64,000 bases of DNA, from positions 186,001 through 250,000 of the forward strand of contig JAOAPC010000022.1 in NCBI GenBank assembly GCA_025462735.1. Reading direction: 5' to 3'. How positions within the stretch are numbered: the first letter of the stretch is position 1; each line of letters starts with the position of its first letter. The DNA comes from Acidobacteriaceae bacterium (GTDB lineage Bacteria; Acidobacteriota; Terriglobia; Terriglobales; Acidobacteriaceae). The notes under the pieces are model-generated. The model was not told the origin of the DNA, did not search any database, and saw only the letters and a program-made list of their open reading frames with translations. Made by a program: the position numbers and the translations under genes. Positions 1-64,000 of the stretch are shown here, one piece after another.

Positions 1-509
1 AACAGCACCAGGTGATCTGCGCGCTCGGCCTCGGCGTAAGAAATGGCGCGGCGCAGACAGTCGGGACGAAACATCACGTCAGCATCGGTGAACAACAGCC
101 AATCCCCGCTAGCTTGTTTCGCTGCGCTCCACATGGCGTGGGCTTTGCCCATCCAGCGCGGAGGAAGCACTTCGACATGTACAACTGTGAGCTTGCCTTG
201 TGAGCTAAGGGCAACTTCGTCCATGATTTTTCCGGTGGTGTCTGTCGAGCGATCGTCAACCACAACAACTTCATAGTTGTCATAATCGAGGGTAAGAAGA
301 CGCGAGAGAGCCTCACCGATCGCACGCTCCTCATTGCGCGCGGGAACTATGATCGTCACCCGCGGACTCCCCTGCTCAGTGGCCGGATTGCGGCCCCATT
401 CAGGACGGGAAATATTGACCAGAGTGCGCACTCCGATCGTGGTATCGATTACGCGAGAGAGCCAAATTAAAGCCAGCAGTGTGCCTGCAATCCAGTGGAA
501 GTAGCTCAT
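1..509 (-). CDS. Family 2 glycosyltransferase, C-terminus cut by window edge
   Basis: Reading leftward from ATG at 509, about 169 residues are visible before the window ends. An N-terminal membrane segment (WIAGTLLALIWL) is followed by a GT-A fold: the strand VTIIVPARNEE, then VVVVDDRSTD with the nucleotide-binding Asp pair, and LLFTDADVMF, the DxD-type metal site. The LPPRWMGK segment resembles hopene-associated HpnB and carotenoid CrtQ-type transferases, which attach sugars to membrane lipids. The start codon overlaps the stop of the upstream transporter gene (ATGA), so the two are probably translationally coupled. The acceptor cannot be read from the sequence. A hopanoid link is possible, because hpnJ lies 6 kb away, but this is inference. 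Confidence 0.85.
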   Translation of the reverse strand, partial: MSYFHWIAGTLLALIWLSRVIDTTIGVRTLVNISRPEWGRNPATEQGSPRVTIIVPARNEERAIGEALSRLLTLDYDNYEVVVVDDRSTDTTGKIMDEVALSSQGKLTVVHVEVLPPRWMGKAHAMWSAAKQASGDWLLFTDADVMFRPDCLRRAISYAEAERADHLVL

Positions 510-1750
510 CCCACGTGAGCCTGCACCGGTCGCGGCCGGCCCTCGCTTGCAACCGGTGGAGCAAAGCGCACTCCCAGGAACAATATGACCGAAGAAATGA
601 CCATGGCGATCACGGGTAGAATGAAGGCCGCTTGCAGCGACTGCTTGTCAGCGACCAAACCCATCAGGGTGGGCGAAGGAACATCTCCGAGTAAATGAAT
701 GATGAAAATGTTGAGGGCGATGGCCGTTGATCGAATGTGTGCACCCACGGAATTCACTAGCGCCGCATTAAGAGGTGATGTGTTGAACAACAGTAAGAAC
801 GCGGCAATGCCAATTGCGGGCAGCATCATGCGTCCTGGATTGAACAGCGCCACAATCATGAATGGCACGCCTAAAGCCATGCTGACGGCGGAAACGAAAT
901 AGTAAGCACCTTTCAGTCTTGGCAGCAGGTAATCACCTAGCCATCCTCCGGCTAGGGACGCCACAATGCCGTCCATGACCACGATCAGCCCAAACGTGTA
1001 GTTGGCGGATGCAAGGGTGTAGCCGCGGACGCGGGATAGAAAGGTAGGCATCCATACCTGAATGCCACCCAGAGCAAACGTCATGGTCGCCATGCCCAGG
1101 GTTGCTGTCCAGAACGCGGGGTTCCTAATTAGCCCGTGTAACGTGCCGCGCTCTGGTGTTTCTTTAACCGAATCGAATTGCCCGCGTTCCGGCTCGGGGA
1201 TGAATAGCAATGCGAGAGCCAGCAAAAAACCGGGCGCGGCGGCAATATAAAAAGGAAAGCGCCATCCGTTAGTGGCGCCGAGTTTGCCTCCCAATATGTA
1301 TCCAGCGGCAGTGCCAACTGGAATCGCCAGATAGAAAATACCGAAGATGCGGCCGCGCTTCTCCTCAGGGAAGAGATCGGCGACAAAGGTTGGTGCGATG
1401 GTGACGAATGTTGCTTCTCCTATACCGACCAGCGTGTGCCGGACTAAGAGCTCCCAGTAGTTGTGCGTGAAAGCGGTGAGCAGAGTTAGAGCGCTCCAGA
1501 AACTCGCACCGAGAAAAATGATTAGCTTTCTGGAATAACGGTCCGCCAGCGGCCCGGTGAACGGAGCCGCAATCATGTAGAAGCCGAGGAATGCGCTGGT
1601 GAGATATCCGATTTGCGCATTGCTCAGATGAAATTCGGTTTGCACCAGCGGTTGCACCGCAAACAAAACCGACCGGTCAATATAGTTGAGCAGGTTCAGC
1701 GCAGTAAGAAGGACGAGCGCGGTTCGAGGATAGAGCTTAGCTTGGGCCAC
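506..1750 (-). CDS. Spinster-like MFS transporter
   Basis: This 414-residue protein has about twelve hydrophobic segments. The first helix carries LNYIDR, typical of the spinster-like branch of the major facilitator superfamily. The loop after helix 2 has GPLADRYSRK, the MFS motif A (G-x-L-A-D-R-x-x-R-K). Eukaryotic spinsters move lysolipids or sphingolipids; bacterial members are annotated as sugar-phosphate or aromatic-acid carriers, so the substrate is open. The gene shares a 4-base ATGA overlap with the downstream glycosyltransferase gene, which suggests a joint role, perhaps moving a lipid or glycoside. Start ATG at 1750; no strong ribosome site is visible. Confidence 0.85.
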   Translation of the reverse strand: MAQAKLYPRTALVLLTALNLLNYIDRSVLFAVQPLVQTEFHLSNAQIGYLTSAFLGFYMIAAPFTGPLADRYSRKLIIFLGASFWSALTLLTAFTHNYWELLVRHTLVGIGEATFVTIAPTFVADLFPEEKRGRIFGIFYLAIPVGTAAGYILGGKLGATNGWRFPFYIAAAPGFLLALALLFIPEPERGQFDSVKETPERGTLHGLIRNPAFWTATLGMATMTFALGGIQVWMPTFLSRVRGYTLASANYTFGLIVVMDGIVASLAGGWLGDYLLPRLKGAYYFVSAVSMALGVPFMIVALFNPGRMMLPAIGIAAFLLLFNTSPLNAALVNSVGAHIRSTAIALNIFIIHLLGDVPSPTLMGLVADKQSLQAAFILPVIAMVISSVILFLGVRFAPPVASEGRPRPVQAHVG

Positions 1751-1801
1751 GCGAGAAAAAAATATACCACGGGCAAATGTCGACAGCGGTAATCAACCGC
1801 G

Positions 1802-2203
1802 TTATTTCCCTTTCGGTCTGGGCCAGCGCGCCACCACGACTGTAGAAATTCCACCGCGCGGACGGAAGTCACCTTTCACTTCTGCCCACACGGGACGAGC
1901 CCAACGCACGACATCCTCCAGCACTTGATTAACAATATTTTCCTGGAAGATTCCGAGACTGCGGTAGGAGTGCAAATATTCTTTTAGCGATTTCAGTTCG
2001 AGGCAGCGCTTATCAGGCATGTAGCGGATGGTGATCACACCAAAGTCGGGCAGGCCGGTTTTCGGACAAACGGAAGTGAACTCTGGATCGTCAATGACGA
2101 TCTCGTAACCGGGAAACTGGTTGGTCCAGGTTTCGATCTCCGGGAACTTGGCATTCAGTCCGGCTTGGGCGTGCTGTTGGGTGTAGCTCGGCCGCTTCGG
2201 CAT
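1802..2203 (-). CDS. queF: NADPH-dependent 7-cyano-7-deazaguanine reductase
   Basis: QueF reduces preQ0 to preQ1 in the cytoplasm, a step of queuosine biosynthesis for tRNA. The protein is 133 residues, the usual size of the short type I enzyme. The nitrile-attacking Cys46 lies in FTSVCPKTGLPD with the partner Asp53, and the NADPH-binding signature LELKSLKEY is at residues 69-76. The reading frame is open further upstream to 2314, but those residues look non-coding, so I take the ATG at 2203, which starts with MPKRPSYTQQ. No other queuosine genes are nearby and no preQ1 riboswitch is apparent upstream. Confidence 0.93.
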   Translation of the reverse strand: MPKRPSYTQQHAQAGLNAKFPEIETWTNQFPGYEIVIDDPEFTSVCPKTGLPDFGVITIRYMPDKRCLELKSLKEYLHSYRSLGIFQENIVNQVLEDVVRWARPVWAEVKGDFRPRGGISTVVVARWPRPKGK

Positions 2204-2350
2204 AACAATCCATTGTAACCAGCTCTTCCGCTCGGCATTCCTGGCCGGATTTTTTATTGGGCTTTTTCGGGAACCCAGTGCATCTAAAGGGTTAAGTATG
2301 CCTCGACTCCGCACACGAGCACGGTGTTACATTAATCACAGATAAATTAA

Positions 2351-3601
2351 ATGGTTACAAATGCCAGAAAATCAGGCTTTTTTGCCCAGCGGCGGTGGAT
2401 TTTGTGGGTTGCCGGCGCGCTGGTCGCCGTCATTCTTCTGGCATCATTTGCGTCGCGCGATGATTCTGTTCCAATCGTGACCGCTATAGTAAGGCGCGGC
2501 AACATCCGAAGCCTGATCTCCACCAACGGAAAAATTGAGCCCATCAGTAACTTCGAGGCGCACGCTCCCACTGGCACCGTGGTTAAGCGCGTTCTGGCGA
2601 AAGAAGGCGATCACGTCAAGCAGGGGCAACTGTTGGTGGAGCTGGATGCCGCTACCGCACAAAGCCATGCGTCGCAGGCGTTGGCACAAATTCGCGCCTC
2701 CGAAGCTGATATGAATTCGATTGAACATGGCGGCACGCAAGAGGAGCTGCTTACGCTGCGGGCGCAACTGGTCAAGGCAATGGCCGATCGCGACGCCGCG
2801 CAACGTAATCTCGATGCCCTGCAGAAGTTACAGCAGACTGGGGCTGCATCCCCCGGCGAGGTCCGTGCCGCTCAGGCGCAGGTTGCGACTGCGGAGGCGC
2901 AGGTGAAGTTGCTGCAGTCGAAACAGAGTGAGCGTTACTCGCGGCCTGAAATCTCCAGCGTGCAGGCAAAGCAATCCGAGGCGCAGAGCGCGTATTCCGC
3001 AGCGGAAGATGTGCTCCAGCAACTGGTGATTCGAGCACCCTTTGCAGGTGTGGTCTATTCCCTGCCAGTGCGCCAGGGAACGTATGTTAATCCTGGAGAT
3101 CTTATCCTGCAGGAAGCAGATTTATCGAAGGTTCTGGTGCGCGCATACGTCGATGAGCCCGATGTGGCACGGCTTACGCCCGGGGAAAAAATAGAGGTTA
3201 CTTGGGATGCCGTGCCTGGCCGTATGTGGATCGGATCGGTGAGCTCGATTCCGGCGTCGGTAAAGCTGCATGGCACACGTAATGTAGGCGAGACCACATG
3301 CACTGTACCCAACGATGACTTCAAGTTGCTGCCTAATATCAACGTCGGCGTAACCATTGTCACGGCGGAGCACGACCATGTGCTCACGGTTCCGCGCGAA
3401 GCTCTGCATTTGGAAGGCGGCAAACCGTATGTTTACCTCGTTACGAACAATGAGCTCGAGCATCGTAACGTAGAAACGGCGATATCAGATCTCACTCACT
3501 CCGAAATTAGCATCGGAATCCCCGAGGGCGCCAAGGTGGCGCTCGGGTCTGTAAATTCCAAGCCTTTGCGTGATCATCTTCCAGTGAAAGTGGTGCAATA
3601 G
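2351..3601 (+). CDS. HlyD/RND-type membrane-fusion (periplasmic adaptor) protein
   Basis: This 416-residue protein has one N-terminal membrane helix (about residues 15-33). It then has a lipoyl-type half domain (GTVVKRVLAKEGDHVKQGQLL), a long heptad-rich hairpin (about 100-215, rich in Ala, Gln and Glu), the second lipoyl half (APFAGVVYSLPVRQGTYVNPG) and a beta-barrel domain. This is the adaptor of a tripartite efflux or secretion pump, bridging inner membrane and TolC. The genes downstream encode a TPR protein (3 bases away) and a TolC-like channel. No inner-membrane pump (RND, MacB or ABC) is adjacent, which is unusual. Start ATG at 2351 has no clear Shine-Dalgarno sequence. Confidence 0.9.
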   Translation: MVTNARKSGFFAQRRWILWVAGALVAVILLASFASRDDSVPIVTAIVRRGNIRSLISTNGKIEPISNFEAHAPTGTVVKRVLAKEGDHVKQGQLLVELDAATAQSHASQALAQIRASEADMNSIEHGGTQEELLTLRAQLVKAMADRDAAQRNLDALQKLQQTGAASPGEVRAAQAQVATAEAQVKLLQSKQSERYSRPEISSVQAKQSEAQSAYSAAEDVLQQLVIRAPFAGVVYSLPVRQGTYVNPGDLILQEADLSKVLVRAYVDEPDVARLTPGEKIEVTWDAVPGRMWIGSVSSIPASVKLHGTRNVGETTCTVPNDDFKLLPNINVGVTIVTAEHDHVLTVPREALHLEGGKPYVYLVTNNELEHRNVETAISDLTHSEISIGIPEGAKVALGSVNSKPLRDHLPVKVVQ

Positions 3602-3603
3602 AA

Positions 3604-4569
3604 ATGCGTTGGTTGCTGTCAATTGCGGCTCTCTTTGTTTTTAGTGTTTCGATCGCGACTGCCGGGGCTGATGAAACTGCCCCTTCGCTTATCGCAAATG
3701 GTCAGGTTGACGAAGCCATTGCTTCGCTGCATGGGCAAATCACCGCGTCGCCCAATGATGCCCAGGCACACAATCTTCTGTGCCGCGCCTACTTCAGCTT
3801 AGGCGAATGGGACCGTGGGATATCTGACTGCGAGAAGGCAGTCGCCCTAGCCCCTAACAACAGCCAGTTTCACTTGTGGCTGGGAAGAATATATGGGGAG
3901 AAGGCGGATTCCGCTAGCTTCGTCACTGCCGCCGGGCTCGCCCGAAGAGTGCGCAGCGAATTTGAGATCGCAGTGCGTTTGAATCCCGCCAATGTGGATG
4001 CGCGAAGCGACTTGGCAGAGTTCTATATCGAGGCGCCCGCGATGGTTGGTGGCGGGCAGGGCAAGGCCGAAGCCCAGGCAAAGTCACTGGCCACGATCGA
4101 TCCAGCTACAGGTCATTACGTCAAAGCGCGAATCGCCGAAAAGCGCAAAGACTTAGTGACCGCCGAACGCGAGTATCGCGAGGCGATTTCTGCGAGTCAC
4201 GGCAGCGCTACCGCCTGGTTGAACCTCGCGCTGTTTTATAGACACCGGCAACAGTTCGATCAGATGGAACAGGCTGTGCTACATGTGCGGTCGGCGCCAC
4301 TCGACCGGGCCGACGCCCTGGTGGATGCAGCAGAAATTCTCATCCGTGCGCAAAGAAACCTGCCAGAAGCAACGCGGCTGCTCCAAGCCTACTTGACATC
4401 CACCGCCAAAGTTGAGCAGGCCCCGGCTTTCAAAGTTCACTTCCTTCTCGGGAATGCTAATGAAAAGCTTGGCCACAAACAAGACGCTGCCTCCGAATAC
4501 AAGCTGGCGTTGTCTATGGCCAAGGAATTCCGGCCGGCCCAGCAGGCCCTGCAGCGAGTGAGCCGATAG
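3604..4569 (+). CDS. Secreted TPR-repeat protein
   Basis: The 321-residue product starts with a signal peptide (hydrophobic stretch LLSIAALFVFSVSIATAGA), then carries several tetratricopeptide repeats. Recognisable helix pairs include NDAQAHNLLCRAYFSLGEWD and the repeat around NNSQFHLWLGRIYGE, with a last repeat near FKVHFLLGNANEKLGHKQDA. TPR proteins are protein-binding scaffolds; here it should sit in the periplasm. It begins 2 bases after the adaptor gene and is followed by the outer-membrane channel gene, so it is probably an accessory part of that export system. No enzymatic motif is visible. Confidence 0.85.
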   Translation: MRWLLSIAALFVFSVSIATAGADETAPSLIANGQVDEAIASLHGQITASPNDAQAHNLLCRAYFSLGEWDRGISDCEKAVALAPNNSQFHLWLGRIYGEKADSASFVTAAGLARRVRSEFEIAVRLNPANVDARSDLAEFYIEAPAMVGGGQGKAEAQAKSLATIDPATGHYVKARIAEKRKDLVTAEREYREAISASHGSATAWLNLALFYRHRQQFDQMEQAVLHVRSAPLDRADALVDAAEILIRAQRNLPEATRLLQAYLTSTAKVEQAPAFKVHFLLGNANEKLGHKQDAASEYKLALSMAKEFRPAQQALQRVSR

Positions 4570-4629
4570 CCTTGTTACGAAGGCTTTTCAGTAAAATCGA
4601 ATTCCTATTTCACACCGAAGGTGGAGGCT

Positions 4630-5952
4630 ATGAAACCTGCCCTGGGTCTGGTTCGGGTGTGTTCGTACGCGCTGCTAACTATTTCTCTCGCGCAAGGCAC
4701 CGCCTTTGCGGTGACGACGGAAACACTTTCGCTGAAGCGCGCCGTCCAGCTTGCGTTAGCTCATAGCCCGGCGGCCGGGCAAGCTGCCGCTGACAGTCAG
4801 CGCGCCTTTGCCTCCTATCGTGAAGCCAAGGATCAATATCTGCCCCAGTTCCTGATCGGCTCGGGCTTAGGTGATTCGTGGGGTTATCCGTTGAGCCTGG
4901 AGGGATCGGCGCCGTCATTAGTGAACGTCACGGCGCAGTCGGCATTGTTCAATCCTGCGCTGCGGGATTTCGTGCACGCAGCCCGCATCGAGTACAAGGC
5001 CATCGGCGAGGAAAACAAAGATCGGCGTAATCAGATTATTCAGGACACAGTCCTCACTTATATGGAACTGCTGAAATGGGAACAGGAGATAGACCAGTTG
5101 CGCCAGCAGCACGAAGAAGCTCTTAAGGCGCAGCAGATTGTCGACCAGCGAGTGCAAGCAGGTGTGGATAGCCAACAGATAGGCAAGCAGGCACGACTCG
5201 CATCTGCGCGAACAGCTTTGCGCATAATTCAGGCGGAAGGCGCGATGGATGTGTTGCGCACAAATTTGTCGCAGCTCACAGGCGTGCCGGTAAATTCGCT
5301 CCAGATCGCGCCGGATTCCGTACCCGGTTTCCCGGAAATACCAGCGAAGAGTGAGGAGCTGACTAAGACCGAGGAGTCGAATCCGGCCGTGTTATATGCA
5401 CAACAACATGCGATTGCCCAAGGTTTCCGCGCGCGCGCTGAACACCGGTCATTGTGGCCATCGGCAGATTTCGCAACTCAATATGCAGTGCTGGCAAAGT
5501 TCAATAACTGGACGCAGTTTTTTCAGAACGGCGTTTTCCAGCGAAACAATGCCACCGTAGGGGTAGTGCTCCGTTTTCCTTTTTTCAACCCATCCCAGCA
5601 TGCTCACGCCCAGGCGGCGGATGCAGAAGCGATACGCGCAACGAAAGAAGTGGATGCGACCAAGAACCAAGTCTCTCAGCAGACACTGAAGTTACGTCGA
5701 TCGGTTGAACAATTGCGGGCAGCGCAAGAAGTTTCAGAGCTGGAATACGAGATCGCGCAAGCCAATGTGCAAACCATGGACATCAAAATAAAGTCCGGGA
5801 GCAGCACCATAAATGAAGGCGATCAGGCGCGGGTTGACTTATTCGAAAAATACAACGCTCTCCAAGACGCCAATTTTCAACTCATTCAGGCCCGCGTGTC
5901 ACTGCTGAGGGTCACAGGAGAGCTGGAATCCTGGGTAGATCAAGGTAAGTAG
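4630..5952 (+). CDS. TolC-family outer membrane efflux protein
   Basis: The product is about 440 residues with a signal peptide (SYALLTISLAQGTAFA) and two homologous halves typical of TolC: a LSLKRAVQLALAHSP segment near the N-terminus, long amphipathic coiled-coil helices around residues 130-220 and 330-430, and short barrel stretches between them. It would form the outer-membrane exit duct for the adaptor encoded two genes upstream. The frame is open from a GTG at 4621, but the ATG at 4630 lies just behind GGAGG. That spacing is tight, so either start is possible. Cargo unknown. Confidence 0.87.
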   Translation: MKPALGLVRVCSYALLTISLAQGTAFAVTTETLSLKRAVQLALAHSPAAGQAAADSQRAFASYREAKDQYLPQFLIGSGLGDSWGYPLSLEGSAPSLVNVTAQSALFNPALRDFVHAARIEYKAIGEENKDRRNQIIQDTVLTYMELLKWEQEIDQLRQQHEEALKAQQIVDQRVQAGVDSQQIGKQARLASARTALRIIQAEGAMDVLRTNLSQLTGVPVNSLQIAPDSVPGFPEIPAKSEELTKTEESNPAVLYAQQHAIAQGFRARAEHRSLWPSADFATQYAVLAKFNNWTQFFQNGVFQRNNATVGVVLRFPFFNPSQHAHAQAADAEAIRATKEVDATKNQVSQQTLKLRRSVEQLRAAQEVSELEYEIAQANVQTMDIKIKSGSSTINEGDQARVDLFEKYNALQDANFQLIQARVSLLRVTGELESWVDQGK

Positions 5953-6164
5953 ATGCGCTCTGGCGGACAAGGCTTTTACCCTGTTCAGTGCTCCCACACG
6001 CCGTTCAGGGCGTATCCGTTGCCTGTCAGAGTGCTGGCCTTTAGGCTTAAAACATCCAAGAAAGGAATTCCCTTACCTTCACTCTGCCGCTGCCAACAGG
6101 TGACCTACTGGATACGCGAGTTCTTGGCTTACAGCCGTGAATGTTAAGATAAATAACTATACCT

Positions 6165-7661
6165 ATGCCCTTAAAAACTCTGTTCTTGAACCCTCCCTCT
6201 TTTGAAAATTTTGATGGTGGAGCTGGCTCACGCTGGCCGGCGACTCGTGAAATTGAGTCCTACTGGTATCCGGTCTGGCTGGCTTATCCGACCGGCATGA
6301 TAGAGGGCGCTCGGCTGCTAGATGCGCCACCGCATTACGTCTCCGCCGAGGAGACCATCAACATCACCAAGGAATACGAGTTTCTGGTGCTTTACACCAG
6401 CACCCCGGGATTCCCGGGGGACATCCGCCTGGCAGAGCGCATTAAGGACGCGAACCCCAAAATCAAAATTGCATTCGTAGGCCCTCACGTCACGGTCCTG
6501 CCGGAGCAGTCCTTGCGCGAGGGACGCGCCATTGATTTCGTGGTCCGCAAGGAATTCGATTACGCGGTAAAGGAATTCGCCGACGGCAAGCCGATGGACG
6601 AGATTCTTGGAGTGTCGTACCGGAAGAATGGATCGTTTGGGCATAATGCCGACCGGCCGCAACTTGAGGACCTGGATTCCCTGCCCCATGTGACTGATGT
6701 TTACCACCGCGATTTAGACGTCCGCCGGTATAACGTTCCATTCCTTTTGCACCCCTACGTATCGCTTTACACCACGCGAGGCTGCCCAGCGCAGTGCACA
6801 TTCTGCCTGTGGCCGCAGACGACCAGCGGGCATGCGTGGCGCAAGCGTTCCACTGATGACGTAGCGCGAGAGATGGCCAAGGCCAAAGAGTACTGGCCAT
6901 ACGTAAGAGAGTTTTTCTTCGATGACGATACCTTTAACATCCAAAAGGCCCGGACCGTCGAGCTGTGCGCGAAGCTGAAGCCGCTGAAACTGACCTGGTC
7001 TTGCACGTCGCGAGTCACCACCGATTACGAAACTCTGAAGGCAATGCGCGAAGCGGGATGCCGCCTCCTGATCGTCGGCTATGAATCCGGCGATGCGCAG
7101 ATCCTTAAGAACATTAAGAAAGGCGCAACCCTCGAGCGCGCCCGCCAGTTCACCAAAGACGCCCACAAGCTCGGGCTGGTGATTCACGGCGATTTCATTC
7201 TGGGCCTGCCTGGAGAGACGCGTGAAACCATCCAGAACACGATTGCGTTTGCCAAGGAGTTGGATGTTGAGACCATTCAGGTGTCGGTTGCCCATGCTTA
7301 TCCGGGAACGGAGCTGTACGATTTTGCCGTGAAAAACAATTTCATGGTGAAAGGCAGCATGGTGGACGCAGGCGGACACCAGCTGGCTCATATCGAATAT
7401 CCCGGGCTGCCGGCAGATGAGATTCTGCACTCTGTCCACCGCTTCTACGACGAATATTACTTCCGGCCAAAAGCGGTTTTCCGCATCTTACGGAAGGCTG
7501 CGTTCAATTCTGGAGATCGCAAGCGGCTGTACAAAGAGGCCAAGACGTTCCTGAAAGTGCGGTCAATGAGGAACAAGTTGGTGAAGGACAACGCCAGGGA
7601 TGCCGCTAACGGTAAGCCGCAGACCGCTGCTCCACCGCCGCCAGAAACCGTCCAGGTCTGA
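6165..7661 (+). CDS. hpnJ: B12-binding radical SAM enzyme HpnJ, hopanoid cyclitol-ether formation
   Basis: The 498-residue protein matches HpnJ in its opening (LKTLFLNPPSFENFDGGAGSR) and layout. An N-terminal cobalamin-binding-like domain (about 1-150, with FVGPHVTVLPE) precedes a radical SAM barrel with the iron-sulfur motif CxxxCxxC at Cys207, Cys211 and Cys214. In known hopanoid producers (work in Burkholderia), HpnI adds a glucosamine-type sugar to bacteriohopanetetrol, HpnK deacetylates it and HpnJ converts it to the cyclitol ether. Neither squalene-hopene cyclase nor hpnI/hpnK is in the window. A Pro/Ala-rich tail follows residue 470. Two small membrane-protein genes follow within 6 bases and probably belong to the same operon. 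Confidence 0.9.
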   Translation: MPLKTLFLNPPSFENFDGGAGSRWPATREIESYWYPVWLAYPTGMIEGARLLDAPPHYVSAEETINITKEYEFLVLYTSTPGFPGDIRLAERIKDANPKIKIAFVGPHVTVLPEQSLREGRAIDFVVRKEFDYAVKEFADGKPMDEILGVSYRKNGSFGHNADRPQLEDLDSLPHVTDVYHRDLDVRRYNVPFLLHPYVSLYTTRGCPAQCTFCLWPQTTSGHAWRKRSTDDVAREMAKAKEYWPYVREFFFDDDTFNIQKARTVELCAKLKPLKLTWSCTSRVTTDYETLKAMREAGCRLLIVGYESGDAQILKNIKKGATLERARQFTKDAHKLGLVIHGDFILGLPGETRETIQNTIAFAKELDVETIQVSVAHAYPGTELYDFAVKNNFMVKGSMVDAGGHQLAHIEYPGLPADEILHSVHRFYDEYYFRPKAVFRILRKAAFNSGDRKRLYKEAKTFLKVRSMRNKLVKDNARDAANGKPQTAAPPPPETVQV

Positions 7662-7667
7662 AGGCAC

Positions 7668-8096
7668 GTGAACCTTCGCAAGTATCTAGTGCTCGCCGGG
7701 GTGAGCGTTTTCGCTCCCCTGGGAGACTCCTTTCTCTCCTATGGCATGAAGCAGGTTGGGAATATTTCAATGCGGAATATACCTGACCTGCTGCTTGCAA
7801 TTACAAATCCGTGGGTGGGGATCGGGATCATTCTCCTTCTCGGGTTTTTTGCTACCTACATGACCGCTCTTTCCTGGGCGGATTTAACCTACGTGCTTCC
7901 TGCAAGCTCCCTGGGCTATGTTCTGCTTGCGCTGATCGCTCGGTTCTTTCTCCACGAACAGATCAGCCTGACACGCTGGCTCGGCATCGCCCTGGTCTCA
8001 ACCGGAGTCGGCTTCGTTACCAGTGGACCGGAAGTTACCGGCCGCCCCCCACGGCACCTCGCAAATGATGGCAGTGTTGCGACGGAGCATTCATGA
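7668..8096 (+). CDS. Small DMT-family (EamA/ArnE-like) membrane protein, first of a pair
   Basis: This 142-residue protein has four predicted membrane helices and the DMT/EamA signature GDSFLSYGMKQVG near the N-terminus, then SWADLTYVLPASSLGYVL and a final helix GIALVSTGVGFV. It starts at GTG 7668, six bases after hpnJ, and overlaps the next gene by ATGA. The next gene encodes a paralogue, so the two likely form a heterodimer as ArnE and ArnF do for an undecaprenyl-linked aminosugar. A role in flipping the hopanoid product or precursor is inference from position only. A 25-residue polar tail is extra compared with ArnE. Confidence 0.8.
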   Translation: MNLRKYLVLAGVSVFAPLGDSFLSYGMKQVGNISMRNIPDLLLAITNPWVGIGIILLLGFFATYMTALSWADLTYVLPASSLGYVLLALIARFFLHEQISLTRWLGIALVSTGVGFVTSGPEVTGRPPRHLANDGSVATEHS

Positions 8097-8488
8097 TCCG
8101 GCACGCGATCAGCAACCTGAATGGCTGGCTGGCAATCCTGGCGATTGTGCTTTCCTCGAGCGCCGGAGATGTTCTGCTGTCGCGGGGAATGAAGCAGATC
8201 GGCGATGTTGGCGAGCTGCGACGAAAGCGCGGGTTAAGTTTCGTCCTCTCGCGGATTTTGCGAAGCCGTTATTTTTTGATCGGCGTGGCGTGCATGGCAA
8301 TTTCGTTCTACAGCCTGCTGTTTGGGTTGTCGTGGAATGATGTCAGCCTGATTGGGCCCGCCGCCGCTTCGCTCACGTTCGTGGCCAACGCTTTCGCGGC
8401 GAAGATATTCCTTCACGAGAGGGTTGATCGCCGGCGCTGGGCGGCTGCCCTGTTTGTGGCTGCGGGCGTAGTTCTAATGGGACTCTGA
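8093..8488 (+). CDS. Small DMT-family (EamA/ArnF-like) membrane protein, second of a pair
   Basis: The 131-residue product also has four membrane helices and repeats the partner's signature as GDVLLSRGMKQIG, with LSWNDVSLIGPAAASL matching the partner's second half. Its last helix is WAAALFVAAGVVLMGL. Start ATG at 8093 overlaps the previous stop by 4 bases, a sign of coupled synthesis in equal amounts. The pair resembles ArnE/ArnF and other paired small multidrug-resistance-like proteins that form obligate heterodimers. The substrate is not known; the link to hpnJ makes a glycosylated hopanoid a reasonable guess. Confidence 0.8.
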   Translation: MIRHAISNLNGWLAILAIVLSSSAGDVLLSRGMKQIGDVGELRRKRGLSFVLSRILRSRYFLIGVACMAISFYSLLFGLSWNDVSLIGPAAASLTFVANAFAAKIFLHERVDRRRWAAALFVAAGVVLMGL

Positions 8489-8529
8489 TTCGTCCCGCTC
8501 CAGTCTTTCGTTTTCATCTTCTCGCAAAC

Positions 8530-9837
8530 TTATTGACCCGTCACCGTGGTCCAGAACCACGCCAGCGATAGGATGATCAGAATGGCGCTGGTGGACCAAG
8601 CCATCACATTCACAAATCTCGAATTCCGATATTCCCCCATCAACTCTTTTTTGTTGACCAGGATGAGCATAAAAATGAGCAGGAACGGCAGCAGAATACC
8701 GTTCACCACCTGTGAGTAGAGAAGAACTTTGAGTAGCGGGATTCCAGGCAGCAGTACGACTCCTGCACCGAATGCAATCAGCAGAGTGTAAAGCCAGTAG
8801 AACGCCGGAGCTTCAGAGAACCTCTTGTTTATTCCGGACTCGAATCCCAATCCCTCACAAATGTTGTAGGCGGTGGCTAGCGGCAAAATCGCCGCAGAAA
8901 GCAGCGAGGCGTTAACCAGTCCAATGGCAAAGAGCAGGAATGCCCATTGTCCGGCAAGGGGCTTCAGCGCGGCCGCAGCGTCCGCGGCATCGGTAATATT
9001 GTGGACTCCCGAGACGTACAAGGTCGCCGCACATGCTAGAACGATGAAGAACGCGATCACGTCGGTGATGATGCAGCCCAAGATCACGTCCCAGCGGCTG
9101 AGTCCATATTGTTTCTTGCCGATTCCCTTCTCCACAATCGAGGCCTGCAAATAGAACTGCATCCACGGAGTGATGGTAGTCCCGATTAAGCCGATGACCA
9201 TGACCAGATATTCGGAACTCCTGCTCACGGTGGGGACGATAGTGTCGTGAATCGCGGCCTTCCAATTGGGGTGGGCCAAGATGGCCGAAATCACATACGA
9301 AAAATAGATCAGAGAGAAGACGATGAGAATTCTCTCTACCGGCTTATATGAATTCCGCACCACCATCATCCACACCAGAGCAGCACCAATGGGCACGGCG
9401 ATATACTTGCTGACTCCGAAAAGCCCCATGCCGGAAGCCATGCCGGCAAACTCGGCCATGATGTTGCCAAAGTCCGCCAAACCCAGGACGAGCATGGTGA
9501 AAAATGTCACCCTGAAACCAAATTCCTCACGGATCAGGTCCGAGAGTCCTTTTCCGGTGACGGCGCCCATGCGCGCCGCCATTTCCTGAACGATGATCAG
9601 AGCGATGGTTGTTGGAATCAGAGTCCAAAGCAGCGCGTAACCGAACTTCGCTCCTGCCTGGGAATAAGTGAGGATTCCGCCGGGATCGTTATCAACGTTG
9701 GCGGTGATAAAACCCGGGCCGAAGATGGCCAGAAATGCTAGTAAACGGAACTTCATGGAACGCAGAGGCATGCGCCGCCGCGACTTTTTTGCTCGCGGAG
9801 CTTGCGACACCGGCTTCACCGGAACACTCTGGTTCAT
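8530..9837 (-). CDS. Nramp (SLC11) family divalent metal transporter with variant metal site
   Basis: The protein has about 435 residues and eleven membrane helices, typical of Nramp. In helix 1 the metal-binding motif is DPGG (residues 51-54) in place of the usual DPGN. In helix 6 the usual MPH is replaced by TPW (residues 223-225), so the soft methionine ligand that favours manganese and iron is missing. A branch of SLC11 lacking this methionine has been described as magnesium transporters (NRMT), and the TPW/DPGG combination fits that branch as I remember it. The upstream gene encodes MgtE-type magnesium-sensing domains. I place the start at ATG 9837; the frame is open to 9909, adding 24 doubtful residues. 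Confidence 0.87.
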   Translation of the reverse strand: MNQSVPVKPVSQAPRAKKSRRRMPLRSMKFRLLAFLAIFGPGFITANVDNDPGGILTYSQAGAKFGYALLWTLIPTTIALIIVQEMAARMGAVTGKGLSDLIREEFGFRVTFFTMLVLGLADFGNIMAEFAGMASGMGLFGVSKYIAVPIGAALVWMMVVRNSYKPVERILIVFSLIYFSYVISAILAHPNWKAAIHDTIVPTVSRSSEYLVMVIGLIGTTITPWMQFYLQASIVEKGIGKKQYGLSRWDVILGCIITDVIAFFIVLACAATLYVSGVHNITDAADAAAALKPLAGQWAFLLFAIGLVNASLLSAAILPLATAYNICEGLGFESGINKRFSEAPAFYWLYTLLIAFGAGVVLLPGIPLLKVLLYSQVVNGILLPFLLIFMLILVNKKELMGEYRNSRFVNVMAWSTSAILIILSLAWFWTTVTGQ

Positions 9838-10056
9838 TTCGCGCCCTCTGGTGCCTGGAACCGGGGTCAGGTTCCAGGTCTTCCAGCTTCTCTGAAACTG
9901 CCTTTGCACTCTGAACAGACATAAACAAATAGTTCAACGCCGAATCAGGATAACCGCAGACGCGCGAATTTGAACAGTTGAAATTGCTCAATATGGATTA
10001 ATTTTTGTTGCGAATGGACCGGGCGAAGAAAACCACGCTGGGCGACTAACCCGAGG

Positions 10057-11334
10057 CTACAACTTTGCTCGCAACAGGCTGATGACATCATCAGACGTAA
10101 TTACGCCGGTCAGTACACCTCGATCATCTAAGACCGGCAGGATTACGAGGTTGTATTTGTCGAACAATTCCGTGACCTGCTTCTCTCGTGCGCCCGCATG
10201 CACGGAGATCAATGGCTCGACAACGAGGGATGACAGCTTGTCTTCAGCCTTCGCCAAAACCAATTTGGCAAGTGGAACAGCGCCCACCAGCTTTCCCTCA
10301 TCATCCACGAGGAAGATGGTATGGACCGACTCGACGGCGCCTTCGAACTTGCGCAGCGTCTCGATTGCATCGTTCACCGTGGCCTTTGAATCGAGTGCCA
10401 AATATTCTGTATTCATCCGCCCGGCGGCGGTGTTTTCACGGAACTCCAGCAGCTCGGCAACTTCGTCGCGTTCCTGCGGAGCCATGTCGCGCAAGATTTG
10501 CGAGCTGCGTTCCTCCGGTAGCGTGGCGAGGAGGTCTGCGGCCGCATCCGGATTCATCTCCTCAACGATGTCGGCGGCGCGCTCGGAATCCAGCGACTCA
10601 AGAATGGACTTCTTGACTTTGGGCTGCACCTCTTCGAGTGCGCCTGCAGCCACTCCCTCGTCCAGCGTTTCGAAAACGGCTTCGCGCTCGCCGGGGGTCA
10701 GGGACTCCACAATGTCGGCAATGTCGGCGGGATGGAGCTTCGCCAGCCGCTCGTGAGAAATTTTCAGCTTCACCCGGCGGGCAGGATCGGTCTCGATCAG
10801 ATCCACAAACTCCCATGGAATCAGGCGGGGCGGAATTTTCTGCAGAAGCACGTTCAGCGCCGCCATGGGAACTATGCCCTTAAGCAGCCGGCGGATGGCT
10901 CCCCGAACGCCCACATCCACAGATGCCACTTTCAGTCTGATACGCCCGTTGCTGGTCTCGCAATACAGATCGACGTCGTTTACGCGTACAACTTTGCGGC
11001 CATGGACATCGATGATCTGTTGATCGAGGAGGTCACGTTCGAGCAGGAACAGTCCTTCACCCTCGACTGCGACCCAATTGGAAGCGGCAGAACTCGCGCG
11101 AATGCCGCCGTTCAGGTTCGAAACGGCAGAAAGTGGCAATAGGCGGTCGCCCTGTTTCGTACGGACGATCAAGGTTGAAATATGGACAAGATCATCGGCG
11201 GGGGTAAGAGCAATCTCGCGCACACGTCCGCCCTGAACGCCGGAAGAATCCATCACCGGGGCGCCCAGCAGTTCGGTCAGCGCAATCGTGCCCATGTTTT
11301 GAGAATGGGCGAGAGTGGAAATGTTGTCAATCAT
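10057..11334 (-). CDS. PRC-barrel, MgtE_N and tandem CBS domain protein, likely magnesium sensor
   Basis: The 425-residue soluble protein has a PRC-barrel-like N-terminal part (about 14-150, with two beta-barrel halves), an MgtE intracellular N domain of superhelical repeats (about 190-300: LHPADIADIVESL, SERAADIVEEMNPD, PEERSSQIL) and two CBS domains (about 305-425). The linker AAGRMNTEYLAL matches the MgtE N-to-CBS junction. The MgtE membrane pore is absent. In MgtE these domains bind magnesium and gate the channel, so this protein probably senses magnesium for the Nramp-like carrier encoded 220 bases downstream on the same strand. An alternative start is the ATG at 11295. Confidence 0.85.
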   Translation of the reverse strand: MIDNISTLAHSQNMGTIALTELLGAPVMDSSGVQGGRVREIALTPADDLVHISTLIVRTKQGDRLLPLSAVSNLNGGIRASSAASNWVAVEGEGLFLLERDLLDQQIIDVHGRKVVRVNDVDLYCETSNGRIRLKVASVDVGVRGAIRRLLKGIVPMAALNVLLQKIPPRLIPWEFVDLIETDPARRVKLKISHERLAKLHPADIADIVESLTPGEREAVFETLDEGVAAGALEEVQPKVKKSILESLDSERAADIVEEMNPDAAADLLATLPEERSSQILRDMAPQERDEVAELLEFRENTAAGRMNTEYLALDSKATVNDAIETLRKFEGAVESVHTIFLVDDEGKLVGAVPLAKLVLAKAEDKLSSLVVEPLISVHAGAREKQVTELFDKYNLVILPVLDDRGVLTGVITSDDVISLLRAKL

Positions 11335-11462
11335 TTCCCACGAAAAATTTCACCAGGGGAACTTGCGTTTGTACATTCCCCTTTGAGTTTGGAACTCCCA
11401 GCGCACGGCGCAGCGCAAGCCTTGCCCTGACGTGATATGTTTTCACTTGATGTAAAGCTGCC

Positions 11463-12326
11463 ATGACTGCCAGCCGCATAGTTCGCCATCAGAATGCCGC
11501 CGCCGAGATTCCCCCGGTTCCGCTGACCATCGAGGGCTACAGCGTCCTGCATCAGATGATGCGATTCCGTTGGTCCGCGTGGCGCGGGCTTGATCCCGCA
11601 AAAAAGACCGAAATCGTGCGGGAAGCAAGTCAGCTGCTCGGTACTTGGGAACAAGGCAAATCAGGGCAGTCAGCGCTGTATTCGCTGATCGGGCACAAGG
11701 GCGACTTGATGCTGGTGCACTTCCGCAACTCCTTCGATGACCTCAACCGCGCGGAAATGCAGTTGGCACAGTTGCGGCTGAGCGATTACCTCGAACCTAC
11801 AACTTCCTATCTGTCGGTGATCGAGCTCGGGCTTTATGAATCCAGTCTGAAGACCTATCGCGAGCTGGTTGAGCAAGGCATCGAGCCGCATTCGGAAGAA
11901 TGGAAGCAGGCAGTGAATGAAACCTTGGATCGCCAGCGCGAAGCCATGCGCCCCCGGCTATTTCCGGAAATTCCCACTGCCCGGTATATCAGCTTTTATC
12001 CCATGGATCGACGCCGCGGCGAGGAGAAGAACTGGTACACGCTGCCCATGGAAGAACGGGCGCGCCAGATGAACGAACACGGACTGGTAGGACGGCGCTA
12101 TGCGGGAGAGGTAAAGCAGATCATTACTGGTTCTATCGGGTTCGATGATTGGGAATGGGGCGTCGATCTGTTTGCCGACGATCCCATAGTTTTCAAGAAG
12201 CTTATTTACGAAATGCGCTTCGACGAAGTGAGCGCTGTCTACGCGCAATTCGGGCACTTCTATATTGGGGTGCGTTGTTTGGCCAATAGCCTGGGTAAGC
12301 TGCTAAACGGCGAAGTGCCGGAATAG
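11463..12326 (+). CDS. hemQ: Coproheme decarboxylase of the chlorite dismutase family
   Basis: HemQ (ChdC) turns iron-coproporphyrin III into heme b with hydrogen peroxide, the last step of the coproporphyrin-dependent heme route. The 287-residue protein has the family's two ferredoxin-like halves. Tyr179 in YPMDRRR matches the catalytic tyrosine, and His206 in RQMNEHGLVGR fits the proximal heme ligand. The arginine-rich YPMDRRRGEEKNW loop is typical of HemQ and unlike true chlorite dismutases. It is divergently oriented to the magnesium-sensor gene and two bases ahead of a nucleotidyltransferase gene. No other heme gene except ctaB is in the window. Confidence 0.85.
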   Translation: MTASRIVRHQNAAAEIPPVPLTIEGYSVLHQMMRFRWSAWRGLDPAKKTEIVREASQLLGTWEQGKSGQSALYSLIGHKGDLMLVHFRNSFDDLNRAEMQLAQLRLSDYLEPTTSYLSVIELGLYESSLKTYRELVEQGIEPHSEEWKQAVNETLDRQREAMRPRLFPEIPTARYISFYPMDRRRGEEKNWYTLPMEERARQMNEHGLVGRRYAGEVKQIITGSIGFDDWEWGVDLFADDPIVFKKLIYEMRFDEVSAVYAQFGHFYIGVRCLANSLGKLLNGEVPE

Positions 12327-12328
12327 CC

Positions 12329-12961
12329 GTGGGACTCGGCGGAGTCATTCTGGCGGCGGGCGAATCCACGCGCATGGGCCGTGACAAAGCTTTGCTGCCT
12401 TGGCCTCTCAAGCTCGCAGGCTCTCAAAGGGAGACGGCGTCTGGCACCCTACTTTCAGCAGCGATCGAGGTACTCGAAGATTATTGCGACATGGTGATCG
12501 TCGTAGCCGGGAAAAATGAAACGGCATTGCGCCCGGTCGTGTACGGCTGCGGAGCATTTCTCGCGCGGAACCCCACTCCAGAAAGAGGGCAATTCAGCTC
12601 GCTTCAGATCGGGCTCCATGAAGTGATGAGTCGGGGACGCGACGCGGCCATGGTTACCCTGGTAGACCGCCCTCCTCCGAACGCAACCACTCTTCGAAAA
12701 TTGCTGGAAGCCTTTGAAAAACGAAACCGAAATACCTGGGCGGTGATTCCTGAATTTCAAAGTAAACACGGTCACCCCATCATCATCGGCCGAGAGATGA
12801 TTGAGGCCTTCCTGAGATCTCCAAGCACGGCTAACGCTCGTGAAATTGAACACGTGAACCAAGAGCGGATTGCCTACGTGCCCGTAGACGATTCATGGGT
12901 AACGGTAAATATCAACACTCGTGAGGACTATGCTGGGCTGGAGTCGTCTTTCCAGACTTGA
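12329..12961 (+). CDS. MocA/MobA-like nucleotidyltransferase
   Basis: The 210-residue protein has the NTP-transferase signature LAAGESTRMGRDKALLPW near the N-terminus, then ERGQFSSLQIGL and the metal-binding region LVDRPPP (usually D-Q-P), plus KHGHPIII, which matches the GHP motif of MocA. MocA-type enzymes add CMP to molybdopterin; the family also includes MobA and sugar-phosphate nucleotidyltransferases. The start is GTG at 12329, two bases after hemQ, so the two may share a transcript. No molybdenum-enzyme gene is close, so the substrate stays open. Confidence 0.8.
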   Translation: MGLGGVILAAGESTRMGRDKALLPWPLKLAGSQRETASGTLLSAAIEVLEDYCDMVIVVAGKNETALRPVVYGCGAFLARNPTPERGQFSSLQIGLHEVMSRGRDAAMVTLVDRPPPNATTLRKLLEAFEKRNRNTWAVIPEFQSKHGHPIIIGREMIEAFLRSPSTANAREIEHVNQERIAYVPVDDSWVTVNINTREDYAGLESSFQT

Positions 12962-13003
12962 TTCCGTGCCGTCCCTCCGGGCTCTCATTTATGCTTCTGC
13001 ATA

Positions 13004-13023
13004 CCCGGCACTGACGTGCCGGG
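13004..13023 (+). terminator. Perfect hairpin after the nucleotidyltransferase gene
   Basis: CCCGGCAC and GTGCCGGG pair over 8 bases around a TGAC loop, 43 bases after the stop codon. There is no clear run of T behind it, so it could be a weak terminator or a small dispersed palindrome rather than a classical terminator. Confidence 0.45.
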
Positions 13024-13058
13024 CTATCTAAATTCCGTTGCTTCGCGACTCAATATAA

Positions 13059-13790
13059 ATGCAGCAGAAAGTCACAATGAAACAGACTTCAAAGACGCAA
13101 GCTTCTTCGCTCATCGACTCAGTGCTGGGCCTCAATCCTCGGCTAGCGGTTTTCGACTGTGACGGGACGTTGTGGTCCGGCGATGCCGGCGAGGGCTTTT
13201 TCGACTGGGAACTCAAGCGCGGCGTCGTCTCCTACGAAATTGTTCGATGGGCCCGAGCACGATACGTCGAGTATCGCGAAGGCAAAGTCAGCGAAGACGC
13301 TATGTGTGGAGAGATGGTGACTCTGCATCAGGGTCTGAAAGAAGTCGATGTGCTCGCGTTGGCGCGTGAGTTCTTCAAGGAAAACTTCGCGGGCCGAATC
13401 TTTTCGGAAATGCGCGAACTAATCAAGCGCCTGCAGGCGACCGGGTGCGATGTCTGGGCGGTATCGTCGACGAACCAATGGGTGATCCGCGAAGCCATGG
13501 CTTACGTGGGAATCTCGCCGGAGAAAATCCTTGCGGCCTCCGCCGAAGTGAATGGCGGGACTATTACCGGCAACCTCACCCGTATGCCTTCGGGCCCAGG
13601 GAAACCTAAAGCGATACTTGAAGTAATAGGCGAGGTGCCTGATGCCGCCTTCGGCAACTCTCGTTGGGACGCCGACATGCTCACCCTGGCCAGATATCCG
13701 GTTGCAGTAAATCCGAATCCTGATCTGGAAAAGCTTGCACGGGAGAAAAGGTGGACAATCTATTGGCCTGCCGAAGTTACTGCTGAATGA
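13059..13790 (+). CDS. HAD-IB family phosphatase (SerB-like)
   Basis: The protein (about 240 residues) carries the haloacid dehalogenase motifs in order: FDCDGTLW (nucleophile and acid-base Asp), SSTN (motif II), a Lys in GPGKPKAIL (motif III) and GNSRWDADML (motif IV). A helical cap lies between motifs I and II. This layout is that of subfamily IB, which contains phosphoserine phosphatase and related small-molecule phosphatases. The exact substrate cannot be told. ATG at 13059 and ATG at 13077 are both possible starts; neither has a strong ribosome site. Its 3' end overlaps the convergent NTF2-like gene by 14 bases. Confidence 0.82.
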   Translation: MQQKVTMKQTSKTQASSLIDSVLGLNPRLAVFDCDGTLWSGDAGEGFFDWELKRGVVSYEIVRWARARYVEYREGKVSEDAMCGEMVTLHQGLKEVDVLALAREFFKENFAGRIFSEMRELIKRLQATGCDVWAVSSTNQWVIREAMAYVGISPEKILAASAEVNGGTITGNLTRMPSGPGKPKAILEVIGEVPDAAFGNSRWDADMLTLARYPVAVNPNPDLEKLAREKRWTIYWPAEVTAE

Positions 13791-14241
13791 GAGTCGACTG
13801 GCTGGCAATGCACATCCAGCGACTGCCCTGTCTGACCCAAGTATCAGTAAATCTGCCGTGGTGGTAATAGCCTTTGCCGTTCAGTGTTCCTCGTTCGTGA
13901 TAAGTGCCGATTACGATGACCGTGTCCTGGTGGACGCGGGCTTTTAGAGACTCATTGCCGATGGTCTCAATGTGCTCGGGCGGATGCTTGATGCTGTCGA
14001 GAAACTCGGCCTTGTTTTTGAGGCTGCCATCGATATCGACGAACGTGAAGTTCTCCGCCAGCAGGTGGTCGAGCGCCGAAGCGTCCTTGTTGACTTCGGC
14101 CTGGTTCCAAAGCGTTTCGAGTGATAGAACGCGCGCCGAGTCGCTATCTTGTGTGGACGCACCCGGTCCTTGCGCAAATGTTACCGCTGGAAGGATCATC
14201 AGAGTGGCAAGAGACAGGATCTGACCGACGCACCTTTTCAT
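13777..14241 (-). CDS. Secreted NTF2-like (SnoaL/DUF4440) protein
   Basis: The 154-residue product begins with a signal peptide (MKRCVGQILSLATLMILPAV, cleavage after FAQG) and then one NTF2-like cone fold: LETLWNQAEVNKDASALDHL, ENFTFVDIDGSLKNKAEFL and a C-terminal sheet ending in RFTDTWVRQGSRWMCIA. This is the DUF4440 pattern, common in secreted proteins of unknown function. The frame runs further upstream to 14316, but the ATG at 14241 gives a proper signal peptide. No catalytic residues can be assigned. It overlaps the convergent phosphatase gene at the 3' end. Confidence 0.8.
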   Translation of the reverse strand: MKRCVGQILSLATLMILPAVTFAQGPGASTQDSDSARVLSLETLWNQAEVNKDASALDHLLAENFTFVDIDGSLKNKAEFLDSIKHPPEHIETIGNESLKARVHQDTVIVIGTYHERGTLNGKGYYHHGRFTDTWVRQGSRWMCIASQSTLIQQ

Positions 14242-14758
14242 ACTTGCATCGTGACGCAATCCATAACGCATCCGCATGGATACTCCATCTTCTAGAGATG
14301 ATCTCGGGTTGGCCAAAACAAATAACTGTCCGCAGGAGTATACATTTCGTATCGACTCGGCGAGGAGTTTGCCTTAGGAAGCGCAGCGATCGTTTGCTGG
14401 CAGAAGACTGCGAGTCACGGCAAGTTCCGGACCGGAGGTATTGACCGTAGAGAACGCAGAGTGGGAAGGAAAAACAGAAAAGCCGGAAGCAGTTTCGAGG
14501 GGGGTTTAACAAAACTGCGATCCGGCCTTTTGCTCGTTGTTCGCGTTGGAGCTGTGCTTTGAAACCTAGCACACGGTTGTCTGCAATTAATCGACTGCTT
14601 CTAATCGTCGGAATACCGACGTTTGCGCACTTTGTGCAAAGTGGTTCGTTGCACGTTTAAAATCCGACGTTCTGACTCGCCAATCGGCGGTCAAGATTGT
14701 TCGGAGAACCTTTCTGCCTGACGGACGGCGCAGCACCAGAATTAGTTGCAAAATTTTG
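14242..14758. other. Gap with one hairpin and a possible PilZ 5' extension
   Basis: Between the NTF2-like gene and the first standard start of the PilZ gene I see no complete gene. A long stem-loop lies at 14481-14532, listed separately. From about 14690 onward the PilZ frame is open and looks coding (see the PilZ entry). Confidence 0.6.
14481..14532 (+). other. Long bipartite stem-loop
   Basis: GCCGGA and TCCGGC form an outer stem, and GCAGTTT and AAACTGC form an inner stem. The loop holds a G-run followed by TTTAACA. The outer stem is followed by CTTTTG. It could be a terminator or a small structured RNA. It is isolated, about 690 bases after the phosphatase gene. Confidence 0.4.
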
Positions 14759-15184
14759 ATGACTCTCAGGAGTCTTGATGCGGCTGACCCATTTTCCGGA
14801 CCCTGTACCGCTTTCCTGGTAAATCCGCAGGGATGCGCTGCACGCTTCGGTCGTCCCCTGGAAATTGGCGCAGCGGTGGAGTTGGAGGGCCTTCCTGCCG
14901 CACGCAGTGTCTCCGCGCGGGTAGTGAACTGTATTTCGCCTGGAGAGTACGAGAAGTTCTGGATTCTTGGATTGGCCCTGGAGGAGCCAGGGAATGTTTG
15001 GGGAATCGAAACCCCGCCCGAGGACTGGCACCCTGACACTCAGACAACCCAGGGTGATAGTGCACGCACAAATCAGTTCGGCGGTACCGAGCGCGGCCGC
15101 ATGAAGGAACCGTGGAAGGCCATTAGCAAAGCAAAGTCTCTATTGCGGATCTTACGTCACTTCCCGAGCCATGAGGGCTTTTGA
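14759..15184 (+). CDS. PilZ-domain protein with unclear start
   Basis: PilZ domains bind cyclic di-GMP. The C-terminal signature here (ILGLALEEPGNVWGIETPPEDW) is the form common in acidobacterial PilZ proteins, and the preceding CTAFLVNPQGCAARFGRPLEIG fits the domain core. The usual N-terminal arginine motif, of the type RRxxR, is encoded upstream of the ATG at 14759 as DGRRSTRISCKI in the same open frame, which runs back to 14591 without ATG, GTG or TTG except TTG at 14756. So the true start may be a non-standard codon (for example CTG at 14672), or a base error or decay is present. A polar tail of 40 residues follows the domain. Confidence 0.6.
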   Translation: MTLRSLDAADPFSGPCTAFLVNPQGCAARFGRPLEIGAAVELEGLPAARSVSARVVNCISPGEYEKFWILGLALEEPGNVWGIETPPEDWHPDTQTTQGDSARTNQFGGTERGRMKEPWKAISKAKSLLRILRHFPSHEGF

Positions 15185-15227
15185 TCGGTTGGTAATCTCC
15201 GGCCTGACCGCGCCACCAGTGCGCGGC

Positions 15228-15383
15228 TTAAGCTGACTTCTTGATCGGAAGAGGCTGACGGAGCCTGATTGCCTCTTGCACTTCCTTCAGTTCTTTGCAG
15301 CTTTGGCAATTCGGATCAGAACAGTACGGTGAACCATGCCGAGTTCCTGGTGGATTAGATTGGGAATTTGAAGGGGTTGCCAT
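15228..15383 (-). CDS. Small 51-residue protein with Cys motif
   Basis: A strong ribosome site (AGGAGG, then seven bases, then ATG at 15383) opens a 51-residue frame: a Ser/Asn/Pro-rich start, HGSPYCSDPNCQSCKELKEV in the middle and a basic end (LPIKKSA). The three cysteines (C21, C26, C29) could hold zinc or form a small knuckle. I do not recognise a named family. The ribosome site and protein-like composition support it being real. Confidence 0.6.
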   Translation of the reverse strand: MATPSNSQSNPPGTRHGSPYCSDPNCQSCKELKEVQEAIRLRQPLPIKKSA

Positions 15384-15600
15384 TGCCGGCCTCCTGAACT
15401 ATCCGTTGCACAAGAGCCCGACGCCCGGCGGGGCGCGACGGAAAGATGTGAACTCGAACGGACATAGCCTAACACCGCTCTAAACCTCTGACAGTACGCT
15501 TGCGCACACTTCCGCGTACACAGAGCGAATTAACGCACCGACTACTTTAGGTATCGTGAGCGCAATGAAGCTTTTCAAGAACTCACTGCAGCCTGCCTTC

Positions 15601-15990
15601 TCACTTGACCGTCAATACGAGCACGGTGCTTTTACCTCCGCTGGTGCAACCCAAGTCCGAGGAATTCCCACTCGGGGTGAGCACGCTGACGTTCACCGAT
15701 CCAGGGCCGGAGATCACGCCGGTCGTGAGCGTCACTTTTAGCTGGGTACTGCTCACTGCGGTTGCGGTGATAGCTTTGCCATTAATTAGGATTTCGGACG
15801 CTGGCACAAATTGGCTACCGTTCACGGTGAGCACAGTGCCCTGCTGCACTTGAGAAAATGTCACCGAACTGGGAGAGAGAGAACCGATTGATGGCACCGG
15901 TCTGGCGCTACCGCAAAGTGGGTTCAGAGTGTTGTTACAGCCTGAAAGAAACAGGCTGGCGATGACAATGAGTAAAAGGCGTGAGGGCAT
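15601..15990 (-). CDS. IPT/TIG-domain lipoprotein
   Basis: The 129-residue product has a lipoprotein signal (LLLIVIASLFLSGC, lipobox L-S-G-C) and one immunoglobulin-like IPT/TIG domain: PSIGSLSPSSVTFSQVQQGT, then VNGSQFVPASEILINGKAI and GSVNVSVLTPSG. Such domains are common in surface proteins of acidobacteria and act as binding or spacer modules. ATG at 15990 is preceded by GGAAGGAG, so I prefer it to an upstream in-frame start at 16041. Confidence 0.8.
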   Translation of the reverse strand: MPSRLLLIVIASLFLSGCNNTLNPLCGSARPVPSIGSLSPSSVTFSQVQQGTVLTVNGSQFVPASEILINGKAITATAVSSTQLKVTLTTGVISGPGSVNVSVLTPSGNSSDLGCTSGGKSTVLVLTVK

Positions 15991-16096
15991 GTGAATGCTC
16001 CTTCCGAGGGTAAGCCTCAATGGGTCTCCCTTGCAGAACACGGCTAGTCAAAATTAGTTTCGGCTAAAAAATAAAATCCCATGAGGTGAAAAAGGG

Positions 16097-16180
16097 GGCC
16101 TCCGCACGGAGGTCCGCCGGATTCCGCTGGCGGTCAAGAGTCGGCGATCAAATCAAGTGTTTACTGCCGACTGGCTGACC
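16097..16180. other. Three consecutive hairpins
   Basis: Hairpin 1 pairs GGCCTCC with GGAGGTCC-type bases (16097-16114), hairpin 2 pairs CCGCC with GGCGG (16114-16133), and hairpin 3 pairs GGTCA plus GTCGGC with GCCGAC plus TGACC (16132-16180). They sit between two divergent genes, upstream of the small protein at 16254. This could be a leader RNA, a small RNA or a dispersed palindromic element. I do not match it to a named riboswitch. Confidence 0.4.
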
Positions 16181-16253
16181 ACTTCGTATGTTGCCGAACA
16201 GTTCGTCAGAAAGATTGAGAGTACATTACGTTGTAGCAAAGAAAGGGGCAATT

Positions 16254-16484
16254 ATGCCCCACGATCACAATGAAGACTGGCGAATTCTAGCGGAAGAAGC
16301 CCGATTAGAAAAAGACCCGGATAAACTGCTTGAGATTATCAGTGCGCTGAACCGAGCCCTTGACGACCGGGAAAAAGACGCCCGCGAAAACAGACAGCAG
16401 CCTCCCGCCACTGGACCGAAAACAAAAGACCCAATAAACGCTGTCCAAGCGAACCCCGCCCAAGCAGGTTCCGTCCCGAAGTAA
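16254..16484 (+). CDS. Small helical protein with W-x(n)-DPDKLLE signature
   Basis: The 76-residue protein reads DWRILAEEARLEKDPDKLLE, then IISALNRALDDREKDARENR and a disordered Gln/Pro-rich tail. ATG at 16254 follows GAAAGGGG. A second copy of this family is encoded at 29955-30110 (HWTQLCELAASEQDPDKLLD, then LVKEINRMLEEREKLL), so it is a paralogous lineage family. Function unknown; the helical hairpin pattern suggests a protein-binding adaptor. Confidence 0.7.
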   Translation: MPHDHNEDWRILAEEARLEKDPDKLLEIISALNRALDDREKDARENRQQPPATGPKTKDPINAVQANPAQAGSVPK

Positions 16485-16550
16485 ATGCTTCTCGCGCATC
16501 AAGCATCTGACGCGGGCACGCCGCCATCCTAAGCCCCATGGGGGAGACAA

Positions 16551-16919
16551 GTGAAAAAACAAACTGCCGTTTTTGCCGGTGTCATTGGTGTGGGTGTGGC
16601 CGCGTTGCTTTGGTTCAGACGCTTAGGCCGGCGCCATGAACTCTCGAACATTCATCTTACTGCGAAAGACCTCGACTATCAGGATCTTTCACCCGAGGAC
16701 CTGAGTTCGGCGCATTTGATTGACCTGAATGACGCGGATCCGACCCAACTAAGAACGCTAAATCTCAGTCCTGAATCGCTGGAGCGATTAATCGAAAACC
16801 GCCCCTACCGCAGCAAGCTGGAACTGGTCTCGCGTATCGTGCTCAGCGAGGCAGAGTACGAAGTAATCAAAGAGAAGATCGGGGTTGCAGAGGGTCGCGA
16901 GCCGGTGAAGATTGCGTAA
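16551..16919 (+). CDS. Membrane-anchored helix-hairpin-helix protein
   Basis: The 122-residue protein starts at GTG 16551, has one N-terminal membrane helix (VFAGVIGVGVAALLWF) and a C-terminal HhH/ComEA-like region: LIDLNDADPTQLRTLN, then RLIENRPYRSKLELVSRIVL and a closing helix. ComEA-type HhH domains bind DNA without sequence preference. It resembles a membrane-tethered DNA-binding protein, but no competence genes are near. It is followed by a convergent response-regulator gene. Confidence 0.7.
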   Translation: MKKQTAVFAGVIGVGVAALLWFRRLGRRHELSNIHLTAKDLDYQDLSPEDLSSAHLIDLNDADPTQLRTLNLSPESLERLIENRPYRSKLELVSRIVLSEAEYEVIKEKIGVAEGREPVKIA

Positions 16920-16952
16920 CCTGGTGCCGGGCAACTGGATATTCGATCCAGA

Positions 16953-17693
16953 TCACCCATTTGTCGCGATACCCACTGACTTCCTGCGAACCAGGTCGGC
17001 TATTAGTCTCAGCAGTTGCTCCGGATCAGGCTGGATGTGGAAGTCGGCACCGTCCGCAACGTGCTCATCCGAGCTCGCTGGCACTGAGATTATGGGAGCG
17101 GCGGAGACGCGTCGAAACGCTTTAACCAGCTTTGGTTTATCCGCCTCCGGGACGGAACGTCCGAGAATGAAAATATCGAAGGGGCCATCTTTGCAACGCT
17201 CAAGGCCTTCGGCGAGTCCGACTGGAGCAACCACCTCGTAGCCTTGACTCTCAAGCAGCATTCGCCAGGCTTGCTGCACCGCTTTGTCATATGACACGGA
17301 CAGGATCCGCGCTTTCGGTGGTGGTGCAGCTAACTTTTCCGCCAGCACTGCCACCAGCGTATCCGCGTTCGCAGGCTTCGAAATGTAATCGTCGATGCCT
17401 ACATGAATACCTTCCACCGCGCTTTCCAGGTTGGGGTATCCGGTGAGAACGATCGCAACGCATTGCGGGTTGACCTCCCGCATGGCACGAATAATGTCGT
17501 ACCCGTCGCCCGCGCGCTCGATATTTAAGTCGCAAAGCAGCAGGTCAAATTCACTTTTGTGTATTTCCTCAAGGGCTTGCGGGACGGTAGCAGCAACCGC
17601 GACCGTAAACCCATATCGCCGCAAAATGACGGGAAGGGTCGCACGGATGCCGGGTTCATCGTCGACGAAGAGAAGGCGCTTTCGAGTGAGCAT
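16953..17693 (-). CDS. Response regulator with a receiver and a degenerate second receiver
   Basis: The 246-residue protein has a canonical receiver (Asp11, Asp12, phosphoacceptor Asp55, Thr84, Lys106). A second, receiver-like half from about residue 128 (ARILSVSYDKAVQQA) lacks the acidic pair and the phospho-Asp (FILGRSVP at that place). No DNA-binding output domain is present. A close paralogue with the same layout is at 21661-22404 and a single-receiver relative at 19783-20232. All three begin LTRKRLLFVDDE. The partner kinase is not in the window. Confidence 0.85.
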   Translation of the reverse strand: MLTRKRLLFVDDEPGIRATLPVILRRYGFTVAVAATVPQALEEIHKSEFDLLLCDLNIERAGDGYDIIRAMREVNPQCVAIVLTGYPNLESAVEGIHVGIDDYISKPANADTLVAVLAEKLAAPPPKARILSVSYDKAVQQAWRMLLESQGYEVVAPVGLAEGLERCKDGPFDIFILGRSVPEADKPKLVKAFRRVSAAPIISVPASSDEHVADGADFHIQPDPEQLLRLIADLVRRKSVGIATNG

Positions 17694-17750
17694 CAGGTGG
17701 CAGGCCTGCAGATTCGGATTAGAATGTTTTTTTGTACCGCCCCGGTCTTG

Positions 17751-17969
17751 TTACCCAGTCTTCCGGGCACTGCTCTCACTACTCAGCGCCTGATCCGCAA
17801 GCTTGATCCAGCGTGTGATCATGTCGATCGCGTCGTCTGGTTCGGTGCGGAAAGGAAGCAACATCGCCTGCTGGAAGCCAGAAAACTCAGAGGTGGCATG
17901 GACTTCCGAATTCTGATGCTGATCGGGTATCGGGATTTTTATGACCTTGCGCACCTGACGGCTCCGCAT
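17751..17969 (-). CDS. Possible small hypothetical protein
   Basis: A 72-residue frame ends with GFQQAMLLPFRTEPDDAIDM, then ITRWIKLADQALSSE, which looks helical and protein-like. There is no convincing ribosome site at the start, and no family is recognised. It may be a remnant of a receiver-type protein. Confidence 0.25.
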   Translation of the reverse strand: MRSRQVRKVIKIPIPDQHQNSEVHATSEFSGFQQAMLLPFRTEPDDAIDMITRWIKLADQALSSESSARKTG

Positions 17970-18151
17970 ACCTATATAAGATGCGGCGTTTTGCCCTAAT
18001 GTCCGATACGGTACATACGGTATTACTACGTTACGGTTAGATTACCGCGACGCAACTGTTAAAGAAGCGTGAACAATCTACCGTTTCAGGTAAACATCAG
18101 CTGGCGATTCTGGCTCGCAAGTGCGTTGTGGCGAATAGCAGAAACGCGAGA
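17970..18151. other. Intergenic stretch with short repeats
   Basis: Around 18004-18040 the bases ATACGGTA, ATACGGTA and TTACGGTTA recur at close spacing, which could be a regulator site. Otherwise I see nothing here. Confidence 0.25.
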
Positions 18152-18811
18152 CTATAGCAGCGACCTGAGTAGCTGGCTTGCGCCGTTCCACAGAATCTGT
18201 ACACCGATGCAGACCAGCAGGAACGAGGAAAGCTTTAGGATTACATTCATTCCGGTGGTACCGATCGCCATGGCCAGGCGATCTGCAAAACCGTAGCAAA
18301 CATAAATAGTCGCCGCCACAAAAGCGCACCCGATCGCCGCCGCACCCGTGGCCACCAGGGTTGCTCCAAAGTTGCGCGGTTCATTTGCGCCTAAAGTGAT
18401 TGCAACCGAGATCGTGCCTGGTCCGACCGTCAACGGAAGGGTCATGGGGTAAAACGCTTCTCTTAGAGCATCATTGCTGCTCACCGTACGCTCGACTGCG
18501 CTTCGGTCATTTTCGTCTTTCTGCTTCAGCATCGCCCATCCGGTCGAAATCAAGATCAATCCGCCACCCACCTGCACCACGGGAAGCGAAATCCCAAAAA
18601 ATGAGAGGACGTGTGATCCGACAGTGAAGGACGCAATCATCAGTATGAAGCTGTTCACCGCTATTCGACGCGCCAGCAGTCTCCTGGTCTGGGTGCTGTA
18701 GTTTCTGGTGAGTGCGAGAAAGAACGGACTACCCCCGATAGGGTCCACGATTGGAAACAGAGCACTCACGACCAGGAGAATACTTCGCGCAGCCTGAAGC
18801 ACCAGATACAC
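18152..18811 (-). CDS. MarC/YchE family integral membrane protein
   Basis: The 219-residue protein has six membrane helices. The MarC signatures are present: SALFPIVDPIGGSPFFLALT in helix 1 and YPMTLPLTVGPGTISVAITL in the middle. The family (UPF0056) was once linked to multidrug resistance, but its function is not established. The P-x-x-D-P-x-G and P-x-T-x-G-P-G motifs on the two halves suggest an inverted-repeat transporter fold. It stands alone, with no gene on the same strand close by. Confidence 0.9.
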   Translation of the reverse strand: MYLVLQAARSILLVVSALFPIVDPIGGSPFFLALTRNYSTQTRRLLARRIAVNSFILMIASFTVGSHVLSFFGISLPVVQVGGGLILISTGWAMLKQKDENDRSAVERTVSSNDALREAFYPMTLPLTVGPGTISVAITLGANEPRNFGATLVATGAAAIGCAFVAATIYVCYGFADRLAMAIGTTGMNVILKLSSFLLVCIGVQILWNGASQLLRSLL

Positions 18812-19287
18812 CTCTTCTTTTATTCTATTTCCTAATTATTTCTATTTCCCTATTGCAATGCCGCGCGACCGACGGCAAGCTGCGTTTTTATTCGGTAGTA
18901 GTCGAATCGGTCTTGGTCGGGGATGGTTGTCCGTTTGCATACTCCCAAATTCGTCACTTAATCAACATAAAAGCTACCCAAGAGCGGCCTGCGATTCCTC
19001 GTCGGATTCCAGGCCTTACTCCTAGTCCTGAGCCACCGGCGCAATAATCCGCAAAGCGACAGTTCACGCAGCGGGATGCCGCATCATAGTCACAGACGAA
19101 AAGCCGTGAACTCACCCCGCAAGACGTGGCCTCGGTAGTTTGCCAGACTTGGGGGGCTGGGATTGGCGACCCTTCGAACTGAATTCGGGCACCCCGCGGT
19201 TCGAGCCGCATCGAGATCGGCAGCTTACCGCAGCCGAAACCGTGGAAATGAAATCCCGCTGAAAACTGAAGAGAGTAGGTAGTTGAA
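18812..19287. other. Gap without a recognised gene
   Basis: I see no supported gene, RNA or strong hairpin in this 476-base stretch. A leftward frame through the right half is open but has an unnatural composition. Confidence 0.5.
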
Positions 19288-19503
19288 ATGAAATCGACCA
19301 CTCGAGGTTCAGCACTGGTCGCTGAAATTGCCGAATTGCAAGACCAACAGTTGGAATCTTTTGCTGACGCAACGTTCGCTGGTTTCACGCCGGAACAAGA
19401 TACTGCGCACAACAAACGGTCCGACCGTATCGGAGCCCTTCAGCGGGCATTGAGGCGCCACCGCAGCGCAGCCGAGACAAATCTAAAACTAACCTCACGC
19501 TAA
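19288..19503 (+). CDS. Small helical hypothetical protein
   Basis: The 71-residue product is mostly helical and charged (VAEIAELQDQQLESFADATF, then FTPEQDTAHNKRSDRIGALQ). It resembles other short acidobacterial proteins with an E-x-x-x-Y/H-x-x-R-x-x-R-I pattern, but I cannot name a family. ATG at 19288 has only a weak GTAGGTAG site before it. Confidence 0.45.
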   Translation: MKSTTRGSALVAEIAELQDQQLESFADATFAGFTPEQDTAHNKRSDRIGALQRALRRHRSAAETNLKLTSR

Positions 19504-19595
19504 CCACGCCACCCGATAAAGCCCTTACAGCGGCGGCCCTAAAGATTCACAAACAAATATGACCCGGATGACTGCCGGACTGGTAGTGTCACTGG

Positions 19596-19781
19596 ATGCG
19601 GAAAACTTATTTTGAGCAAACTCCCGTCGCAGAAGTGCTAAAGAGGGTTGCGAAAGAAAAAGGAACATCCGATGCCACCTCACGAAAAATCCTCACTTGG
19701 CCCAAGCCGTTTCCGAACTGCCGCACCGGATTGGAGCGCCAGCGGCGAGTAGATATAGTCACCCCAGACAGCCCGAACTGA
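19596..19781 (+). CDS. Possible small protein, perhaps decayed
   Basis: The first 30 residues (MRKTYFEQTPVAEVLKRVAK) look like a genuine small-protein N-terminus; the rest (from about residue 32) is Pro/Arg-rich and not convincing. A frameshift after the first half is possible. It ends two bases before the receiver gene. Confidence 0.3.
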   Translation: MRKTYFEQTPVAEVLKRVAKEKGTSDATSRKILTWPKPFPNCRTGLERQRRVDIVTPDSPN

Positions 19782-19782
19782 C

Positions 19783-20232
19783 ATGACCGATATACAGAAC
19801 CGGGTACAGGTGGAGCTCACACGAAAGCGCCTTCTGTTCGTCGATGACGAACATGGTATCCGCGAAACCCTGCCCGTAATAATGCGGAGATATGGGTTCA
19901 TTGTCACAGTTGCGGCTACCGTTGCCGAGGGCATTCAGCAAATACAAACCCAAGAGTTCGACCTGCTTCTGTGCGATTTGAATATCGAACATTACGGCGA
20001 TGGGTACGACGTGATTCGCGCCGTGCGGAAGTTTAATTCGGATTGCGTCATCATAATTCTGACTGCATATCCGGATTTTGAGAGCGCCGTTGAAGCCATA
20101 CACTTGCGGATCGACGATTACCTTATCAAGCCCGCTAATGCTGATTTGCTGGTGGCTGTATTGGCAGCAAAGCTGGCCGAACCACGCGTTCCGAGGCGGG
20201 ATTCGATGTCCGACGTTGGGCCTCGGCCTTAG
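19783..20232 (+). CDS. Single-domain response regulator
   Basis: The 149-residue protein is one receiver domain: acidic pair Asp21-Asp22, phosphoacceptor Asp65 in LLLCDLNI, Thr in IILTAYP and Lys in YLIKPAN. It is closely related to the first halves of the two dual-receiver proteins in this window but stops where their second half would begin, with a short unrelated tail (VPRRDSMSDVGPRP). It may be a truncated copy. It is directly followed by the tRNA-Sec gene on the other strand. Confidence 0.85.
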   Translation: MTDIQNRVQVELTRKRLLFVDDEHGIRETLPVIMRRYGFIVTVAATVAEGIQQIQTQEFDLLLCDLNIEHYGDGYDVIRAVRKFNSDCVIIILTAYPDFESAVEAIHLRIDDYLIKPANADLLVAVLAAKLAEPRVPRRDSMSDVGPRP

Positions 20233-20294
20233 CGTACGAACGGCGCCCACGCTAAAAGCAAAGAAAAGCAAAATCAAATCCCCGCGACAATTAT

Positions 20295-20391
20295 TGGCGG
20301 AAGCGAGTGGGAGTCGAACCCACCATCGCCATCAGAGATAACGATCTACGGTTTTGAAGACCGCGAGAGTCACCGGACCCCTTGCGCTTCC
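20295..20391 (-). tRNA. selC: tRNA-Sec (anticodon TCA), with encoded CCA
   Basis: On the minus strand the transcript begins GGAAGCGC and ends TCGCTTCCGCCA, giving an extended acceptor stem with one C-U mismatch at the eighth pair. The anticodon arm CGGTCTTCAAAACCG has loop TTCAAAA with anticodon TCA. A long variable arm and a GTGGG/CCCAC T-arm follow, and the discriminator base is G. At about 94 bases before CCA and with this arm pattern, it matches bacterial tRNA-Sec. It delivers selenocysteine at UGA codons together with SelB. Confidence 0.93.
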
Positions 20392-20458
20392 AGCCTCCAA
20401 CAGATTAACGGAAAATAGCTGCTTGCGGGTGTACGTGACGCCGATGTTGCGATGACTC

Positions 20459-20677
20459 TTATTGGCGCGCGGCAGACCTCTCGCGAACAACGTCTGCCAC
20501 AAGTTTCAGCAGCGACTCAACGGCCGAGTCTGATTTCGCAAAGAAATTCCAGCGGCTCGCTGTTGTCTCATAGGGTTTTTGTCCGACGTGTTCCGATTTC
20601 GTAACCGCATTGCCGTCGGCATTCCGACCGTTTACTGCTTCCGCCACAGTTACTGACCTATTGTCATTGCGGCACAC
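20459..20677 (-). pseudogene. Remnant of a receiver-type protein C-terminus
   Basis: The frame ends SLLKLVADVVRERSAARQ, very close to the end of the dual-receiver protein at 21661 (PLLKLVADVIRKRAAAHQ). At DNA level the bases around 20497-20523 match 21700-21726 at nearly every position (shared run CCACAAGTTTCAGCAGCG). Upstream of this tail the frame has no receiver core or acidic pair. I read it as the 3' end of a lost paralogue next to selC. Confidence 0.55.
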
Positions 20678-20763
20678 TGTTCAATTGTGCTCAGACTTGT
20701 AAGTTCCCGGAATGGGACAATTCCTTATCCGGGAAAGAGTGTAGGTGGAAATGAGGTTGAGTC

Positions 20764-21417
20764 GTGTCTACATCCCCCATACCACAACGCATTCTCGTTG
20801 TAGATGACGAAGAAGCTATCCGGGACGTGTTTGCGCAGATGCTTCAAGCAGAAGGCTATGAGGTCACAACTGCGGAAAACGGTTTTGACGCCCTTTTGAA
20901 GCTCAAACAGCTACGGCCCGACATAATCATCTCCGACCTTAACATGCCCAAAATGTCGGGATTTGAATTTCTCTCTGTCATTCGCCGTCGCTTCCCCAAA
21001 GTCTCTGTAATCGCCAGCAGCGGAGCCTATGGCAGCAGAGTTGTGCCGACCGGAGTGCTTGCTGACGCCTTTTACGCCAAGGGAGAAGATGATCCTCGAA
21101 TGCTCCTGAGCAGTGTGGCTGCGCTTATCGAGACCTCTTCCGTACAGGCCATAGCGCATCAGGACGAGTCTGCCCCGGTTTGGATTCCCCGGAACGGCAA
21201 GGACTCGAATGGAGTGCCTTACATCGTGATTACTTGTACGGAGTGCCTGCGGTCTTTCCCGCTGAATGTGACTAAGGAGGAGAACCCGGAGGTTCTTGAG
21301 ACTACCTGTCTATTTTGCTCAAACACGGTTAAGTACATCATTGATTTCTCTCTTTCCGTAACTTCGCCTTCCAAAAAAATGTCTGGCCCACTGCACGCGA
21401 CAGGATCTGCGGCCTAG
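20764..21417 (+). CDS. Receiver domain fused to a zinc-ribbon-like C-terminal domain
   Basis: The 217-residue protein has a receiver with Asp14-Asp15, phosphoacceptor Asp58 (ISDLNMPKMSG) and a Lys in FYAKGEDDP. After a linker, the C-terminal part has two Cys pairs, ITCTECLRSFPL and TTCLFCSNTVKYI, about 30 residues apart, the pattern of a small zinc ribbon. The start is GTG at 20764. A receiver with this type of output is uncommon; the domain could bind protein or nucleic acid. Neighbouring receivers suggest a shared phosphorelay. Confidence 0.8.
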   Translation: MSTSPIPQRILVVDDEEAIRDVFAQMLQAEGYEVTTAENGFDALLKLKQLRPDIIISDLNMPKMSGFEFLSVIRRRFPKVSVIASSGAYGSRVVPTGVLADAFYAKGEDDPRMLLSSVAALIETSSVQAIAHQDESAPVWIPRNGKDSNGVPYIVITCTECLRSFPLNVTKEENPEVLETTCLFCSNTVKYIIDFSLSVTSPSKKMSGPLHATGSAA

Positions 21418-21444
21418 CAGCAGAACGGAATCGAGTAGCTCAAG

Positions 21445-21630
21445 ATGCCGAAATACGGGATATTTAACGAAGGTGAGGAGAGTCCCTACAAAACAATCGA
21501 AGATGACTCGATATTCCAACACGGCCAGTTTGTGGAAATATTTCGCGGACAAGAAGCAGACGCGAAGGTTGTGGCTGCGATCCGATTAGAGAAAGGCCAG
21601 AGGGTCCAGGAAGTTTTGTCTTCAGGCTGA
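21445..21630 (+). CDS. Small hypothetical protein
   Basis: The 61-residue product (MPKYGIFNEGEESPYKTIED, later FVEIFRGQEADAKVVAAIRL) has a plausible alpha/beta composition. It follows the zinc-ribbon receiver gene by 27 bases. No family is recognised. Confidence 0.45.
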   Translation: MPKYGIFNEGEESPYKTIEDDSIFQHGQFVEIFRGQEADAKVVAAIRLEKGQRVQEVLSSG

Positions 21631-21660
21631 GCGGGGGAATGCGCGATGCTCCGATGACCC

Positions 21661-22404
21661 CTACTGGTGTGCGGCGGCTCTCTTTCGAATGACATCCGCC
21701 ACAAGTTTCAGCAGCGGCTCAGGGTCAGTTTCTATGTGGTAGTCCGCGCCGTCAACCTTTTGGTCCCCCACAGTTCGACGCAACGAAATTATGGGTGCGG
21801 GACACACCTTCCGAAAAGCTTGCACCAACCTTTTTTTGTCCTCATCGGGTATTGAATGCCCAAGGACGAAAAGATCGAAACTGCCCTGCTCGCAGTGTTC
21901 GAGGCTCGACATTAATCCATGTGACGAAACCACTTCGTAGCCCTGGGTTTCAAACAGCATGTGCCGCATTCGCAGTAGCGTCTGGTCATATGAGACTGAG
22001 AGGATCCGCGCTTTTGCCTTCCGCGCCGCTAACTTTTCAGCCAGCAGCGCGACCAGCACATCGGCTTTCGCGGGTTTCATTATGTAATCATCGACGCCTA
22101 AATGAAGACCTTCCACGGCACTCTCCACATCAGGGTGTCCGGTAAGAACAATGGTGACGCAATCGGGATTGACCTCCCGCATGGCGCGAATGACCTCATA
22201 TCCATCTCCTTCGCGATCAATATTTAGATCGCTAAGCAGCAGGTCAAATTCCTTTGTCTTTACTTCGTCTATGGCTTCGGCTACCGTACCGGCAACTGTC
22301 ACTGCAAATCCGTATCTCGCCAAAATCACGGAGAGCGTTTTACGGATGGCGGGTTCATCGTCTACGAAGAGAAGCCGCTTTCGAGTGAGCTTCGCTTGCT
22401 CCAT
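21661..22404 (-). CDS. Response regulator with a receiver and a degenerate second receiver
   Basis: The 247-residue product is a paralogue of the protein at 16953-17693. The first receiver has the acidic pair in LLFVDDEP, phosphoacceptor Asp59 in LLLSDLNI, Thr in VLTGHP and Lys110 in YIMKPAK. The second half (ARILSVSYDQTLLRM onward) keeps the fold pattern but has no phosphoacceptor (FVLGHSIP). I place the start at ATG 22404 (MEQAKLTRKR) rather than the upstream in-frame ATG, which would overlap the previous gene by 80 bases. It lies 10 bases after the receiver gene at 22415, so the two form an operon. Confidence 0.87.
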   Translation of the reverse strand: MEQAKLTRKRLLFVDDEPAIRKTLSVILARYGFAVTVAGTVAEAIDEVKTKEFDLLLSDLNIDREGDGYEVIRAMREVNPDCVTIVLTGHPDVESAVEGLHLGVDDYIMKPAKADVLVALLAEKLAARKAKARILSVSYDQTLLRMRHMLFETQGYEVVSSHGLMSSLEHCEQGSFDLFVLGHSIPDEDKKRLVQAFRKVCPAPIISLRRTVGDQKVDGADYHIETDPEPLLKLVADVIRKRAAAHQ

Positions 22405-22414
22405 AGGCGCGGTG

Positions 22415-22819
22415 TCAGGAGCGGTATCGCTGAACCACTTCGCCCAGGATGCGGAGAAACTCTGCGGTTGGTTCGCCCTTATTGACGTAAACATCCACTC
22501 CGTTCAGATTTTTCGGAACCGTGCCTGAAAACAGAACGACTGGAACATCGGGCTTGATTTTCTTCATTTCTTTCGCCAGCTGTGTACCCGTGGTTCCATG
22601 CAGCATGTGGTCTGCTACCGTGGCGCACACCGGCGCTTCGCGGAGAACTTTCAGGGCCTCAGATGCGGTGGTCACACCGATCACGTTATAGCCGTTCTGC
22701 TCTAAAACCGCCTTTCGCAGGGTCAAATACATCGGGTCGTCCTCAATGCACAAGACCAGGGGCCTCGCACGCGGAATGGGGCGGATTTTTCGGAGGATAT
22801 TCTCGTAAGGAGTGGACAA
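22415..22819 (-). CDS. Single-domain response regulator
   Basis: The 134-residue protein is a receiver with the acidic cluster E26-D27-D28 (VLCIEDDP), a probable phosphoacceptor Asp70 (TVADHMLHGTTG), Ser in VLFSGTVP and Lys in VYVNKGEP. The region around Asp70 is unusual, with His and Met in place of the common Leu and Pro. It is the first gene of a two-gene operon with the dual-receiver gene downstream. No output domain. Confidence 0.85.
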   Translation of the reverse strand: MSTPYENILRKIRPIPRARPLVLCIEDDPMYLTLRKAVLEQNGYNVIGVTTASEALKVLREAPVCATVADHMLHGTTGTQLAKEMKKIKPDVPVVLFSGTVPKNLNGVDVYVNKGEPTAEFLRILGEVVQRYRS

Positions 22820-23112
22820 ATCGGCACCTTAACGCCAGCCATACGGGCCAACGCCTGCTAAGATGCTCGCCCATGTTGCTGCCGAACGTAAATACAGGAA
22901 AAACTGTATGGCGTCGAACACAAGCGCATGACCTTGTGGAAAGGCCTTGAACGGGTCGAATGCAGGTGGGGGACATTGCGGCGCACGGACAAAACCTGCT
23001 GAGACTCACCTTCAGTATTATTGGATGACGCCTAAATTTTGTCATAGCCCAAAGCCTGGTTTAACCAAGGGCAATAGTCAGATGAAGTCAAATCGGCTGT
23101 ACTGGAGAACCC

Positions 23113-24189
23113 ATGAAACGCTGTGCCGCATTCCTTCTGTTATTGGCAGGTTGCGCCTTCTCGCAAGAAGTCTCCGTCCCTAAGATCCCCTACAGTTCGG
23201 TTCCTGATTTTCTTAAATTGCCAGCGGACATAAATCTTGGCGAGGTCGCGGGCGTGGCGGTCAATTCCCACAAGCATATCTTGGTCTTCTCGCGGGGGAA
23301 TACCACCGGTCCGGCTTACGGAGCGGCCGCGGCGCAACTGCTGGAGTTCGACGCAAGGGGGAATTTCCTGCGCGAGATCGGTCACAACCTCTATGGCTGG
23401 TCCTACGCGCACGCAGTAAAAGTCGACAGGGATGACAACATCTGGGTTGCGGACAAAGGCTCAGACGTGGTCGTAAAGTTCACCGCGCGGGGCCGCGTTG
23501 CGATGGTGTTCGGCCGCAAGCAGGAAGCCTCCGACGAGGAAACCGGGCCGCTCAAACACCCGCATCCGCCGTTGCCCCCGATTGACGGGATGTTCCGCCA
23601 GGTCACCGACATCGCGTGGGACTCGGCCGGCAACAGCTATATAAGCGACGGTTATGTCAACGCTCGAATCGCGAAAGTCGACAAAGACGGCAAGTGGGTC
23701 AAGTCGTGGGGCGAGCCCGGCGACCAGCCCGGTCAATTCATTCAGCCTCACAGCATTGCGGTCGATGCAGCCGACCACGTGTATGTTGCGGACCGAGGCA
23801 ACCGGCGGATACAAGTGTTTGACGTCGACGGCAAATTTATCCGGCAGATTACGATTGATGTACCGTTCGATCCCAATGCGCTGCCGCCGATCGGGAACAA
23901 ACCCAAACTCCCGATCACCGGCAATCAGTTGATGGCGCCGGGGGCCCCGTGGGCAATCTGCATCACTCCCGGACCGCACCAGGTGCTGTACAGCTCCGAC
24001 GCCTATCCCGGCAGGATCTACAAAATGACTCTTGAGGGAAAAGTTCTGGGCGTGCTCGGCGAGTCAGGCAAACAGCTCAAGCAGTTTGGCTGGATTCATG
24101 AAATCGCGTGTCCATCGGAAGATGAGCTGTACGTAGGCGAATTGCTGAACTGGCGAGTGCAGAAGCTGATCCTGGGGCGGACTCACTGA
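23113..24189 (+). CDS. NHL-repeat lipoprotein (peptidylglycine alpha-amidating lyase-like)
   Basis: The 358-residue product has a lipobox (LLLLAGC, Cys14) and then a six-bladed NHL beta-propeller; blade motifs such as HAVKVDRDDNIWVADKGSDV, ITDIAWDSAGNSYISDGY-like and HSIAVDAADHVYVADRGNRR recur. The order and the histidine-rich loops resemble the lyase domain (PAL) of peptide-amidating enzymes, a common annotation for secreted bacterial NHL proteins, but catalysis is not shown. The ATG at 23113 follows GGAGAACCC. No neighbours on the same strand clarify its role. Confidence 0.82.
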   Translation: MKRCAAFLLLLAGCAFSQEVSVPKIPYSSVPDFLKLPADINLGEVAGVAVNSHKHILVFSRGNTTGPAYGAAAAQLLEFDARGNFLREIGHNLYGWSYAHAVKVDRDDNIWVADKGSDVVVKFTARGRVAMVFGRKQEASDEETGPLKHPHPPLPPIDGMFRQVTDIAWDSAGNSYISDGYVNARIAKVDKDGKWVKSWGEPGDQPGQFIQPHSIAVDAADHVYVADRGNRRIQVFDVDGKFIRQITIDVPFDPNALPPIGNKPKLPITGNQLMAPGAPWAICITPGPHQVLYSSDAYPGRIYKMTLEGKVLGVLGESGKQLKQFGWIHEIACPSEDELYVGELLNWRVQKLILGRTH

Positions 24190-24268
24190 AACCGCCACGG
24201 CCTGGAAACAACGAATTTTTCCTGCTAAATTTAGTTCAGCAGTTCACTTGCCCTCGAACGGAGAAACC

Positions 24269-24508
24269 ATGGCTGAGAATCCCAGCGCCACCCTGCCAGC
24301 TATCGTAGAAAAAATTATCAAACCCGCGTATCCCGGTGCTCCTGAAAAGGCCCAGATTGCGGTTGAAGGCGCAGACCACCTGTACCGAGAGATTCGCATT
24401 GAGAACACATTAATCGACGAGGATGGTCATAAGGTCGGCCTGAAGCCGGGCGCCGAAGTGCAAGTGACGGTCGAAGCCGACGCCGACGCCACCGCTCCGA
24501 AGCCCTGA
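24269..24508 (+). CDS. Small acidic hypothetical protein
   Basis: The 79-residue protein (AENPSATLPAIVEKIIKPAY, later VGLKPGAEVQVTVEADADAT) has a beta-rich end. ATG at 24269 follows CGGAGAAACC, so I choose it over a start 21 bases earlier. The pattern KPAYPGAPEKAQIAVEGAD suggests a small cytoplasmic fold of unknown role, seen to my knowledge mainly in acidobacteria. Confidence 0.7.
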   Translation: MAENPSATLPAIVEKIIKPAYPGAPEKAQIAVEGADHLYREIRIENTLIDEDGHKVGLKPGAEVQVTVEADADATAPKP

Positions 24509-24542
24509 TGGGGAGTGCGAAGCTTTCAGCTTAAGAAACTTC

Positions 24543-24609
24543 GGCCACGGATTAACGCGCATAACGCCGATGGAATTTCGATCGGTGAAATCAACATTAA
24601 TCGGTGGCC
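24543..24609. repeat. Intergenic inverted repeat, GGCCACGGATTAA type
   Basis: GGCCACGGATTAA at 24543-24555 pairs with TTAATCGGTGGCC at 24597-24609 over 12 of 13 bases. A related element is at 27214-27282. It lies between convergent genes and may act as a terminator in both directions. Confidence 0.55.
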
Positions 24610-24632
24610 TGAATTTTGCCTGAGCTAAGCGC

Positions 24633-25325
24633 CTACTTCGGCTGCGGAACAATTCGCAGATAAGGCTTCGGCGACTTCCAGCCGGCCGGATACTTCTGTT
24701 GTGCCTGCTCGTTCGATACTGCCCCACTGATAATGACGTCATCACCCTGCTTCCAATTAGCTGGCGTCGCGACCTGATGCTTAGCCGTAAGTTGCAGTGA
24801 ATCGATGACCCGCAGGATTTCGTCAAAGTTGCGGCCAGTGCTCATCGGATAACTGAGCTGCATCTTGATCTTCTTGTCCGGGCCAATTACGAACACGGTG
24901 CGCACCGTGGCGTTGTCATTCGGCGTGCGGCCTTGCGAGCTGTCGCCGGCAGAAGCAGGCAGCATCCCATATAGCTTGGCGATCTTCAGCTGTGGGTCGC
25001 CGATCATTGGATAATTCACCTTCGCGCCCTGGGTCTCCTCAATATCGGATTGCCACTTCACGTGATCACTGACAGGATCGACGCTCACAGCGAGGATCTT
25101 GGCGTTACGCTTGGCGAACTCGGGTTGCAGCTTGGCCATCGAGCCGAGCTCGGTGGTGCACACGGGGGTGAAATCTTTCGGGTGCGAGAACAGGACTGCC
25201 CATCCGTCGCCAATCCACTTATGAAAACGAATCGTGCCTTGGGTTGTATCGGCGGTGAAGTCGGGGGCGGTGTCGTTAATGCGCGGGATGCTGGATGTGG
25301 CTGGATCTAAAGTTGCGGTGCTCAT
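24633..25325 (-). CDS. 1-Cys peroxiredoxin (Prx6 type)
   Basis: The 230-residue protein reduces hydrogen peroxide and alkyl hydroperoxides in the cytoplasm. The peroxidatic Cys56 lies in DFTPVCTTELG, the Prx6 motif; no resolving cysteine is seen in the C-terminal half, as usual for 1-Cys enzymes. The extended C-terminal dimerisation domain (LQLTAKHQVATPANWKQGDD) is present. The start ATG at 25325 is well supported by the thioredoxin-fold N-terminus. It stands alone. Confidence 0.92.
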   Translation of the reverse strand: MSTATLDPATSSIPRINDTAPDFTADTTQGTIRFHKWIGDGWAVLFSHPKDFTPVCTTELGSMAKLQPEFAKRNAKILAVSVDPVSDHVKWQSDIEETQGAKVNYPMIGDPQLKIAKLYGMLPASAGDSSQGRTPNDNATVRTVFVIGPDKKIKMQLSYPMSTGRNFDEILRVIDSLQLTAKHQVATPANWKQGDDVIISGAVSNEQAQQKYPAGWKSPKPYLRIVPQPK

Positions 25326-25668
25326 TTTTCCTCCTCGGAAAACAATCTCGTTATGCCGGATGCCTGCCTGGCCGTCGGAATCTCCTGGCGCGAGCTATTT
25401 GGTTGAACTTCTCGTTGGATGAAGTTCGCGTCGATGAATTTCGCGCCAAAATCAAAAACCCACCCAGGTTACGCCGGGTGGGTCGAAGACTCTTGCCTAC
25501 CCACGAGCCGGCGCACGCGTACTACAACAGATACAAGCCGGTGTGGGGCAGATTCGCATGGAAATAGCATACGCAGGGCAAAAGTCGGCGTCAAACGCGC
25601 AACCCCAGGCATCCTGAGCTACGGCCAACTCAGAAAATTTGCGGCAGGAACCGCGAATTTACAGTCCA
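25326..25668. other. Divergent promoter region with one hairpin
   Basis: Between the peroxiredoxin gene and the PhzF-like gene I see no gene. A strong hairpin with a T-run on the minus strand lies at 25458-25483. Confidence 0.5.
25458..25483 (-). terminator. Terminator-like hairpin on the minus strand
   Basis: ACCCACCC and GGGTGGGT form an 8-base stem with a ten-base loop. Read leftward, the stem is followed by TTTTTGATTTT, the pattern of an intrinsic terminator. There is no known leftward gene upstream of it, so it may end a short antisense or small RNA, or belong to a repeat. Confidence 0.45.
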
Positions 25669-26565
25669 ATGCACATGAGCTCTCTTCGACGTTTTCCGTT
25701 CACTCAACTGGATGTCTTCACCTCGCGCGCGCTGGAGGGCAATCCTCTGGCGGTATTTCCCGACGGCCGCGGTTTAAGTGATGACGAGATGCAATCCATC
25801 GCCAAGGAAATGAATCTTTCGGAGACAACTTTCATTCTGCCGCGAGACGCAGGTGCCGAAAAAGAACGTGGCACTCGGGTGCGCATTTTTACGGTTCAGG
25901 AAGAATTGCCCTTCGCCGGACATCCGACGCTGGGTACCGCGTTCGCATTGCGCGGAAACAGCGGAGCCGGCGAGATCAGACTGGAACTGAATGTCGGCAC
26001 AATCCCTGTGCGATTTGACGACTCTCCCGGACAGCCGTCGTTTGGAGAGATGAGACAGAATGATCCGGTCTTCGGACAAATTCATGATCTTAAGAAGGTC
26101 GCCGAGGCGACTGGGATTCCCAGCGAAGATATTGATCCGCGTTTCCCCATTCAGACGGTTTCTACCGGAGTTCCCTTCACCGTTCTTCCCTTGCGCGGGC
26201 TGGAGCAGATTCGCAGGCTGCAAATAAATCAAGCGCAAGCCACCGCGTATCTCAACGCTTCGGGCGGGAAATTCTTTTTTTGCGTGACTCGCGAAACCGT
26301 CGATCCTACCGCCCGTCTACACGCGCGCATGCTTTTTTACAACGGCGAAGACCCCGCCACCGGCTCGGCTTCGGGATGCGCTGCAGCCTGGATGGTGCAA
26401 CACGGAATCGCGCAGCCCGATGAGCAAGTGCTGATTGAGCAGGGAGTGGAAATGAAGCGGCCGAGCAGGATTTTTGTTCGTGCCTCACGCGGCAATGGCA
26501 GAGTGGTTAATGTACGGGTCGGTGGAAATGTTGTTGAAGTTTTACGTGGAGAACTTTCCTTTTAA
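25669..26565 (+). CDS. PhzF-family isomerase-like protein
   Basis: The 298-residue protein has the two diaminopimelate-epimerase-like halves of PhzF. The catalytic glutamate motif is NLSETTFIL (Glu in S-E-T), the second conserved region is PFAGHPTLGTAFAL and the C-terminal one is GEDPATGSASGCAAAWMVQHG. PhzF isomerises a phenazine precursor in pseudomonads; most homologues have unknown substrates, and no phenazine genes are here. The frame opens with TTG at 25639, but ATG at 25669 (MHMSSLRRF) or 25675 is more likely. Confidence 0.88.
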   Translation: MHMSSLRRFPFTQLDVFTSRALEGNPLAVFPDGRGLSDDEMQSIAKEMNLSETTFILPRDAGAEKERGTRVRIFTVQEELPFAGHPTLGTAFALRGNSGAGEIRLELNVGTIPVRFDDSPGQPSFGEMRQNDPVFGQIHDLKKVAEATGIPSEDIDPRFPIQTVSTGVPFTVLPLRGLEQIRRLQINQAQATAYLNASGGKFFFCVTRETVDPTARLHARMLFYNGEDPATGSASGCAAAWMVQHGIAQPDEQVLIEQGVEMKRPSRIFVRASRGNGRVVNVRVGGNVVEVLRGELSF

Positions 26566-26766
26566 ATTCACAGGCCAAGAATCCCGCGACAAATCCCGTG
26601 TTGCACATGCGATCACTTCTTTCAAGGCGAAAATTTCCCATTGGCGTTCCCGTCACTTTACACGCGCTGCCTCCGACGATAGGATTCATTCCGCTCTACT
26701 CGATTTTTCAACCAACAAATTCTTAAATTTTTCGCGTGGCAATTTTCACGCTACCTGGGAAGGCCG

Positions 26767-27198
26767 ATGAAACCAAAACGTACAATTCTCTGTGTTGACG
26801 ATAACGAGCAGTCGCTCTCGATTCGAAAAGTGATGCTGGAGACGCGCGGATATCGCGTGCTGGCATACACGGACGCAAATCTCGCCCTGGAGCGCTTTGC
26901 CCAGGGAGGGGTTGACCTGGTGCTAACCGACTTGATCATGCCCGGCATAGACGGGTCAAAACTTATTGAAGGGGTGAAAGGCCTTTCTCCGGAAACCCCG
27001 GCCATTCTTCTCTCAGGAAAAGTAAAAATTTACGAACGCGAGACCGGCGCCGACGTCTTCCTTGCCAAAGGAATGTATGCGCCAGCCGAACTGCTCGAGC
27101 GCATCCGGCTTCTGCTGGTCCGCAAACGTGGGCCTAAACGGGCCCAGCCTCGGGTGCACGCACAGGCGCCACCGGCGCACCATGTCGCGTCCGCCTGA
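26767..27198 (+). CDS. Single-domain response regulator
   Basis: The 143-residue protein is a receiver with Asp11-Asp12, phosphoacceptor Asp55 (LVLTDLIMPG), Ser in ILLSGKVK and Lys in VFLAKGMY. A basic, Pro/Ala-rich tail of 25 residues follows. It is the sixth receiver protein within 11 kb. No kinase is adjacent. Confidence 0.87.
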   Translation: MKPKRTILCVDDNEQSLSIRKVMLETRGYRVLAYTDANLALERFAQGGVDLVLTDLIMPGIDGSKLIEGVKGLSPETPAILLSGKVKIYERETGADVFLAKGMYAPAELLERIRLLLVRKRGPKRAQPRVHAQAPPAHHVASA

Positions 27199-27213
27199 TG
27201 TTCCAAATACTTG

Positions 27214-27282
27214 AGCCACGGATTCGCGGATTTCGCCGATTGCGGCTTTCTCTTGATCTGGCACATTCGTGTAATCTGTGGC
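27214..27282. repeat. Intergenic inverted repeat, GCCACGGATT type
   Basis: GCCACGGATTCGCG at the left pairs imperfectly with CGTGTAATCTGTGGC at the right. It shares its end sequence with the element at 24543-24609 and is placed between a receiver gene and an ATPase gene. Confidence 0.45.
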
Positions 27283-27343
27283 GCGTTTTCGCTTGCTCGT
27301 ATAGCTCTTGAGCACAGCTCTTGATGTAAGATCAATGATTTGA

Positions 27344-28048
27344 ATGGCTCCGATCATCGAAGCAGTTGATCTTCACAAGACCTACCACATCGGCAAAATC
27401 GAAGTGCCGGCGATACGCGGGATCTCCTTTCGCGTGGAGCGGGGCGAGTTTGTCAGCATCGTGGGCCCTTCCGGCAGCGGCAAATCGACACTGTTTTATG
27501 TTCTGGGTGGCCTGACGCGCGGCGATTCCGGCAAGGTGATTATTGACGGAATCAATTTCACCGAACTTTCCGACGCGGCGCGCACCCGCATGCGCAAATC
27601 CAAAATTGGCTTCGTCTTTCAGAAGTTCAATCTGCTGCCTACGCTCGACGCACGATCGAATATAGAAGTGGCCATCGACATCGCCGGGAAGAATGGCGGA
27701 CGCGATCCCGCTTACTTCAACAAGATTGTCGAACTGCTCGGGATCAATAAACGGCTGCAGCATCGTCCATCAGAGCTTTCCGGCGGAGAACAGCAGAGAG
27801 TGGCGCTGGCACGCGCGCTCATCAACCGGCCCGCAATCGTGCTGGCCGACGAGCCGACCGGCAATCTCGACTCGAAGAATTCCGAAATCGTGCTGAAGAT
27901 GCTGCGGCATTCGAACCAGGAACTGGGGCAGACGGTGCTGATGATCACGCATAATCCGGCGGCCGCCGCCTACGGAGACCGCATCATTCACATGCGCGAT
28001 GGGGAGATCGTGCCGGCAGAAGACGATCCGCAATGGACGGGACACTGA
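27344..28048 (+). CDS. MacB/LolD-type ABC transporter ATPase, orphan
   Basis: The 234-residue protein has Walker A GPSGSGKST, Q-loop GFVFQKFNLLP, signature LSGGEQQR, Walker B IVLADEPTGNLDS and the switch His in MITHN. The LLP after the Q-loop and the DEPTGNLDS text are typical of the MacB/LolD/FtsE group, which works with FtsX-like permeases in lipoprotein release, macrolide export or cell division. No permease gene is adjacent, so the partner is elsewhere. tRNA genes follow. Confidence 0.9.
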   Translation: MAPIIEAVDLHKTYHIGKIEVPAIRGISFRVERGEFVSIVGPSGSGKSTLFYVLGGLTRGDSGKVIIDGINFTELSDAARTRMRKSKIGFVFQKFNLLPTLDARSNIEVAIDIAGKNGGRDPAYFNKIVELLGINKRLQHRPSELSGGEQQRVALARALINRPAIVLADEPTGNLDSKNSEIVLKMLRHSNQELGQTVLMITHNPAAAAYGDRIIHMRDGEIVPAEDDPQWTGH

Positions 28049-28133
28049 ATCACTCAGTAGTCGTGTTTTTGGTGGATCCGAAGCCTAGTTTATAATCACG
28101 TTTATCGAGTGGGAGTAACTTGAGGCGTTTACG

Positions 28134-28229
28134 CGGCCCGTTCGACAAGTTCGCTCTGCTTCACTTGCTCAGGGCAGGCTATGAACTGAGCAGCGTGCCG
28201 AAATCCCGAGCGCAGTCGAGGGATCTCGA
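28134..28229. repeat. Intergenic sequence of dispersed-repeat type
   Basis: The stretch contains TTCGACAAGTTCGCTC, GCTCAGGGCAGGC and GAGCGCAGTCGAGGGATCT. These phrases are typical of short dispersed repeats in environmental bacterial genomes, with partly palindromic ends. It lies just in front of tRNA-Gly. Confidence 0.35.
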
Positions 28230-28243
28230 TGATTTAGTGGTGA

Positions 28244-28318
<75 letters not shown>

Positions 28319-28383
28319 GAATTTCCGTTCCGTTCTGCCAGTGGACATTTCCGGCGTGGGACGCTAGTTTATTATCCGGCAAG

Positions 28384-28458
28384 GGCGCGGTACCCAAGTG
28401 GTAAGGGAGAGGTCTGCAAAACCTTTATGCGTCGGTTCGATTCCGACCCGCGCCTCCA
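28384..28458 (+). tRNA. tRNA-Cys (anticodon GCA)
   Basis: Acceptor strands GGCGCGG and CCGCGCC pair fully. The anticodon arm is AGGTCTGCAAAACCT with anticodon GCA, and the T-arm is GTCGGTTCGATTCCGAC. CCA is encoded. It follows tRNA-Gly by 65 bases and is probably co-transcribed. Confidence 0.95.
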
Positions 28459-28661
28459 CTTTCTCGACGATTGCTCGGCTCACATTTCTCTCGGTTTTGC
28501 TCACACAAAGGCTGACAATTCTTCACGATTCTTGGCGTCACAGGACTTCGGGCCTAGATAGAATTCGACTCACGTAACCCCACCCCGAGCCGCCCTGAAT
28601 GGCCCACGAACCTCTTAAGGGCGGCTTCTTTCCTTTTGTCAGTTTGTGGGAAAATGCGTTC

Positions 28662-28856
28662 ATGGCAAAGCGCATTCTTCGAGTCCTCAAATGGCTCGGC
28701 ACCACTCCGGCGGTCGCAGTGTGTGAATCCTGCAGGCAGCAATTCAAAGCCCCTATGAGTGTGCTGACCAAAACCAGGGACGCGCAAGCCAGCCTCCAGC
28801 AGCAGTTTGACACACACAAGTGCGCGCCGGCCACAGGTGCGACAGCGAGAGAATAA
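28662..28856 (+). CDS. Small zinc-finger-like protein
   Basis: The 64-residue protein has CESCRQQF and, 30 residues later, FDTHKC: a C-x2-C ... H-x-C arrangement that could bind zinc. ATG at 28662 begins MAKRILRVLKWLG; the longer frame from 28599 seems non-coding. Proteins of this form are known to me as short acidobacterial hypotheticals. No function can be given. Confidence 0.6.
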   Translation: MAKRILRVLKWLGTTPAVAVCESCRQQFKAPMSVLTKTRDAQASLQQQFDTHKCAPATGATARE

Positions 28857-28859
28857 TCC

Positions 28860-29045
28860 CTAGCCCGGGGTTGGGAATTCTTTCTTCTCTGGTTTCCCGT
28901 TCTTGGTTGAGTCCGTGGATTTCAACTGGACTTTCTTAAAACGCGCAGCAAAACGCCGTTGTAATCTGCCCACTAGCGCAAATACCCGCTCGGCTTGCGT
29001 CGCGAATTCATCTGTGAGTTGCTCATCGTTGTCGAAGTTTTTCAC
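28860..29045 (-). CDS. Possible small charged protein
   Basis: A 61-residue frame (MKNFDNDEQLTDEFATQAER, then VFALVGRLQRRFAARFKKVQ) has a natural, charged composition. No clear ribosome site or family is seen. Confidence 0.3.
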   Translation of the reverse strand: MKNFDNDEQLTDEFATQAERVFALVGRLQRRFAARFKKVQLKSTDSTKNGKPEKKEFPTPG

Positions 29046-29261
29046 TTGCTAAGACACTACACGTCGGGCACTCATACGGGTCATATTGTTTGGGAATCGA
29101 GTTTTGCATTTAGTAGGAGACGAGCCACTCACTTACCGTCACCCGTGGGTTTGGGTAACGTTAGTTTAGAGCGATGTCACTCCTAACAGCATTTAAGGAA
29201 GCACAAATCGCGCGAGGTCACAGCTTGGACAAACAAAGCAAACCGCAGTAGAGTGCTGCTA

Positions 29262-29639
29262 ATGCAGCTTCGCGCGGTATTACCCGATATAAGCATTTCG
29301 ACTGAAGAGTGGGTTCAAGTTCGAGATGTCCAATGCCCGGTCTGTTTCGCGGTGTATCACCTTTTGGCGCCGATCATTGAAACAGAGCAAACCGAAGTCG
29401 CTGTTCATACGGATTGGCTGAGTCAGCACCTCATGGACACTTGTCCAAACCACGCCGGCGATATTAGGACGCCCGACCCGACCGCGGAAAAATGCCGAAC
29501 CTATTGGCTTGAGGAAGCGCGTGCGCAAGCCATTAAGGAAGCTGAAGACGCAGGACTGCGAGGGACAGGGCGTGACGCGTTCATTCAGGAGCGCACAGAA
29601 ATTTATTATGCCGAGCTACTAATGAGAAGAGTTGGGTGA
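29262..29639 (+). CDS. Hypothetical protein with a Cys/His metal-site pattern
   Basis: The 125-residue product has QCPVCFAVYHLL and, later, DTCPNHAGD, giving C-x2-C and C-x2-H pairs about 40 residues apart, then a helical, acidic C-terminus (EEARAQAIKEAEDAGLRGTG). A zinc-binding fold is likely; function unknown. ATG at 29262 or GTG at 29253 may start it. It lies in an island of small unassigned genes. Confidence 0.5.
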   Translation: MQLRAVLPDISISTEEWVQVRDVQCPVCFAVYHLLAPIIETEQTEVAVHTDWLSQHLMDTCPNHAGDIRTPDPTAEKCRTYWLEEARAQAIKEAEDAGLRGTGRDAFIQERTEIYYAELLMRRVG

Positions 29640-29746
29640 AAGCCAAGCCCGGTTGGGGATATCGAATAACACAAAGTCTGCGCTGTCCAGCAACTCGCGC
29701 TACTGTTCGATAGCCAACCCTTACTGTACAAAACTTTACAAATTAT

Positions 29747-29944
29747 GTGTGGAATTTCTGCGACCATTGCGGCATCGTGGCCAACAAGAGAAAATCCGTG
29801 GGTGAGGTCATTCCAATCGTACAAGCAAAGGCCGCTGCCCGACTCCGGCGCAAACGTTTGCGAAAATCTGGCGCGGAGACTTTTGTTGTGCGGAAGATGA
29901 AAGATTACGAGCGCTGGCTGGAAGACTACTCAAAGAAAATATAA
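29747..29944 (+). CDS. Small basic hypothetical protein
   Basis: The 65-residue frame starts at GTG 29747 with WNFCDHCGIVANKRK (one Cys pair) and continues as a basic helix (AKAAARLRRKRLRKSGAETF, ending RWLEDYSKKI). It could be a small nucleic-acid-binding protein. The start is weak. Confidence 0.4.
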   Translation: MWNFCDHCGIVANKRKSVGEVIPIVQAKAAARLRRKRLRKSGAETFVVRKMKDYERWLEDYSKKI

Positions 29945-29954
29945 CGCTGAGGAC

Positions 29955-30110
29955 CTAGGCTTTTTCTTCGAGTCTTTGTTGCAGGAGTTTTTCTCTTTCT
30001 TCGAGCATCCGGTTTATTTCTTTCACCAGGTCCAGAAGCTTGTCGGGATCTTGCTCAGATGCCGCTAATTCGCAAAGTTGCGTCCAGTGCTCTTTCGTTT
30101 CGCCTTTCAT
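29955..30110 (-). CDS. Small helical protein with DPDKLLD signature
   Basis: The 51-residue protein (MKGETKEHWTQLCELAASEQ, then DPDKLLDLVKEINRMLEERE) is a paralogue of the product at 16254-16484. ATG at 30110 has CGGAGG at good spacing, so the longer frame is rejected. The shared W-x2-L-x3-A-x2-E-x-DPDKLL core defines a small family of unknown function. Confidence 0.65.
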   Translation of the reverse strand: MKGETKEHWTQLCELAASEQDPDKLLDLVKEINRMLEEREKLLQQRLEEKA

Positions 30111-30323
30111 TGCGTCGGCCTCCGTTCTGCTAAAAGCCAGGGGACACCAAACAATGAGAGCTGACCGATCCCTACTCCAGCAGGCACTTGCAGCCGGGTG
30201 GTCCAGCAGCTCAGGAGAGCCACTCACCGGCTCAGAACATTTTCCATGTCACCGGGCAGAATCGTCCTACAGCTCTCGGGGTATTTCCAGAGTTCGATTT
30301 TGGCGCGTTTTCCAACCTTCTAT

Positions 30324-30776
30324 CTATTCCTGTTTTGCAGTCCGGAGGCGATGTAAGACCTTTCGCTTCCACAGAAACCAACCCGCAGTAGCAACTACCG
30401 CCCATAGCAAGGTTGCGCCGCCGATTACGAGCCAAGGGTTGTGCTCGGGCAGGAGTTTCCATACGCAGGCCGCGAATGCTATGAGGCCGATGCTGCCCAT
30501 GGCGGCGCCTGCGGCGTCTGCGCCTGCAGCTTGGCGACCTCGAATCACTCCGCTCATCCATTTTTCCTTTTTGCGTTCGCGTTCGTGTTTTTCAACCATG
30601 GTCGCGCTACTGGCGAGAATCGCGGGAAAGGCAAGGAAAAGTCCGCCAAAACTTGGACCAAACTTTTTGGCGATAAGTCCGGCGATCGCGGTAACCAGTC
30701 CGCCGAGAATGAAGCGCAGCAGATACTCCCACCATTCCGTCCGTTTCAGACCAGATGTGCTTATGGTAACAATCAT
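30324..30776 (-). CDS. DUF3147-like membrane protein
   Basis: The 150-residue protein has four hydrophobic segments, with KKFGPSFGGLFLAFPAILAS matching the DUF3147 core (P-x-F-x-G-L-F-x-A-x-P). An extra charged loop (EKHERERKKEKW) sits between helices 2 and 3. ATG at 30776 lies five bases after the stop of the related upstream gene; the pair seems to be a tandem duplication. Function unknown. Confidence 0.7.
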   Translation of the reverse strand: MIVTISTSGLKRTEWWEYLLRFILGGLVTAIAGLIAKKFGPSFGGLFLAFPAILASSATMVEKHERERKKEKWMSGVIRGRQAAGADAAGAAMGSIGLIAFAACVWKLLPEHNPWLVIGGATLLWAVVATAGWFLWKRKVLHRLRTAKQE

Positions 30777-30781
30777 CGCGG

Positions 30782-31123
30782 TCAGCTCGACATCACGTAC
30801 CACAACCCGGTTGCCACGCCCAGCCAAAGAAACACCTTCATTATCGTCACCGGCAACGCGGATAATTTGAACCGCAATAAGACGTAACTCACAGCCGCAG
30901 CGTAAACAAGCAGAGCGATTGCTCCAAGAATCATCGATCGCGCTTCAACCGCGGCGTATTGTTTTCCGTTTTTTAAAACTGTCAGGCCGAGTGTGGCCAA
31001 GGCAACCGAAGGCGCGGCGCCGAACAATCCCGCAAACGTTTTTGGCTTGAGTAGGTCGGAGATGAGTGAGAATACAGAGACGATCAGGCCGCCAATGAAG
31101 AATCGGACAATTATGTCCGTCAA
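30782..31123 (-). CDS. DUF3147-family membrane protein
   Basis: The 113-residue protein has four membrane helices and the family core LKPKTFAGLFGAAPSVALAT. It is the shorter of two related neighbours and is the upstream gene of the pair. It lies 18 bases after the pyrophosphatase gene on the same strand, so all three may be one transcript. Confidence 0.72.
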   Translation of the reverse strand: MTDIIVRFFIGGLIVSVFSLISDLLKPKTFAGLFGAAPSVALATLGLTVLKNGKQYAAVEARSMILGAIALLVYAAAVSYVLLRFKLSALPVTIMKVFLWLGVATGLWYVMSS

Positions 31124-31141
31124 TGCAAGCTCCGTTTCGAA

Positions 31142-31711
31142 CTAAGCAGCTTTGCCTCGCTTGACGGCGCGATCGAGCAAACGGGCAGCTTCCTTGGGGC
31201 CTCTGGTTCCAAGGAACTTGTACTTGACCTCATCCTGCCGGTGATAGTTCACGAAGAACTCAGCCAGTTCTTTGACGAGCTTCTGGTTCATGTCAGAAAT
31301 ATTTTTCAGATCAGAATGCGAATGGTTATGGTTCGCCACCGCAACCAGGCGGTCATTTCGAAGCTTATTTCCGTCCTCGATCTGCTCACCTTCAATCACG
31401 CCAATGAGCCTGCTGTCGATCACGCAACCCGGGAAGGCGGGCGCATCCATGAGCAGCAACACATCGACAGGATCGCCATCTTCAGCCTGGGTGGACGGAA
31501 CAAAACCAAAATCATAAGGAAACAGCATTCCATCCGGCAGCACGCGGCTGAGCTTGAATGATCGAAGTTTGGGATCAAATGCGTACTTGTTCCTGCAACC
31601 TTTCGGGGTTTCGATCACCACCTGGATGTTCGACTTATCGTCTTTGTGAAAAGGCTTGAGTATGGCGGGGGAAGCAATCGCGCCTTTTGTACCTTTATTT
31701 TTCTTGGCCAT
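31142..31711 (-). CDS. ppa: Family I inorganic pyrophosphatase
   Basis: This soluble enzyme splits pyrophosphate into phosphate and pulls biosynthetic reactions forward. The 189-residue protein has the family I site DGDPVDVLLL (the D-x-D-P-x-D metal ligands), preceded by PYDFGFVPST and KYAFDPKL. An extra basic N-terminus (KKNKGTKGAI) precedes the fold. Start ATG at 31711. The two DUF3147 genes follow on the same strand. Confidence 0.92.
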   Translation of the reverse strand: MAKKNKGTKGAIASPAILKPFHKDDKSNIQVVIETPKGCRNKYAFDPKLRSFKLSRVLPDGMLFPYDFGFVPSTQAEDGDPVDVLLLMDAPAFPGCVIDSRLIGVIEGEQIEDGNKLRNDRLVAVANHNHSHSDLKNISDMNQKLVKELAEFFVNYHRQDEVKYKFLGTRGPKEAARLLDRAVKRGKAA

Positions 31712-31950
31712 AGCTCTCGTGTTCGGGCAATGTTAAAGCGACAATCTGAGATGTCCTGCTTTATGCGCTAGTTGCATGGGAGAGACTCCCCGCGAATCCG
31801 CTACTCTCGCCCGTGGAGCAGGAGTATCATGGTGTTGGATTTCCGATCTGCACTTCTCCATCTGCACCCGGAAACCCAGCAGGGAGAACGGACTGTGTCG
31901 TCTGCAGCTCCTGCGACTGACTTCCGCTCTTCATGCGAGGAGGTCGGGCT

Positions 31951-32361
31951 ATGGGTTCCAATCCGGTTTATTTCCGCACACTGCTGCTCACCTTTTTCAC
32001 CGTGCTTATGGGCAGCGCTTTTTCGACAGCGCAGGCAGCTCCAAAATACGACACTGCCACCGAAGCGAAATTCAAAGGGACGATTGAAGAGCTGAAGCTG
32101 CCACCCAAGGGAAAAGACCAGGAAATCGCGTACCTCACGATTAAGAGCGGCACTGACACCTTCGATATCTATTTATGCCCGAAGTCTTTTATCGATGACA
32201 TGGGCGTGATTTTCGCCAAAGGCGATGAGGTCGCATTCACCGGATCGAAGGTAAAGCAGGGCGATAGCGATATGGTTCTGACGCGAGAGCTGGTGAAAGG
32301 CACCGACACCCTGGTGCTCCGCGACAACAAGGGCAATCCAGTTTGGAATTGGAAACGGTGA
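31951..32361 (+). CDS. Secreted OB-fold-like protein
   Basis: The 136-residue product has a signal peptide (LLLTFFTVLMGSAFSTAQA) and then a short beta-barrel: FKGTIEELKLPPKGKDQEIA, TDTFDIYLCPKSFIDDM and DEVAFTGSKVKQGDSDMVLT. This order resembles bacterial OB-fold proteins of the YgiW type. ATG at 31951 follows GAGGAGG at good spacing. A 14-base stretch (CGGTGACCTGGAA) is duplicated over its stop codon. Role unknown. Confidence 0.7.
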   Translation: MGSNPVYFRTLLLTFFTVLMGSAFSTAQAAPKYDTATEAKFKGTIEELKLPPKGKDQEIAYLTIKSGTDTFDIYLCPKSFIDDMGVIFAKGDEVAFTGSKVKQGDSDMVLTRELVKGTDTLVLRDNKGNPVWNWKR

Positions 32362-32383
32362 CCTGGAAGCGGTGACCTGGAAA

Positions 32384-33613
32384 CTAGTTAGCGCTGCCCA
32401 GAATCTCCGGAGGATCGAGATAACATTGTTTCCAGAAAGCCTGCTCGGATAGCGCCCCGTTCTTCCATAGATCAAGCACAGCCTGAGTGGCGGCCACTAC
32501 CCCGCCATCTTCCGAGTCAAAAATCAGGACCAGACCTGCGGCTGATTTCTCTGTAGTTTCACTTTTTAAAAGGCTTTCGGCAAAGCGCATTTTGTCATGC
32601 GGGCTGGTGATCCTGCCTGTGCCCTTCGCCTGCTGGACAGAAATGATTTTGACGTTCTTGCCTTTCAAAGGCGCCCAATCACCTGGAAAACTTCCCTCTT
32701 CTTCGCCGCTCACTGAAAAGAGCGCTGATGACAACGAAGGTTTTTGGTCGAGCTGTTGTTCTTGCGAGGCCGAGCCTGCCTTGATGTCGGCGACGCTCTC
32801 AGAACCGTCCAGCATTTCGATACTCGTTCGTCGGACCCAGCCGCGTGAGAGTCCGGAGATTCTCACATGCACCCACTCCGGATTCGTATCCAGAACTTCG
32901 AATTCGTCTTCTCCGCTGGCAAGGAACAAAACTTTCGCGTTAGAGCTGGGGTCTTGCAGAACCGGAGTCTGGTCCTTTTTCACCGCAATCAGGTTTGTCG
33001 GGTGAGACTGGTTTTGGACAAGTTCTTCCAGGCTTCTCGCTTCCTGCTCCAGAGCGGTGTCCTGCGTTCCCGAAGAAGCTGAAGGCGTCGTGGCCGCTGA
33101 GCTGCCAGGGAACTGTGGCATTGGCGCGGAGATTTCGGGAACGGGTGCGTTAGCACTGGCCGAGCCTCCGCTCTTGGAACTGGTTGCAGGGCTTGCGGTA
33201 CTTGTCGCACTGCTCTCTGAACTCGCGGCCAGCCGGTTCTGCAAACGATCGAGCAGATCAGATTCCAGTCGCCCGTTGGATTGCAGGACTTCATATCCGG
33301 AGTGGGCGGGGTCCGTATTCCAAGCGCTGATTTTCGCGGTAACACGGACCTGAGAGCCCCCTGAAGGCGTCGGCGTAATCCGAACTGAGCACTGGTAGTA
33401 GGGCCGCTGATATCGATCGAGGCTGCGAGCACTCGAAACGACGAAGCCATCCAGAATTGGCAATAGACCCGAAGTTCCGCCCGGCAGATTCTTCAGAGCA
33501 GCTTGGACCTTCGAAACCGGGGCAGAGAAAATCTTTTCCTGGGTTGAATTTTGCGCATAGCAAAATAAAGAAGCGAACAGTAAGAAGACAAAGCAAGTCC
33601 GGCGAATGCTCAC
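32384..33613 (-). CDS. Secreted protein with SH3-like domain
   Basis: The 409-residue product starts at GTG 33613, which overlaps the previous stop (GTGA). A signal peptide (FVFLLFASLFCYA) is followed by a domain of about 100 residues (SAPVSKVQAALKNLPGG onward), a Ser/Ala-rich linker (about 130-195) and a bacterial SH3 domain near 205-270 (VLQDPSSNAKVLFLASGEDE, ending GLSRGWVRRTSIE). The C-terminal 100 residues have no recognised fold. SH3 domains often bind cell-wall peptides. Paired with the upstream SH3 gene. Confidence 0.75.
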   Translation of the reverse strand: MSIRRTCFVFLLFASLFCYAQNSTQEKIFSAPVSKVQAALKNLPGGTSGLLPILDGFVVSSARSLDRYQRPYYQCSVRITPTPSGGSQVRVTAKISAWNTDPAHSGYEVLQSNGRLESDLLDRLQNRLAASSESSATSTASPATSSKSGGSASANAPVPEISAPMPQFPGSSAATTPSASSGTQDTALEQEARSLEELVQNQSHPTNLIAVKKDQTPVLQDPSSNAKVLFLASGEDEFEVLDTNPEWVHVRISGLSRGWVRRTSIEMLDGSESVADIKAGSASQEQQLDQKPSLSSALFSVSGEEEGSFPGDWAPLKGKNVKIISVQQAKGTGRITSPHDKMRFAESLLKSETTEKSAAGLVLIFDSEDGGVVAATQAVLDLWKNGALSEQAFWKQCYLDPPEILGSAN

Positions 33614-34563
33614 GGCAACTGCTCCACTTGGCTGTGATGAATCCAGCCATGCTGGCCGCTTTCGGTTTCGACGCCATACCAATAAGGACTGGAAATAAGA
33701 ATGACGACACGCGTACCGGGGGGCAAAGGTTGCAGGCTGGAAGCGCTTTTAAATGGGGCAGACTTCAACTGGGTTCCCGGCGATCTCACTAGCCGCTCTA
33801 CCTCCTGGCGCAGTCTGTTTACGTGCTGTTGCAGACTTTCATCCGGGGCCCAAGCGATTGTCTGCTCGATCTGTTGCTGCTTGCGCTTGATCTCGAGTTC
33901 CTTCGCCGCTAATTGTTGCTGCTGACGCTGCTCGTCTTCGGCGGTTTGCTGTTTCTTAAGCTGCGCCGTGGCAATGTGGTCCTGGACGTCCTTGTATTCG
34001 GCGCCCTCGACTGAGCCATTGGAAAGATGTTGGCCATGGTGATCGTCATCCACAAAAATTGCTTCGATTTTCAACAACGTACTCTTGCCATCCCCGTTCT
34101 GGACTACATAGCGGACGGCCAAGATTCCGGAACCCGCACCGTCCTTAAAATTTCGGGGATCGAGCGCATTTTTTTTTATTTTGTAAAAGACGTGGCCCGA
34201 ACCAGTCCATTTAGGGAACACGCGGGTTGCGTCGGCGGCCTCGGCGCCCGTTATGTATTGGTCTTTGTTGTATTCCCTGGTGCCTTGAATGATGCCATCG
34301 GCCACGACGTCTTGGACTGCTTGCAACAACTCCTGCTCGGTCGCGGGAACGGTAACGCTGAGTCCCCCGCCGTAGTCCACTGCTTGCTTGGATTTCGCGT
34401 TGAGTTGGGGCGCGTAAAAAGCTGTCGAGATCAAGGCCGACCATAAACATAACCGCGTAAATCGGCCGCAAAGCAGGGGCCCGGGTCGGGAAACCACATC
34501 GTAAAACGATGATTGTGGAGAAGGCACAGCCCTAGCACCCGTGGTGACGAAGTCAAGTCTCAA
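33610..34563 (-). CDS. Secreted coiled-coil protein with C-terminal SH3-like domain
   Basis: The 317-residue frame opens at TTG 34563; a GTG at 34497 is an alternative. A hydrophobic signal (FTRLCLWSALISTAFYA) leads into a beta-rich domain (about 65-185, with AVRYVVQNGDGKSTLLKIEA). A Gln-rich coiled coil follows (about 200-260) and an SH3-like end (PGTRVVILISSPYWYGVETE, GWIHHSQVEQL). It is translated together with the next gene through a GTGA overlap. The two probably act at the same envelope site. Divergent to the respiratory operon. Confidence 0.75.
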   Translation of the reverse strand: MRLDFVTTGARAVPSPQSSFYDVVSRPGPLLCGRFTRLCLWSALISTAFYAPQLNAKSKQAVDYGGGLSVTVPATEQELLQAVQDVVADGIIQGTREYNKDQYITGAEAADATRVFPKWTGSGHVFYKIKKNALDPRNFKDGAGSGILAVRYVVQNGDGKSTLLKIEAIFVDDDHHGQHLSNGSVEGAEYKDVQDHIATAQLKKQQTAEDEQRQQQQLAAKELEIKRKQQQIEQTIAWAPDESLQQHVNRLRQEVERLVRSPGTQLKSAPFKSASSLQPLPPGTRVVILISSPYWYGVETESGQHGWIHHSQVEQLP

Positions 34564-34608
34564 TCAAGAGTCAAATAGTAGAGAACTGTAGAGATTTTTT
34601 TAACATTA

Positions 34609-34654
34609 TTGTGTAAACGTGTTCGATGGTTGTGTAAACAAATCTATTACACAA
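34609..34654. promoter_or_regulatory. Operator candidate: TTGTGTAA sites
   Basis: TTGTGTAAAC occurs at 34609-34618 and again at 34630-34639, exactly 21 bases apart (two helical turns). An inverted copy, TTACACAA, at 34647-34654 makes a perfect 8-9-8 palindrome with the second. It lies in the AT-rich gap between the SH3 gene and the oxidase operon, so it could regulate both. Confidence 0.6.
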
Positions 34655-34667
34655 TTTTTACATTTTG

Positions 34668-34697
34668 TTGACAATTGAATTGTACGCGTGGTAAACA
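34668..34697 (+). promoter_or_regulatory. Sigma-70-like promoter candidate for the oxidase operon
   Basis: TTGACA at 34668-34673 is a perfect -35 hexamer. With an 18-base spacer the -10 is TAAACA (34692-34697), a moderate match. The TTGTGTAA operator lies directly upstream. The start codon is at 34766. Confidence 0.45.
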
Positions 34698-34765
34698 CGA
34701 TATCGCGCGTTTGTTGTGGTTGCAACAGAAGTCTGTTGTGGATGTATTCGCCCAGGAGGATCCCA

Positions 34766-36142
34766 ATGGCTTCGTCCCGAAGGATTGTTTCGGGTTTTGT
34801 GTTGTCCGTCACGCTTCTTCTCGTACTATCTAATAGCGCCTACGCCCTTCCTGCATTCGCCAGAAAGTACGGTCTGCGATGTTCGGCTTGCCATGAAGCT
34901 TGGCCGATGCTGAATTATTTTGGACAAAAGTTCAAAGATAACGGCTACCAGCTGATGAATGATCGGGACGCCCCGATTTGGCAGAACCCTTCATATTGGC
35001 CGATTACACTGCGCATGACTCCCTTCTGGCATCGCGAAAGCACTGACAAGATCGCGGTTGATTCCCCGAGCGGAGTGCCTAACGCGGCATCAATTCGAGG
35101 GCTGACCACCAGCGGATTCGACTACTCCGGACTGGATATATTGACCGGCGGCACGCTCGAGAAAAATATTTCCTTCCTGCTTGTTCCTTCGTCGGACAAT
35201 CTCGGCGCGTTCCATATGGAGTCCGTGAACGTGCGGCTGGACAATCTTTTCCATAGCCCATGGGTCAACGTTAAGCTCGGAAAATTCGAACTGGACAACA
35301 TCGTTTCCGAGAAGCGGGTGGTAACACTCTCGAGTTATGGTGGATCGTTCCAGAGCTATCACTTCATTCCTGTGGGCGACAACAATATCTTCGGACAGAT
35401 TGGAGATAATCAGATCGGTTTGGAGTGGATGGGGCATTCCCTGAATGACCGCACTCGGTTGTCGGTCGCAATTATTAGTTCGACCGATGGAACTCCAAAT
35501 CTCCCCTATGGCAGGAACGCTTACAGCGCCTTTTTTGCGGGCAGCCAGGCCTTTGATGTAGGCAAGCTCGGCACTGATCGTGTCGGATTTTACGCCATGG
35601 TAGGAGAGGCACCTACCACATTCCTTACCAGTGGCGGCGTCCCCATCCCAGGTACCGGTGTCGGCAACAAGGGATTCAGCCGCGAAGGCTTCGTTGGCCT
35701 CTTCTACTTCGGAAAACTGGATTTCCAGGTTGTAACCCAGCACGGATCTGACAGTAAATGGTTCGGTGCAGGATTTGGGAATCCAATTGACGATCCGACG
35801 GCGCCAAACAATATTCCCGGAACGACTTTACTTGCGGGCACTCGCAGCCCGACTTGGAACGGCGCATTTGTCGAGACCCATTGGGTACAGAATCCGCAGC
35901 TGATTTTCATTCAGCGCTCGGAGTGGGTACGCATGTCGCAGCAGGCAATTCCAGGCACCCCTTCGAACCTGGGAAATATCGACAACTACGTCTTTGGTTA
36001 TCGCTATATGCCGTTCATGACCAGCCGCGCTGGTTTGGCCTGGCACAACGAGTACTCATGGATCAGACAGCACGGGTCAGCACCAGACGGATCTGACCTA
36101 ACCAGCAGCAGCCTGATGTTGGGCTTTGACTTCGATTTCTAA
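34766..36142 (+). CDS. Outer-membrane barrel protein with one c-type heme motif
   Basis: The 458-residue protein has a signal peptide (FVLSVTLLLVLSNSAYA), then right at the mature N-terminus a heme c site CSACH (Cys39, Cys42, His43) in the text KYGLRCSACHEAWPMLNYFG. The rest alternates aromatic and polar residues in many short strands and ends GFDFDF with a terminal Phe, as in outer-membrane porins. It may carry electrons or a small molecule across the outer membrane for the oxidase encoded downstream. ATG at 34766 follows AGGAGG. It is the first gene of the respiratory operon. Confidence 0.8.
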   Translation: MASSRRIVSGFVLSVTLLLVLSNSAYALPAFARKYGLRCSACHEAWPMLNYFGQKFKDNGYQLMNDRDAPIWQNPSYWPITLRMTPFWHRESTDKIAVDSPSGVPNAASIRGLTTSGFDYSGLDILTGGTLEKNISFLLVPSSDNLGAFHMESVNVRLDNLFHSPWVNVKLGKFELDNIVSEKRVVTLSSYGGSFQSYHFIPVGDNNIFGQIGDNQIGLEWMGHSLNDRTRLSVAIISSTDGTPNLPYGRNAYSAFFAGSQAFDVGKLGTDRVGFYAMVGEAPTTFLTSGGVPIPGTGVGNKGFSREGFVGLFYFGKLDFQVVTQHGSDSKWFGAGFGNPIDDPTAPNNIPGTTLLAGTRSPTWNGAFVETHWVQNPQLIFIQRSEWVRMSQQAIPGTPSNLGNIDNYVFGYRYMPFMTSRAGLAWHNEYSWIRQHGSAPDGSDLTSSSLMLGFDFDF

Positions 36143-36152
36143 GGAGGAGCAC

Positions 36153-37055
36153 ATGCGTACACAAACACTCAAACTCACGACGTGCGCAGTGGCAGTGCTG
36201 GCGTTTGCCGGTCTCTCCTTCGCGCAAGTTACCGAATATCAGGAACAACAAAACCTCGGCATGGAAGCACATGCTGACCATGTGACCGGACACGCGAGCG
36301 GCGCAACCATGGACTACCGCCGTTATTGCGCAGGTTGTCACGGTGTCCTGGGAGACGGCGAGGGAGAGAACGCGGTATGGATTGATCCCAAACCGCGGAA
36401 TTTCACTCTCGCGACTTTCAAGTGCCGCTCAACCCCGAGTGGCACCCTTCCGACTGATGAAGATCTTTTCAGTACGGTCGGGCGCGGGGTGGAAGCCTCG
36501 AACATGCCTTCCTGGAATCCGCTGTCGCCGCAGCAGCGCATTGACTTGGTCGCTTACGTGAAACACTTCTCTGATCGCTGGAAGACGGAAAAGCCGGGGA
36601 CTCCGATTGAGATCCCAGCTGAACCAGCGTTGACAGCCGATCGTATCAAAGCCGGACAAGCTCTCTTCCAGAAGCTTGAGTGCTGGAAGTGCCACGGGGT
36701 CGACGGCAGGGCGAACGGGCCATCGGCGGATACTCTGACCGACGATCAGAACCGTCCTATCAAACCCTTCAACTTCCACGATCAAACAAAATTTAAGTGT
36801 GGCAGCACCGATCGCGACCTCTATCGCATCTTCATGACAGGGCTGGACGGAACTCCGATGCCTTCGTTTGCAGATAACGTCAAGCCGGACGAGGCTTGGG
36901 ACCTGGTGTTCTACTTGAGAACATTACAGCCAATGCACACAAAAGAAAAAGAGATCGCCAAGCAACTGGGGCTGAAACCGATCAATCCAAACGCACCAGC
37001 GCCTGCCGCAGCCCCTGCGCCTCAGCCGCAGAGCAATGAACCAAAACCACAATGA
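36153..37055 (+). CDS. Diheme cytochrome c
   Basis: The 300-residue periplasmic protein has a signal peptide (AVAVLAFAGLSFAQ) and two class I cytochrome c domains, with heme sites C59-x2-C62-H63 (YCAGCHGVLGDGEG) and C177-x2-C180-H181 (ECWKCHGVDGRANG). Axial Met candidates are in SNMPSW and TPMPSF. It likely passes electrons to the CuA site of subunit II. ATG at 36153 follows AAGGAGGAG. A Pro/Ala tail closes the protein. Confidence 0.88.
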   Translation: MRTQTLKLTTCAVAVLAFAGLSFAQVTEYQEQQNLGMEAHADHVTGHASGATMDYRRYCAGCHGVLGDGEGENAVWIDPKPRNFTLATFKCRSTPSGTLPTDEDLFSTVGRGVEASNMPSWNPLSPQQRIDLVAYVKHFSDRWKTEKPGTPIEIPAEPALTADRIKAGQALFQKLECWKCHGVDGRANGPSADTLTDDQNRPIKPFNFHDQTKFKCGSTDRDLYRIFMTGLDGTPMPSFADNVKPDEAWDLVFYLRTLQPMHTKEKEIAKQLGLKPINPNAPAPAAAPAPQPQSNEPKPQ

Positions 37056-37123
37056 ACCCCCTGCGCGAGCGCCAGCATTTGTACAAAGCTAGAACCAGCA
37101 TTCGTACAAGGAGAACGAGTTTT

Positions 37124-37882
37124 ATGAGAAGGCAAATACCGTTTAAAGCAATTCTGTTTTTACCGGTTGCACTCGTTGTGGGTATTGCATTAATGCTGGT
37201 GGTCTCGCAAAAGAGCGTCAAAGCTGCGCCACCGTCCGGAGGCGGCGTTACGGGAATCGTCAAGCTCGATGGAACACCGCCGCACCAGAAGCCCATTGAT
37301 ATGTCCAAGGAGCCATCCTGCGCTGCCATTCACAAGGACCACCCGGCAACAACAGAAAACGTAGTCGTGGGATCGGACGGCGGTTTAGCCAATGTGGTGG
37401 TCTACATTTCTGAAGGATGGAGCGGTGGGGATGTCACTCCTTCATCGCAGCCGGTATTCGATCAAAAAGGCTGTCAATATCAGCCCCACGTGTTGGGGGT
37501 GGTGGTGAACGAACACTTCAAAGTAACCAACAGCGATCAGACTTCACACAACATTCATCCCATGCCCAAACCGGGTGGGCCAAATCACGAGTGGAACAAG
37601 TCTCAGCCGCCAGGGTCTCCACCTATCGACGCCGTCTGGCCGGCGGAGGAAGTTGCCATTCATGTGAAGTGCAACATTCATCCATGGATGAGCGGGTATC
37701 ATGTAGTGGTAAAGACACCCTACGGCGTGAGCGATGACAAGGGTTCTTTCAAGATTGAGAACCTTCCGCCGGGAAACTATACGTTGACCGCATGGCAGGA
37801 GACCTACGGGACACAGACTCAAAAGGTGACGGTTGCGGCCGGGAAACCTGCCACAGCAACCTTCACCTTCAAGGCGAAGTAA
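37124..37882 (+). CDS. Cupredoxin-like protein with carboxypeptidase-regulatory-type end
   Basis: The 252-residue protein has an N-terminal membrane anchor (about 8-28) and a beta-sandwich. Copper ligands of type 1 form are visible: His142 or His145 in SHNIHPM, then Cys183, His186 and Met189 in KCNIHPWMSGYH. The end (GSFKIENLPPGNYTLTAWQE) is the pattern of a carboxypeptidase-regulatory-like fold. It may be a periplasmic copper electron carrier for this oxidase. ATG at 37124 with AAGGAG upstream. Confidence 0.82.
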   Translation: MRRQIPFKAILFLPVALVVGIALMLVVSQKSVKAAPPSGGGVTGIVKLDGTPPHQKPIDMSKEPSCAAIHKDHPATTENVVVGSDGGLANVVVYISEGWSGGDVTPSSQPVFDQKGCQYQPHVLGVVVNEHFKVTNSDQTSHNIHPMPKPGGPNHEWNKSQPPGSPPIDAVWPAEEVAIHVKCNIHPWMSGYHVVVKTPYGVSDDKGSFKIENLPPGNYTLTAWQETYGTQTQKVTVAAGKPATATFTFKAK

Positions 37883-37896
37883 CCGGTTGACCTGAA

Positions 37897-37921
37897 GAGC
37901 CGCCGCGCAACACGGCGGCTC
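37897..37921 (+). other. Strong hairpin between cupredoxin and coxB genes
   Basis: GAGCCGCCG and CGGCGGCTC pair perfectly over nine bases with a seven-base loop. No T-run follows. In the middle of an operon it may stabilise or set the ends of processed transcripts rather than stop transcription. Confidence 0.5.
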
Positions 37922-37959
37922 GAAAGAATCGGGACGAAACTGGCCTCAACGAGGGCAAA

Positions 37960-38763
37960 ATGGCAAAGCTTTTTGCTGTCACCATTATCGTAATTGCTAT
38001 CCTTTCCGCGATTCCGATCGTGCGGCATACGTGGTGGACCTCACAGGATATCTCGACGCACGGCGCTCCCATTGACGAGCAGATGTCGGAGACGATGGCG
38101 GAATCAGGAATCTTATTTTTGGCCTCGCAGATCCTGTTGGCGGTTTTCATCTGGAAGTTTTCACGGCCCCGGCCCGGAGAGAAGATCAAGAGTTTTCCCG
38201 GCGGCGCTATGGGTCTGGTGATTGCCGCTTTTCTTCTTGTAGGAACAGAGGTTTTGGCGCTCGGCGCTTTCGGGGCCAAGGCGTGGGCCAGTATTTACTT
38301 CACTCCGCCGGGGGCCAATGCCATGCCCCTCCAAGTGCAGGCCGGGCAATTTGCGTTCTACTTCCGCTATCCCGGGCCAGACGGAAAATTTGGTCCGCTA
38401 CACCCAGATCTGATTAGCGAGGCCAACCAGAATATCTTTGGCCTCGATACTGAGCACGATCCCGATTCCAAAGACGATATCGTCACCGCTGAAATGGCGA
38501 TTCCGGTGAATCGTGAGATCCACCTGCTAATGCACTCGAAGGATGTAGGGCACGCGTTTTTCGTCCCGGAATTGCGAGTGCACCAGGATTTCGTTCCAGG
38601 TCTGGATCTCTCGATGCATTTCACGGCTACCAAGGTGGGCCGGTACGAGATTGTGTGTACGCAGCTCTGTGGCCTTGGGCATTACAACATGAGGGCATAT
38701 CTGAGTGTGTTCTCACAGGAAGATTTTGACAGTTGGCTGAAGAAGCAAGCAACGTTCCAATAA
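37960..38763 (+). CDS. coxB: Cytochrome c oxidase subunit II, variant
   Basis: The 267-residue subunit has two N-terminal membrane helices (a third hydrophobic stretch near 84-105) and the CuA domain: His198, Cys233, Cys237, His241 and Met244 (CTQLCGLGHYNM). The residue between the cysteines that is normally Glu (the Mg/Mn ligand) is Gln235. A loop of about 35 residues after FAFYFRYPGPDGKFG is longer than in mitochondrial-type enzymes. It accepts electrons from the cytochrome or cupredoxin encoded upstream. Confidence 0.9.
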   Translation: MAKLFAVTIIVIAILSAIPIVRHTWWTSQDISTHGAPIDEQMSETMAESGILFLASQILLAVFIWKFSRPRPGEKIKSFPGGAMGLVIAAFLLVGTEVLALGAFGAKAWASIYFTPPGANAMPLQVQAGQFAFYFRYPGPDGKFGPLHPDLISEANQNIFGLDTEHDPDSKDDIVTAEMAIPVNREIHLLMHSKDVGHAFFVPELRVHQDFVPGLDLSMHFTATKVGRYEIVCTQLCGLGHYNMRAYLSVFSQEDFDSWLKKQATFQ

Positions 38764-38776
38764 CGGGGGCGAGCAT

Positions 38777-40564
38777 ATGCACGACACATCTTCACATGCA
38801 GTAGCGCACCATGGGCCGCCGGCAAGTTTTATCCGAAAACATATCTTCAGTCTGGACCACAAAGTAATTGGGAAGCAGTATTTTGGGTTGGCATTTGTGG
38901 CCGTGCTCGTCGGAATCTTTCTTTCCTGGTTGATGCGTCTTCACCTGGGATGGACGAACTTGGCGATCCCCGGGCTGCATCTGCTTTCCAGCAACGGAGC
39001 GCCCGGCAACCTCATGACGCCGGAGTATTACCTGCAACTGATGACCATGCATGCCACCATCATGGTTTTCTTCGTGCTTACCACTGCGCCGTTTGCCGCC
39101 TTCGGCAATTATTTTCTGCCCATTCAAGTCGGCGCCGAAGATATGCCGTTCCCGCGCTTCAACATGATGTCGTTCTGGATCACCTTCCTGGGATTTATCG
39201 CCTTGATGTCATCGTTCTTTGTAGGTGACGGCCCAACCCTTGGCGGGTGGACGCAGTACGCGCCTCTCAGTGCCATTGGACAGGCTGCAGGTCCTGGTGA
39301 AGGAACCGGCGTCGTCCTCTGGGCTATTTCGATCACGCTCTTTTGTATTGGACAGTTGCTGGGTTCGTTGAACTTCATCACTACAACGCTTGATATGCGA
39401 ACCCGAGGAATGAGCCTTATGCGGATGCCATTGAGTGTCTGGGCATGGTTCATCACCTCAGTCATGGGCCTTACGGCGTTCGCCGTTCTGATGCCCGCGT
39501 GCATCTTGCTCATTTTGGACCACGTTGCCGGAACCAGTTTCTTTGTTCCCTCGAACTTGGTGATCAACGATCAACTGCTACCGCACTCGGGGGGTTCGAC
39601 CCTTCTTTGGCAGCACTTGTTCTGGTTCTTCGGCCATCCCGAAGTGTACATAGCTATCGTCCCCGGTATGGGTATCGTCTCCCATGTTCTGATCACGAGC
39701 ATGCGCCGGCCGCTACTTAGCCATCGCGTCATGATTTACTCCATGGGCGCACTAGCTGTTCTCAGCTACATGGTCTACGGGCACCATATGTTCGTCAGCG
39801 GAATGAATCCGGTTTCCTCGATCGCGTTCTCCTTTCCCACGCTGATCATTACGATTCCCGCGACGATCATTGTCCTCCTCTGGCTGGGGAGCCTGTACGG
39901 CTCCAGACTGCGCATAAATACTGCTTCCCTGTTCGCGCTGGGTTTTATCTCGATGTTCATTAGTGGCGGAGTCAGCGGCTTCTTCCTGGCACAGCCCTCC
40001 ATCGACATCTTGCTGCACGGAACTTATTTCGTGGTAGGGCACTTCCACATGGTGATGGGAGTGGCCGCGATGTTCGGGATCTTTGCCGGAACCTTTTTCT
40101 GGTTCCCCAAGATGTTCGGTCGGATGATGAACGAGACTCTGGGTAGGATCCATTTCTGGCTGACATTTGTGGGCACGTATACGATCTTTATGCCTTTCCA
40201 CTACATAGGACTGGCCGGGAATATCCGCCGCTACCAGGCATTCACACCTGATTACATGCAGCAATTTATTCCGGTTCACAAATTCATCACGGTTGCCGCT
40301 CTGCTAACAGGAGCTGCACAGCTGATCTTTGTGTACAACCTGATTCATAGCCGCTTCTGGGGCAAACCGGCGCCGGACAATCCTTGGGAGGCGACTTCGT
40401 TGGAGTGGAGCACTCCTTCCACCCCTCCGCCGTGGAACAACTTCGGCGACAAGATGCCGGTGGTCTACCACGATCCATACCAGTACGGCGTCGAGGGATC
40501 GACTGGCGACTATGTAATGCAGAACTCGCCGGAGCGCATCGAGACGGTTAGAGACGAAGCATAA
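38777..40564 (+). CDS. coxA: Heme-copper oxidase subunit I, A-like, lacking K-channel lysine
   Basis: The 595-residue subunit has about 12 to 14 helices. Heme and copper ligands are in place: His92, His287 (GHPEVY with Glu289 and Tyr291 for the His-Tyr link), His336-His337 and His422/His424. The D-channel entry is kept (Asp122, Asn129 in AEDMPFPRFN). Gap-free comparison with the Paracoccus sequence from HHM onward puts Ile365 at the K-channel Lys354 and Ala362 at Thr351. Gly415 replaces the Mg/Mn-ligand Asp after His414. It reduces oxygen and pumps protons, but by an altered route. Confidence 0.9.
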   Translation: MHDTSSHAVAHHGPPASFIRKHIFSLDHKVIGKQYFGLAFVAVLVGIFLSWLMRLHLGWTNLAIPGLHLLSSNGAPGNLMTPEYYLQLMTMHATIMVFFVLTTAPFAAFGNYFLPIQVGAEDMPFPRFNMMSFWITFLGFIALMSSFFVGDGPTLGGWTQYAPLSAIGQAAGPGEGTGVVLWAISITLFCIGQLLGSLNFITTTLDMRTRGMSLMRMPLSVWAWFITSVMGLTAFAVLMPACILLILDHVAGTSFFVPSNLVINDQLLPHSGGSTLLWQHLFWFFGHPEVYIAIVPGMGIVSHVLITSMRRPLLSHRVMIYSMGALAVLSYMVYGHHMFVSGMNPVSSIAFSFPTLIITIPATIIVLLWLGSLYGSRLRINTASLFALGFISMFISGGVSGFFLAQPSIDILLHGTYFVVGHFHMVMGVAAMFGIFAGTFFWFPKMFGRMMNETLGRIHFWLTFVGTYTIFMPFHYIGLAGNIRRYQAFTPDYMQQFIPVHKFITVAALLTGAAQLIFVYNLIHSRFWGKPAPDNPWEATSLEWSTPSTPPPWNNFGDKMPVVYHDPYQYGVEGSTGDYVMQNSPERIETVRDEA

Positions 40565-40586
40565 CCACGAAAGCAGCAGGCTAAAA

Positions 40587-41270
40587 ATGGCAACAACGAT
40601 CCACGAGCCGCCGAGAATTGAGAAGATTGGGGACTCGTCTCGGGCGCGGAGCAACTCGGGCAATGGTGGCTGGCGTCCGCTGGTTCCCGATGCCGGGGAT
40701 CCGCGTTTGGTCCAGGAGTACGCTCCGCCGCCGGCTTCGACTGGAATCTGGGTCGCCGTTGCCGGCATAAGCATGACCTTTGCGGCGCTTACCAGCGCGC
40801 TAGTAGTTCGCAAAGGTGGAGCTCCAGACTGGCGCCATTTCACGCTGCCGTCCATTCTTTATCTGAACACCCTGATGCTGCTTGCCAGCAGCGTAACTTT
40901 AGAAATCGGGCGCCGCCGGGTCGCCGTATTTATGGGCGGGCTGAGAAGCACGGCTGCAAGCCCCGCGCGTTGGCTGTACGTCACCCTAGCGCTTGGTTTT
41001 CTCTTCGTGGCCGGCCAGTATGTTGCGTGGCGGCAACTGAGTTCTCAGGGACTTTACCTTGCCACCAATCCCAGCAGTTCGTTCTTTTATGTGTTTACCG
41101 CAGCCCACGCCTTGCACCTTCTAGGCGGTCTCGGCGGACTTGGTCGCGTGATTTATAAGCTGGACCACCTCGTTCTTCGACGTAGCACTCTAGACGCGAC
41201 TGCTCGCTACTGGCACTTCATGGACGTTCTGTGGATCTATCTGCTTTTGTTGCTGTGGATGAAACTTTGA
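40587..41270 (+). CDS. Oxidase subunit III, first copy
   Basis: The 227-residue protein has a 45-residue soluble N-terminus and then about five helices of the subunit III type. Family text includes TLEIGRRR after the second helix, FVAGQYVAWRQLSSQGLYLA, AAHALHLLGGL and the closing ARYWHFMDVLWIYLLLLLWM. It stabilises proton uptake near subunit I. It is followed 20 bases on by a second subunit III gene, so the oxidase probably holds a split or duplicated subunit III. Confidence 0.85.
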   Translation: MATTIHEPPRIEKIGDSSRARSNSGNGGWRPLVPDAGDPRLVQEYAPPPASTGIWVAVAGISMTFAALTSALVVRKGGAPDWRHFTLPSILYLNTLMLLASSVTLEIGRRRVAVFMGGLRSTAASPARWLYVTLALGFLFVAGQYVAWRQLSSQGLYLATNPSSSFFYVFTAAHALHLLGGLGGLGRVIYKLDHLVLRRSTLDATARYWHFMDVLWIYLLLLLWMKL

Positions 41271-41290
41271 CGCACTCGACAGGAGGCTCC

Positions 41291-41914
41291 GTGAGCCAAG
41301 CCGATTTGACGATGGGAACGCATCCGCCGGGCCTGACGACCGGCTTGCCACCGTTTTCGGTGTCTGCGAAGAAGATGGCGATCTGGCTGTTCATCATCGC
41401 CGACGCCGCCACCTTTGCCGCTTGTCTTGTAGCCTATGGGTTTTTGCGCAATGGTTCCCCAAACTGGCCGAGACCATTCCACAGCGTAATGAATGTTTCT
41501 CTGATGACTTTCATACTGCTGACCAGCAGCTTGACCATGTTGCTTGGTATTCGCGCTGCAAAGATTGGTGACAAGGCGGGCGCCTTTCGCTGGACCATGA
41601 TTACCGCGGTCGCCGGCATTCTCTTCGCCTTATTGCACATACGCGAGTGGATGGCCCTCATCGGTGAGGGAATGACGATGTTCCATAATCCCTGGGGCGC
41701 CCCCCTATTCGGCGCGTCATTTTTCTCCATTACGGGATTGCATCTCTTGCACGTAACCGGAGGCGTCATCGCTTTGGTCGTAGTCGGGTTTCGTTACATG
41801 AGGGGACGCTACAACGCGGACGACCTAGAAGTTACCGGCCTGTACTGGCACTTCGTGGACTTGGTCTGGATGTTCGTCGTACCGTTCGTCTATCTTTTGA
41901 ATTTGGCTCAATAA
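41291..41914 (+). CDS. Oxidase subunit III, second copy
   Basis: The 207-residue protein starts at GTG 41291 behind AGGAGG. Five helices include MAIWLFIIADAATFAACLVA, TFILLTSSLTMLLGIRAAK, GLHLLHVTGGVIALVVVGF and the end GLYWHFVDLVWMFVVPFVYL. It shares the YWHF-x-D-x-x-W signature with the first copy but is otherwise divergent, closer to quinol-oxidase subunit III. Both belong to one operon. Confidence 0.85.
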   Translation: MSQADLTMGTHPPGLTTGLPPFSVSAKKMAIWLFIIADAATFAACLVAYGFLRNGSPNWPRPFHSVMNVSLMTFILLTSSLTMLLGIRAAKIGDKAGAFRWTMITAVAGILFALLHIREWMALIGEGMTMFHNPWGAPLFGASFFSITGLHLLHVTGGVIALVVVGFRYMRGRYNADDLEVTGLYWHFVDLVWMFVVPFVYLLNLAQ

Positions 41915-41933
41915 ACGAGGACGGAGCAAAATT

Positions 41934-42296
41934 ATGGTGGATGCGCCCGATGTGCAGAAGCACGAACCGCCGTCGAGATACACCGACCCGATCACAAGAT
42001 ACCTGCTAATCTATTTCTGCATTTTGGCGCTCGCAGCGTTGCAATTTGTAATCGCGTACAGCCACGTCGATACATCGGCCAAGTTTGAGCGCATGCTGCT
42101 TATCGCCATCGCAGAAGCTGGGTTGGCGCTGCTGTTCTTCATGCATTTGTGGGCGGAGAAGCGCGGGTTCCTGTTGTTTGTTGTCGTCTTCACCGGCTTC
42201 GTGCTGGTGGCAATGCAATACGGTTGGACTGACAGTTATCGGATGGAATTGGGCGCTCCGTACACGCAGCCTAAAGTAGGAGTGGTACCGCAGTGA
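41934..42296 (+). CDS. Oxidase subunit IV (CyoD/CtaF-like)
   Basis: The 120-residue protein has three membrane helices: LLIYFCILALAALQFVIAY, LLIAIAEAGLALLFFMHLW and FLLFVVVFTGFVLVAMQYG. The FFMHLW motif is typical of small subunit IV proteins. The polar ends face the cytoplasm. Its stop overlaps the next start (GTGA). Confidence 0.82.
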   Translation: MVDAPDVQKHEPPSRYTDPITRYLLIYFCILALAALQFVIAYSHVDTSAKFERMLLIAIAEAGLALLFFMHLWAEKRGFLLFVVVFTGFVLVAMQYGWTDSYRMELGAPYTQPKVGVVPQ

Positions 42297-42580
42297 CGCA
42301 GAAGATAAAAGCCAACAGGAAATTCAGCGTGGCAGCGTTCGGGCTATTAGCGCTCGGCATTCTCTTATTTCCGCTTCCAACTTTTTCTCAGGGCTGCGCT
42401 CTCTGCTACACGCAAGCAGCTTCCTCCGGCGCCCAGGTGATTGCGGCGCTGAAGAGCGGGATTCTGATCCTGGTTCTTCCTCCTACGCTCGGCTCTATTG
42501 GCATGCTGTTTATCGTGCATCGCAAACGCAATCAGATCAGACGTGACGAACAGGGGGTCGAATCTGACCAGGAGTGGTAA
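42293..42580 (+). CDS. Small membrane protein of the oxidase operon
   Basis: The 95-residue protein starts at GTG 42293 and has two hydrophobic segments around the motif CALCYTQAASSG. The Cys pair may lie on the outer side and could bind copper or heme, but this is inference. It is coupled to the subunit IV gene. I do not know a named family. Confidence 0.7.
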   Translation: MTQKIKANRKFSVAAFGLLALGILLFPLPTFSQGCALCYTQAASSGAQVIAALKSGILILVLPPTLGSIGMLFIVHRKRNQIRRDEQGVESDQEW

Positions 42581-42608
42581 TATCGCGACCGCCGACGTGA
42601 CCGCAAGC

Positions 42609-43481
42609 ATGACCCCCACGCAGCTCCTAAAGGCTAAGCTACGGGACTACTACATCCTCACTAAGCCCGAAGTAAACCTGCTGATCCTGATGACGACTTC
42701 GGCGGGATATTATCTCGGCTCTCATGGTCCGCTGCGAATCGGCGGCCTCATCAATACGCTGGTGGGCACACTTCTGGTTGCCAGCGGCACCGCAACTCTC
42801 AATCAGTGGATGGAGCGGGTATGGGACGGCAAGATGCGCCGTACAGCAACTCGTCCTCTGCCTTCGGGCAGGCTCAGCGCCCGAGAAGCATTTCGGTTTG
42901 GAGTTCTGCTGAGTGTCGCCGGCGGACTGTATCTCGCGGCCACAGTCAACATACTGGCTTCCCTCCTCGCGATCTCGACCCTGCTGTCTTATCTGTTGAT
43001 TTACACGCCGCTCAAACGGAAGACTCCGCTATGCACTTTGCTGGGCGCTATCCCAGGAGCCATGCCCACATTAATCGGTTGGGCAGGGGGAGCTGCCAGG
43101 ATTGATCGACAGGCCTGGTTTCTTTTCGCCATCCTCTTCCTGTGGCAATTTCCACATTTTCTTGCGATCGCTTTGATGTATCGCGACGACTACGCCCGCG
43201 CCGGTTATCGCATGCTGCCGAGTTTTGATCGCGACTCGCGCTTCACTCGGGCAGAAATATTCGGTTTCGCAGTAATCCTGGTGGCGACGACAATGCTGTC
43301 AGTGGCTAGCAGCGGCAGGCCTTGGTACCCGGTCGCTATGGCCTTTGCTGGGACGTTTCTCTTCTATCACGTGCTTAAACTGACTAGGTCCGCCTCAACG
43401 GTCCTGGCCAGCCGACTGCTTCACGCCTCAGTTCTTTATCTGCCAGTTGTGCTCGGAGTGATGATCGCCTATAAGGCTTGA
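42609..43481 (+). CDS. ctaB: Protoheme IX farnesyltransferase
   Basis: CtaB converts heme b to heme O with farnesyl diphosphate, in the inner membrane. The 290-residue protein has about nine helices and the UbiA motif region NQWMERVWDGKMRRTATRPL, where the usual first Asp is Glu, and a second motif near YRDDYARAGYRMLP. Heme A synthase is not in the window, so whether the oxidase uses heme O or A is open. I choose ATG at 42609; the frame extends upstream over the previous gene. Confidence 0.9.
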   Translation: MTPTQLLKAKLRDYYILTKPEVNLLILMTTSAGYYLGSHGPLRIGGLINTLVGTLLVASGTATLNQWMERVWDGKMRRTATRPLPSGRLSAREAFRFGVLLSVAGGLYLAATVNILASLLAISTLLSYLLIYTPLKRKTPLCTLLGAIPGAMPTLIGWAGGAARIDRQAWFLFAILFLWQFPHFLAIALMYRDDYARAGYRMLPSFDRDSRFTRAEIFGFAVILVATTMLSVASSGRPWYPVAMAFAGTFLFYHVLKLTRSASTVLASRLLHASVLYLPVVLGVMIAYKA

Positions 43482-43547
43482 GCCGTTCGCCGATTCCTTA
43501 CGCGCGCCAACCTCAGGTCGCAGCTTCGACCCGATTTCCAGTCATGC

Positions 43548-44081
43548 TCAGAGCGCCGACGACATTCCGTAGGTCGGAAATTGCAGTGAGCTTAGCCTGA
43601 TCACCTGACGGTTCATGGTGTCATAGGTATCGGCAAGAACGTCGGACACTGGGCCGACATTGGGAAACACCATTGACAGGTAGAGTCTGGGCACGAGTTG
43701 AAAGGCATAAATCCGCAACCGAAGCCCATTATCCAGCAGTCTCTCCCCCGTCGCTCGAATGACCGGGTCGGAGTGTTGACGGGCCGACTCTCCCAATCGG
43801 ATCAGAATGGCGGCATTGTGGGCCGCGCAGCGCACATACCCAACCGCGGCGAGCATCCGTTCGCGATGAATCGTTCGGAATTCGCGCTGCGGAAGATGAT
43901 CGCGCAGATACGCCTGCTCGCTTGCCGCGATCAAATTGCAAAACGCTCCAACGTCAACGTGGCGCAAGTGGGAGGCGAGTTTTTCCAAATTGTCATCAGT
44001 GCTGAGATGGCCCTTCGCCAAGTGAACGATTAACGCAAAAGCAAGTAGCCCGATGATGGCAAACACCAACGCAATGGTCAT
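43548..44081 (-). CDS. Hypothetical membrane-anchored protein
   Basis: The 177-residue protein has one N-terminal membrane helix (ALVFAIIGLLAFALIVHLA) and a helical soluble part (HLRHVDVGAFCNLIAASEQA, LLDNGLRLRIYAFQLVPRLY). ATG at 44081 overlaps the previous stop by four bases, so the two genes are coupled. The family is unknown to me; a likely acidobacterial lineage protein. Confidence 0.65.
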   Translation of the reverse strand: MTIALVFAIIGLLAFALIVHLAKGHLSTDDNLEKLASHLRHVDVGAFCNLIAASEQAYLRDHLPQREFRTIHRERMLAAVGYVRCAAHNAAILIRLGESARQHSDPVIRATGERLLDNGLRLRIYAFQLVPRLYLSMVFPNVGPVSDVLADTYDTMNRQVIRLSSLQFPTYGMSSAL

Positions 44082-44830
44082 CGCTGCACCATCCTTTGCA
44101 ACTCCTGGTCCCAGAGCTCGAGATCGGAAGGCTTCAGATTCCCATCAGGAAACGAGGGCGTACGAGCAGACCGGAACAGAGAAATAAGCCAAATAACGAC
44201 GCAGACGTGGAAAGCAGCCATCTGTGTAATATCGACAGCAATGAAGGCGCTCTTTCCCAATCCCGGGCGAAAAGCTGCGCTCGCAAGATCGATCGAGGCA
44301 GATACTCCAAAACCGAGAGCGACCCCTGCCACCCAGCTTCGCCACGAAACCCGCAAAGCGCGGGCAAAAACAAATAGCGCTAGCAGCATACCGGCAAATA
44401 TCAGACTCCAGGAGAAGTCCAGCACTTCGAAAGTATTTACCACCCGCTGAACGCTAAGCCCAGACAGAGACCCGGAAACGACCGCGGCCACCAGTACGAG
44501 CGCAGCCAGGGAACCACGCAAAATGGGTCGCAAAATTGAAGCCAACGACGAACGCGAGAGCAACAATTCGTTCGCCAACTCATAGATCACGCCCAATCCC
44601 AATATGGAGTTGATACCTCTCCCGAACACTAGTACCCACCGGTAAATGGCAAAAGGAAATGGATCATGCCGGAAAATTACGAATAATGTGAGAAATTGAA
44701 TTAATTCGAAAATAACGTAGGCGACGAAGACCGGAAGCTGACCGTGCAGTCCGCGTCGGATGAGGCAGACTAAAAACAGCGCTAGCAGGAAGTGCGGCGC
44801 AATCCACAGATAGTAGCTAGCAAAAAACAT
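44078..44830 (-). CDS. Hypothetical polytopic membrane protein
   Basis: The 250-residue product has about seven membrane helices (for example FLLALFLVCLIRRGL, FVAYVIFELIQFLTLFVIF, GSLAALVLVAAVVSGSL). ATG at 44830 (MFFASYYLWIAPH) is chosen because the longer frame to 44938 overlaps a small peptide gene and looks non-coding. Its stop overlaps the next gene. No transport or enzyme motif is recognised. Confidence 0.68.
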   Translation of the reverse strand: MFFASYYLWIAPHFLLALFLVCLIRRGLHGQLPVFVAYVIFELIQFLTLFVIFRHDPFPFAIYRWVLVFGRGINSILGLGVIYELANELLLSRSSLASILRPILRGSLAALVLVAAVVSGSLSGLSVQRVVNTFEVLDFSWSLIFAGMLLALFVFARALRVSWRSWVAGVALGFGVSASIDLASAAFRPGLGKSAFIAVDITQMAAFHVCVVIWLISLFRSARTPSFPDGNLKPSDLELWDQELQRMVQR

Positions 44831-44888
44831 GGGCCACCGGAGATAGTAATCTTTTTGTCGGCAGCCCACAATTGCCTTCCGGAGCCTA

Positions 44889-45005
44889 CTACGTTGTGGT
44901 GCACTTCCCCGGCGGGCATAGCGGATTACCATCGGCAACGGCTTGTGGAATGGTTACGCACATCGCGAGTATAGCAGCAGCAAGTAACAGCATTGTTTTC
45001 TTCAC
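44889..45005 (-). CDS. Tiny secreted peptide (38 residues) with two cysteines
   Basis: Behind AAGGAG at good spacing a GTG at 45005 opens a 38-residue frame: a classic signal peptide (MKKTMLLLAAAILAMCVTIP, then QAVA) followed by a mature tail DGNPLCPPGKCTTT with a Cys pair. After cleavage about 14 residues would remain, able to form a disulfide loop. It precedes the two-gene membrane operon on the same strand. Function unknown. Confidence 0.55.
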   Translation of the reverse strand: MKKTMLLLAAAILAMCVTIPQAVADGNPLCPPGKCTTT

Positions 45006-45111
45006 GTTGAAACTCCTTGTTGAAGTGGGGTTTTCAGCGTGATAATGTGCCGCTTGACCGTGCTCTGATCAGATCGCGCGAATTATTGACGTTTATGAAA
45101 CGCGGAACAAA

Positions 45112-45627
45112 ATGAAGCTCAAATCCGCATTTGAAGACTTATCGCAGACCACGTTGGGAGCTATTTCCGGCTGTTTAAGAAGGCTGGAGTATCTGGCAGG
45201 ACTGCGACAATTGCGTGGAGAGTATTGGCACTGGGGTTTCAGCAAACTGCACGGGGAGCCGGCGGCAAAGAAGGCGTTTTATGAGGCCCATCGCGCAGCC
45301 GTTTCCGAGGTGCTGTGTACTCCTCTACGGACGCTGCTCAATGACGTTGAATCCAGCAGCCGCGGTCTGGGAGTCGACGCAGAAAAATTCCTCGAAGGTC
45401 TAAAGGAGAAAAAGGCGGGGTTGCTTCCGAGCGATCCAGGGGCGGGTTCAGCCCGGCATCTCAGTTCAGTGCTGCACGCTCTTTTGGGTCTGGAGCGGAA
45501 TCGGCGGCCGGACGCCATTCCCCGAGCTTCATCGCCACACCCACCACTTGTCCAATCACCTCGGCATCCTGGGGATACTGCTGGATCCGGGGTGCAACCG
45601 GAGACAGAGGGTGAGGCTGAAGAATGA
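45112..45627 (+). CDS. Hypothetical acidobacterial protein
   Basis: The 171-residue protein starts MKLKSAFEDLSQTTLGAISG and is helical to about residue 110 (YLAGLRQLRGEYWHWGFSKL, HRAAVSEVLCTPLRTLLNDV). The last 45 residues are Pro-rich. The 3' end overlaps the convergent XRE gene by 167 bases; the helical part lies outside the overlap, so the true coding end may be earlier, or the overlap is real. Function unknown. Confidence 0.6.
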   Translation: MKLKSAFEDLSQTTLGAISGCLRRLEYLAGLRQLRGEYWHWGFSKLHGEPAAKKAFYEAHRAAVSEVLCTPLRTLLNDVESSSRGLGVDAEKFLEGLKEKKAGLLPSDPGAGSARHLSSVLHALLGLERNRRPDAIPRASSPHPPLVQSPRHPGDTAGSGVQPETEGEAEE

Positions 45628-46270
45628 TGGTATCCCGCGTGACCGCGCACCAGCAGCAGAGATAGCTCTCGCGAGTCTCCACAAAATAAATGGGACGCTC
45701 GTATTCGGTACGCCATCCCCCATTCGCTACCCGATTTTTCGACTCATCCACCTGGATGAAACTGCCTGGCGCAAGGATGGGATACATCGTGAAATCCTCG
45801 CTGCCGATATATCCATAGGTGAAGCCGGTGTTCGACAGCTGTTCCAGATATTTGAGCGGAACAGTTCCCCACTGCTCGACCATCCGGCCGAAATTCAGGG
45901 TGTTGCGAGCGTCGAAGCTAGGGTCCAATTGAATGGGGACCTGCGCTGCCGCGGCCGCCGACAGAGCATGCGACAGATGCGATTTTGGAGGAGTGCTGAC
46001 GTCGAGATCTGAAACCACCTGGTCCAATTCGATCCCGTACAAACGGAGCATGTCGAGAAAATTACCCCGATAAATGATGGCTAGAGAATAGAGGCGGTAG
46101 ATGCTCGGGATTACTCCCTTAGTCTCGACATCGCTAAGCCGGCTAATAGGCACGAAATAACCCACATTGCCGCGCTTGCGGGCAAGCTTCTCGCTGGCTG
46201 TTTCAACGTCGCGCATCGTTAGGCCGAGTTTCTCTCGCATTACGCGAAGAGCCAAGCCCGCGGTCATCAT
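45461..46270 (-). CDS. XRE-type helix-turn-helix regulator
   Basis: The 269-residue protein has an N-terminal HTH (LALRVMREKLGLTMRDVETA, then SRLSDVETKGVIPSIYRLYS) and a larger C-terminal part with FGRMVEQWGTVPLKYLEQL and ILAPGSFIQVDESKNRV, which resembles the S24-like sensor half of phage-type repressors without a proven protease dyad. ATG at 46270 follows CGGAGG. It overlaps the convergent hypothetical gene. Target unknown. Confidence 0.8.
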   Translation of the reverse strand: MMTAGLALRVMREKLGLTMRDVETASEKLARKRGNVGYFVPISRLSDVETKGVIPSIYRLYSLAIIYRGNFLDMLRLYGIELDQVVSDLDVSTPPKSHLSHALSAAAAAQVPIQLDPSFDARNTLNFGRMVEQWGTVPLKYLEQLSNTGFTYGYIGSEDFTMYPILAPGSFIQVDESKNRVANGGWRTEYERPIYFVETRESYLCCWCAVTRDTIILQPHPLSPVAPRIQQYPQDAEVIGQVVGVAMKLGEWRPAADSAPDPKERAALN

Positions 46271-46626
46271 AGGTAAGAACCTCCGTATCGTCCTCAACCC
46301 TCGCAAATCCGCATCGGGGACTGCGAGTTTGTTCTAGAAACCCGGCAACTACATACGTTCCTGGCGGAGCTATTTGGGCGCGATAGTAACTCTACTTGTT
46401 ACGAATCTGGAACAAGGCGGCAATTTTCTCGCAAGAATACCCAATATGCAACCAGGAAAGTACTTGCTCCAGAGCAAGGTGTTTTGTCCGTGAGACGTTG
46501 TGGAGGGGCGAAACAGAACAGAGGCCTGCGATTCCTAATGAGCTCTTTATCTTATGATCGAGAGAAACTCGGGGATAAGCAGACTGCCTGGGGATGGCAA
46601 AATGGGCAGCGGCACGGGCGTTCAAA
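46271..46626. other. Upstream region of the XRE gene
   Basis: About 356 bases without a supported gene. A leftward frame is open but does not look coding except for a short helical end. Confidence 0.45.
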
Positions 46627-46839
46627 TCAGTTGCGGGCAAACAGTCCAGTAACAGAGTAGCCCAGTCCTAGCGCGACCAGAGCAGCGAGAGCACAGGCGG
46701 CTCCCAGGTGCTCGCGAGCGTGTTTCTTAATATCCAATTCGTCGTGAACTCGGGAACGCAGCTCTGCCAAAGTGCCATGCAGTCTGCGACGTTCATCGGC
46801 GGCTTTCAATTCGAGATCGTAACTAGGCAACCCGTCCAT
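46627..46839 (-). CDS. Small membrane protein, DUF3618-like
   Basis: The 70-residue protein has a charged helix (DELDIKKHAREHLGAACALA) and one C-terminal membrane helix ending GLFARN. The L-x-x-T-L-x-E-L-R-x-R pattern before it is like DUF3618 and the YqjK group. It overlaps the previous gene by 17 bases and is third of a three-gene operon. Confidence 0.7.
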   Translation of the reverse strand: MDGLPSYDLELKAADERRRLHGTLAELRSRVHDELDIKKHAREHLGAACALAALVALGLGYSVTGLFARN

Positions 46840-47260
46840 ACTTCGTCCTCGCTTCTGATTCAAGCCAAATCTTGTCAGCTTTTAGAACTTCCACTGTATG
46901 TTTTGGAAACATAGATTTCGATCGGAATTCGTTGTATGCGAAAAATGCAGCCACGCCGCCGAATGCGATCCAAACGACTCCAACGATAGCAAATGCGAAA
47001 ACCCAAGCGTATGGATTCCCGGCAAAGGCCGCGGCTACCAACGCGACAATGGCTCCTGTAAGCAGCAGAAATCCTGTCGCGGCTAAAATCAGCGCGACCA
47101 GCCCCAAAGGTATTGCCACGCTCACTGCAGTCACAGTCTCGTGCAGTTCTGCTTTGACCATTTGTATGCGGGTATTCAGGAATTCTTTTAGCTCGTCCGC
47201 AATATCTGAAAGGATTGCGCCCAAGCTGCGCGCGTGGTTTTCAGTCTTCACGTGATGCAT
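46823..47260 (-). CDS. Holin-superfamily-III-like (YqjE-type) membrane protein
   Basis: The 145-residue protein has an amphipathic N-terminus (LGAILSDIADELKEFLNTRI), two membrane helices (AIPLGLVALILAATGFLLLT and AWVFAFAIVGVVWIAFGGVA) and a basic end. This is the YqjE pattern, often annotated as phage holin family, but it is a chromosomal stress-type membrane protein here. It overlaps both neighbours by about 20 bases. Confidence 0.8.
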   Translation of the reverse strand: MHHVKTENHARSLGAILSDIADELKEFLNTRIQMVKAELHETVTAVSVAIPLGLVALILAATGFLLLTGAIVALVAAAFAGNPYAWVFAFAIVGVVWIAFGGVAAFFAYNEFRSKSMFPKHTVEVLKADKIWLESEARTKYGRVA

Positions 47261-47582
47261 CACGTTTCGACCTCCAGATCCGCAAGGCCACGCCAGCCGC
47301 GAAGGATGCGCCGGCAACTATGGCGATCACATGTAGCGGACGCTCATTCGCGAAGTTGCGCACTGCATTAACCACCGAAGCGGTAGTCCGGGAGAGCTTC
47401 CGCCGCACATCGCGGACCGAGCGTTCGGCAGCAACCACGGACGTCCGATACAGATCTTTCGCTTGTTCGACAGCCGCCTCTGCGGCAGGAAGAGCTGGAG
47501 ACGCTGTTTCCTCCGAACTCGGCCAGGCAACAGGCTCGTTTCTCTGCTTCCTAATTGGCACGATAGGGCTCTGATGCGCCAT
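47241..47582 (-). CDS. YqjD/ElaB-like membrane-anchored protein
   Basis: The 113-residue protein has a long amphipathic helix (EQAKDLYRTSVVAAERSVRD, VRRKLSRTTASVVNAVRNF) and a C-terminal tail anchor (LHVIAIVAGASFAAGVALRI) with a basic end. In enterics such proteins tie ribosomes to the membrane in stationary phase. ATG at 47582 (MAHQSP) heads the operon. Confidence 0.72.
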   Translation of the reverse strand: MAHQSPIVPIRKQRNEPVAWPSSEETASPALPAAEAAVEQAKDLYRTSVVAAERSVRDVRRKLSRTTASVVNAVRNFANERPLHVIAIVAGASFAAGVALRIWRSKRDASRED

Positions 47583-47716
47583 GGTGACCCTTCCCGGAGC
47601 GGTTCCGTCGCCAACTTGGATGCCCAATCCCGCAAGGCGTATATCTACATAGGCGCAAATCTGAGCGTGGGTTAGCTCCGGACACTCCCCCGAATGCCTT
47701 AAAACGTCGAATTCAC

Positions 47717-48331
47717 CTAGTCAGCAGCCTTCGAGCCCTCCTGGTCCGCATATACCAGCGGCTCGTTAACCAGGTGCTCACTTAAAAACCAAGACTGGAG
47801 TTCATTGGTCCGAAGCACGTCGCTAACCACGAGATCGTTCGTGCCCTGGTCGCCCAGCTTGGCCGCACGGTCGGCAAGCTTGCGGCAATGGCCAATGATG
47901 ACGAGGTGAGCGTCCAGGAGCCTGGAAATCTGCACCGGAACCTCTTCCCTGCCCTTTGGCGGACGCTCGATGCGAGTGGTCTCCGCAACGTCGTGCGCCA
48001 TGGCAATCGCCAGACCGCCCAAAAGCTGAATGCGCTCGGCGATAGAATCCACGATTTCGACTTGCTCGTCGAAGTGTTTATCAAACAGCAAGTGAAGCTG
48101 ATAAAAAGTCGGACCGGCAACCTGCCAATGCGATTTCTTGTAGAGATCGCGGAGGGTCATGGAGTCGGCAAGCATTTGGTTGAGCTGCTCGGTCATTTCC
48201 AGCCGAACCGGCTCTTCCAAATCGAGACTGAATGCGTGAGTCACGGTGCCGAATTGTTGAATTTCGCGGGCGCGTTGATGAACTCGCGGCTCCGCGCTTG
48301 GATGACTTCCAGAAGCGCTCTTCTTGGACAT
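47717..48331 (-). CDS. dps: Dps-family ferritin-like DNA-protection protein
   Basis: The 204-residue protein has the Dps four-helix bundle. The ferroxidase residues lie in KKSHWQVAGPTFYQLHLLFD and KHFDEQVEIVDSIAERIQLL. It oxidises iron with hydrogen peroxide and stores it as a dodecamer, protecting DNA. An N-terminal basic extension of 40 residues precedes the bundle and could bind DNA. Start ATG at 48331 with AAGGAG upstream. Confidence 0.88.
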   Translation of the reverse strand: MSKKSASGSHPSAEPRVHQRAREIQQFGTVTHAFSLDLEEPVRLEMTEQLNQMLADSMTLRDLYKKSHWQVAGPTFYQLHLLFDKHFDEQVEIVDSIAERIQLLGGLAIAMAHDVAETTRIERPPKGREEVPVQISRLLDAHLVIIGHCRKLADRAAKLGDQGTNDLVVSDVLRTNELQSWFLSEHLVNEPLVYADQEGSKAAD

Positions 48332-48490
48332 GTGAATTCTCCTTATGATCGCCTTAGATGATCGCCGTCAGCATTCGGCACAACAAAGTTTCAGAAGAAA
48401 CGCCGAAACCGCGCGTCGGCGCAGCACAGCAAAATTTCGCGGAATCTTCTATCATGGGGAGTTCTCATTCACAACGTGGAGAAGTCATAG

Positions 48491-51220
48491 TTGGCACAGA
48501 CTCCGGTATTGGTAGAGCCGCAACAAACCCCGACTGCGTCGCGCAGCAATAATAACAACAACGACGGCTTGGAAGTCCTTGAAACCCGCGAGTGGCTGGA
48601 CTCTCTGGATTACGTCCTTGCTACCGGCGGACCTGAGCGTGCCGGACGGCTTCTGCAGCAGCTTCAGCTCCACGCGCGCCGAGCTGCGGGAGTCAATCTT
48701 CCCTTCACCGCAACTACTCCTTATCAAAATACGATTTCGGTCCGCCAGCAGGCGCCCTTTCCCGGAAGTCAGGAGATGGAGCGCCGTATCAAAAGCTTGG
48801 TGCGTTGGAACGCGATGGCCATGGTTGTCCGCGCCAACAAAATGCAAGAAGGCATCGGCGGTCATATCTCAACTTTTGCTTCCGCCGCGACCTTGTACGA
48901 GGTCGCCTTTAATCATTTCCTCCGCGCCAAGACCGAAACCGGAGATCGCGACATCGTGTATTACCAGGGCCATGCGGCCCCGGGAATGTATTCGCGGGCG
49001 TTCTTAGAAGGCCGGCTTCCAAAAGAGAAACTCGAAAACTTCCGTCGCGAGCTCAAGCCCGGAGGCGGACTCTCTTCTTATCCGCACCCGTGGCTCATGC
49101 CTGACTTCTGGGAGTTCCCCACCGTCAGCATGGGCTTGGGGCCAATCCAATCCATTTATCACGCGCGCTTCATCAAGTATTTGGAAAATCGCGGGCTGAA
49201 AGCTTCGACCGGCGGAAAGGTCTGGGCATTTCTCGGCGACGGCGAAATGGACGAGCCTGAGTCGCTAGGCTCAATCACCTTGGCTTCGCGCGAGAGACTC
49301 GACAACTTAATCTGGGTCATCAACTGCAACTTGCAGCGTCTCGACGGCCCTGTGCGCGGCAACGGAAAAATTATTCAGGAACTTGAGGCAATTTTCCGCG
49401 GCGCCGGCTGGAATGTGATCAAAGTGATTTGGGGCAGCGATTGGGACAGCCTGATCCAGAACGATCGCGATGGGCTCCTGGTGCGGCGCTTGGGCGAAAT
49501 CACCGACGGGCAATATCAGAAATTTTTTGTCGAGAGCGGAGCTTACTTCCGGCAGAATCTGTTCGGCACCGATCCGCGCCTGCTGCGAATGGTCGAGCAC
49601 TTGTCGGATGAACAGATGTCGCGCATGCGTCTGGGTGGGCACGATCCCATTAAGGTACATGCGGCTTACAGATCTGCAATCGAGCACAAGGGAGCGCCAA
49701 CGGTGGTGCTTGCAAAGACCATCAAGGGTTACGGCCTGGGCGAAGCCGGCGAAGGTAAGAACATTACTCACCAGCAGAAGAAACTAAACGAAGACGAGCT
49801 ACGCATGTTCCGCTCGCGATTCGGCATTCCGATTCCGGATGAAGAATTGCACAACGCGCCGTTCTATCGTCCTCCGGACGACAGCGCTGAAATCCGCTAC
49901 ATGCAAGAGCGGCGGAAGCAGCTTGGCGGCTACATGCCCGAACGCAAAGTGCGTTCCGGGCCGATTAAGCAAGTTTCCGAAACCCACTTTGAAGAATTCT
50001 ACAAAGGGACTGACGGTCGCGAAGTCTCGACCACCATGGTCTTCGTGCGGCTTCTGGCAAAGCTGCTGCGCGATCCGGAGATTGGAAAGCTGATCGTCCC
50101 CATTATTCCTGACGAGGCGCGCACGTTCGGAATGGAAGCGCTGTTCCGGCAGGTGGGAATTTATTCGAGCGTGGGCCAGCTCTATGAACCGGTAGATATG
50201 GACACGCTGCTCTATTACAAAGAAGCGAAGGACGGACAGATTCTAGAAGAAGGAATCACCGAAGCCGGATCGATCAGCTCGTTTATCGCCGCAGGAACCG
50301 CTTATTCCAATCACGGGATCAATACCATCCCGTTTTTCATTTACTACTCGATGTTCGGATTCCAGCGCATTGGAGATCTGATCTGGGCTGCGGCCGACAT
50401 GCGAGTACGCGGTTTCCTACTGGGCGGAACCGCTGGGCGGACAACACTTGCAGGCGAAGGCTTGCAGCATCAAGACGGTCACAGTCACGTCCTGGCACTG
50501 AGTGTTCCTAATCTGCTGGCGTACGATCCCGCGTTCGCGTTCGAGATTGGGGTCATTATTCAAGATGGAATCCGCCGGATGTATGTAAACCAGGAATCCA
50601 TCTTTTATTATCTGACCGTCGGGAACGAGCCGCTGCCGATGCCGCCTATGCCGGAGGGCGCAGCGGTTCGCGAAGGCATTCTGAAAGGAATGTATCTGTT
50701 CAAACCTTCACAAAAGAAAGACGCGCCTTTGCGAGCACAATTATTTGGCAGCGGCGCAATCATGTTCGAGGTGCTCAAGGCGCAGGGGCTGCTCGAAAAG
50801 TATGGCGTGGCGGCGGATGTGTGGAGCGTCACCAGTTACAAGGAACTGTATCGCGACGCGAATGATTGCGAGCGGTGGAACATGCTGCATCCCGGCGATG
50901 TCCCGAAAGTCCCGTTCGTGACCCAGCAGCTTAAAGACACGCAAGGCGTGCTGGTCGCGGCTTCTGATTACATGAAAATCCTGCCGGAGTCCATTTCGCA
51001 GTGGATGCCTCGTCCGCTGCTTTCACTTGGCACCGACGGTTTCGGACGAAGCGAAGGCCGCGCTTCCCTGCGTGACTTCTTTGAAGTCGATGCCAAGCAC
51101 ATCGTCCTCGCTACGTTGCATGCTCTGGCTCGTGAGAAAAAGATCGAAGTCAAAACCATCAACCAGGCAATCAAAGATCTTGGAATTAATCCGGAGAAGG
51201 CGAATCCGGCAATCAGTTAA
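48491..51220 (+). CDS. aceE: Pyruvate dehydrogenase E1, homodimeric type
   Basis: AceE decarboxylates pyruvate with thiamine diphosphate and passes the acetyl group to E2. The 909-residue size and order match the homodimeric E1. The TPP motif is GDGEMDEPESLGSITLASRE with the closing Asn in WVINCNLQRLDGPVRG; the active-site region HAAPGMYSRAFLEGRL is upstream. The start is TTG at 48491, well spaced behind GGAGAAG, so I accept it. The N-terminus has an Asn-rich stretch (NNNNND). First gene of an aceE-aceF-lpd operon. Confidence 0.93.
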   Translation: MAQTPVLVEPQQTPTASRSNNNNNDGLEVLETREWLDSLDYVLATGGPERAGRLLQQLQLHARRAAGVNLPFTATTPYQNTISVRQQAPFPGSQEMERRIKSLVRWNAMAMVVRANKMQEGIGGHISTFASAATLYEVAFNHFLRAKTETGDRDIVYYQGHAAPGMYSRAFLEGRLPKEKLENFRRELKPGGGLSSYPHPWLMPDFWEFPTVSMGLGPIQSIYHARFIKYLENRGLKASTGGKVWAFLGDGEMDEPESLGSITLASRERLDNLIWVINCNLQRLDGPVRGNGKIIQELEAIFRGAGWNVIKVIWGSDWDSLIQNDRDGLLVRRLGEITDGQYQKFFVESGAYFRQNLFGTDPRLLRMVEHLSDEQMSRMRLGGHDPIKVHAAYRSAIEHKGAPTVVLAKTIKGYGLGEAGEGKNITHQQKKLNEDELRMFRSRFGIPIPDEELHNAPFYRPPDDSAEIRYMQERRKQLGGYMPERKVRSGPIKQVSETHFEEFYKGTDGREVSTTMVFVRLLAKLLRDPEIGKLIVPIIPDEARTFGMEALFRQVGIYSSVGQLYEPVDMDTLLYYKEAKDGQILEEGITEAGSISSFIAAGTAYSNHGINTIPFFIYYSMFGFQRIGDLIWAAADMRVRGFLLGGTAGRTTLAGEGLQHQDGHSHVLALSVPNLLAYDPAFAFEIGVIIQDGIRRMYVNQESIFYYLTVGNEPLPMPPMPEGAAVREGILKGMYLFKPSQKKDAPLRAQLFGSGAIMFEVLKAQGLLEKYGVAADVWSVTSYKELYRDANDCERWNMLHPGDVPKVPFVTQQLKDTQGVLVAASDYMKILPESISQWMPRPLLSLGTDGFGRSEGRASLRDFFEVDAKHIVLATLHALAREKKIEVKTINQAIKDLGINPEKANPAIS

Positions 51221-51225
51221 GTTTT

Positions 51226-51302
51226 CCTCTGTGTAACTTTGTGTCCTCTGTGGTTCAAAGGTTTTACGAACTAACCACAGAGATCAAGGACAGTTACACG
51301 GA
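51226..51302. repeat. Palindromic intergenic repeat between aceE and aceF
   Basis: CTCTGTGGTT at 51246-51255 pairs with AACCACAGAG at 51273-51282, and GTGTAACT with AGTTACAC further out. The same phrase GTGTAACTTTGTGTCC occurs again at 53172-53187. Confidence 0.65.
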
Positions 51303-51322
51303 CCGTTTACAGGGGACAATGA

Positions 51323-53074
51323 GTGACTGAATTCAAGCTGCCCGAGCTCGGGGAAAACGTTCATCAGGGCGATCTCGTCCGACTAATGATTTCGCCAGGC
51401 ACGACCGTTGCCGAGGGCCAGGCGGTGATGGAACTCGAGACCGACAAAGCTGTCGTCGAAGTGCCCTCGTCTGTCAGTGGCACGGTCAAAGACGTCCTGG
51501 TTAAGCTGGGCGAGAAAATCAAAGTCGGTCAGGTGATTTTTACAGTTGAGAATGGGGCGGGTGGCAAGCGCGTCGAAGCACGAGCACCCAGCGCACCTAC
51601 CGCCAAATCGGAACCGAAGCCCGCGACCACAGCACCGAAAACCGCGCCTTCGGAAGCGAACCCTGTCCAATCCGCATCGCCCAAAGCCACCACGCCCGCG
51701 CCGATTGTTCCTTCCGAAAGCAGCGAGGTTTCTGAATTTAAACTACCGGAACTTGGCGAAAACATTCATCAAGGCGATCTGGTTCGGCTGATGATTTCTC
51801 CCGGCGCACAAGTCTCTGAAGGCCAACCGGTCATGGAACTCGAGACCGACAAAGCTGTGGTCGAGGTTCCCTCCTCCTTGAGCGGCATTGTTAAAGACGT
51901 TCTGGTTTCGCAGGGCGAGCAGATTAAAGTCGGGCAACTGATCTTCACGCTTGAGCCGGGTGCGACGTCGCAGACCCACACGCAACAGCCTTCCCGCGCG
52001 GAAGAATCGCACGACCATGCACGCATGGCGTTTCAGGCGGCAATCCAGTCAGAGGGCAAGACCGAAGAACAGGCGCTACCTCCGGACCAGCCGCCAGCAG
52101 CGGCAGTCGCCACATTCAGTATGCCGCTGCATTTGGACCGCGCGGCGGGTGCGGAAAATCGCGGCCCGGTTCCAGCCGCTCCGCACGTGCGACGTTTGGC
52201 GCGTGAGTTGGGAATTGACATTCACAATGTGCCGGGGAACGGTCCGGGCGGGCGCATCAGCGAAGCTGACGTCAAGATGTACGCGAAGAGCGTGATTGTC
52301 GCGGTTGCATCTGGCACGGGACCGGGGGCGACGCACCTGAAGCAGCCTGCTCTTCCTGACTTCGGCAAGTGGGGAAAAATTGAGCGCGTCTCTATGCGGG
52401 GCGTGCGCCGCAAAACTGCCGAGCACATGTGGGAAGCCTGGAGCGCCATCCCGCACGTCACCCAGCAGGACAAAGCTGACATCACCGAACTGGAGCAGTT
52501 ACGCACCAAGTTCGGCCCCAAAGCGGCTGAGGCTGGCGGCAAGATGACCGTTACCGCGATCGCGCTGAAGGTTTGCGCCTCGGCGCTAAAGATTTTTCCG
52601 CAGTTTAACGCCTCCATCGACATGGAGAAAGAAGAGATCGTTTATAAGCAGTTCATCAACATCGGCGTCGCCGTAGACACCGATCGTGGACTGCTGGTGC
52701 CGGTGATTCGTGATGTGGAGAAGAAAAACATTGTGGAACTGGCTGCGGAACTGACCGGCCTTTCGAAGAAGGCCCGCGACAAGAAACTCAGCCCGGCGGA
52801 CATGGAAGGCGGGACTTTCACTATCACGAACCTTGGCGGCATCGGGGGAACGGGTTTTTCACCGATTGTGAATTATCCCGAAGTCGCGATCCTGGGACTT
52901 TCGCGGTCGAGCATGGAGCCGGTTTGGATGAATGGCAAATTTGAGGCGCGCATGGTGCTGCCACTCTCGCTTTCATACGATCACCGGTTAATCGATGGCG
53001 CCGATGCGGCGCGGTTTTTGCGCTGGATCGCGGAAGCGTTTGAGCAGCCGTTCTTGCTGTCGGTGCAAGGCTAG
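51323..53074 (+). CDS. aceF: Dihydrolipoamide acetyltransferase (PDH E2) with two lipoyl domains
   Basis: The 583-residue protein begins at GTG 51323. Two lipoyl domains carry the lysines to be lipoylated, Lys42 and Lys177, both in ETDKAVVEV. A Pro/Ala/Ser linker joins them. The E3-binding domain is near 288-325 (VRRLARELGIDIHNVPGNGP, then GGRISEADV), and the catalytic domain ends with SYDHRLIDGADAARFL, His554 being the active base. It links E1 and E3 in the PDH complex. Confidence 0.93.
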   Translation: MTEFKLPELGENVHQGDLVRLMISPGTTVAEGQAVMELETDKAVVEVPSSVSGTVKDVLVKLGEKIKVGQVIFTVENGAGGKRVEARAPSAPTAKSEPKPATTAPKTAPSEANPVQSASPKATTPAPIVPSESSEVSEFKLPELGENIHQGDLVRLMISPGAQVSEGQPVMELETDKAVVEVPSSLSGIVKDVLVSQGEQIKVGQLIFTLEPGATSQTHTQQPSRAEESHDHARMAFQAAIQSEGKTEEQALPPDQPPAAAVATFSMPLHLDRAAGAENRGPVPAAPHVRRLARELGIDIHNVPGNGPGGRISEADVKMYAKSVIVAVASGTGPGATHLKQPALPDFGKWGKIERVSMRGVRRKTAEHMWEAWSAIPHVTQQDKADITELEQLRTKFGPKAAEAGGKMTVTAIALKVCASALKIFPQFNASIDMEKEEIVYKQFINIGVAVDTDRGLLVPVIRDVEKKNIVELAAELTGLSKKARDKKLSPADMEGGTFTITNLGGIGGTGFSPIVNYPEVAILGLSRSSMEPVWMNGKFEARMVLPLSLSYDHRLIDGADAARFLRWIAEAFEQPFLLSVQG

Positions 53075-53089
53075 CACCTTAAAACCATA

Positions 53090-53195
53090 AACCACAAAGG
53101 AAACAAAGGTTCACGAAGGAAGACGAACCAAGAACAACATGAAGCTTTCTTTCCTAGTAGTTTTTCCTTCGTGTAACTTTGTGTCCTTCGTGGTT
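53090..53195. repeat. Inverted repeat of 31 bases between aceF and lpd
   Basis: The 31 bases at 53090-53120 (AACCACAAAGGAAACAAAGG onward) pair with 53165-53195 (TCCTTCGTGTAACTTTGTGT onward) at 27 of 31 positions. The element shares its core with that at 51226-51302. Confidence 0.7.
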
Positions 53196-53206
53196 AAAGC
53201 TTTTAT

Positions 53207-53292
53207 TGTCATTCCGAGCCGCCTTAGCGGTGAGGAATCTGCAGTTCCCAACCAAATGCAGATTCTCGGTGGTAAATCGCCTCGGAATGACA
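53207..53292. repeat. Dispersed palindrome of the TGTCATTCCGAG type
   Basis: TGTCATTCCGAG at 53207-53218 and CTCGGAATGACA at 53281-53292 are perfect inverted ends. Inside, AATCTGCAG and GCAGATTCT form an inner pair. From memory, this kind of element is frequent in acidobacterial intergenic regions. Confidence 0.75.
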
Positions 53293-53317
53293 ACTCATCT
53301 CTAAGGTTGCAAAAGAT

Positions 53318-54739
53318 ATGACGGAAGCTCTTCAGCAAAATATTGCCGTAGTCGGCGGCGGCCCCGGCGGCTACGCGGCTGCGTTTCTTGCGGCGGATCT
53401 CGGCATGAAGGTCACTTTGATCGACCGGGAGCAGAACCCCGGCGGCGTTTGCCTTTATCGCGGATGCATTCCATCCAAAGCTCTGCTGCATGTTGCTAAA
53501 TTGATCGGCGAATCTCGGCACGCGAACAATTGGGGCATCGAATTTGGCGACCCGCGAATCGATGTCGCGCGCTTGCGATCGTTCAAGGAAGGCGTGGTCA
53601 ACAAATTGACCGGCGGGCTGGGACAAATTGCCAAGGCAAGAAAAGTCCAGTACATCCGCGGCGATGCGAGCTTTGAAAACTCGAACACCGTTCGCATCGC
53701 GAAGAATGCAGGCGGAGAAGATTCGCTGACGTTCGACCGCATCATCCTGGCAACTGGCTCACGCCCAGCAGTCGTTCCGTCTCTGAAGCTCGATAGCCAG
53801 CGCATGCTGGATTCAACTTCCGCGCTTGATTTGAAAGATGTTCCTGACACGCTCCTCGTCATCGGCGGTGGTTATATCGGACTGGAGTTGGGAACGGTCT
53901 ATGCCGCGCTCGGATCAAAAGTTTCGGTTGTAGAAATGACCGGTGGATTGCTCCCCGGCGCTGATCGTGACCTTGTGCTTCCGTTGTACAAGCAGCTGGA
54001 AAAAGTGTTCGACGCAATTCTTCTCAACACCACAGTGACCGCCGTCAAAGAAGAGGCAAGTGGAATCCGGGTGTGTTTCGACGGAAAAGACGTAAAAGAA
54101 CGCGAGAAGGTGTTCGATAAGGTCTTGGTCTCGGTCGGACGCAAACCGAATTCGGAAATTCCTGGACTCGATCGAACGCAGGTGCGAGTAGGCGAACGCG
54201 GATTCATTCAGGTCAACAAGCATCTGCAAACCGACGATCCTGCTATTTATGCGATCGGTGATGTCGTTGGCGAGCCGATGCTGGCGCACAAAGCGTCACA
54301 CGAGGGACGTACAGCGGCCGAGCATATTGCCGGTCACAAAGTTGCGTTTGAACCGAATGCCATTCCCGCAGTCGTATTCACCGATCCTGAAATTGCCTGG
54401 ACCGGACTCACGGAAACTCAAGCCGAGAAAGATGGTCGCGAGATCAAGGTCGCGAAATTCCCCTGGGCCGCTTCGGGACGCGCTATGACGGTAGACCGCA
54501 CCGAAGGTTTGACGAAGCTGATTCTGGATCCTGGGACGGAGCGCGTCTTAGGCGTGGGAATCGTCGGCGCTGGAGCTGGCGAACTGATTGCAGAAGGTAC
54601 GCTGGCGATCGAGATGGCAGCGTTGGCGAAAGACATTGCGCTCACCATCCATCCCCATCCGACGCTCTCAGAAACCGTCATGCAGTCAGCCGAGGTGTTC
54701 TTCGGGACCAGCACAGATTTGTATCGCCCTCGGCGGTAG
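53318..54739 (+). CDS. lpd: Dihydrolipoamide dehydrogenase (PDH E3)
   Basis: The 473-residue flavoenzyme reoxidises dihydrolipoamide with NAD. It has the FAD site VVGGGPGGYAAAFLAADLG, the redox disulfide Cys45-Cys50 in GGVCLYRGCIPSK, the NAD site VIGGGYIGLELGTVYAALGS and the closing HPHPTLSE, with the His-Glu dyad. ATG at 53318. It completes the aceE-aceF-lpd set, though the repeats between the genes may affect read-through. Confidence 0.94.
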   Translation: MTEALQQNIAVVGGGPGGYAAAFLAADLGMKVTLIDREQNPGGVCLYRGCIPSKALLHVAKLIGESRHANNWGIEFGDPRIDVARLRSFKEGVVNKLTGGLGQIAKARKVQYIRGDASFENSNTVRIAKNAGGEDSLTFDRIILATGSRPAVVPSLKLDSQRMLDSTSALDLKDVPDTLLVIGGGYIGLELGTVYAALGSKVSVVEMTGGLLPGADRDLVLPLYKQLEKVFDAILLNTTVTAVKEEASGIRVCFDGKDVKEREKVFDKVLVSVGRKPNSEIPGLDRTQVRVGERGFIQVNKHLQTDDPAIYAIGDVVGEPMLAHKASHEGRTAAEHIAGHKVAFEPNAIPAVVFTDPEIAWTGLTETQAEKDGREIKVAKFPWAASGRAMTVDRTEGLTKLILDPGTERVLGVGIVGAGAGELIAEGTLAIEMAALAKDIALTIHPHPTLSETVMQSAEVFFGTSTDLYRPRR

Positions 54740-54782
54740 CTGGCATCCAAGTAGTGCGCAACGATCCAGTGCTGCCAATATC

Positions 54783-55376
54783 ATGCCCGACAATCTATAT
54801 CTCAATCTCTGGTTCAGTGATTCGGAGCTCGTGGAAACCCTCGCCTATGCCGCAGCGGCTATGCGACAATTGCCGTTTTCGCCGCAGCTGCCTGGAATGA
54901 CTGCGGTCGCCGTTCACCCAATTTCCTGGGGTGAAGCCACAATCCTCGAAGAACACTTTCGCCCCGGAATTTCCCCGGAAGAGGCGGTCACCATCGCGGC
55001 GGGATTGCCGCACGACGATTACGCGTACGTTTTCGAAGCCAACTGGGACTCGTGGTCGCCACTGGTTCCTCAGGGCGAATGGACCCTGCGGCCTTCGCCG
55101 GTCCGGTTTATTGTGCGCGGCGACGAGTTCGAGGAAGGCGAATCTGATACCCAGGGACAAGTGCAAGTTGACTTTGGCTTGGACGCACCGTTTCTGTACG
55201 AAGAGCTGCAACTTTCAGAGGAAGTCGAGACTCGAGTGCGGAACAACGTTCAAAAACTAGTTGACTTCACCACCAGCGTAGAGAAAAATTCAGGCGCCAA
55301 GACCCGGCTGTTGTGGTCGGAATCGGAAGAAAACCTGGCGCAAAAGCTGGTCAACAGGCTGCAAAGGGTGAATTAA
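54783..55376 (+). CDS. Hypothetical protein of acidobacterial type
   Basis: The 197-residue cytoplasmic protein (MPDNLYLNLWFSDSELVETL onward) has mixed alpha/beta composition. Trp-rich phrases (ANWDSWSPLVPQGEWTLRPS) and an acidic middle (GDEFEEGESDTQGQVQVDFG) are distinctive. ATG at 54783 is chosen because the longer frame overlaps lpd. It follows lpd by 43 bases. No family recognised. Confidence 0.7.
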   Translation: MPDNLYLNLWFSDSELVETLAYAAAAMRQLPFSPQLPGMTAVAVHPISWGEATILEEHFRPGISPEEAVTIAAGLPHDDYAYVFEANWDSWSPLVPQGEWTLRPSPVRFIVRGDEFEEGESDTQGQVQVDFGLDAPFLYEELQLSEEVETRVRNNVQKLVDFTTSVEKNSGAKTRLLWSESEENLAQKLVNRLQRVN

Positions 55377-55480
55377 CCCGCCGGATCGCAGGCGCGCCGG
55401 GATCTACCGGCTAATTATGCCGCAGGCTGGCACTTTTTTGAGGTAACTTCGGCTCACGAAAGCAGCATCAAAGGTGGCGC

Positions 55481-56917
55481 ATGTTCGGGAATCGTAAGCG
55501 CAAGCCCCAAGAAGAAGAATCCCTGGTTCCGCATGGGCTGGTCTGGTACGCGACTGCGGAGCCCGCCGCTGAAGAAAACGTAAAGAACGAAGAATCCTTA
55601 GGTCACACGGTTCAGTATGCCCAGGTGATCGAACAGGCGCGACGGCCGCAACCGGCGCCGGAGGCCGCGCCGGGACCGCAAGCGGTTCCGCAGCCACCTA
55701 TCCCGGCATCTGCATCGCTTCCCTGGTGGCGGACACAGCAGTCTGAGCCGGAACCCGATCGGCCGATCGTTAAGCCAATCTTGATGCCGCTGTCGGCGTA
55801 TGCTCCGCCTCCACCTGTCCAGCCAAGCGTAGAGCCGCCGCGTGTCCCTCAAGTTCCGTTGCCCCGGATTTCGGCACCTCAGGTTTCATCACCCCCGGTT
55901 TCACCACCTCATGTTCAGGTGCCTCAGGTTCTACCGGCTAATATCGCCCAGATTGTTCAGCGCCCAGTACCTCCGGTTCCCGTCACTCGGCTTCCAGCGC
56001 CCGTTCAGGCGGCTCACGTTCAGACGACGCAGGTTCGTAAGCCCGCGGGTGAGGTTCGGAAACCTAATGTCCAGAACAGTCCACCTGCAGTTCCGAAGAT
56101 TAAGCGAAATTCGGAGGCGCTGTCGCGCGGTGTCACTTGGCTGCGCGCTTCCAGCCAGGACGCATTGCGCACCGCCACTTCGATACTAGGAGGAGTTCGC
56201 GGTAGATGGCTGCAGGTTTCGCGCTCAGTAGAGTTGCGGAAGTCGGTCCTGCGTGCGGGAGAAAAGGGACAAGACTTGTTACGGCGCGGCGTCGCAGGCA
56301 CCCGCAGCTATGCTCAGACTTCGCAAAGCACGATCTTGAATTTGAGTCGCGCCGGCCTAGAACATCTCAAGCGGATGTCAGCAAGGGGCAGATCGGTTTC
56401 GGCTGCGGGAACGAAGCACAGCTCCTCGGCCATGATGACACAGCGCTTCAATTCTCAGCGGATTCGAACCGCATTTGCTGTGCCAGTGGTACGGGCTAAA
56501 ACGTTGTTAGCGCAACCAATGTTGCTTTGGAAGACAAAGCGCGACAGCGCGGCAATCGACTCGCGATTCTGGACCTCGATGACCTTGGCGGCGATCTCTG
56601 CTCTCATTGTTTTGGGAATCGTCTCGGTGGTTCCCAACTACGCGGCCAAATCACTCCCCAGCCGAATCCTGAGCCCAAATTCATCGGCAAACGCGAACGT
56701 GGCCGAGCCGGTCGTTCTTGCGGCGCCGCCTCAAGCTGGCCCCTCGCAAACTAGTAAGCCAGCGGCGAAGAAAACCGTGAACCCAAAACCTGCACAGGTA
56801 AAGCCCGCATCGCCGAAAGCTGCCGTACCTCCAAAGGCGCATCGCACCGCGGATGATGATTACATTGCTCCCGATACGTATAAGTATTACGGCAACGGTT
56901 CGAAACGATCCCGCTAA
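55481..56917 (+). CDS. Proline/valine-rich single-span membrane protein
   Basis: The 478-residue product has a Pro-rich part with degenerate short repeats (about 105-175, such as VPQVPLPRISAPQV), a basic helical part (200-335), one membrane helix near 368-385 (MTLAAISALIVLGIVSVV) and a Lys/Pro/Ala-rich tail ending DDDYIAPDTYKYYGNGSKRS. The N-terminus is probably cytoplasmic and the tail periplasmic. Function unknown; the layout resembles envelope-tethering proteins. Confidence 0.7.
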   Translation: MFGNRKRKPQEEESLVPHGLVWYATAEPAAEENVKNEESLGHTVQYAQVIEQARRPQPAPEAAPGPQAVPQPPIPASASLPWWRTQQSEPEPDRPIVKPILMPLSAYAPPPPVQPSVEPPRVPQVPLPRISAPQVSSPPVSPPHVQVPQVLPANIAQIVQRPVPPVPVTRLPAPVQAAHVQTTQVRKPAGEVRKPNVQNSPPAVPKIKRNSEALSRGVTWLRASSQDALRTATSILGGVRGRWLQVSRSVELRKSVLRAGEKGQDLLRRGVAGTRSYAQTSQSTILNLSRAGLEHLKRMSARGRSVSAAGTKHSSSAMMTQRFNSQRIRTAFAVPVVRAKTLLAQPMLLWKTKRDSAAIDSRFWTSMTLAAISALIVLGIVSVVPNYAAKSLPSRILSPNSSANANVAEPVVLAAPPQAGPSQTSKPAAKKTVNPKPAQVKPASPKAAVPPKAHRTADDDYIAPDTYKYYGNGSKRSR

Positions 56918-56992
56918 CGTACCGGAACTTGTGGAATAGAAATCGCTGCTCAGGCGTGAATTTCGCGGTTCTGCAATGAACGAGCCTCGAGC

Positions 56993-58477
<1,485 letters not shown>

Positions 58478-58544
58478 TTACGTCCTCTACATTTTCTTGG
58501 AGTACTCATTATACGCGGCAAAATGAGAGCTGCTCTGAATCGAG

Positions 58545-59792
58545 CTACTCAGCCTGCGTGAGCTCCATCGGCTGCGTAGTACGCATCGGCCAGGTAGCAG
58601 TGATAAATCCGGCCGCATAGACAAAGCCGATGACCGAAAACCCGGCGATCAAATTTCTTTGCGCCACCGCTCCGACTAAATATGACTGCAACACCTGCAG
58701 CAGTGTTCCAGCAAAATAGAAGGTGTTCTGCACGCGGCCCATGAAGTGTTGTGGAATCCGCTCCATCATGCTGGTGTTCATGGCCACGCCGGTGATGCCG
58801 CGACCGGAACCCATGAGCGCATAGACCACGACTGCAAGCGCGAGGAACGGCATGGTTGGTGCTGAGGTCATCAAGATGGCGAGAAGTCCAAGTGAGATGG
58901 CGATGGAGCGGCGCGCTCCGAATTTCTTGATGAACATGGGCGCATAAAACGCGCTAGCAAAGGCGCCTACACCCCAGCCGCCGTTCAGCCACCCGTAACC
59001 AACAGCGCCAGCGTGGAAATATTCGCTGAGTGGAGGAGTGACCACCACTCCAGTCATCATGGCCGATAGAAACAGCGCCCAGCTTATGCCCAGCATCACA
59101 ATCTCGCGATGCCCGCGAAGGAACTGAACGCCGTCGCGCAACTCGCGAAAGAACTTTTGCACTGCACTTTCCGCGGCAACAATATCCGCATGCAACTCCG
59201 CAGGACGAGGCACCACGTGCCGTCCCTTGCGCACGGCGAAATAGCAGAGAAATGAAAGCACGTAACTACTAACGTCGAGCAGCAGTACTCCGCCGAGGCC
59301 GATCTTGTTGTACACAAATCCGACGAGGGCGCCGGCGATGAGCCAGCCTCCCTGCACCCCGGCCAGAAGAAAAGTGTTGGCGTGAATGAATTCGTCGTCC
59401 GGAGTCATTTCCTGAATCAAGGCTGTAATCGTCGGCCAGAACATCCAGAATCCGGCGGCGACCAGCATGTTCATTGCGTAGAGTTCCCAGACTTTGGCTT
59501 TGCCCTGAAAGGCGAGCACAGCGACCGCGGCGATGACGAGCGCACGGGCCGCGTCCAGCACCATAACTAAGCGGCGCCGGTCTTCGCGGTCAATGATTAC
59601 GCCGGTGAATGGGAGCAAAAGAATTGCAGGCAGGGTTTGTACGACGGCAAACGTTCCCAGCGCAATTTCCGAATGCGTCGCCTGCAGAATGTACCAGGCC
59701 ACGGCGGCCGAGTTCATGCCGCTGCCGATCATGGAGATGACGTTGGCAGCGAAGATGAAACGCAAGCCCTTCTTCTGCAAAATCGAACGCAT
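58545..59792 (-). CDS. MFS exporter (EntS/MFS_3-like)
   Basis: The 415-residue protein has twelve helices and the motif A variant FTGVIIDREDRRRLVMVLD. The text MIGSGMNSAAVAWYILQATH at the start and QNTFYFAGTLLQVLQSYLVG near the end is typical of the EntS-like branch, which exports siderophores or drugs. No siderophore genes are near, so the substrate is open. It is transcribed toward thiC and ends 70 bases before it. Confidence 0.87.
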   Translation of the reverse strand: MRSILQKKGLRFIFAANVISMIGSGMNSAAVAWYILQATHSEIALGTFAVVQTLPAILLLPFTGVIIDREDRRRLVMVLDAARALVIAAVAVLAFQGKAKVWELYAMNMLVAAGFWMFWPTITALIQEMTPDDEFIHANTFLLAGVQGGWLIAGALVGFVYNKIGLGGVLLLDVSSYVLSFLCYFAVRKGRHVVPRPAELHADIVAAESAVQKFFRELRDGVQFLRGHREIVMLGISWALFLSAMMTGVVVTPPLSEYFHAGAVGYGWLNGGWGVGAFASAFYAPMFIKKFGARRSIAISLGLLAILMTSAPTMPFLALAVVVYALMGSGRGITGVAMNTSMMERIPQHFMGRVQNTFYFAGTLLQVLQSYLVGAVAQRNLIAGFSVIGFVYAAGFITATWPMRTTQPMELTQAE

Positions 59793-59902
59793 AAAACTAC
59801 TTTAAGTGACAGATAGAACGACGGGAAATAATAAACATCTGTTTTGCGCGTGAGGACACTTAAGGCGTGCGATTTGGGCAGCGAGCAAACAGTAAGAAAC
59901 GA

Positions 59903-61225
59903 TCATACCGGGCGAGCCGATCGCCAATTGATTTGTACTTTCCGTGATTCCCATAACACAAAGACAATCAGAATCAGCATCACGGGCTCGATCGGGTGCT
60001 TGTAGCGCTGAAATGGATTGACCAGATAATAAGGAAGCGGGTAGATAACCAAGAACGGCGCCAGCAGCCATCCATAGGGATTTCGTCGCCACAAGGTGAG
60101 AATGAGTCCGGCAAAAGCGAACACCGCTTCCAGAGAAAATTCCACATGGCGCGCAATCCATAAGTCATATCCGGCCACGATCACTGTCTGTGGTGGCGCC
60201 GCCCAAAAATACCAAATGCGCTTCAAACTGAATAAGAGAAATTCTGCCGGATGCTCGCGGATGAACTGGTGCACCTGACTTCTTTCGATATCCATGAAAC
60301 GAATTTCGCCCAACTCCTGGAATCGGCGCATAGCCGCCGGATCGTTTCCAGGGTGCTCGGTGCGCTGCCACAAGCCCGAAGATGCATCATTGTTGGCTTC
60401 GTGAAGCTCCAATGGAAGATTGTCGCGAATGAAAATGATCCGTCCAAAGATCTGGTAGTTACGTATCGTCCACGGAGTAATGCAAAGCAGCGCGACAAAT
60501 ACCATCAGCGCAGCGCCGGAGTATTGTCGCGAAGATTCAGGTGCGCGACAAAGGATCCAGGCAAGAAGGAACGGCAGCAAGATCACAATCGTGGTGTTGG
60601 TCAGGAGGATCAGACCCCAGAGCAGGCCATAAGTGATCCAATCGCGGCGGCGTGCACCGTCTGCCATGCGGATTGTGAGCCACAGCGAAAGGCTGAGTAA
60701 GAAGGTGGAGAAGCTCACCTCCCAGATGATTCGAACCGGCCAATAAATAACGTATGGAAATACCGCCCACGTCCAGGCGGCGGCTCGACCCACCCGTTCG
60801 TGGTAAATGCGGGTGCCGATAAGGTAGATAGTCCAGCAAGTCAGTGACGCAAAAAGACTATTGAACGCAAGCATCACAAATGCCGCAGTACGGGTGTAAG
60901 TCCCAAAAATCTTAAACACACCCGCGAGGACGTAGGGGTAAACCGGAGCCGCCCAGGCGGTGGGGCCGGAGTTCAAGTCTGTGGGAGAACTGAAACCCTG
61001 CCCGCTGACAATGGAGCGTGCGATGCGTCCCATTTCCCAGCCGAACGGGAAGTGATCGCGCAGCGGGTTAATGCGATAGGTGTGGCCGACAGCAATGACT
61101 GCGATCCTCAGCGCGAAAGCGACAAGAACAATCAAAAAGATGGACTGGCGGAAAGGCCGTTTGCGCAAAGGCTCCGGCAAACCGCTATGTGAAGTTTCTC
61201 TGGTATGAGGGATCGCGGTTTGCAC
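59903..61225 (-). CDS. GT39/ArnT-like membrane glycosyltransferase
   Basis: The 440-residue protein has about ten helices and a first periplasmic loop with WEMGRIARSIVSGQGFSSPT, then GPTAWAAPVYPYVLAGVFKI, the form of the GT39-like (PMT_2) group that uses lipid-linked sugars. The acidic residues expected in loop 1 include Asp57 (LRDHF) and Glu64. C-terminal soluble part is short. It may glycosylate proteins or lipids at the outer face of the inner membrane. Acceptor unknown. Confidence 0.82.
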   Translation of the reverse strand: MQTAIPHTRETSHSGLPEPLRKRPFRQSIFLIVLVAFALRIAVIAVGHTYRINPLRDHFPFGWEMGRIARSIVSGQGFSSPTDLNSGPTAWAAPVYPYVLAGVFKIFGTYTRTAAFVMLAFNSLFASLTCWTIYLIGTRIYHERVGRAAAWTWAVFPYVIYWPVRIIWEVSFSTFLLSLSLWLTIRMADGARRRDWITYGLLWGLILLTNTTIVILLPFLLAWILCRAPESSRQYSGAALMVFVALLCITPWTIRNYQIFGRIIFIRDNLPLELHEANNDASSGLWQRTEHPGNDPAAMRRFQELGEIRFMDIERSQVHQFIREHPAEFLLFSLKRIWYFWAAPPQTVIVAGYDLWIARHVEFSLEAVFAFAGLILTLWRRNPYGWLLAPFLVIYPLPYYLVNPFQRYKHPIEPVMLILIVFVLWESRKVQINWRSARPV

Positions 61226-61289
61226 TCGTCCCAGACTACCGCAGCGCGCGGTTGATAAGCCAGATTGAACTCGACTGGGTATTGGGCTA

Positions 61290-61508
61290 CTACTTTGAAT
61301 GTTGAGACTGACTAGAAGGACGTTGCGTCCACCACAATTTTAGGAACAACCAAGTGACGGCGAAACGGATCAGGAAAGCGAGCGGAAGAATCGGAATAAG
61401 CCGATGATTAGAGCGGCCAAGCCGAATTGCATCAGCTATCGCACCAGGAGTCGCCAAGATGGATATGACCGCGATCAGCAACCATCCCCATCTGAGCACC
61501 TTCGTCAC
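61290..61508 (-). CDS. Small two-helix membrane protein
   Basis: The 72-residue product starts at GTG 61508 and has two hydrophobic segments (WLLIAVISILATPGAIADAI and LIPILPLAFLIRFAVTWLFL) with a polar tail. It is a plausible gene, but there is no strong ribosome site and no family. Confidence 0.5.
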   Translation of the reverse strand: MTKVLRWGWLLIAVISILATPGAIADAIRLGRSNHRLIPILPLAFLIRFAVTWLFLKLWWTQRPSSQSQHSK

Positions 61509-61678
61509 GCTATTTCTCTTTCCGCCCTCTGCTGCTCATACGACTCCCAGAAGGGCCGCAAGAACACGTCCCGCAGGCGAACTGTGGCGCGGCAGCCATT
61601 GCGGAACTTATACGAAGTGTACGATGAATTTCAATGAAATTCCACCCAGAATAATTTTCTGATTAAACCGCTTGCGTC

Positions 61679-62278
61679 CTACGGGGCCTCGATCAGCTCC
61701 ATTTTTCCGTCGCGGGTGCGGTGAAGAATCATCAGCTTGCCCTTTGGATCGCGGAAGACAAAAACATCGCGGTCGCGGAAGTGCGCTTCTTTGATCGCTT
61801 CTTCAAGCGTCATGGGACGCAGCGCGACTGCCTCATCCGAGCGAACCAAGTGGACTTCTGTTGACTTTGCGAACGCCGGAAATTTGTGCACCACCATCGA
61901 CATGGTCGATGTAGCAGCGGCAGCGGCGATCGCAGTCTTCGGAGTGGGTTGGACGGCAGCTTCACCATCCCATTCTTTGTGGTTGCGTCGCTTCTTGGCG
62001 ATGATGCGGGTTTTGTTCTTGAGGGCTTGCTTTTCCAGATGCTCCAGAGCTTGGCCGATGGCGATTCTCATGTCATTGGCCTGAGCGAGAGCAACCAGCG
62101 GACCGACGCGCGAACTAATGGTGATTTCGGCCTTGTGGCGGCGCTTCTCGACCGCAAGAACCACTTTGCTTTCGAATTCTCCGCGGAGAATTTTCTTGAT
62201 TTTAGTCAGGCTGGCTTCAATTTCCTTGCGGTCAGCGGCAGTCACTTCATAATGCCTGCCCGTGTATTCCACGTTCAT
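61679..62278 (-). CDS. hpf: Ribosome hibernation-promoting factor, long form
   Basis: The 199-residue protein has the N-terminal S30AE domain (MNVEYTGRHYEVTAADRKEI, later LVALAQANDMRIAIGQALEH) and a C-terminal dimerisation domain (VHLVRSDEAVALRPMTLEEA onward), which makes it the long form that pairs 70S ribosomes into 100S dimers. A basic linker (KKRRNHKEW) and an Ala-rich stretch lie between. It follows rpoN downstream, the usual order in many bacteria, separated by a large repeat. Confidence 0.92.
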   Translation of the reverse strand: MNVEYTGRHYEVTAADRKEIEASLTKIKKILRGEFESKVVLAVEKRRHKAEITISSRVGPLVALAQANDMRIAIGQALEHLEKQALKNKTRIIAKKRRNHKEWDGEAAVQPTPKTAIAAAAATSTMSMVVHKFPAFAKSTEVHLVRSDEAVALRPMTLEEAIKEAHFRDRDVFVFRDPKGKLMILHRTRDGKMELIEAP

Positions 62279-62297
62279 GGATGGTCTCGAGAGTGCG

Positions 62298-62482
62298 AAG
62301 TCAGAAGTAAAAAGTCAGAAGTCAGAATGCAGAATAAAGCCGAGTTCAGATTGTAGATTGAAGATTTCAGATTTCAAAACACTAAGGAACACTATTTCGG
62401 GCGTTTCAAATCTGAGATCTACAATCTACAATCTGCAATTGTAGTGCTGAACTTCTGCATCCTTACTTCTGACTTCTGACTT
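62298..62482. repeat. Large nested palindrome between rpoN and hpf
   Basis: The outer arms carry AAGTCAGAAGTCAGAA (62312-62327) and TTCTGACTTCTGACTT (62467-62482) around GCAGAA/TTCTGC. The inner arms CAGATTGTAGATTG (from 62347) and CAATCTACAATCTG (to 62435) pair over about 29 of 32 bases. The right end overlaps the rpoN stop codon. It could form a cruciform or end transcription. Confidence 0.75.
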
Positions 62483-64000
62483 ATTTCTTTACTCTTCTCT
62501 GGTGCGTGCTGGGAATCTTCATGTCCTCGCGGTACTTGGCAACGGTGCGGCGAGTTACCTGGATGCCCTGCGACTGTAGAATGCGGGTGATTTGTTCGTC
62601 GGTAAGCGGCTTGCTCGAGTCTTCGTCTTCGATGAGTTTCTTTACGCGGCGTTTCAGGATCAGTAGAGAGGTGTTTCCTCCCTCTGGTCCGTTCACGCTC
62701 TCGCTAAAGAAATAACGCAGCTCGAAGACGCCTTGCGGCGTGTGCGCGTACTTGTTAGCGACCGCACGGCTCACAGTGGAGGGATGCACTCCAATTTCCT
62801 CCGCCACTTCCTTGATCATCATTGGCTTAAGCTCGTCGATACCTCTTTCGAGGAAGTCACGTTGGCGCAGCACAATGGAGTAGCAAACTTTCAGGATGGT
62901 CTGCTTGCGCTGCTCAATGTTTTTAATGAGCTGGATGGCACTCTTAAAGCGTTCCTTGACGTAGTTGCGGGTGTCGCGATCGTTGCCCTCGCGGGTCAGC
63001 AATTTCCGGTAAGCAGGATTCAGACGCAGGGTAGGAACGTCGTCATCATTCATCATGACCAGCCACTCATCGCCATGCTTTACGAAAGCAACATCAGGCT
63101 CAATCAGCCGTGGCTGCACGATGTTGTAACGGAGACCCGGCCGCGGGTCGAGGGTTCGAATGTAATCGAGCGCGGCTTGCACCGCCTCGACGGGCCGATT
63201 AATTGCGCGGGAAATTTCCTTGTATTGCTTGTTTTGCAATGCGCGAAGATGCTGGTCGACGATCGCCAAGGCATCGGTGACCACCTGGGCCGTACTGTCG
63301 CCGTTGTTGCCGAGGTGCATCTGGTGATAGCGCAACTGGCAAAGCAGGCATTCACGAAGGTCACGGCAGGCCACGCCGGGAGGGTCCAACTGCCGGACGA
63401 TCTCAATCGCTTCCCGAAGATCTTCCTGATTGAAGCTCACTTGCGGAATGGGCCTCGATCCATTCGTTGCCGGCGGAGCAATCGTACTGGCGCTGACGGG
63501 AGTAGGCGCAGGCGCGGCCGCAGCAGCTGCCGAGGTTCCGTTCGAAGCAGCAAGCGAACTGTCGGAAGCGGTCGCTCCGTTCCAGTTGTCAGAATCTGGC
63601 GAATCTACCTCTGCTTCTTTCAGCGCCGCTTCCACTAAGGCGGCGTCAAGGCCCAAAGCCGCTGCCTCTTTCACCACACTCTCGGACTTGGCAGCGTCGA
63701 TCTCCGCGGGAGCTGCGGGAACAAATCCCAGCAACTCCTCATCGCTGGCGATCAGATATCCATCCTCGTTCAGGTTTCCGATCACCGATTCCGCAGCCTC
63801 GCGCACCGGCGGCCGAGTGGGAATTGATCCAAGCTGCCAAACTAGGTGATCTGTGAGGGTGCTTGGCTTAGAAAGAAAATTCTCAAATGATGGGCGTTCA
63901 ATTTCTTCAAATTCGCCGGGATTGCGAAATCCGGGATCGAGGTAATCCTTGAAGAACGAACCAAAATCAATTTCTTCAAATGGATCTTTTTTGTCGGGAG
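62481..64000 (-). CDS. rpoN: RNA polymerase sigma-54 factor, N-terminus cut by window edge
   Basis: The visible 505 residues include an acidic region II (DPFEEIDFGSFFKDYL), the core-binding domain, the HTH (MMIKEVAEEIGVHPSTVSRA) and the RpoN box TRRTVAKYRED near the end. The frame runs past ATG 63806 without a stop up to the window end, so the true start and the Gln-rich region I lie outside. An Ala/Ser/Pro-rich insert of about 60 residues sits before the core domain. It directs transcription of enhancer-dependent genes. Confidence 0.95.
   Translation of the reverse strand, partial: PDKKDPFEEIDFGSFFKDYLDPGFRNPGEFEEIERPSFENFLSKPSTLTDHLVWQLGSIPTRPPVREAAESVIGNLNEDGYLIASDEELLGFVPAAPAEIDAAKSESVVKEAAALGLDAALVEAALKEAEVDSPDSDNWNGATASDSSLAASNGTSAAAAAAPAPTPVSASTIAPPATNGSRPIPQVSFNQEDLREAIEIVRQLDPPGVACRDLRECLLCQLRYHQMHLGNNGDSTAQVVTDALAIVDQHLRALQNKQYKEISRAINRPVEAVQAALDYIRTLDPRPGLRYNIVQPRLIEPDVAFVKHGDEWLVMMNDDDVPTLRLNPAYRKLLTREGNDRDTRNYVKERFKSAIQLIKNIEQRKQTILKVCYSIVLRQRDFLERGIDELKPMMIKEVAEEIGVHPSTVSRAVANKYAHTPQGVFELRYFFSESVNGPEGGNTSLLILKRRVKKLIEDEDSSKPLTDEQITRILQSQGIQVTRRTVAKYREDMKIPSTHQRRVKK

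Follow-up and report, generated by a model that had tools for sequence, protein, structure and literature searches.

Two neighbouring genes on the minus strand of the stretch of DNA analysed here (64,000 nucleotides of an Acidobacteriaceae genome, called the window throughout) encode a SLC11/Nramp carrier and a soluble MgtE-like partner protein, and the distribution of the two genes supports an evolutionary tie between carrier and partner. The gene pair is real and of an already described kind; what we add is support for a functional link between the two genes and a fuller picture of how the partner is built. Our best explanation, which we would give an even chance of being correct, is that of an uptake carrier for Mg2+ (and Mn2+) with a docked cytosolic regulator, regulation being the part that we infer. 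The carrier would import Mg2+, and could import Mn2+, with no coupling to protons; the cytosolic partner would use its pair of PRC barrels to dock, either directly on the carrier or on another component bound to it; and the MgtE_N/CBS dimer of the partner would sense cytosolic divalent metal and damp uptake when metal is plentiful.

The preliminary description of this locus had taken such a two-gene system to be new. The linkage and the idea of a feedback regulator are both already present in Shin et al. 2014 (PMC4072509), who describe an NrmT carrier encoded beside the gene of a cytosolic MgtE-like fragment, propose feedback regulation and also name a chaperone role for the MgtE-like partner. 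As far as the available text of that paper goes, the role of the partner was left open, and our literature search found no later paper taking it up. The co-occurrence of the two genes, the joint absence of genes that are not linked, the PRC pair and the missing plug lead to specific tests of this role, in a group of bacteria where the pair may be the only recognised route of magnesium uptake.

The carrier and its soluble partner

The carrier gene, annotated as running from a GTG and occupying positions 8530 to 9909 of the minus strand (459 aa), is matched by Pfam Nramp with an E-value of 1.1e-106 over residues 80-431. Its more likely start is the ATG at position 9837, which gives a protein of 435 aa and a gap of 219 bases between partner and carrier. 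Just before this ATG, and crossed by the reading frame from the listed GTG, lies a hairpin with a 9-bp stem and a 7-base loop (positions 9854 to 9878, minus strand), which in the 1,768,250 bases searched was found only in the window and in copies of the same genome stretch.

The metal site of the carrier was read from its sequence and from its alignment to EleNRMT. The helix 1 motif D75-P-G-G78 (positions 9676 to 9687, minus strand) stands in the letters N74-D75-P76-G77-G78, the first of two metal-site motifs, and that of helix 6 (positions 9163 to 9180, minus strand) stands in the letters GTTITPW. With helix 6 reading T244-T245-I246-T247-P248-W249, T247 takes the methionine position and W249 that of the first histidine, and there is therefore no helix 6 methionine. 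According to PMC8806188, NRMT carriers are marked by DxxG-TxxA/T and manganese and iron carriers by DxxN with A/CxxM, and in EleNRMT the helix 6b histidines are replaced by W and N. The window's carrier shows D75..G78 and T244..T247, has both helix 6b histidines replaced (W249 and L254 in the alignment), and lacks the helix 6 methionine and the DxxN of classical MntH/Nramp proteins, with T247 and G78 in their places. A search of all PDB sequences put EleNRMT first (7qia and its sister entries; residues 46-452, 387 bits, E 9e-115) and MntH next at 119 bits, with no other Nramp scoring higher than that. The preliminary description had seen here an Nramp variant with DPGG/TPW and no helix 6 methionine, on which the sequence and the EleNRMT alignment agree, and had assigned it to the magnesium-type (NRMT) branch of SLC11; the margin in bits and the DxxG-TxxT pattern, which fits the NRMT motif, support this assignment at the level of sequence comparison. 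The change from DAGG to DPGG was also considered as the mark of another substrate, and evidence was found neither for nor against this.

The partner gene precedes the carrier gene at positions 10057 to 11334 of the minus strand and encodes 425 aa. Pfam searches, alignment and a predicted structure together describe a soluble protein of tandem PRC barrels, an MgtE N domain and a CBS pair, with neither pore nor plug helix. The MgtE_N and CBS domains and the missing pore had been stated in the preliminary description, which gave the protein a single PRC barrel where there are two (about residues 14-92 and 94-178). Barrel 1 (positions 11059 to 11295) is weakly conserved and passes the Pfam PRC cut-off of 21.2 with 25.5 bits over residues 14-72. 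Barrel 2, taken together with an RR...IPW segment (positions 10801 to 11055), is highly conserved. A single-sequence Pfam search of the window's barrel 2 gave no match; a profile comparison of the two barrels, by hhalign against barrel 1 (PRC1), gave a probability of 74 with E 2.7e-5, and Pfam PRC matched 22 of 47 barrel 2 segments at E-values up to 1 (best 1.1e-4), the window's segment not being among the 22. The MgtE N domain comprises residues 200-301 (positions 10432 to 10737; Pfam MgtE_N at 1.1e-27 and a fold match to 2yvy), and the CBS pair comprises residues 302-425 (positions 10057 to 10431, stop codon included), identified by Pfam CBS and by alignment to Thermus thermophilus MgtE, in which the C-terminal end of the partner coincides with the expected start of the MgtE plug helix. 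Solved MgtE cytosolic domains match residues 192-424 in a sequence search, and the MgtE pore (PF01769) has no Pfam match in the partner or elsewhere in its own genome.

An AlphaFold2 model of the partner built from 94 relatives has a mean pLDDT of 89.0 and a pTM of 0.51. It matches the MgtE cytosolic domain 2yvy with a Foldseek E-value of 1.7e-19 and, by VIA, with Z 20.5 over 230 residues at an rmsd of 7.1, a value that we take to mean that the domains of the model are turned differently relative to each other. Among the Foldseek and VIA matches listed for the full-length protein, all but one row cover the MgtE part only. Residues 13-180 folded alone gave a pLDDT of 94.0 and a pTM of 0.88, and this model of the PRC pair matches the CdpB1/CdpB2 complex 8qzo (Foldseek E 1.2e-5; VIA Z 12.9, 124 residues, rmsd 2.7), with the match running through fragment residue 168. 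Across 99 distinct partners, the mean share of the commonest residue is 0.68 in MgtE_N (24 columns at 90% or more), 0.64 in barrel 2 (13 such columns), 0.55 in each CBS domain and 0.40 in barrel 1. In the barrel 2 region, residues D104, D109, V118, D120, R148, R149 and W174 all stand at 1.00, and this barrel is without counterpart in the matched MgtE structures.

The partner was further compared with MgtE at the metal and ATP sites, with site residues taken from PMC5882242 and PMC5529423. In the 99 partners, D95 is D in 98, D247 in 72 and D91 in 67, and E59 is E or D in 81; the Mg5 pair has D at D226 in only 6 (N in 88) and at D250 in 4. The window's own partner has G59, D91, D95, N226, D247 and S250. 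For the ATP contacts, R187 is R in 18 partners, D188 is D in 3 and F227 is F in 3, and the window's partner has T, A, K, V and L at Y170, R187, D188, N203 and F227. The seven MgtE proteins of the phylum itself all have D91, D247 and D250, and five have D226; D95 is found in one of them (E in five), D188 in one and F227 in none. With D in only one of these seven, position D95 says little about a Mg site, and the loss of the ATP site, which is partly seen in the MgtE proteins of the phylum too, was for that reason dropped as an argument. As for the plug helix (E258/D259), the partner ends at about MgtE residue 255, and none of the 99 partners extends more than 10 residues beyond. The Mg5 pair and the plug are what clearly sets the partner apart from MgtE. 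A metal-dependent change between the N and CBS domains of the partner is plausible; a plugging of the carrier by the partner is not, and an MgtE-style closing of the carrier is unlikely for a protein that lacks the plug helix and part of the Mg sites. As to the proposed sensing, the retention of D91, D95, D247 and an acidic residue at E59 in most partners speaks in favour, and G59, N226 and S250 of the window's own partner speak against.

Co-occurrence, linkage and the carrier clade

Carrier orthologues (at least 45% identity, the next carrier standing at 37%) were found in 45 of 199 genomes of the phylum, and full-length partner orthologues (at least 32% identity) in the same 45 and in none of the 154 others, with cuts that were set after the lists had been seen and in genomes that share ancestry. 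Identities on the two sides of the partner cut are close (32% versus 31%), though the corresponding E-values are 1.2e-57 and 1.3e-43. The two genes lie at most 1.5 kb apart in 26 of the 45 genomes, 2-6 kb apart in 6, and unlinked in 13, which means on different contigs in 12 and about 200 kb apart in the other. Contig ends do not explain the 12 split pairs, because each of them has at least one gene with over 10 kb of contig on either side.

A class-level sample of 200 genomes, which shares 21 with the phylum sample, showed the same picture, and there cuts of 1e-110 for the carrier and 1e-55 for the partner, likewise set after seeing the lists, gave 154 genomes with both genes, 40 with neither, 2 with the carrier only and 4 with the partner only. 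The two genomes with the carrier only are 82% (G231) and 66% (G338) complete. Of those with the partner only, G347 has a carrier cut by a contig end, the partners of G314 and G240 lie 136 and 174 bases from a contig end, and G342 is without such an explanation. Both genes are jointly absent from six genomes that are at least 97% complete and belong to pair-bearing genera, namely G337 (genus g4), G257 and G279 (g161), G307 (g177), and G141 and G189 (g41), and from seven further genomes of such genera that are 57-95% complete (G275, G358, G326, G370, G340, G374 and G377). In genus g41, to which G141 and G189 belong, the pair is on different contigs in seven genomes.

In the named loci (the best 80 of 573 relatives), the partner is within reach of the carrier in 48, always upstream and on the same strand, and in nine of these 48 the carrier and partner matches overlap by a few bases; in the other 32 the partner is not within reach, in some of them because the stretch is short. 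The pairing that the preliminary description had remarked on is therefore not a matter of chance, since orthologues share the same 45 genomes and the 48 partners share one arrangement, and the neighbourhood search that it had called for shows a linkage that is partly conserved and a co-occurrence that is nearly complete. The absence of any conserved linkage, which it had named as a refutation, is thus not what we find. The search that it proposed for fusions of the two proteins found none, with 0 of 354 open frames matched by both the carrier and the partner queries. A second carrier group, at 33-37% identity, is present in 11 genomes beside a more distant partner, with the gene order reversed (carrier first) in all 11; the partners of this group match only from about residue 90, or from about residue 20 in G072. 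Searches for M-box and yybP-ykoY riboswitches found none in the 199 genomes under strict filters that lose weak matches, and around the two genes the only match, to RT-6, was at chance level and was rejected. The lack of riboswitches and of fusions counts against our best explanation.

We also built a FastTree tree of 149 carriers, the window's among them, for which the program warns of long branches; the genome's own paralogue L002 fell short of the cut for inclusion. The window's carrier falls in a clade of 28 rows with support 100. All rows of the clade but L136, where the motif was not caught, show the letters NDPGG (27 of 28), which no other row has; T takes the place of the methionine throughout the clade and in some other rows too. 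Within the clade, the carrier adjoins a partner only in the window and in its nearest relative, L135 (89% identity); the other rows have no partner in the stretch covered, which for some is short, and L223 has one 7 kb off. Seven genomes (G209, G295, G315, G323, G343, G355 and G359) have a partner without a carrier within 4-5 kb and a clade carrier on another contig; beyond the matches listed, these genomes may also have an unlinked ordinary carrier. Both carrier kinds are present in L137 and L223 and in G311, where the ordinary one stands beside the partner, and the window's own genome is without the ordinary carrier. Other members of the window's family in the sample have carriers from a different clade. 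Of the 80 named loci, 32 have a HAD gene (in the window at positions 13059 to 13790) near the carrier and 13 a MobA gene, which suggests that this is the old place of the pair. We infer that the ordinary carrier gave way here to its relative and that the partner was retained.

The transported metal and the role of the partner

The preliminary description had the pair serve magnesium. The branch of the carrier speaks for this, and what is weakened is a role in magnesium uptake alone, by the pair ACP2976/ACP2977 of Acidobacterium capsulatum that was tested in B. subtilis (PMC4072509). There the ACP2977 carrier worked mainly on manganese, rescuing the manganese-transport defect fully and the magnesium defect only at low millimolar concentrations. 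A. capsulatum is placed in Acidobacteriaceae, class Terriglobia; none of the best 80 of 573 relatives is a record of this species, and the window's pair is for that reason only presumably orthologous to ACP2976/ACP2977. The rescue raises the alternative of a carrier that is chiefly a manganese, or broad divalent, importer, with a partner that answers to manganese and with magnesium carried only at high concentration, which would also suit the Mn2+ transport of EleNRMT itself (PMC8806188, PMC10115441) and a site, DPGG/TxxT, that is a variant of the EleNRMT site. We consider this rather unlikely, as the window's genome (97% complete) has three further Nramps that could serve transition metals, and gave no match to CorA or to the MgtE pore and, among P-type ATPases, only matches below the MgtA cut-off. 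Pair-bearing genomes also have an MgtE pore less often (8 of 45, three of the 8 being weaker matches of 69-86 bits, versus 109 of 154 others), and the clade difference sets the window's carrier apart from those of its sampled family members. CorA offers no strong contrast (26 of 45 versus 101 of 154), and MgtA over the cut-off is found in 9 of 45 versus 17 of 154. None of the three transporters is present in 13 of the 45 pair-bearing genomes, the window's included, versus 10 of the 154 others, two of which (G029 and G066) carry the second carrier group; all these counts ignore kinship among the genomes. The transporter counts thus favour magnesium and the A. capsulatum result favours manganese, and for this genome we lean towards magnesium.

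The idea of the preliminary description that the partner forms a separate cytoplasmic gate is weakened by the missing plug helix, by the mostly lost Mg5 site, and by the A. capsulatum test, in which co-expression of the partner brought no gain over the carrier alone (PMC4072509). The same three points would fit a partner that does not regulate transport at all and serves instead as a metal buffer or chaperone, the latter a role named by Shin et al., as an assembly factor, or as a signal relay through the PRC pair, and so would a strongly conserved barrel 2 that MgtE lacks in the matched structures and a partner that often does not adjoin the carrier. Even so, we think this improbable to much the same degree as the manganese alternative: none of the 199 genomes has such a partner without a carrier of this branch (45 genomes and 11 with the distant group), which ties the role to the carrier, and a brake would go unseen in B. 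subtilis cells starved of magnesium. That carrier and partner merely share an inherited neighbourhood, with no functional tie, is very improbable. Many of the genomes do have recent ancestry in common, and the HAD gene also recurs near the carrier; the co-occurrence, however, persists in the 13 genomes with unlinked genes, and G141 and G189 lack both genes in a genus where they are unlinked. A metal-sensing regulator docked on a magnesium and manganese carrier is the reading that we retain. Its more pointed form, in which the PRC and MgtE sensor protein would be an obligate, exchangeable subunit of SLC11 carriers that was kept through a carrier swap and acts by docking and not by plugging, is one that we put forward tentatively and hold to be somewhat doubtful. 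If true, it would, to our knowledge, be the first demonstrated case of a working regulatory subunit in a bacterial Nramp-type carrier.

Comparison with known systems

The closest solved structure to the carrier is EleNRMT of Eggerthella lenta, with which it has the D, G, T and W of the metal site in common; it differs in having T247 for A in helix 6 and P76 for A in helix 1, so that its DPGG/TxxT is a variant of DAGG/TxxA. The available text of PMC8806188 describes no partner protein for EleNRMT, whereas the window's carrier adjoins one. That partner shares its N domain and CBS pair with the MgtE cytosolic domain of T. thermophilus (2yvy/2yvx) and keeps D91, D95 and D247; unlike MgtE, it has no pore or plug helix, has N for D226, S for D250 and G for E59, and carries two PRC barrels added at the N-terminus. 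These barrels resemble CdpB1/CdpB2 of Archaeoglobus fulgidus (8qzo), which have a tandem PRC-type fold in a heterodimeric complex, a likeness that we count in favour of docking, but the identity is 18%, the context is another one, and likeness of fold shows no function. No paper joining a PRC barrel with MgtE was found in our literature search.

The pairs of Shin et al. 2014 (PMC4072509) are the nearest known system. As in the window, the gene for an NRMT-type carrier directly follows one for a cytosolic MgtE domain, in the same class, and the window's partner is an accessory protein in their sense, a cytosolic MgtE-type protein encoded beside an NrmT carrier. The window's pair, in which no riboswitch was found, resembles ACP2977 in this respect and differs from the clostridial examples of that paper. 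PRC barrels go without mention in the part of the paper available, and the window's carrier, differing here from the carriers of those pairs, belongs to a DPGG/TxxT clade otherwise not seen beside the partner.

Surroundings of the carrier and its partner

On the forward strand of the window, positions 6165-8488 hold a gene for a B12-binding radical SAM protein and, after it, two half-size EamA-type membrane genes with a 4-base overlap (sequence and Pfam). A Chlorite dismutase-family gene (11463-12326, forward strand, Pfam) is divergent from the partner gene. Among the named carrier loci, i.e., the best 80 of 573 relatives, the radical SAM/EamA-type group is present at one (L156) and the Chlorite dismutase-family gene at none. 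Between partner and carrier, a perfect 9-bp inverted repeat with a 7-base loop (9854-9878) lies 16 bases upstream of the likely ATG of the carrier and, among the sequences compared, is confined to the window's own genome.

RNA genes in the window

An Acido-Lenti-1 RNA (Rfam, 44.1 bits against a gathering score of 37; 13004-13050, forward strand) stands directly ahead of the HAD gene. The reverse strand carries a selenocysteine tRNA (Rfam tRNA-Sec, 69.9 bits) at 20299-20391, and from this gene the source organism may use selenocysteine.

Carrier loci of other kinds

Two stretches, L223 and L137, each hold two NRMT-branch carriers, one from the DPGG clade and one of the ordinary kind; those of L223 are tandem neighbours (2176-4799). 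Acidobacterial-type pairs also occur in records titled Bifidobacterium breve and Rhodanobacteraceae (L174 and L188); these records probably bear a wrong label or come from mixed bins.

In a second group (L119-L129, 31-36% identity), whose carriers read NDAGG, the partner comes after the carrier, not before it. In 10 of these 11 partners the match begins only at about residue 80-97, as though they lacked the first PRC barrel.
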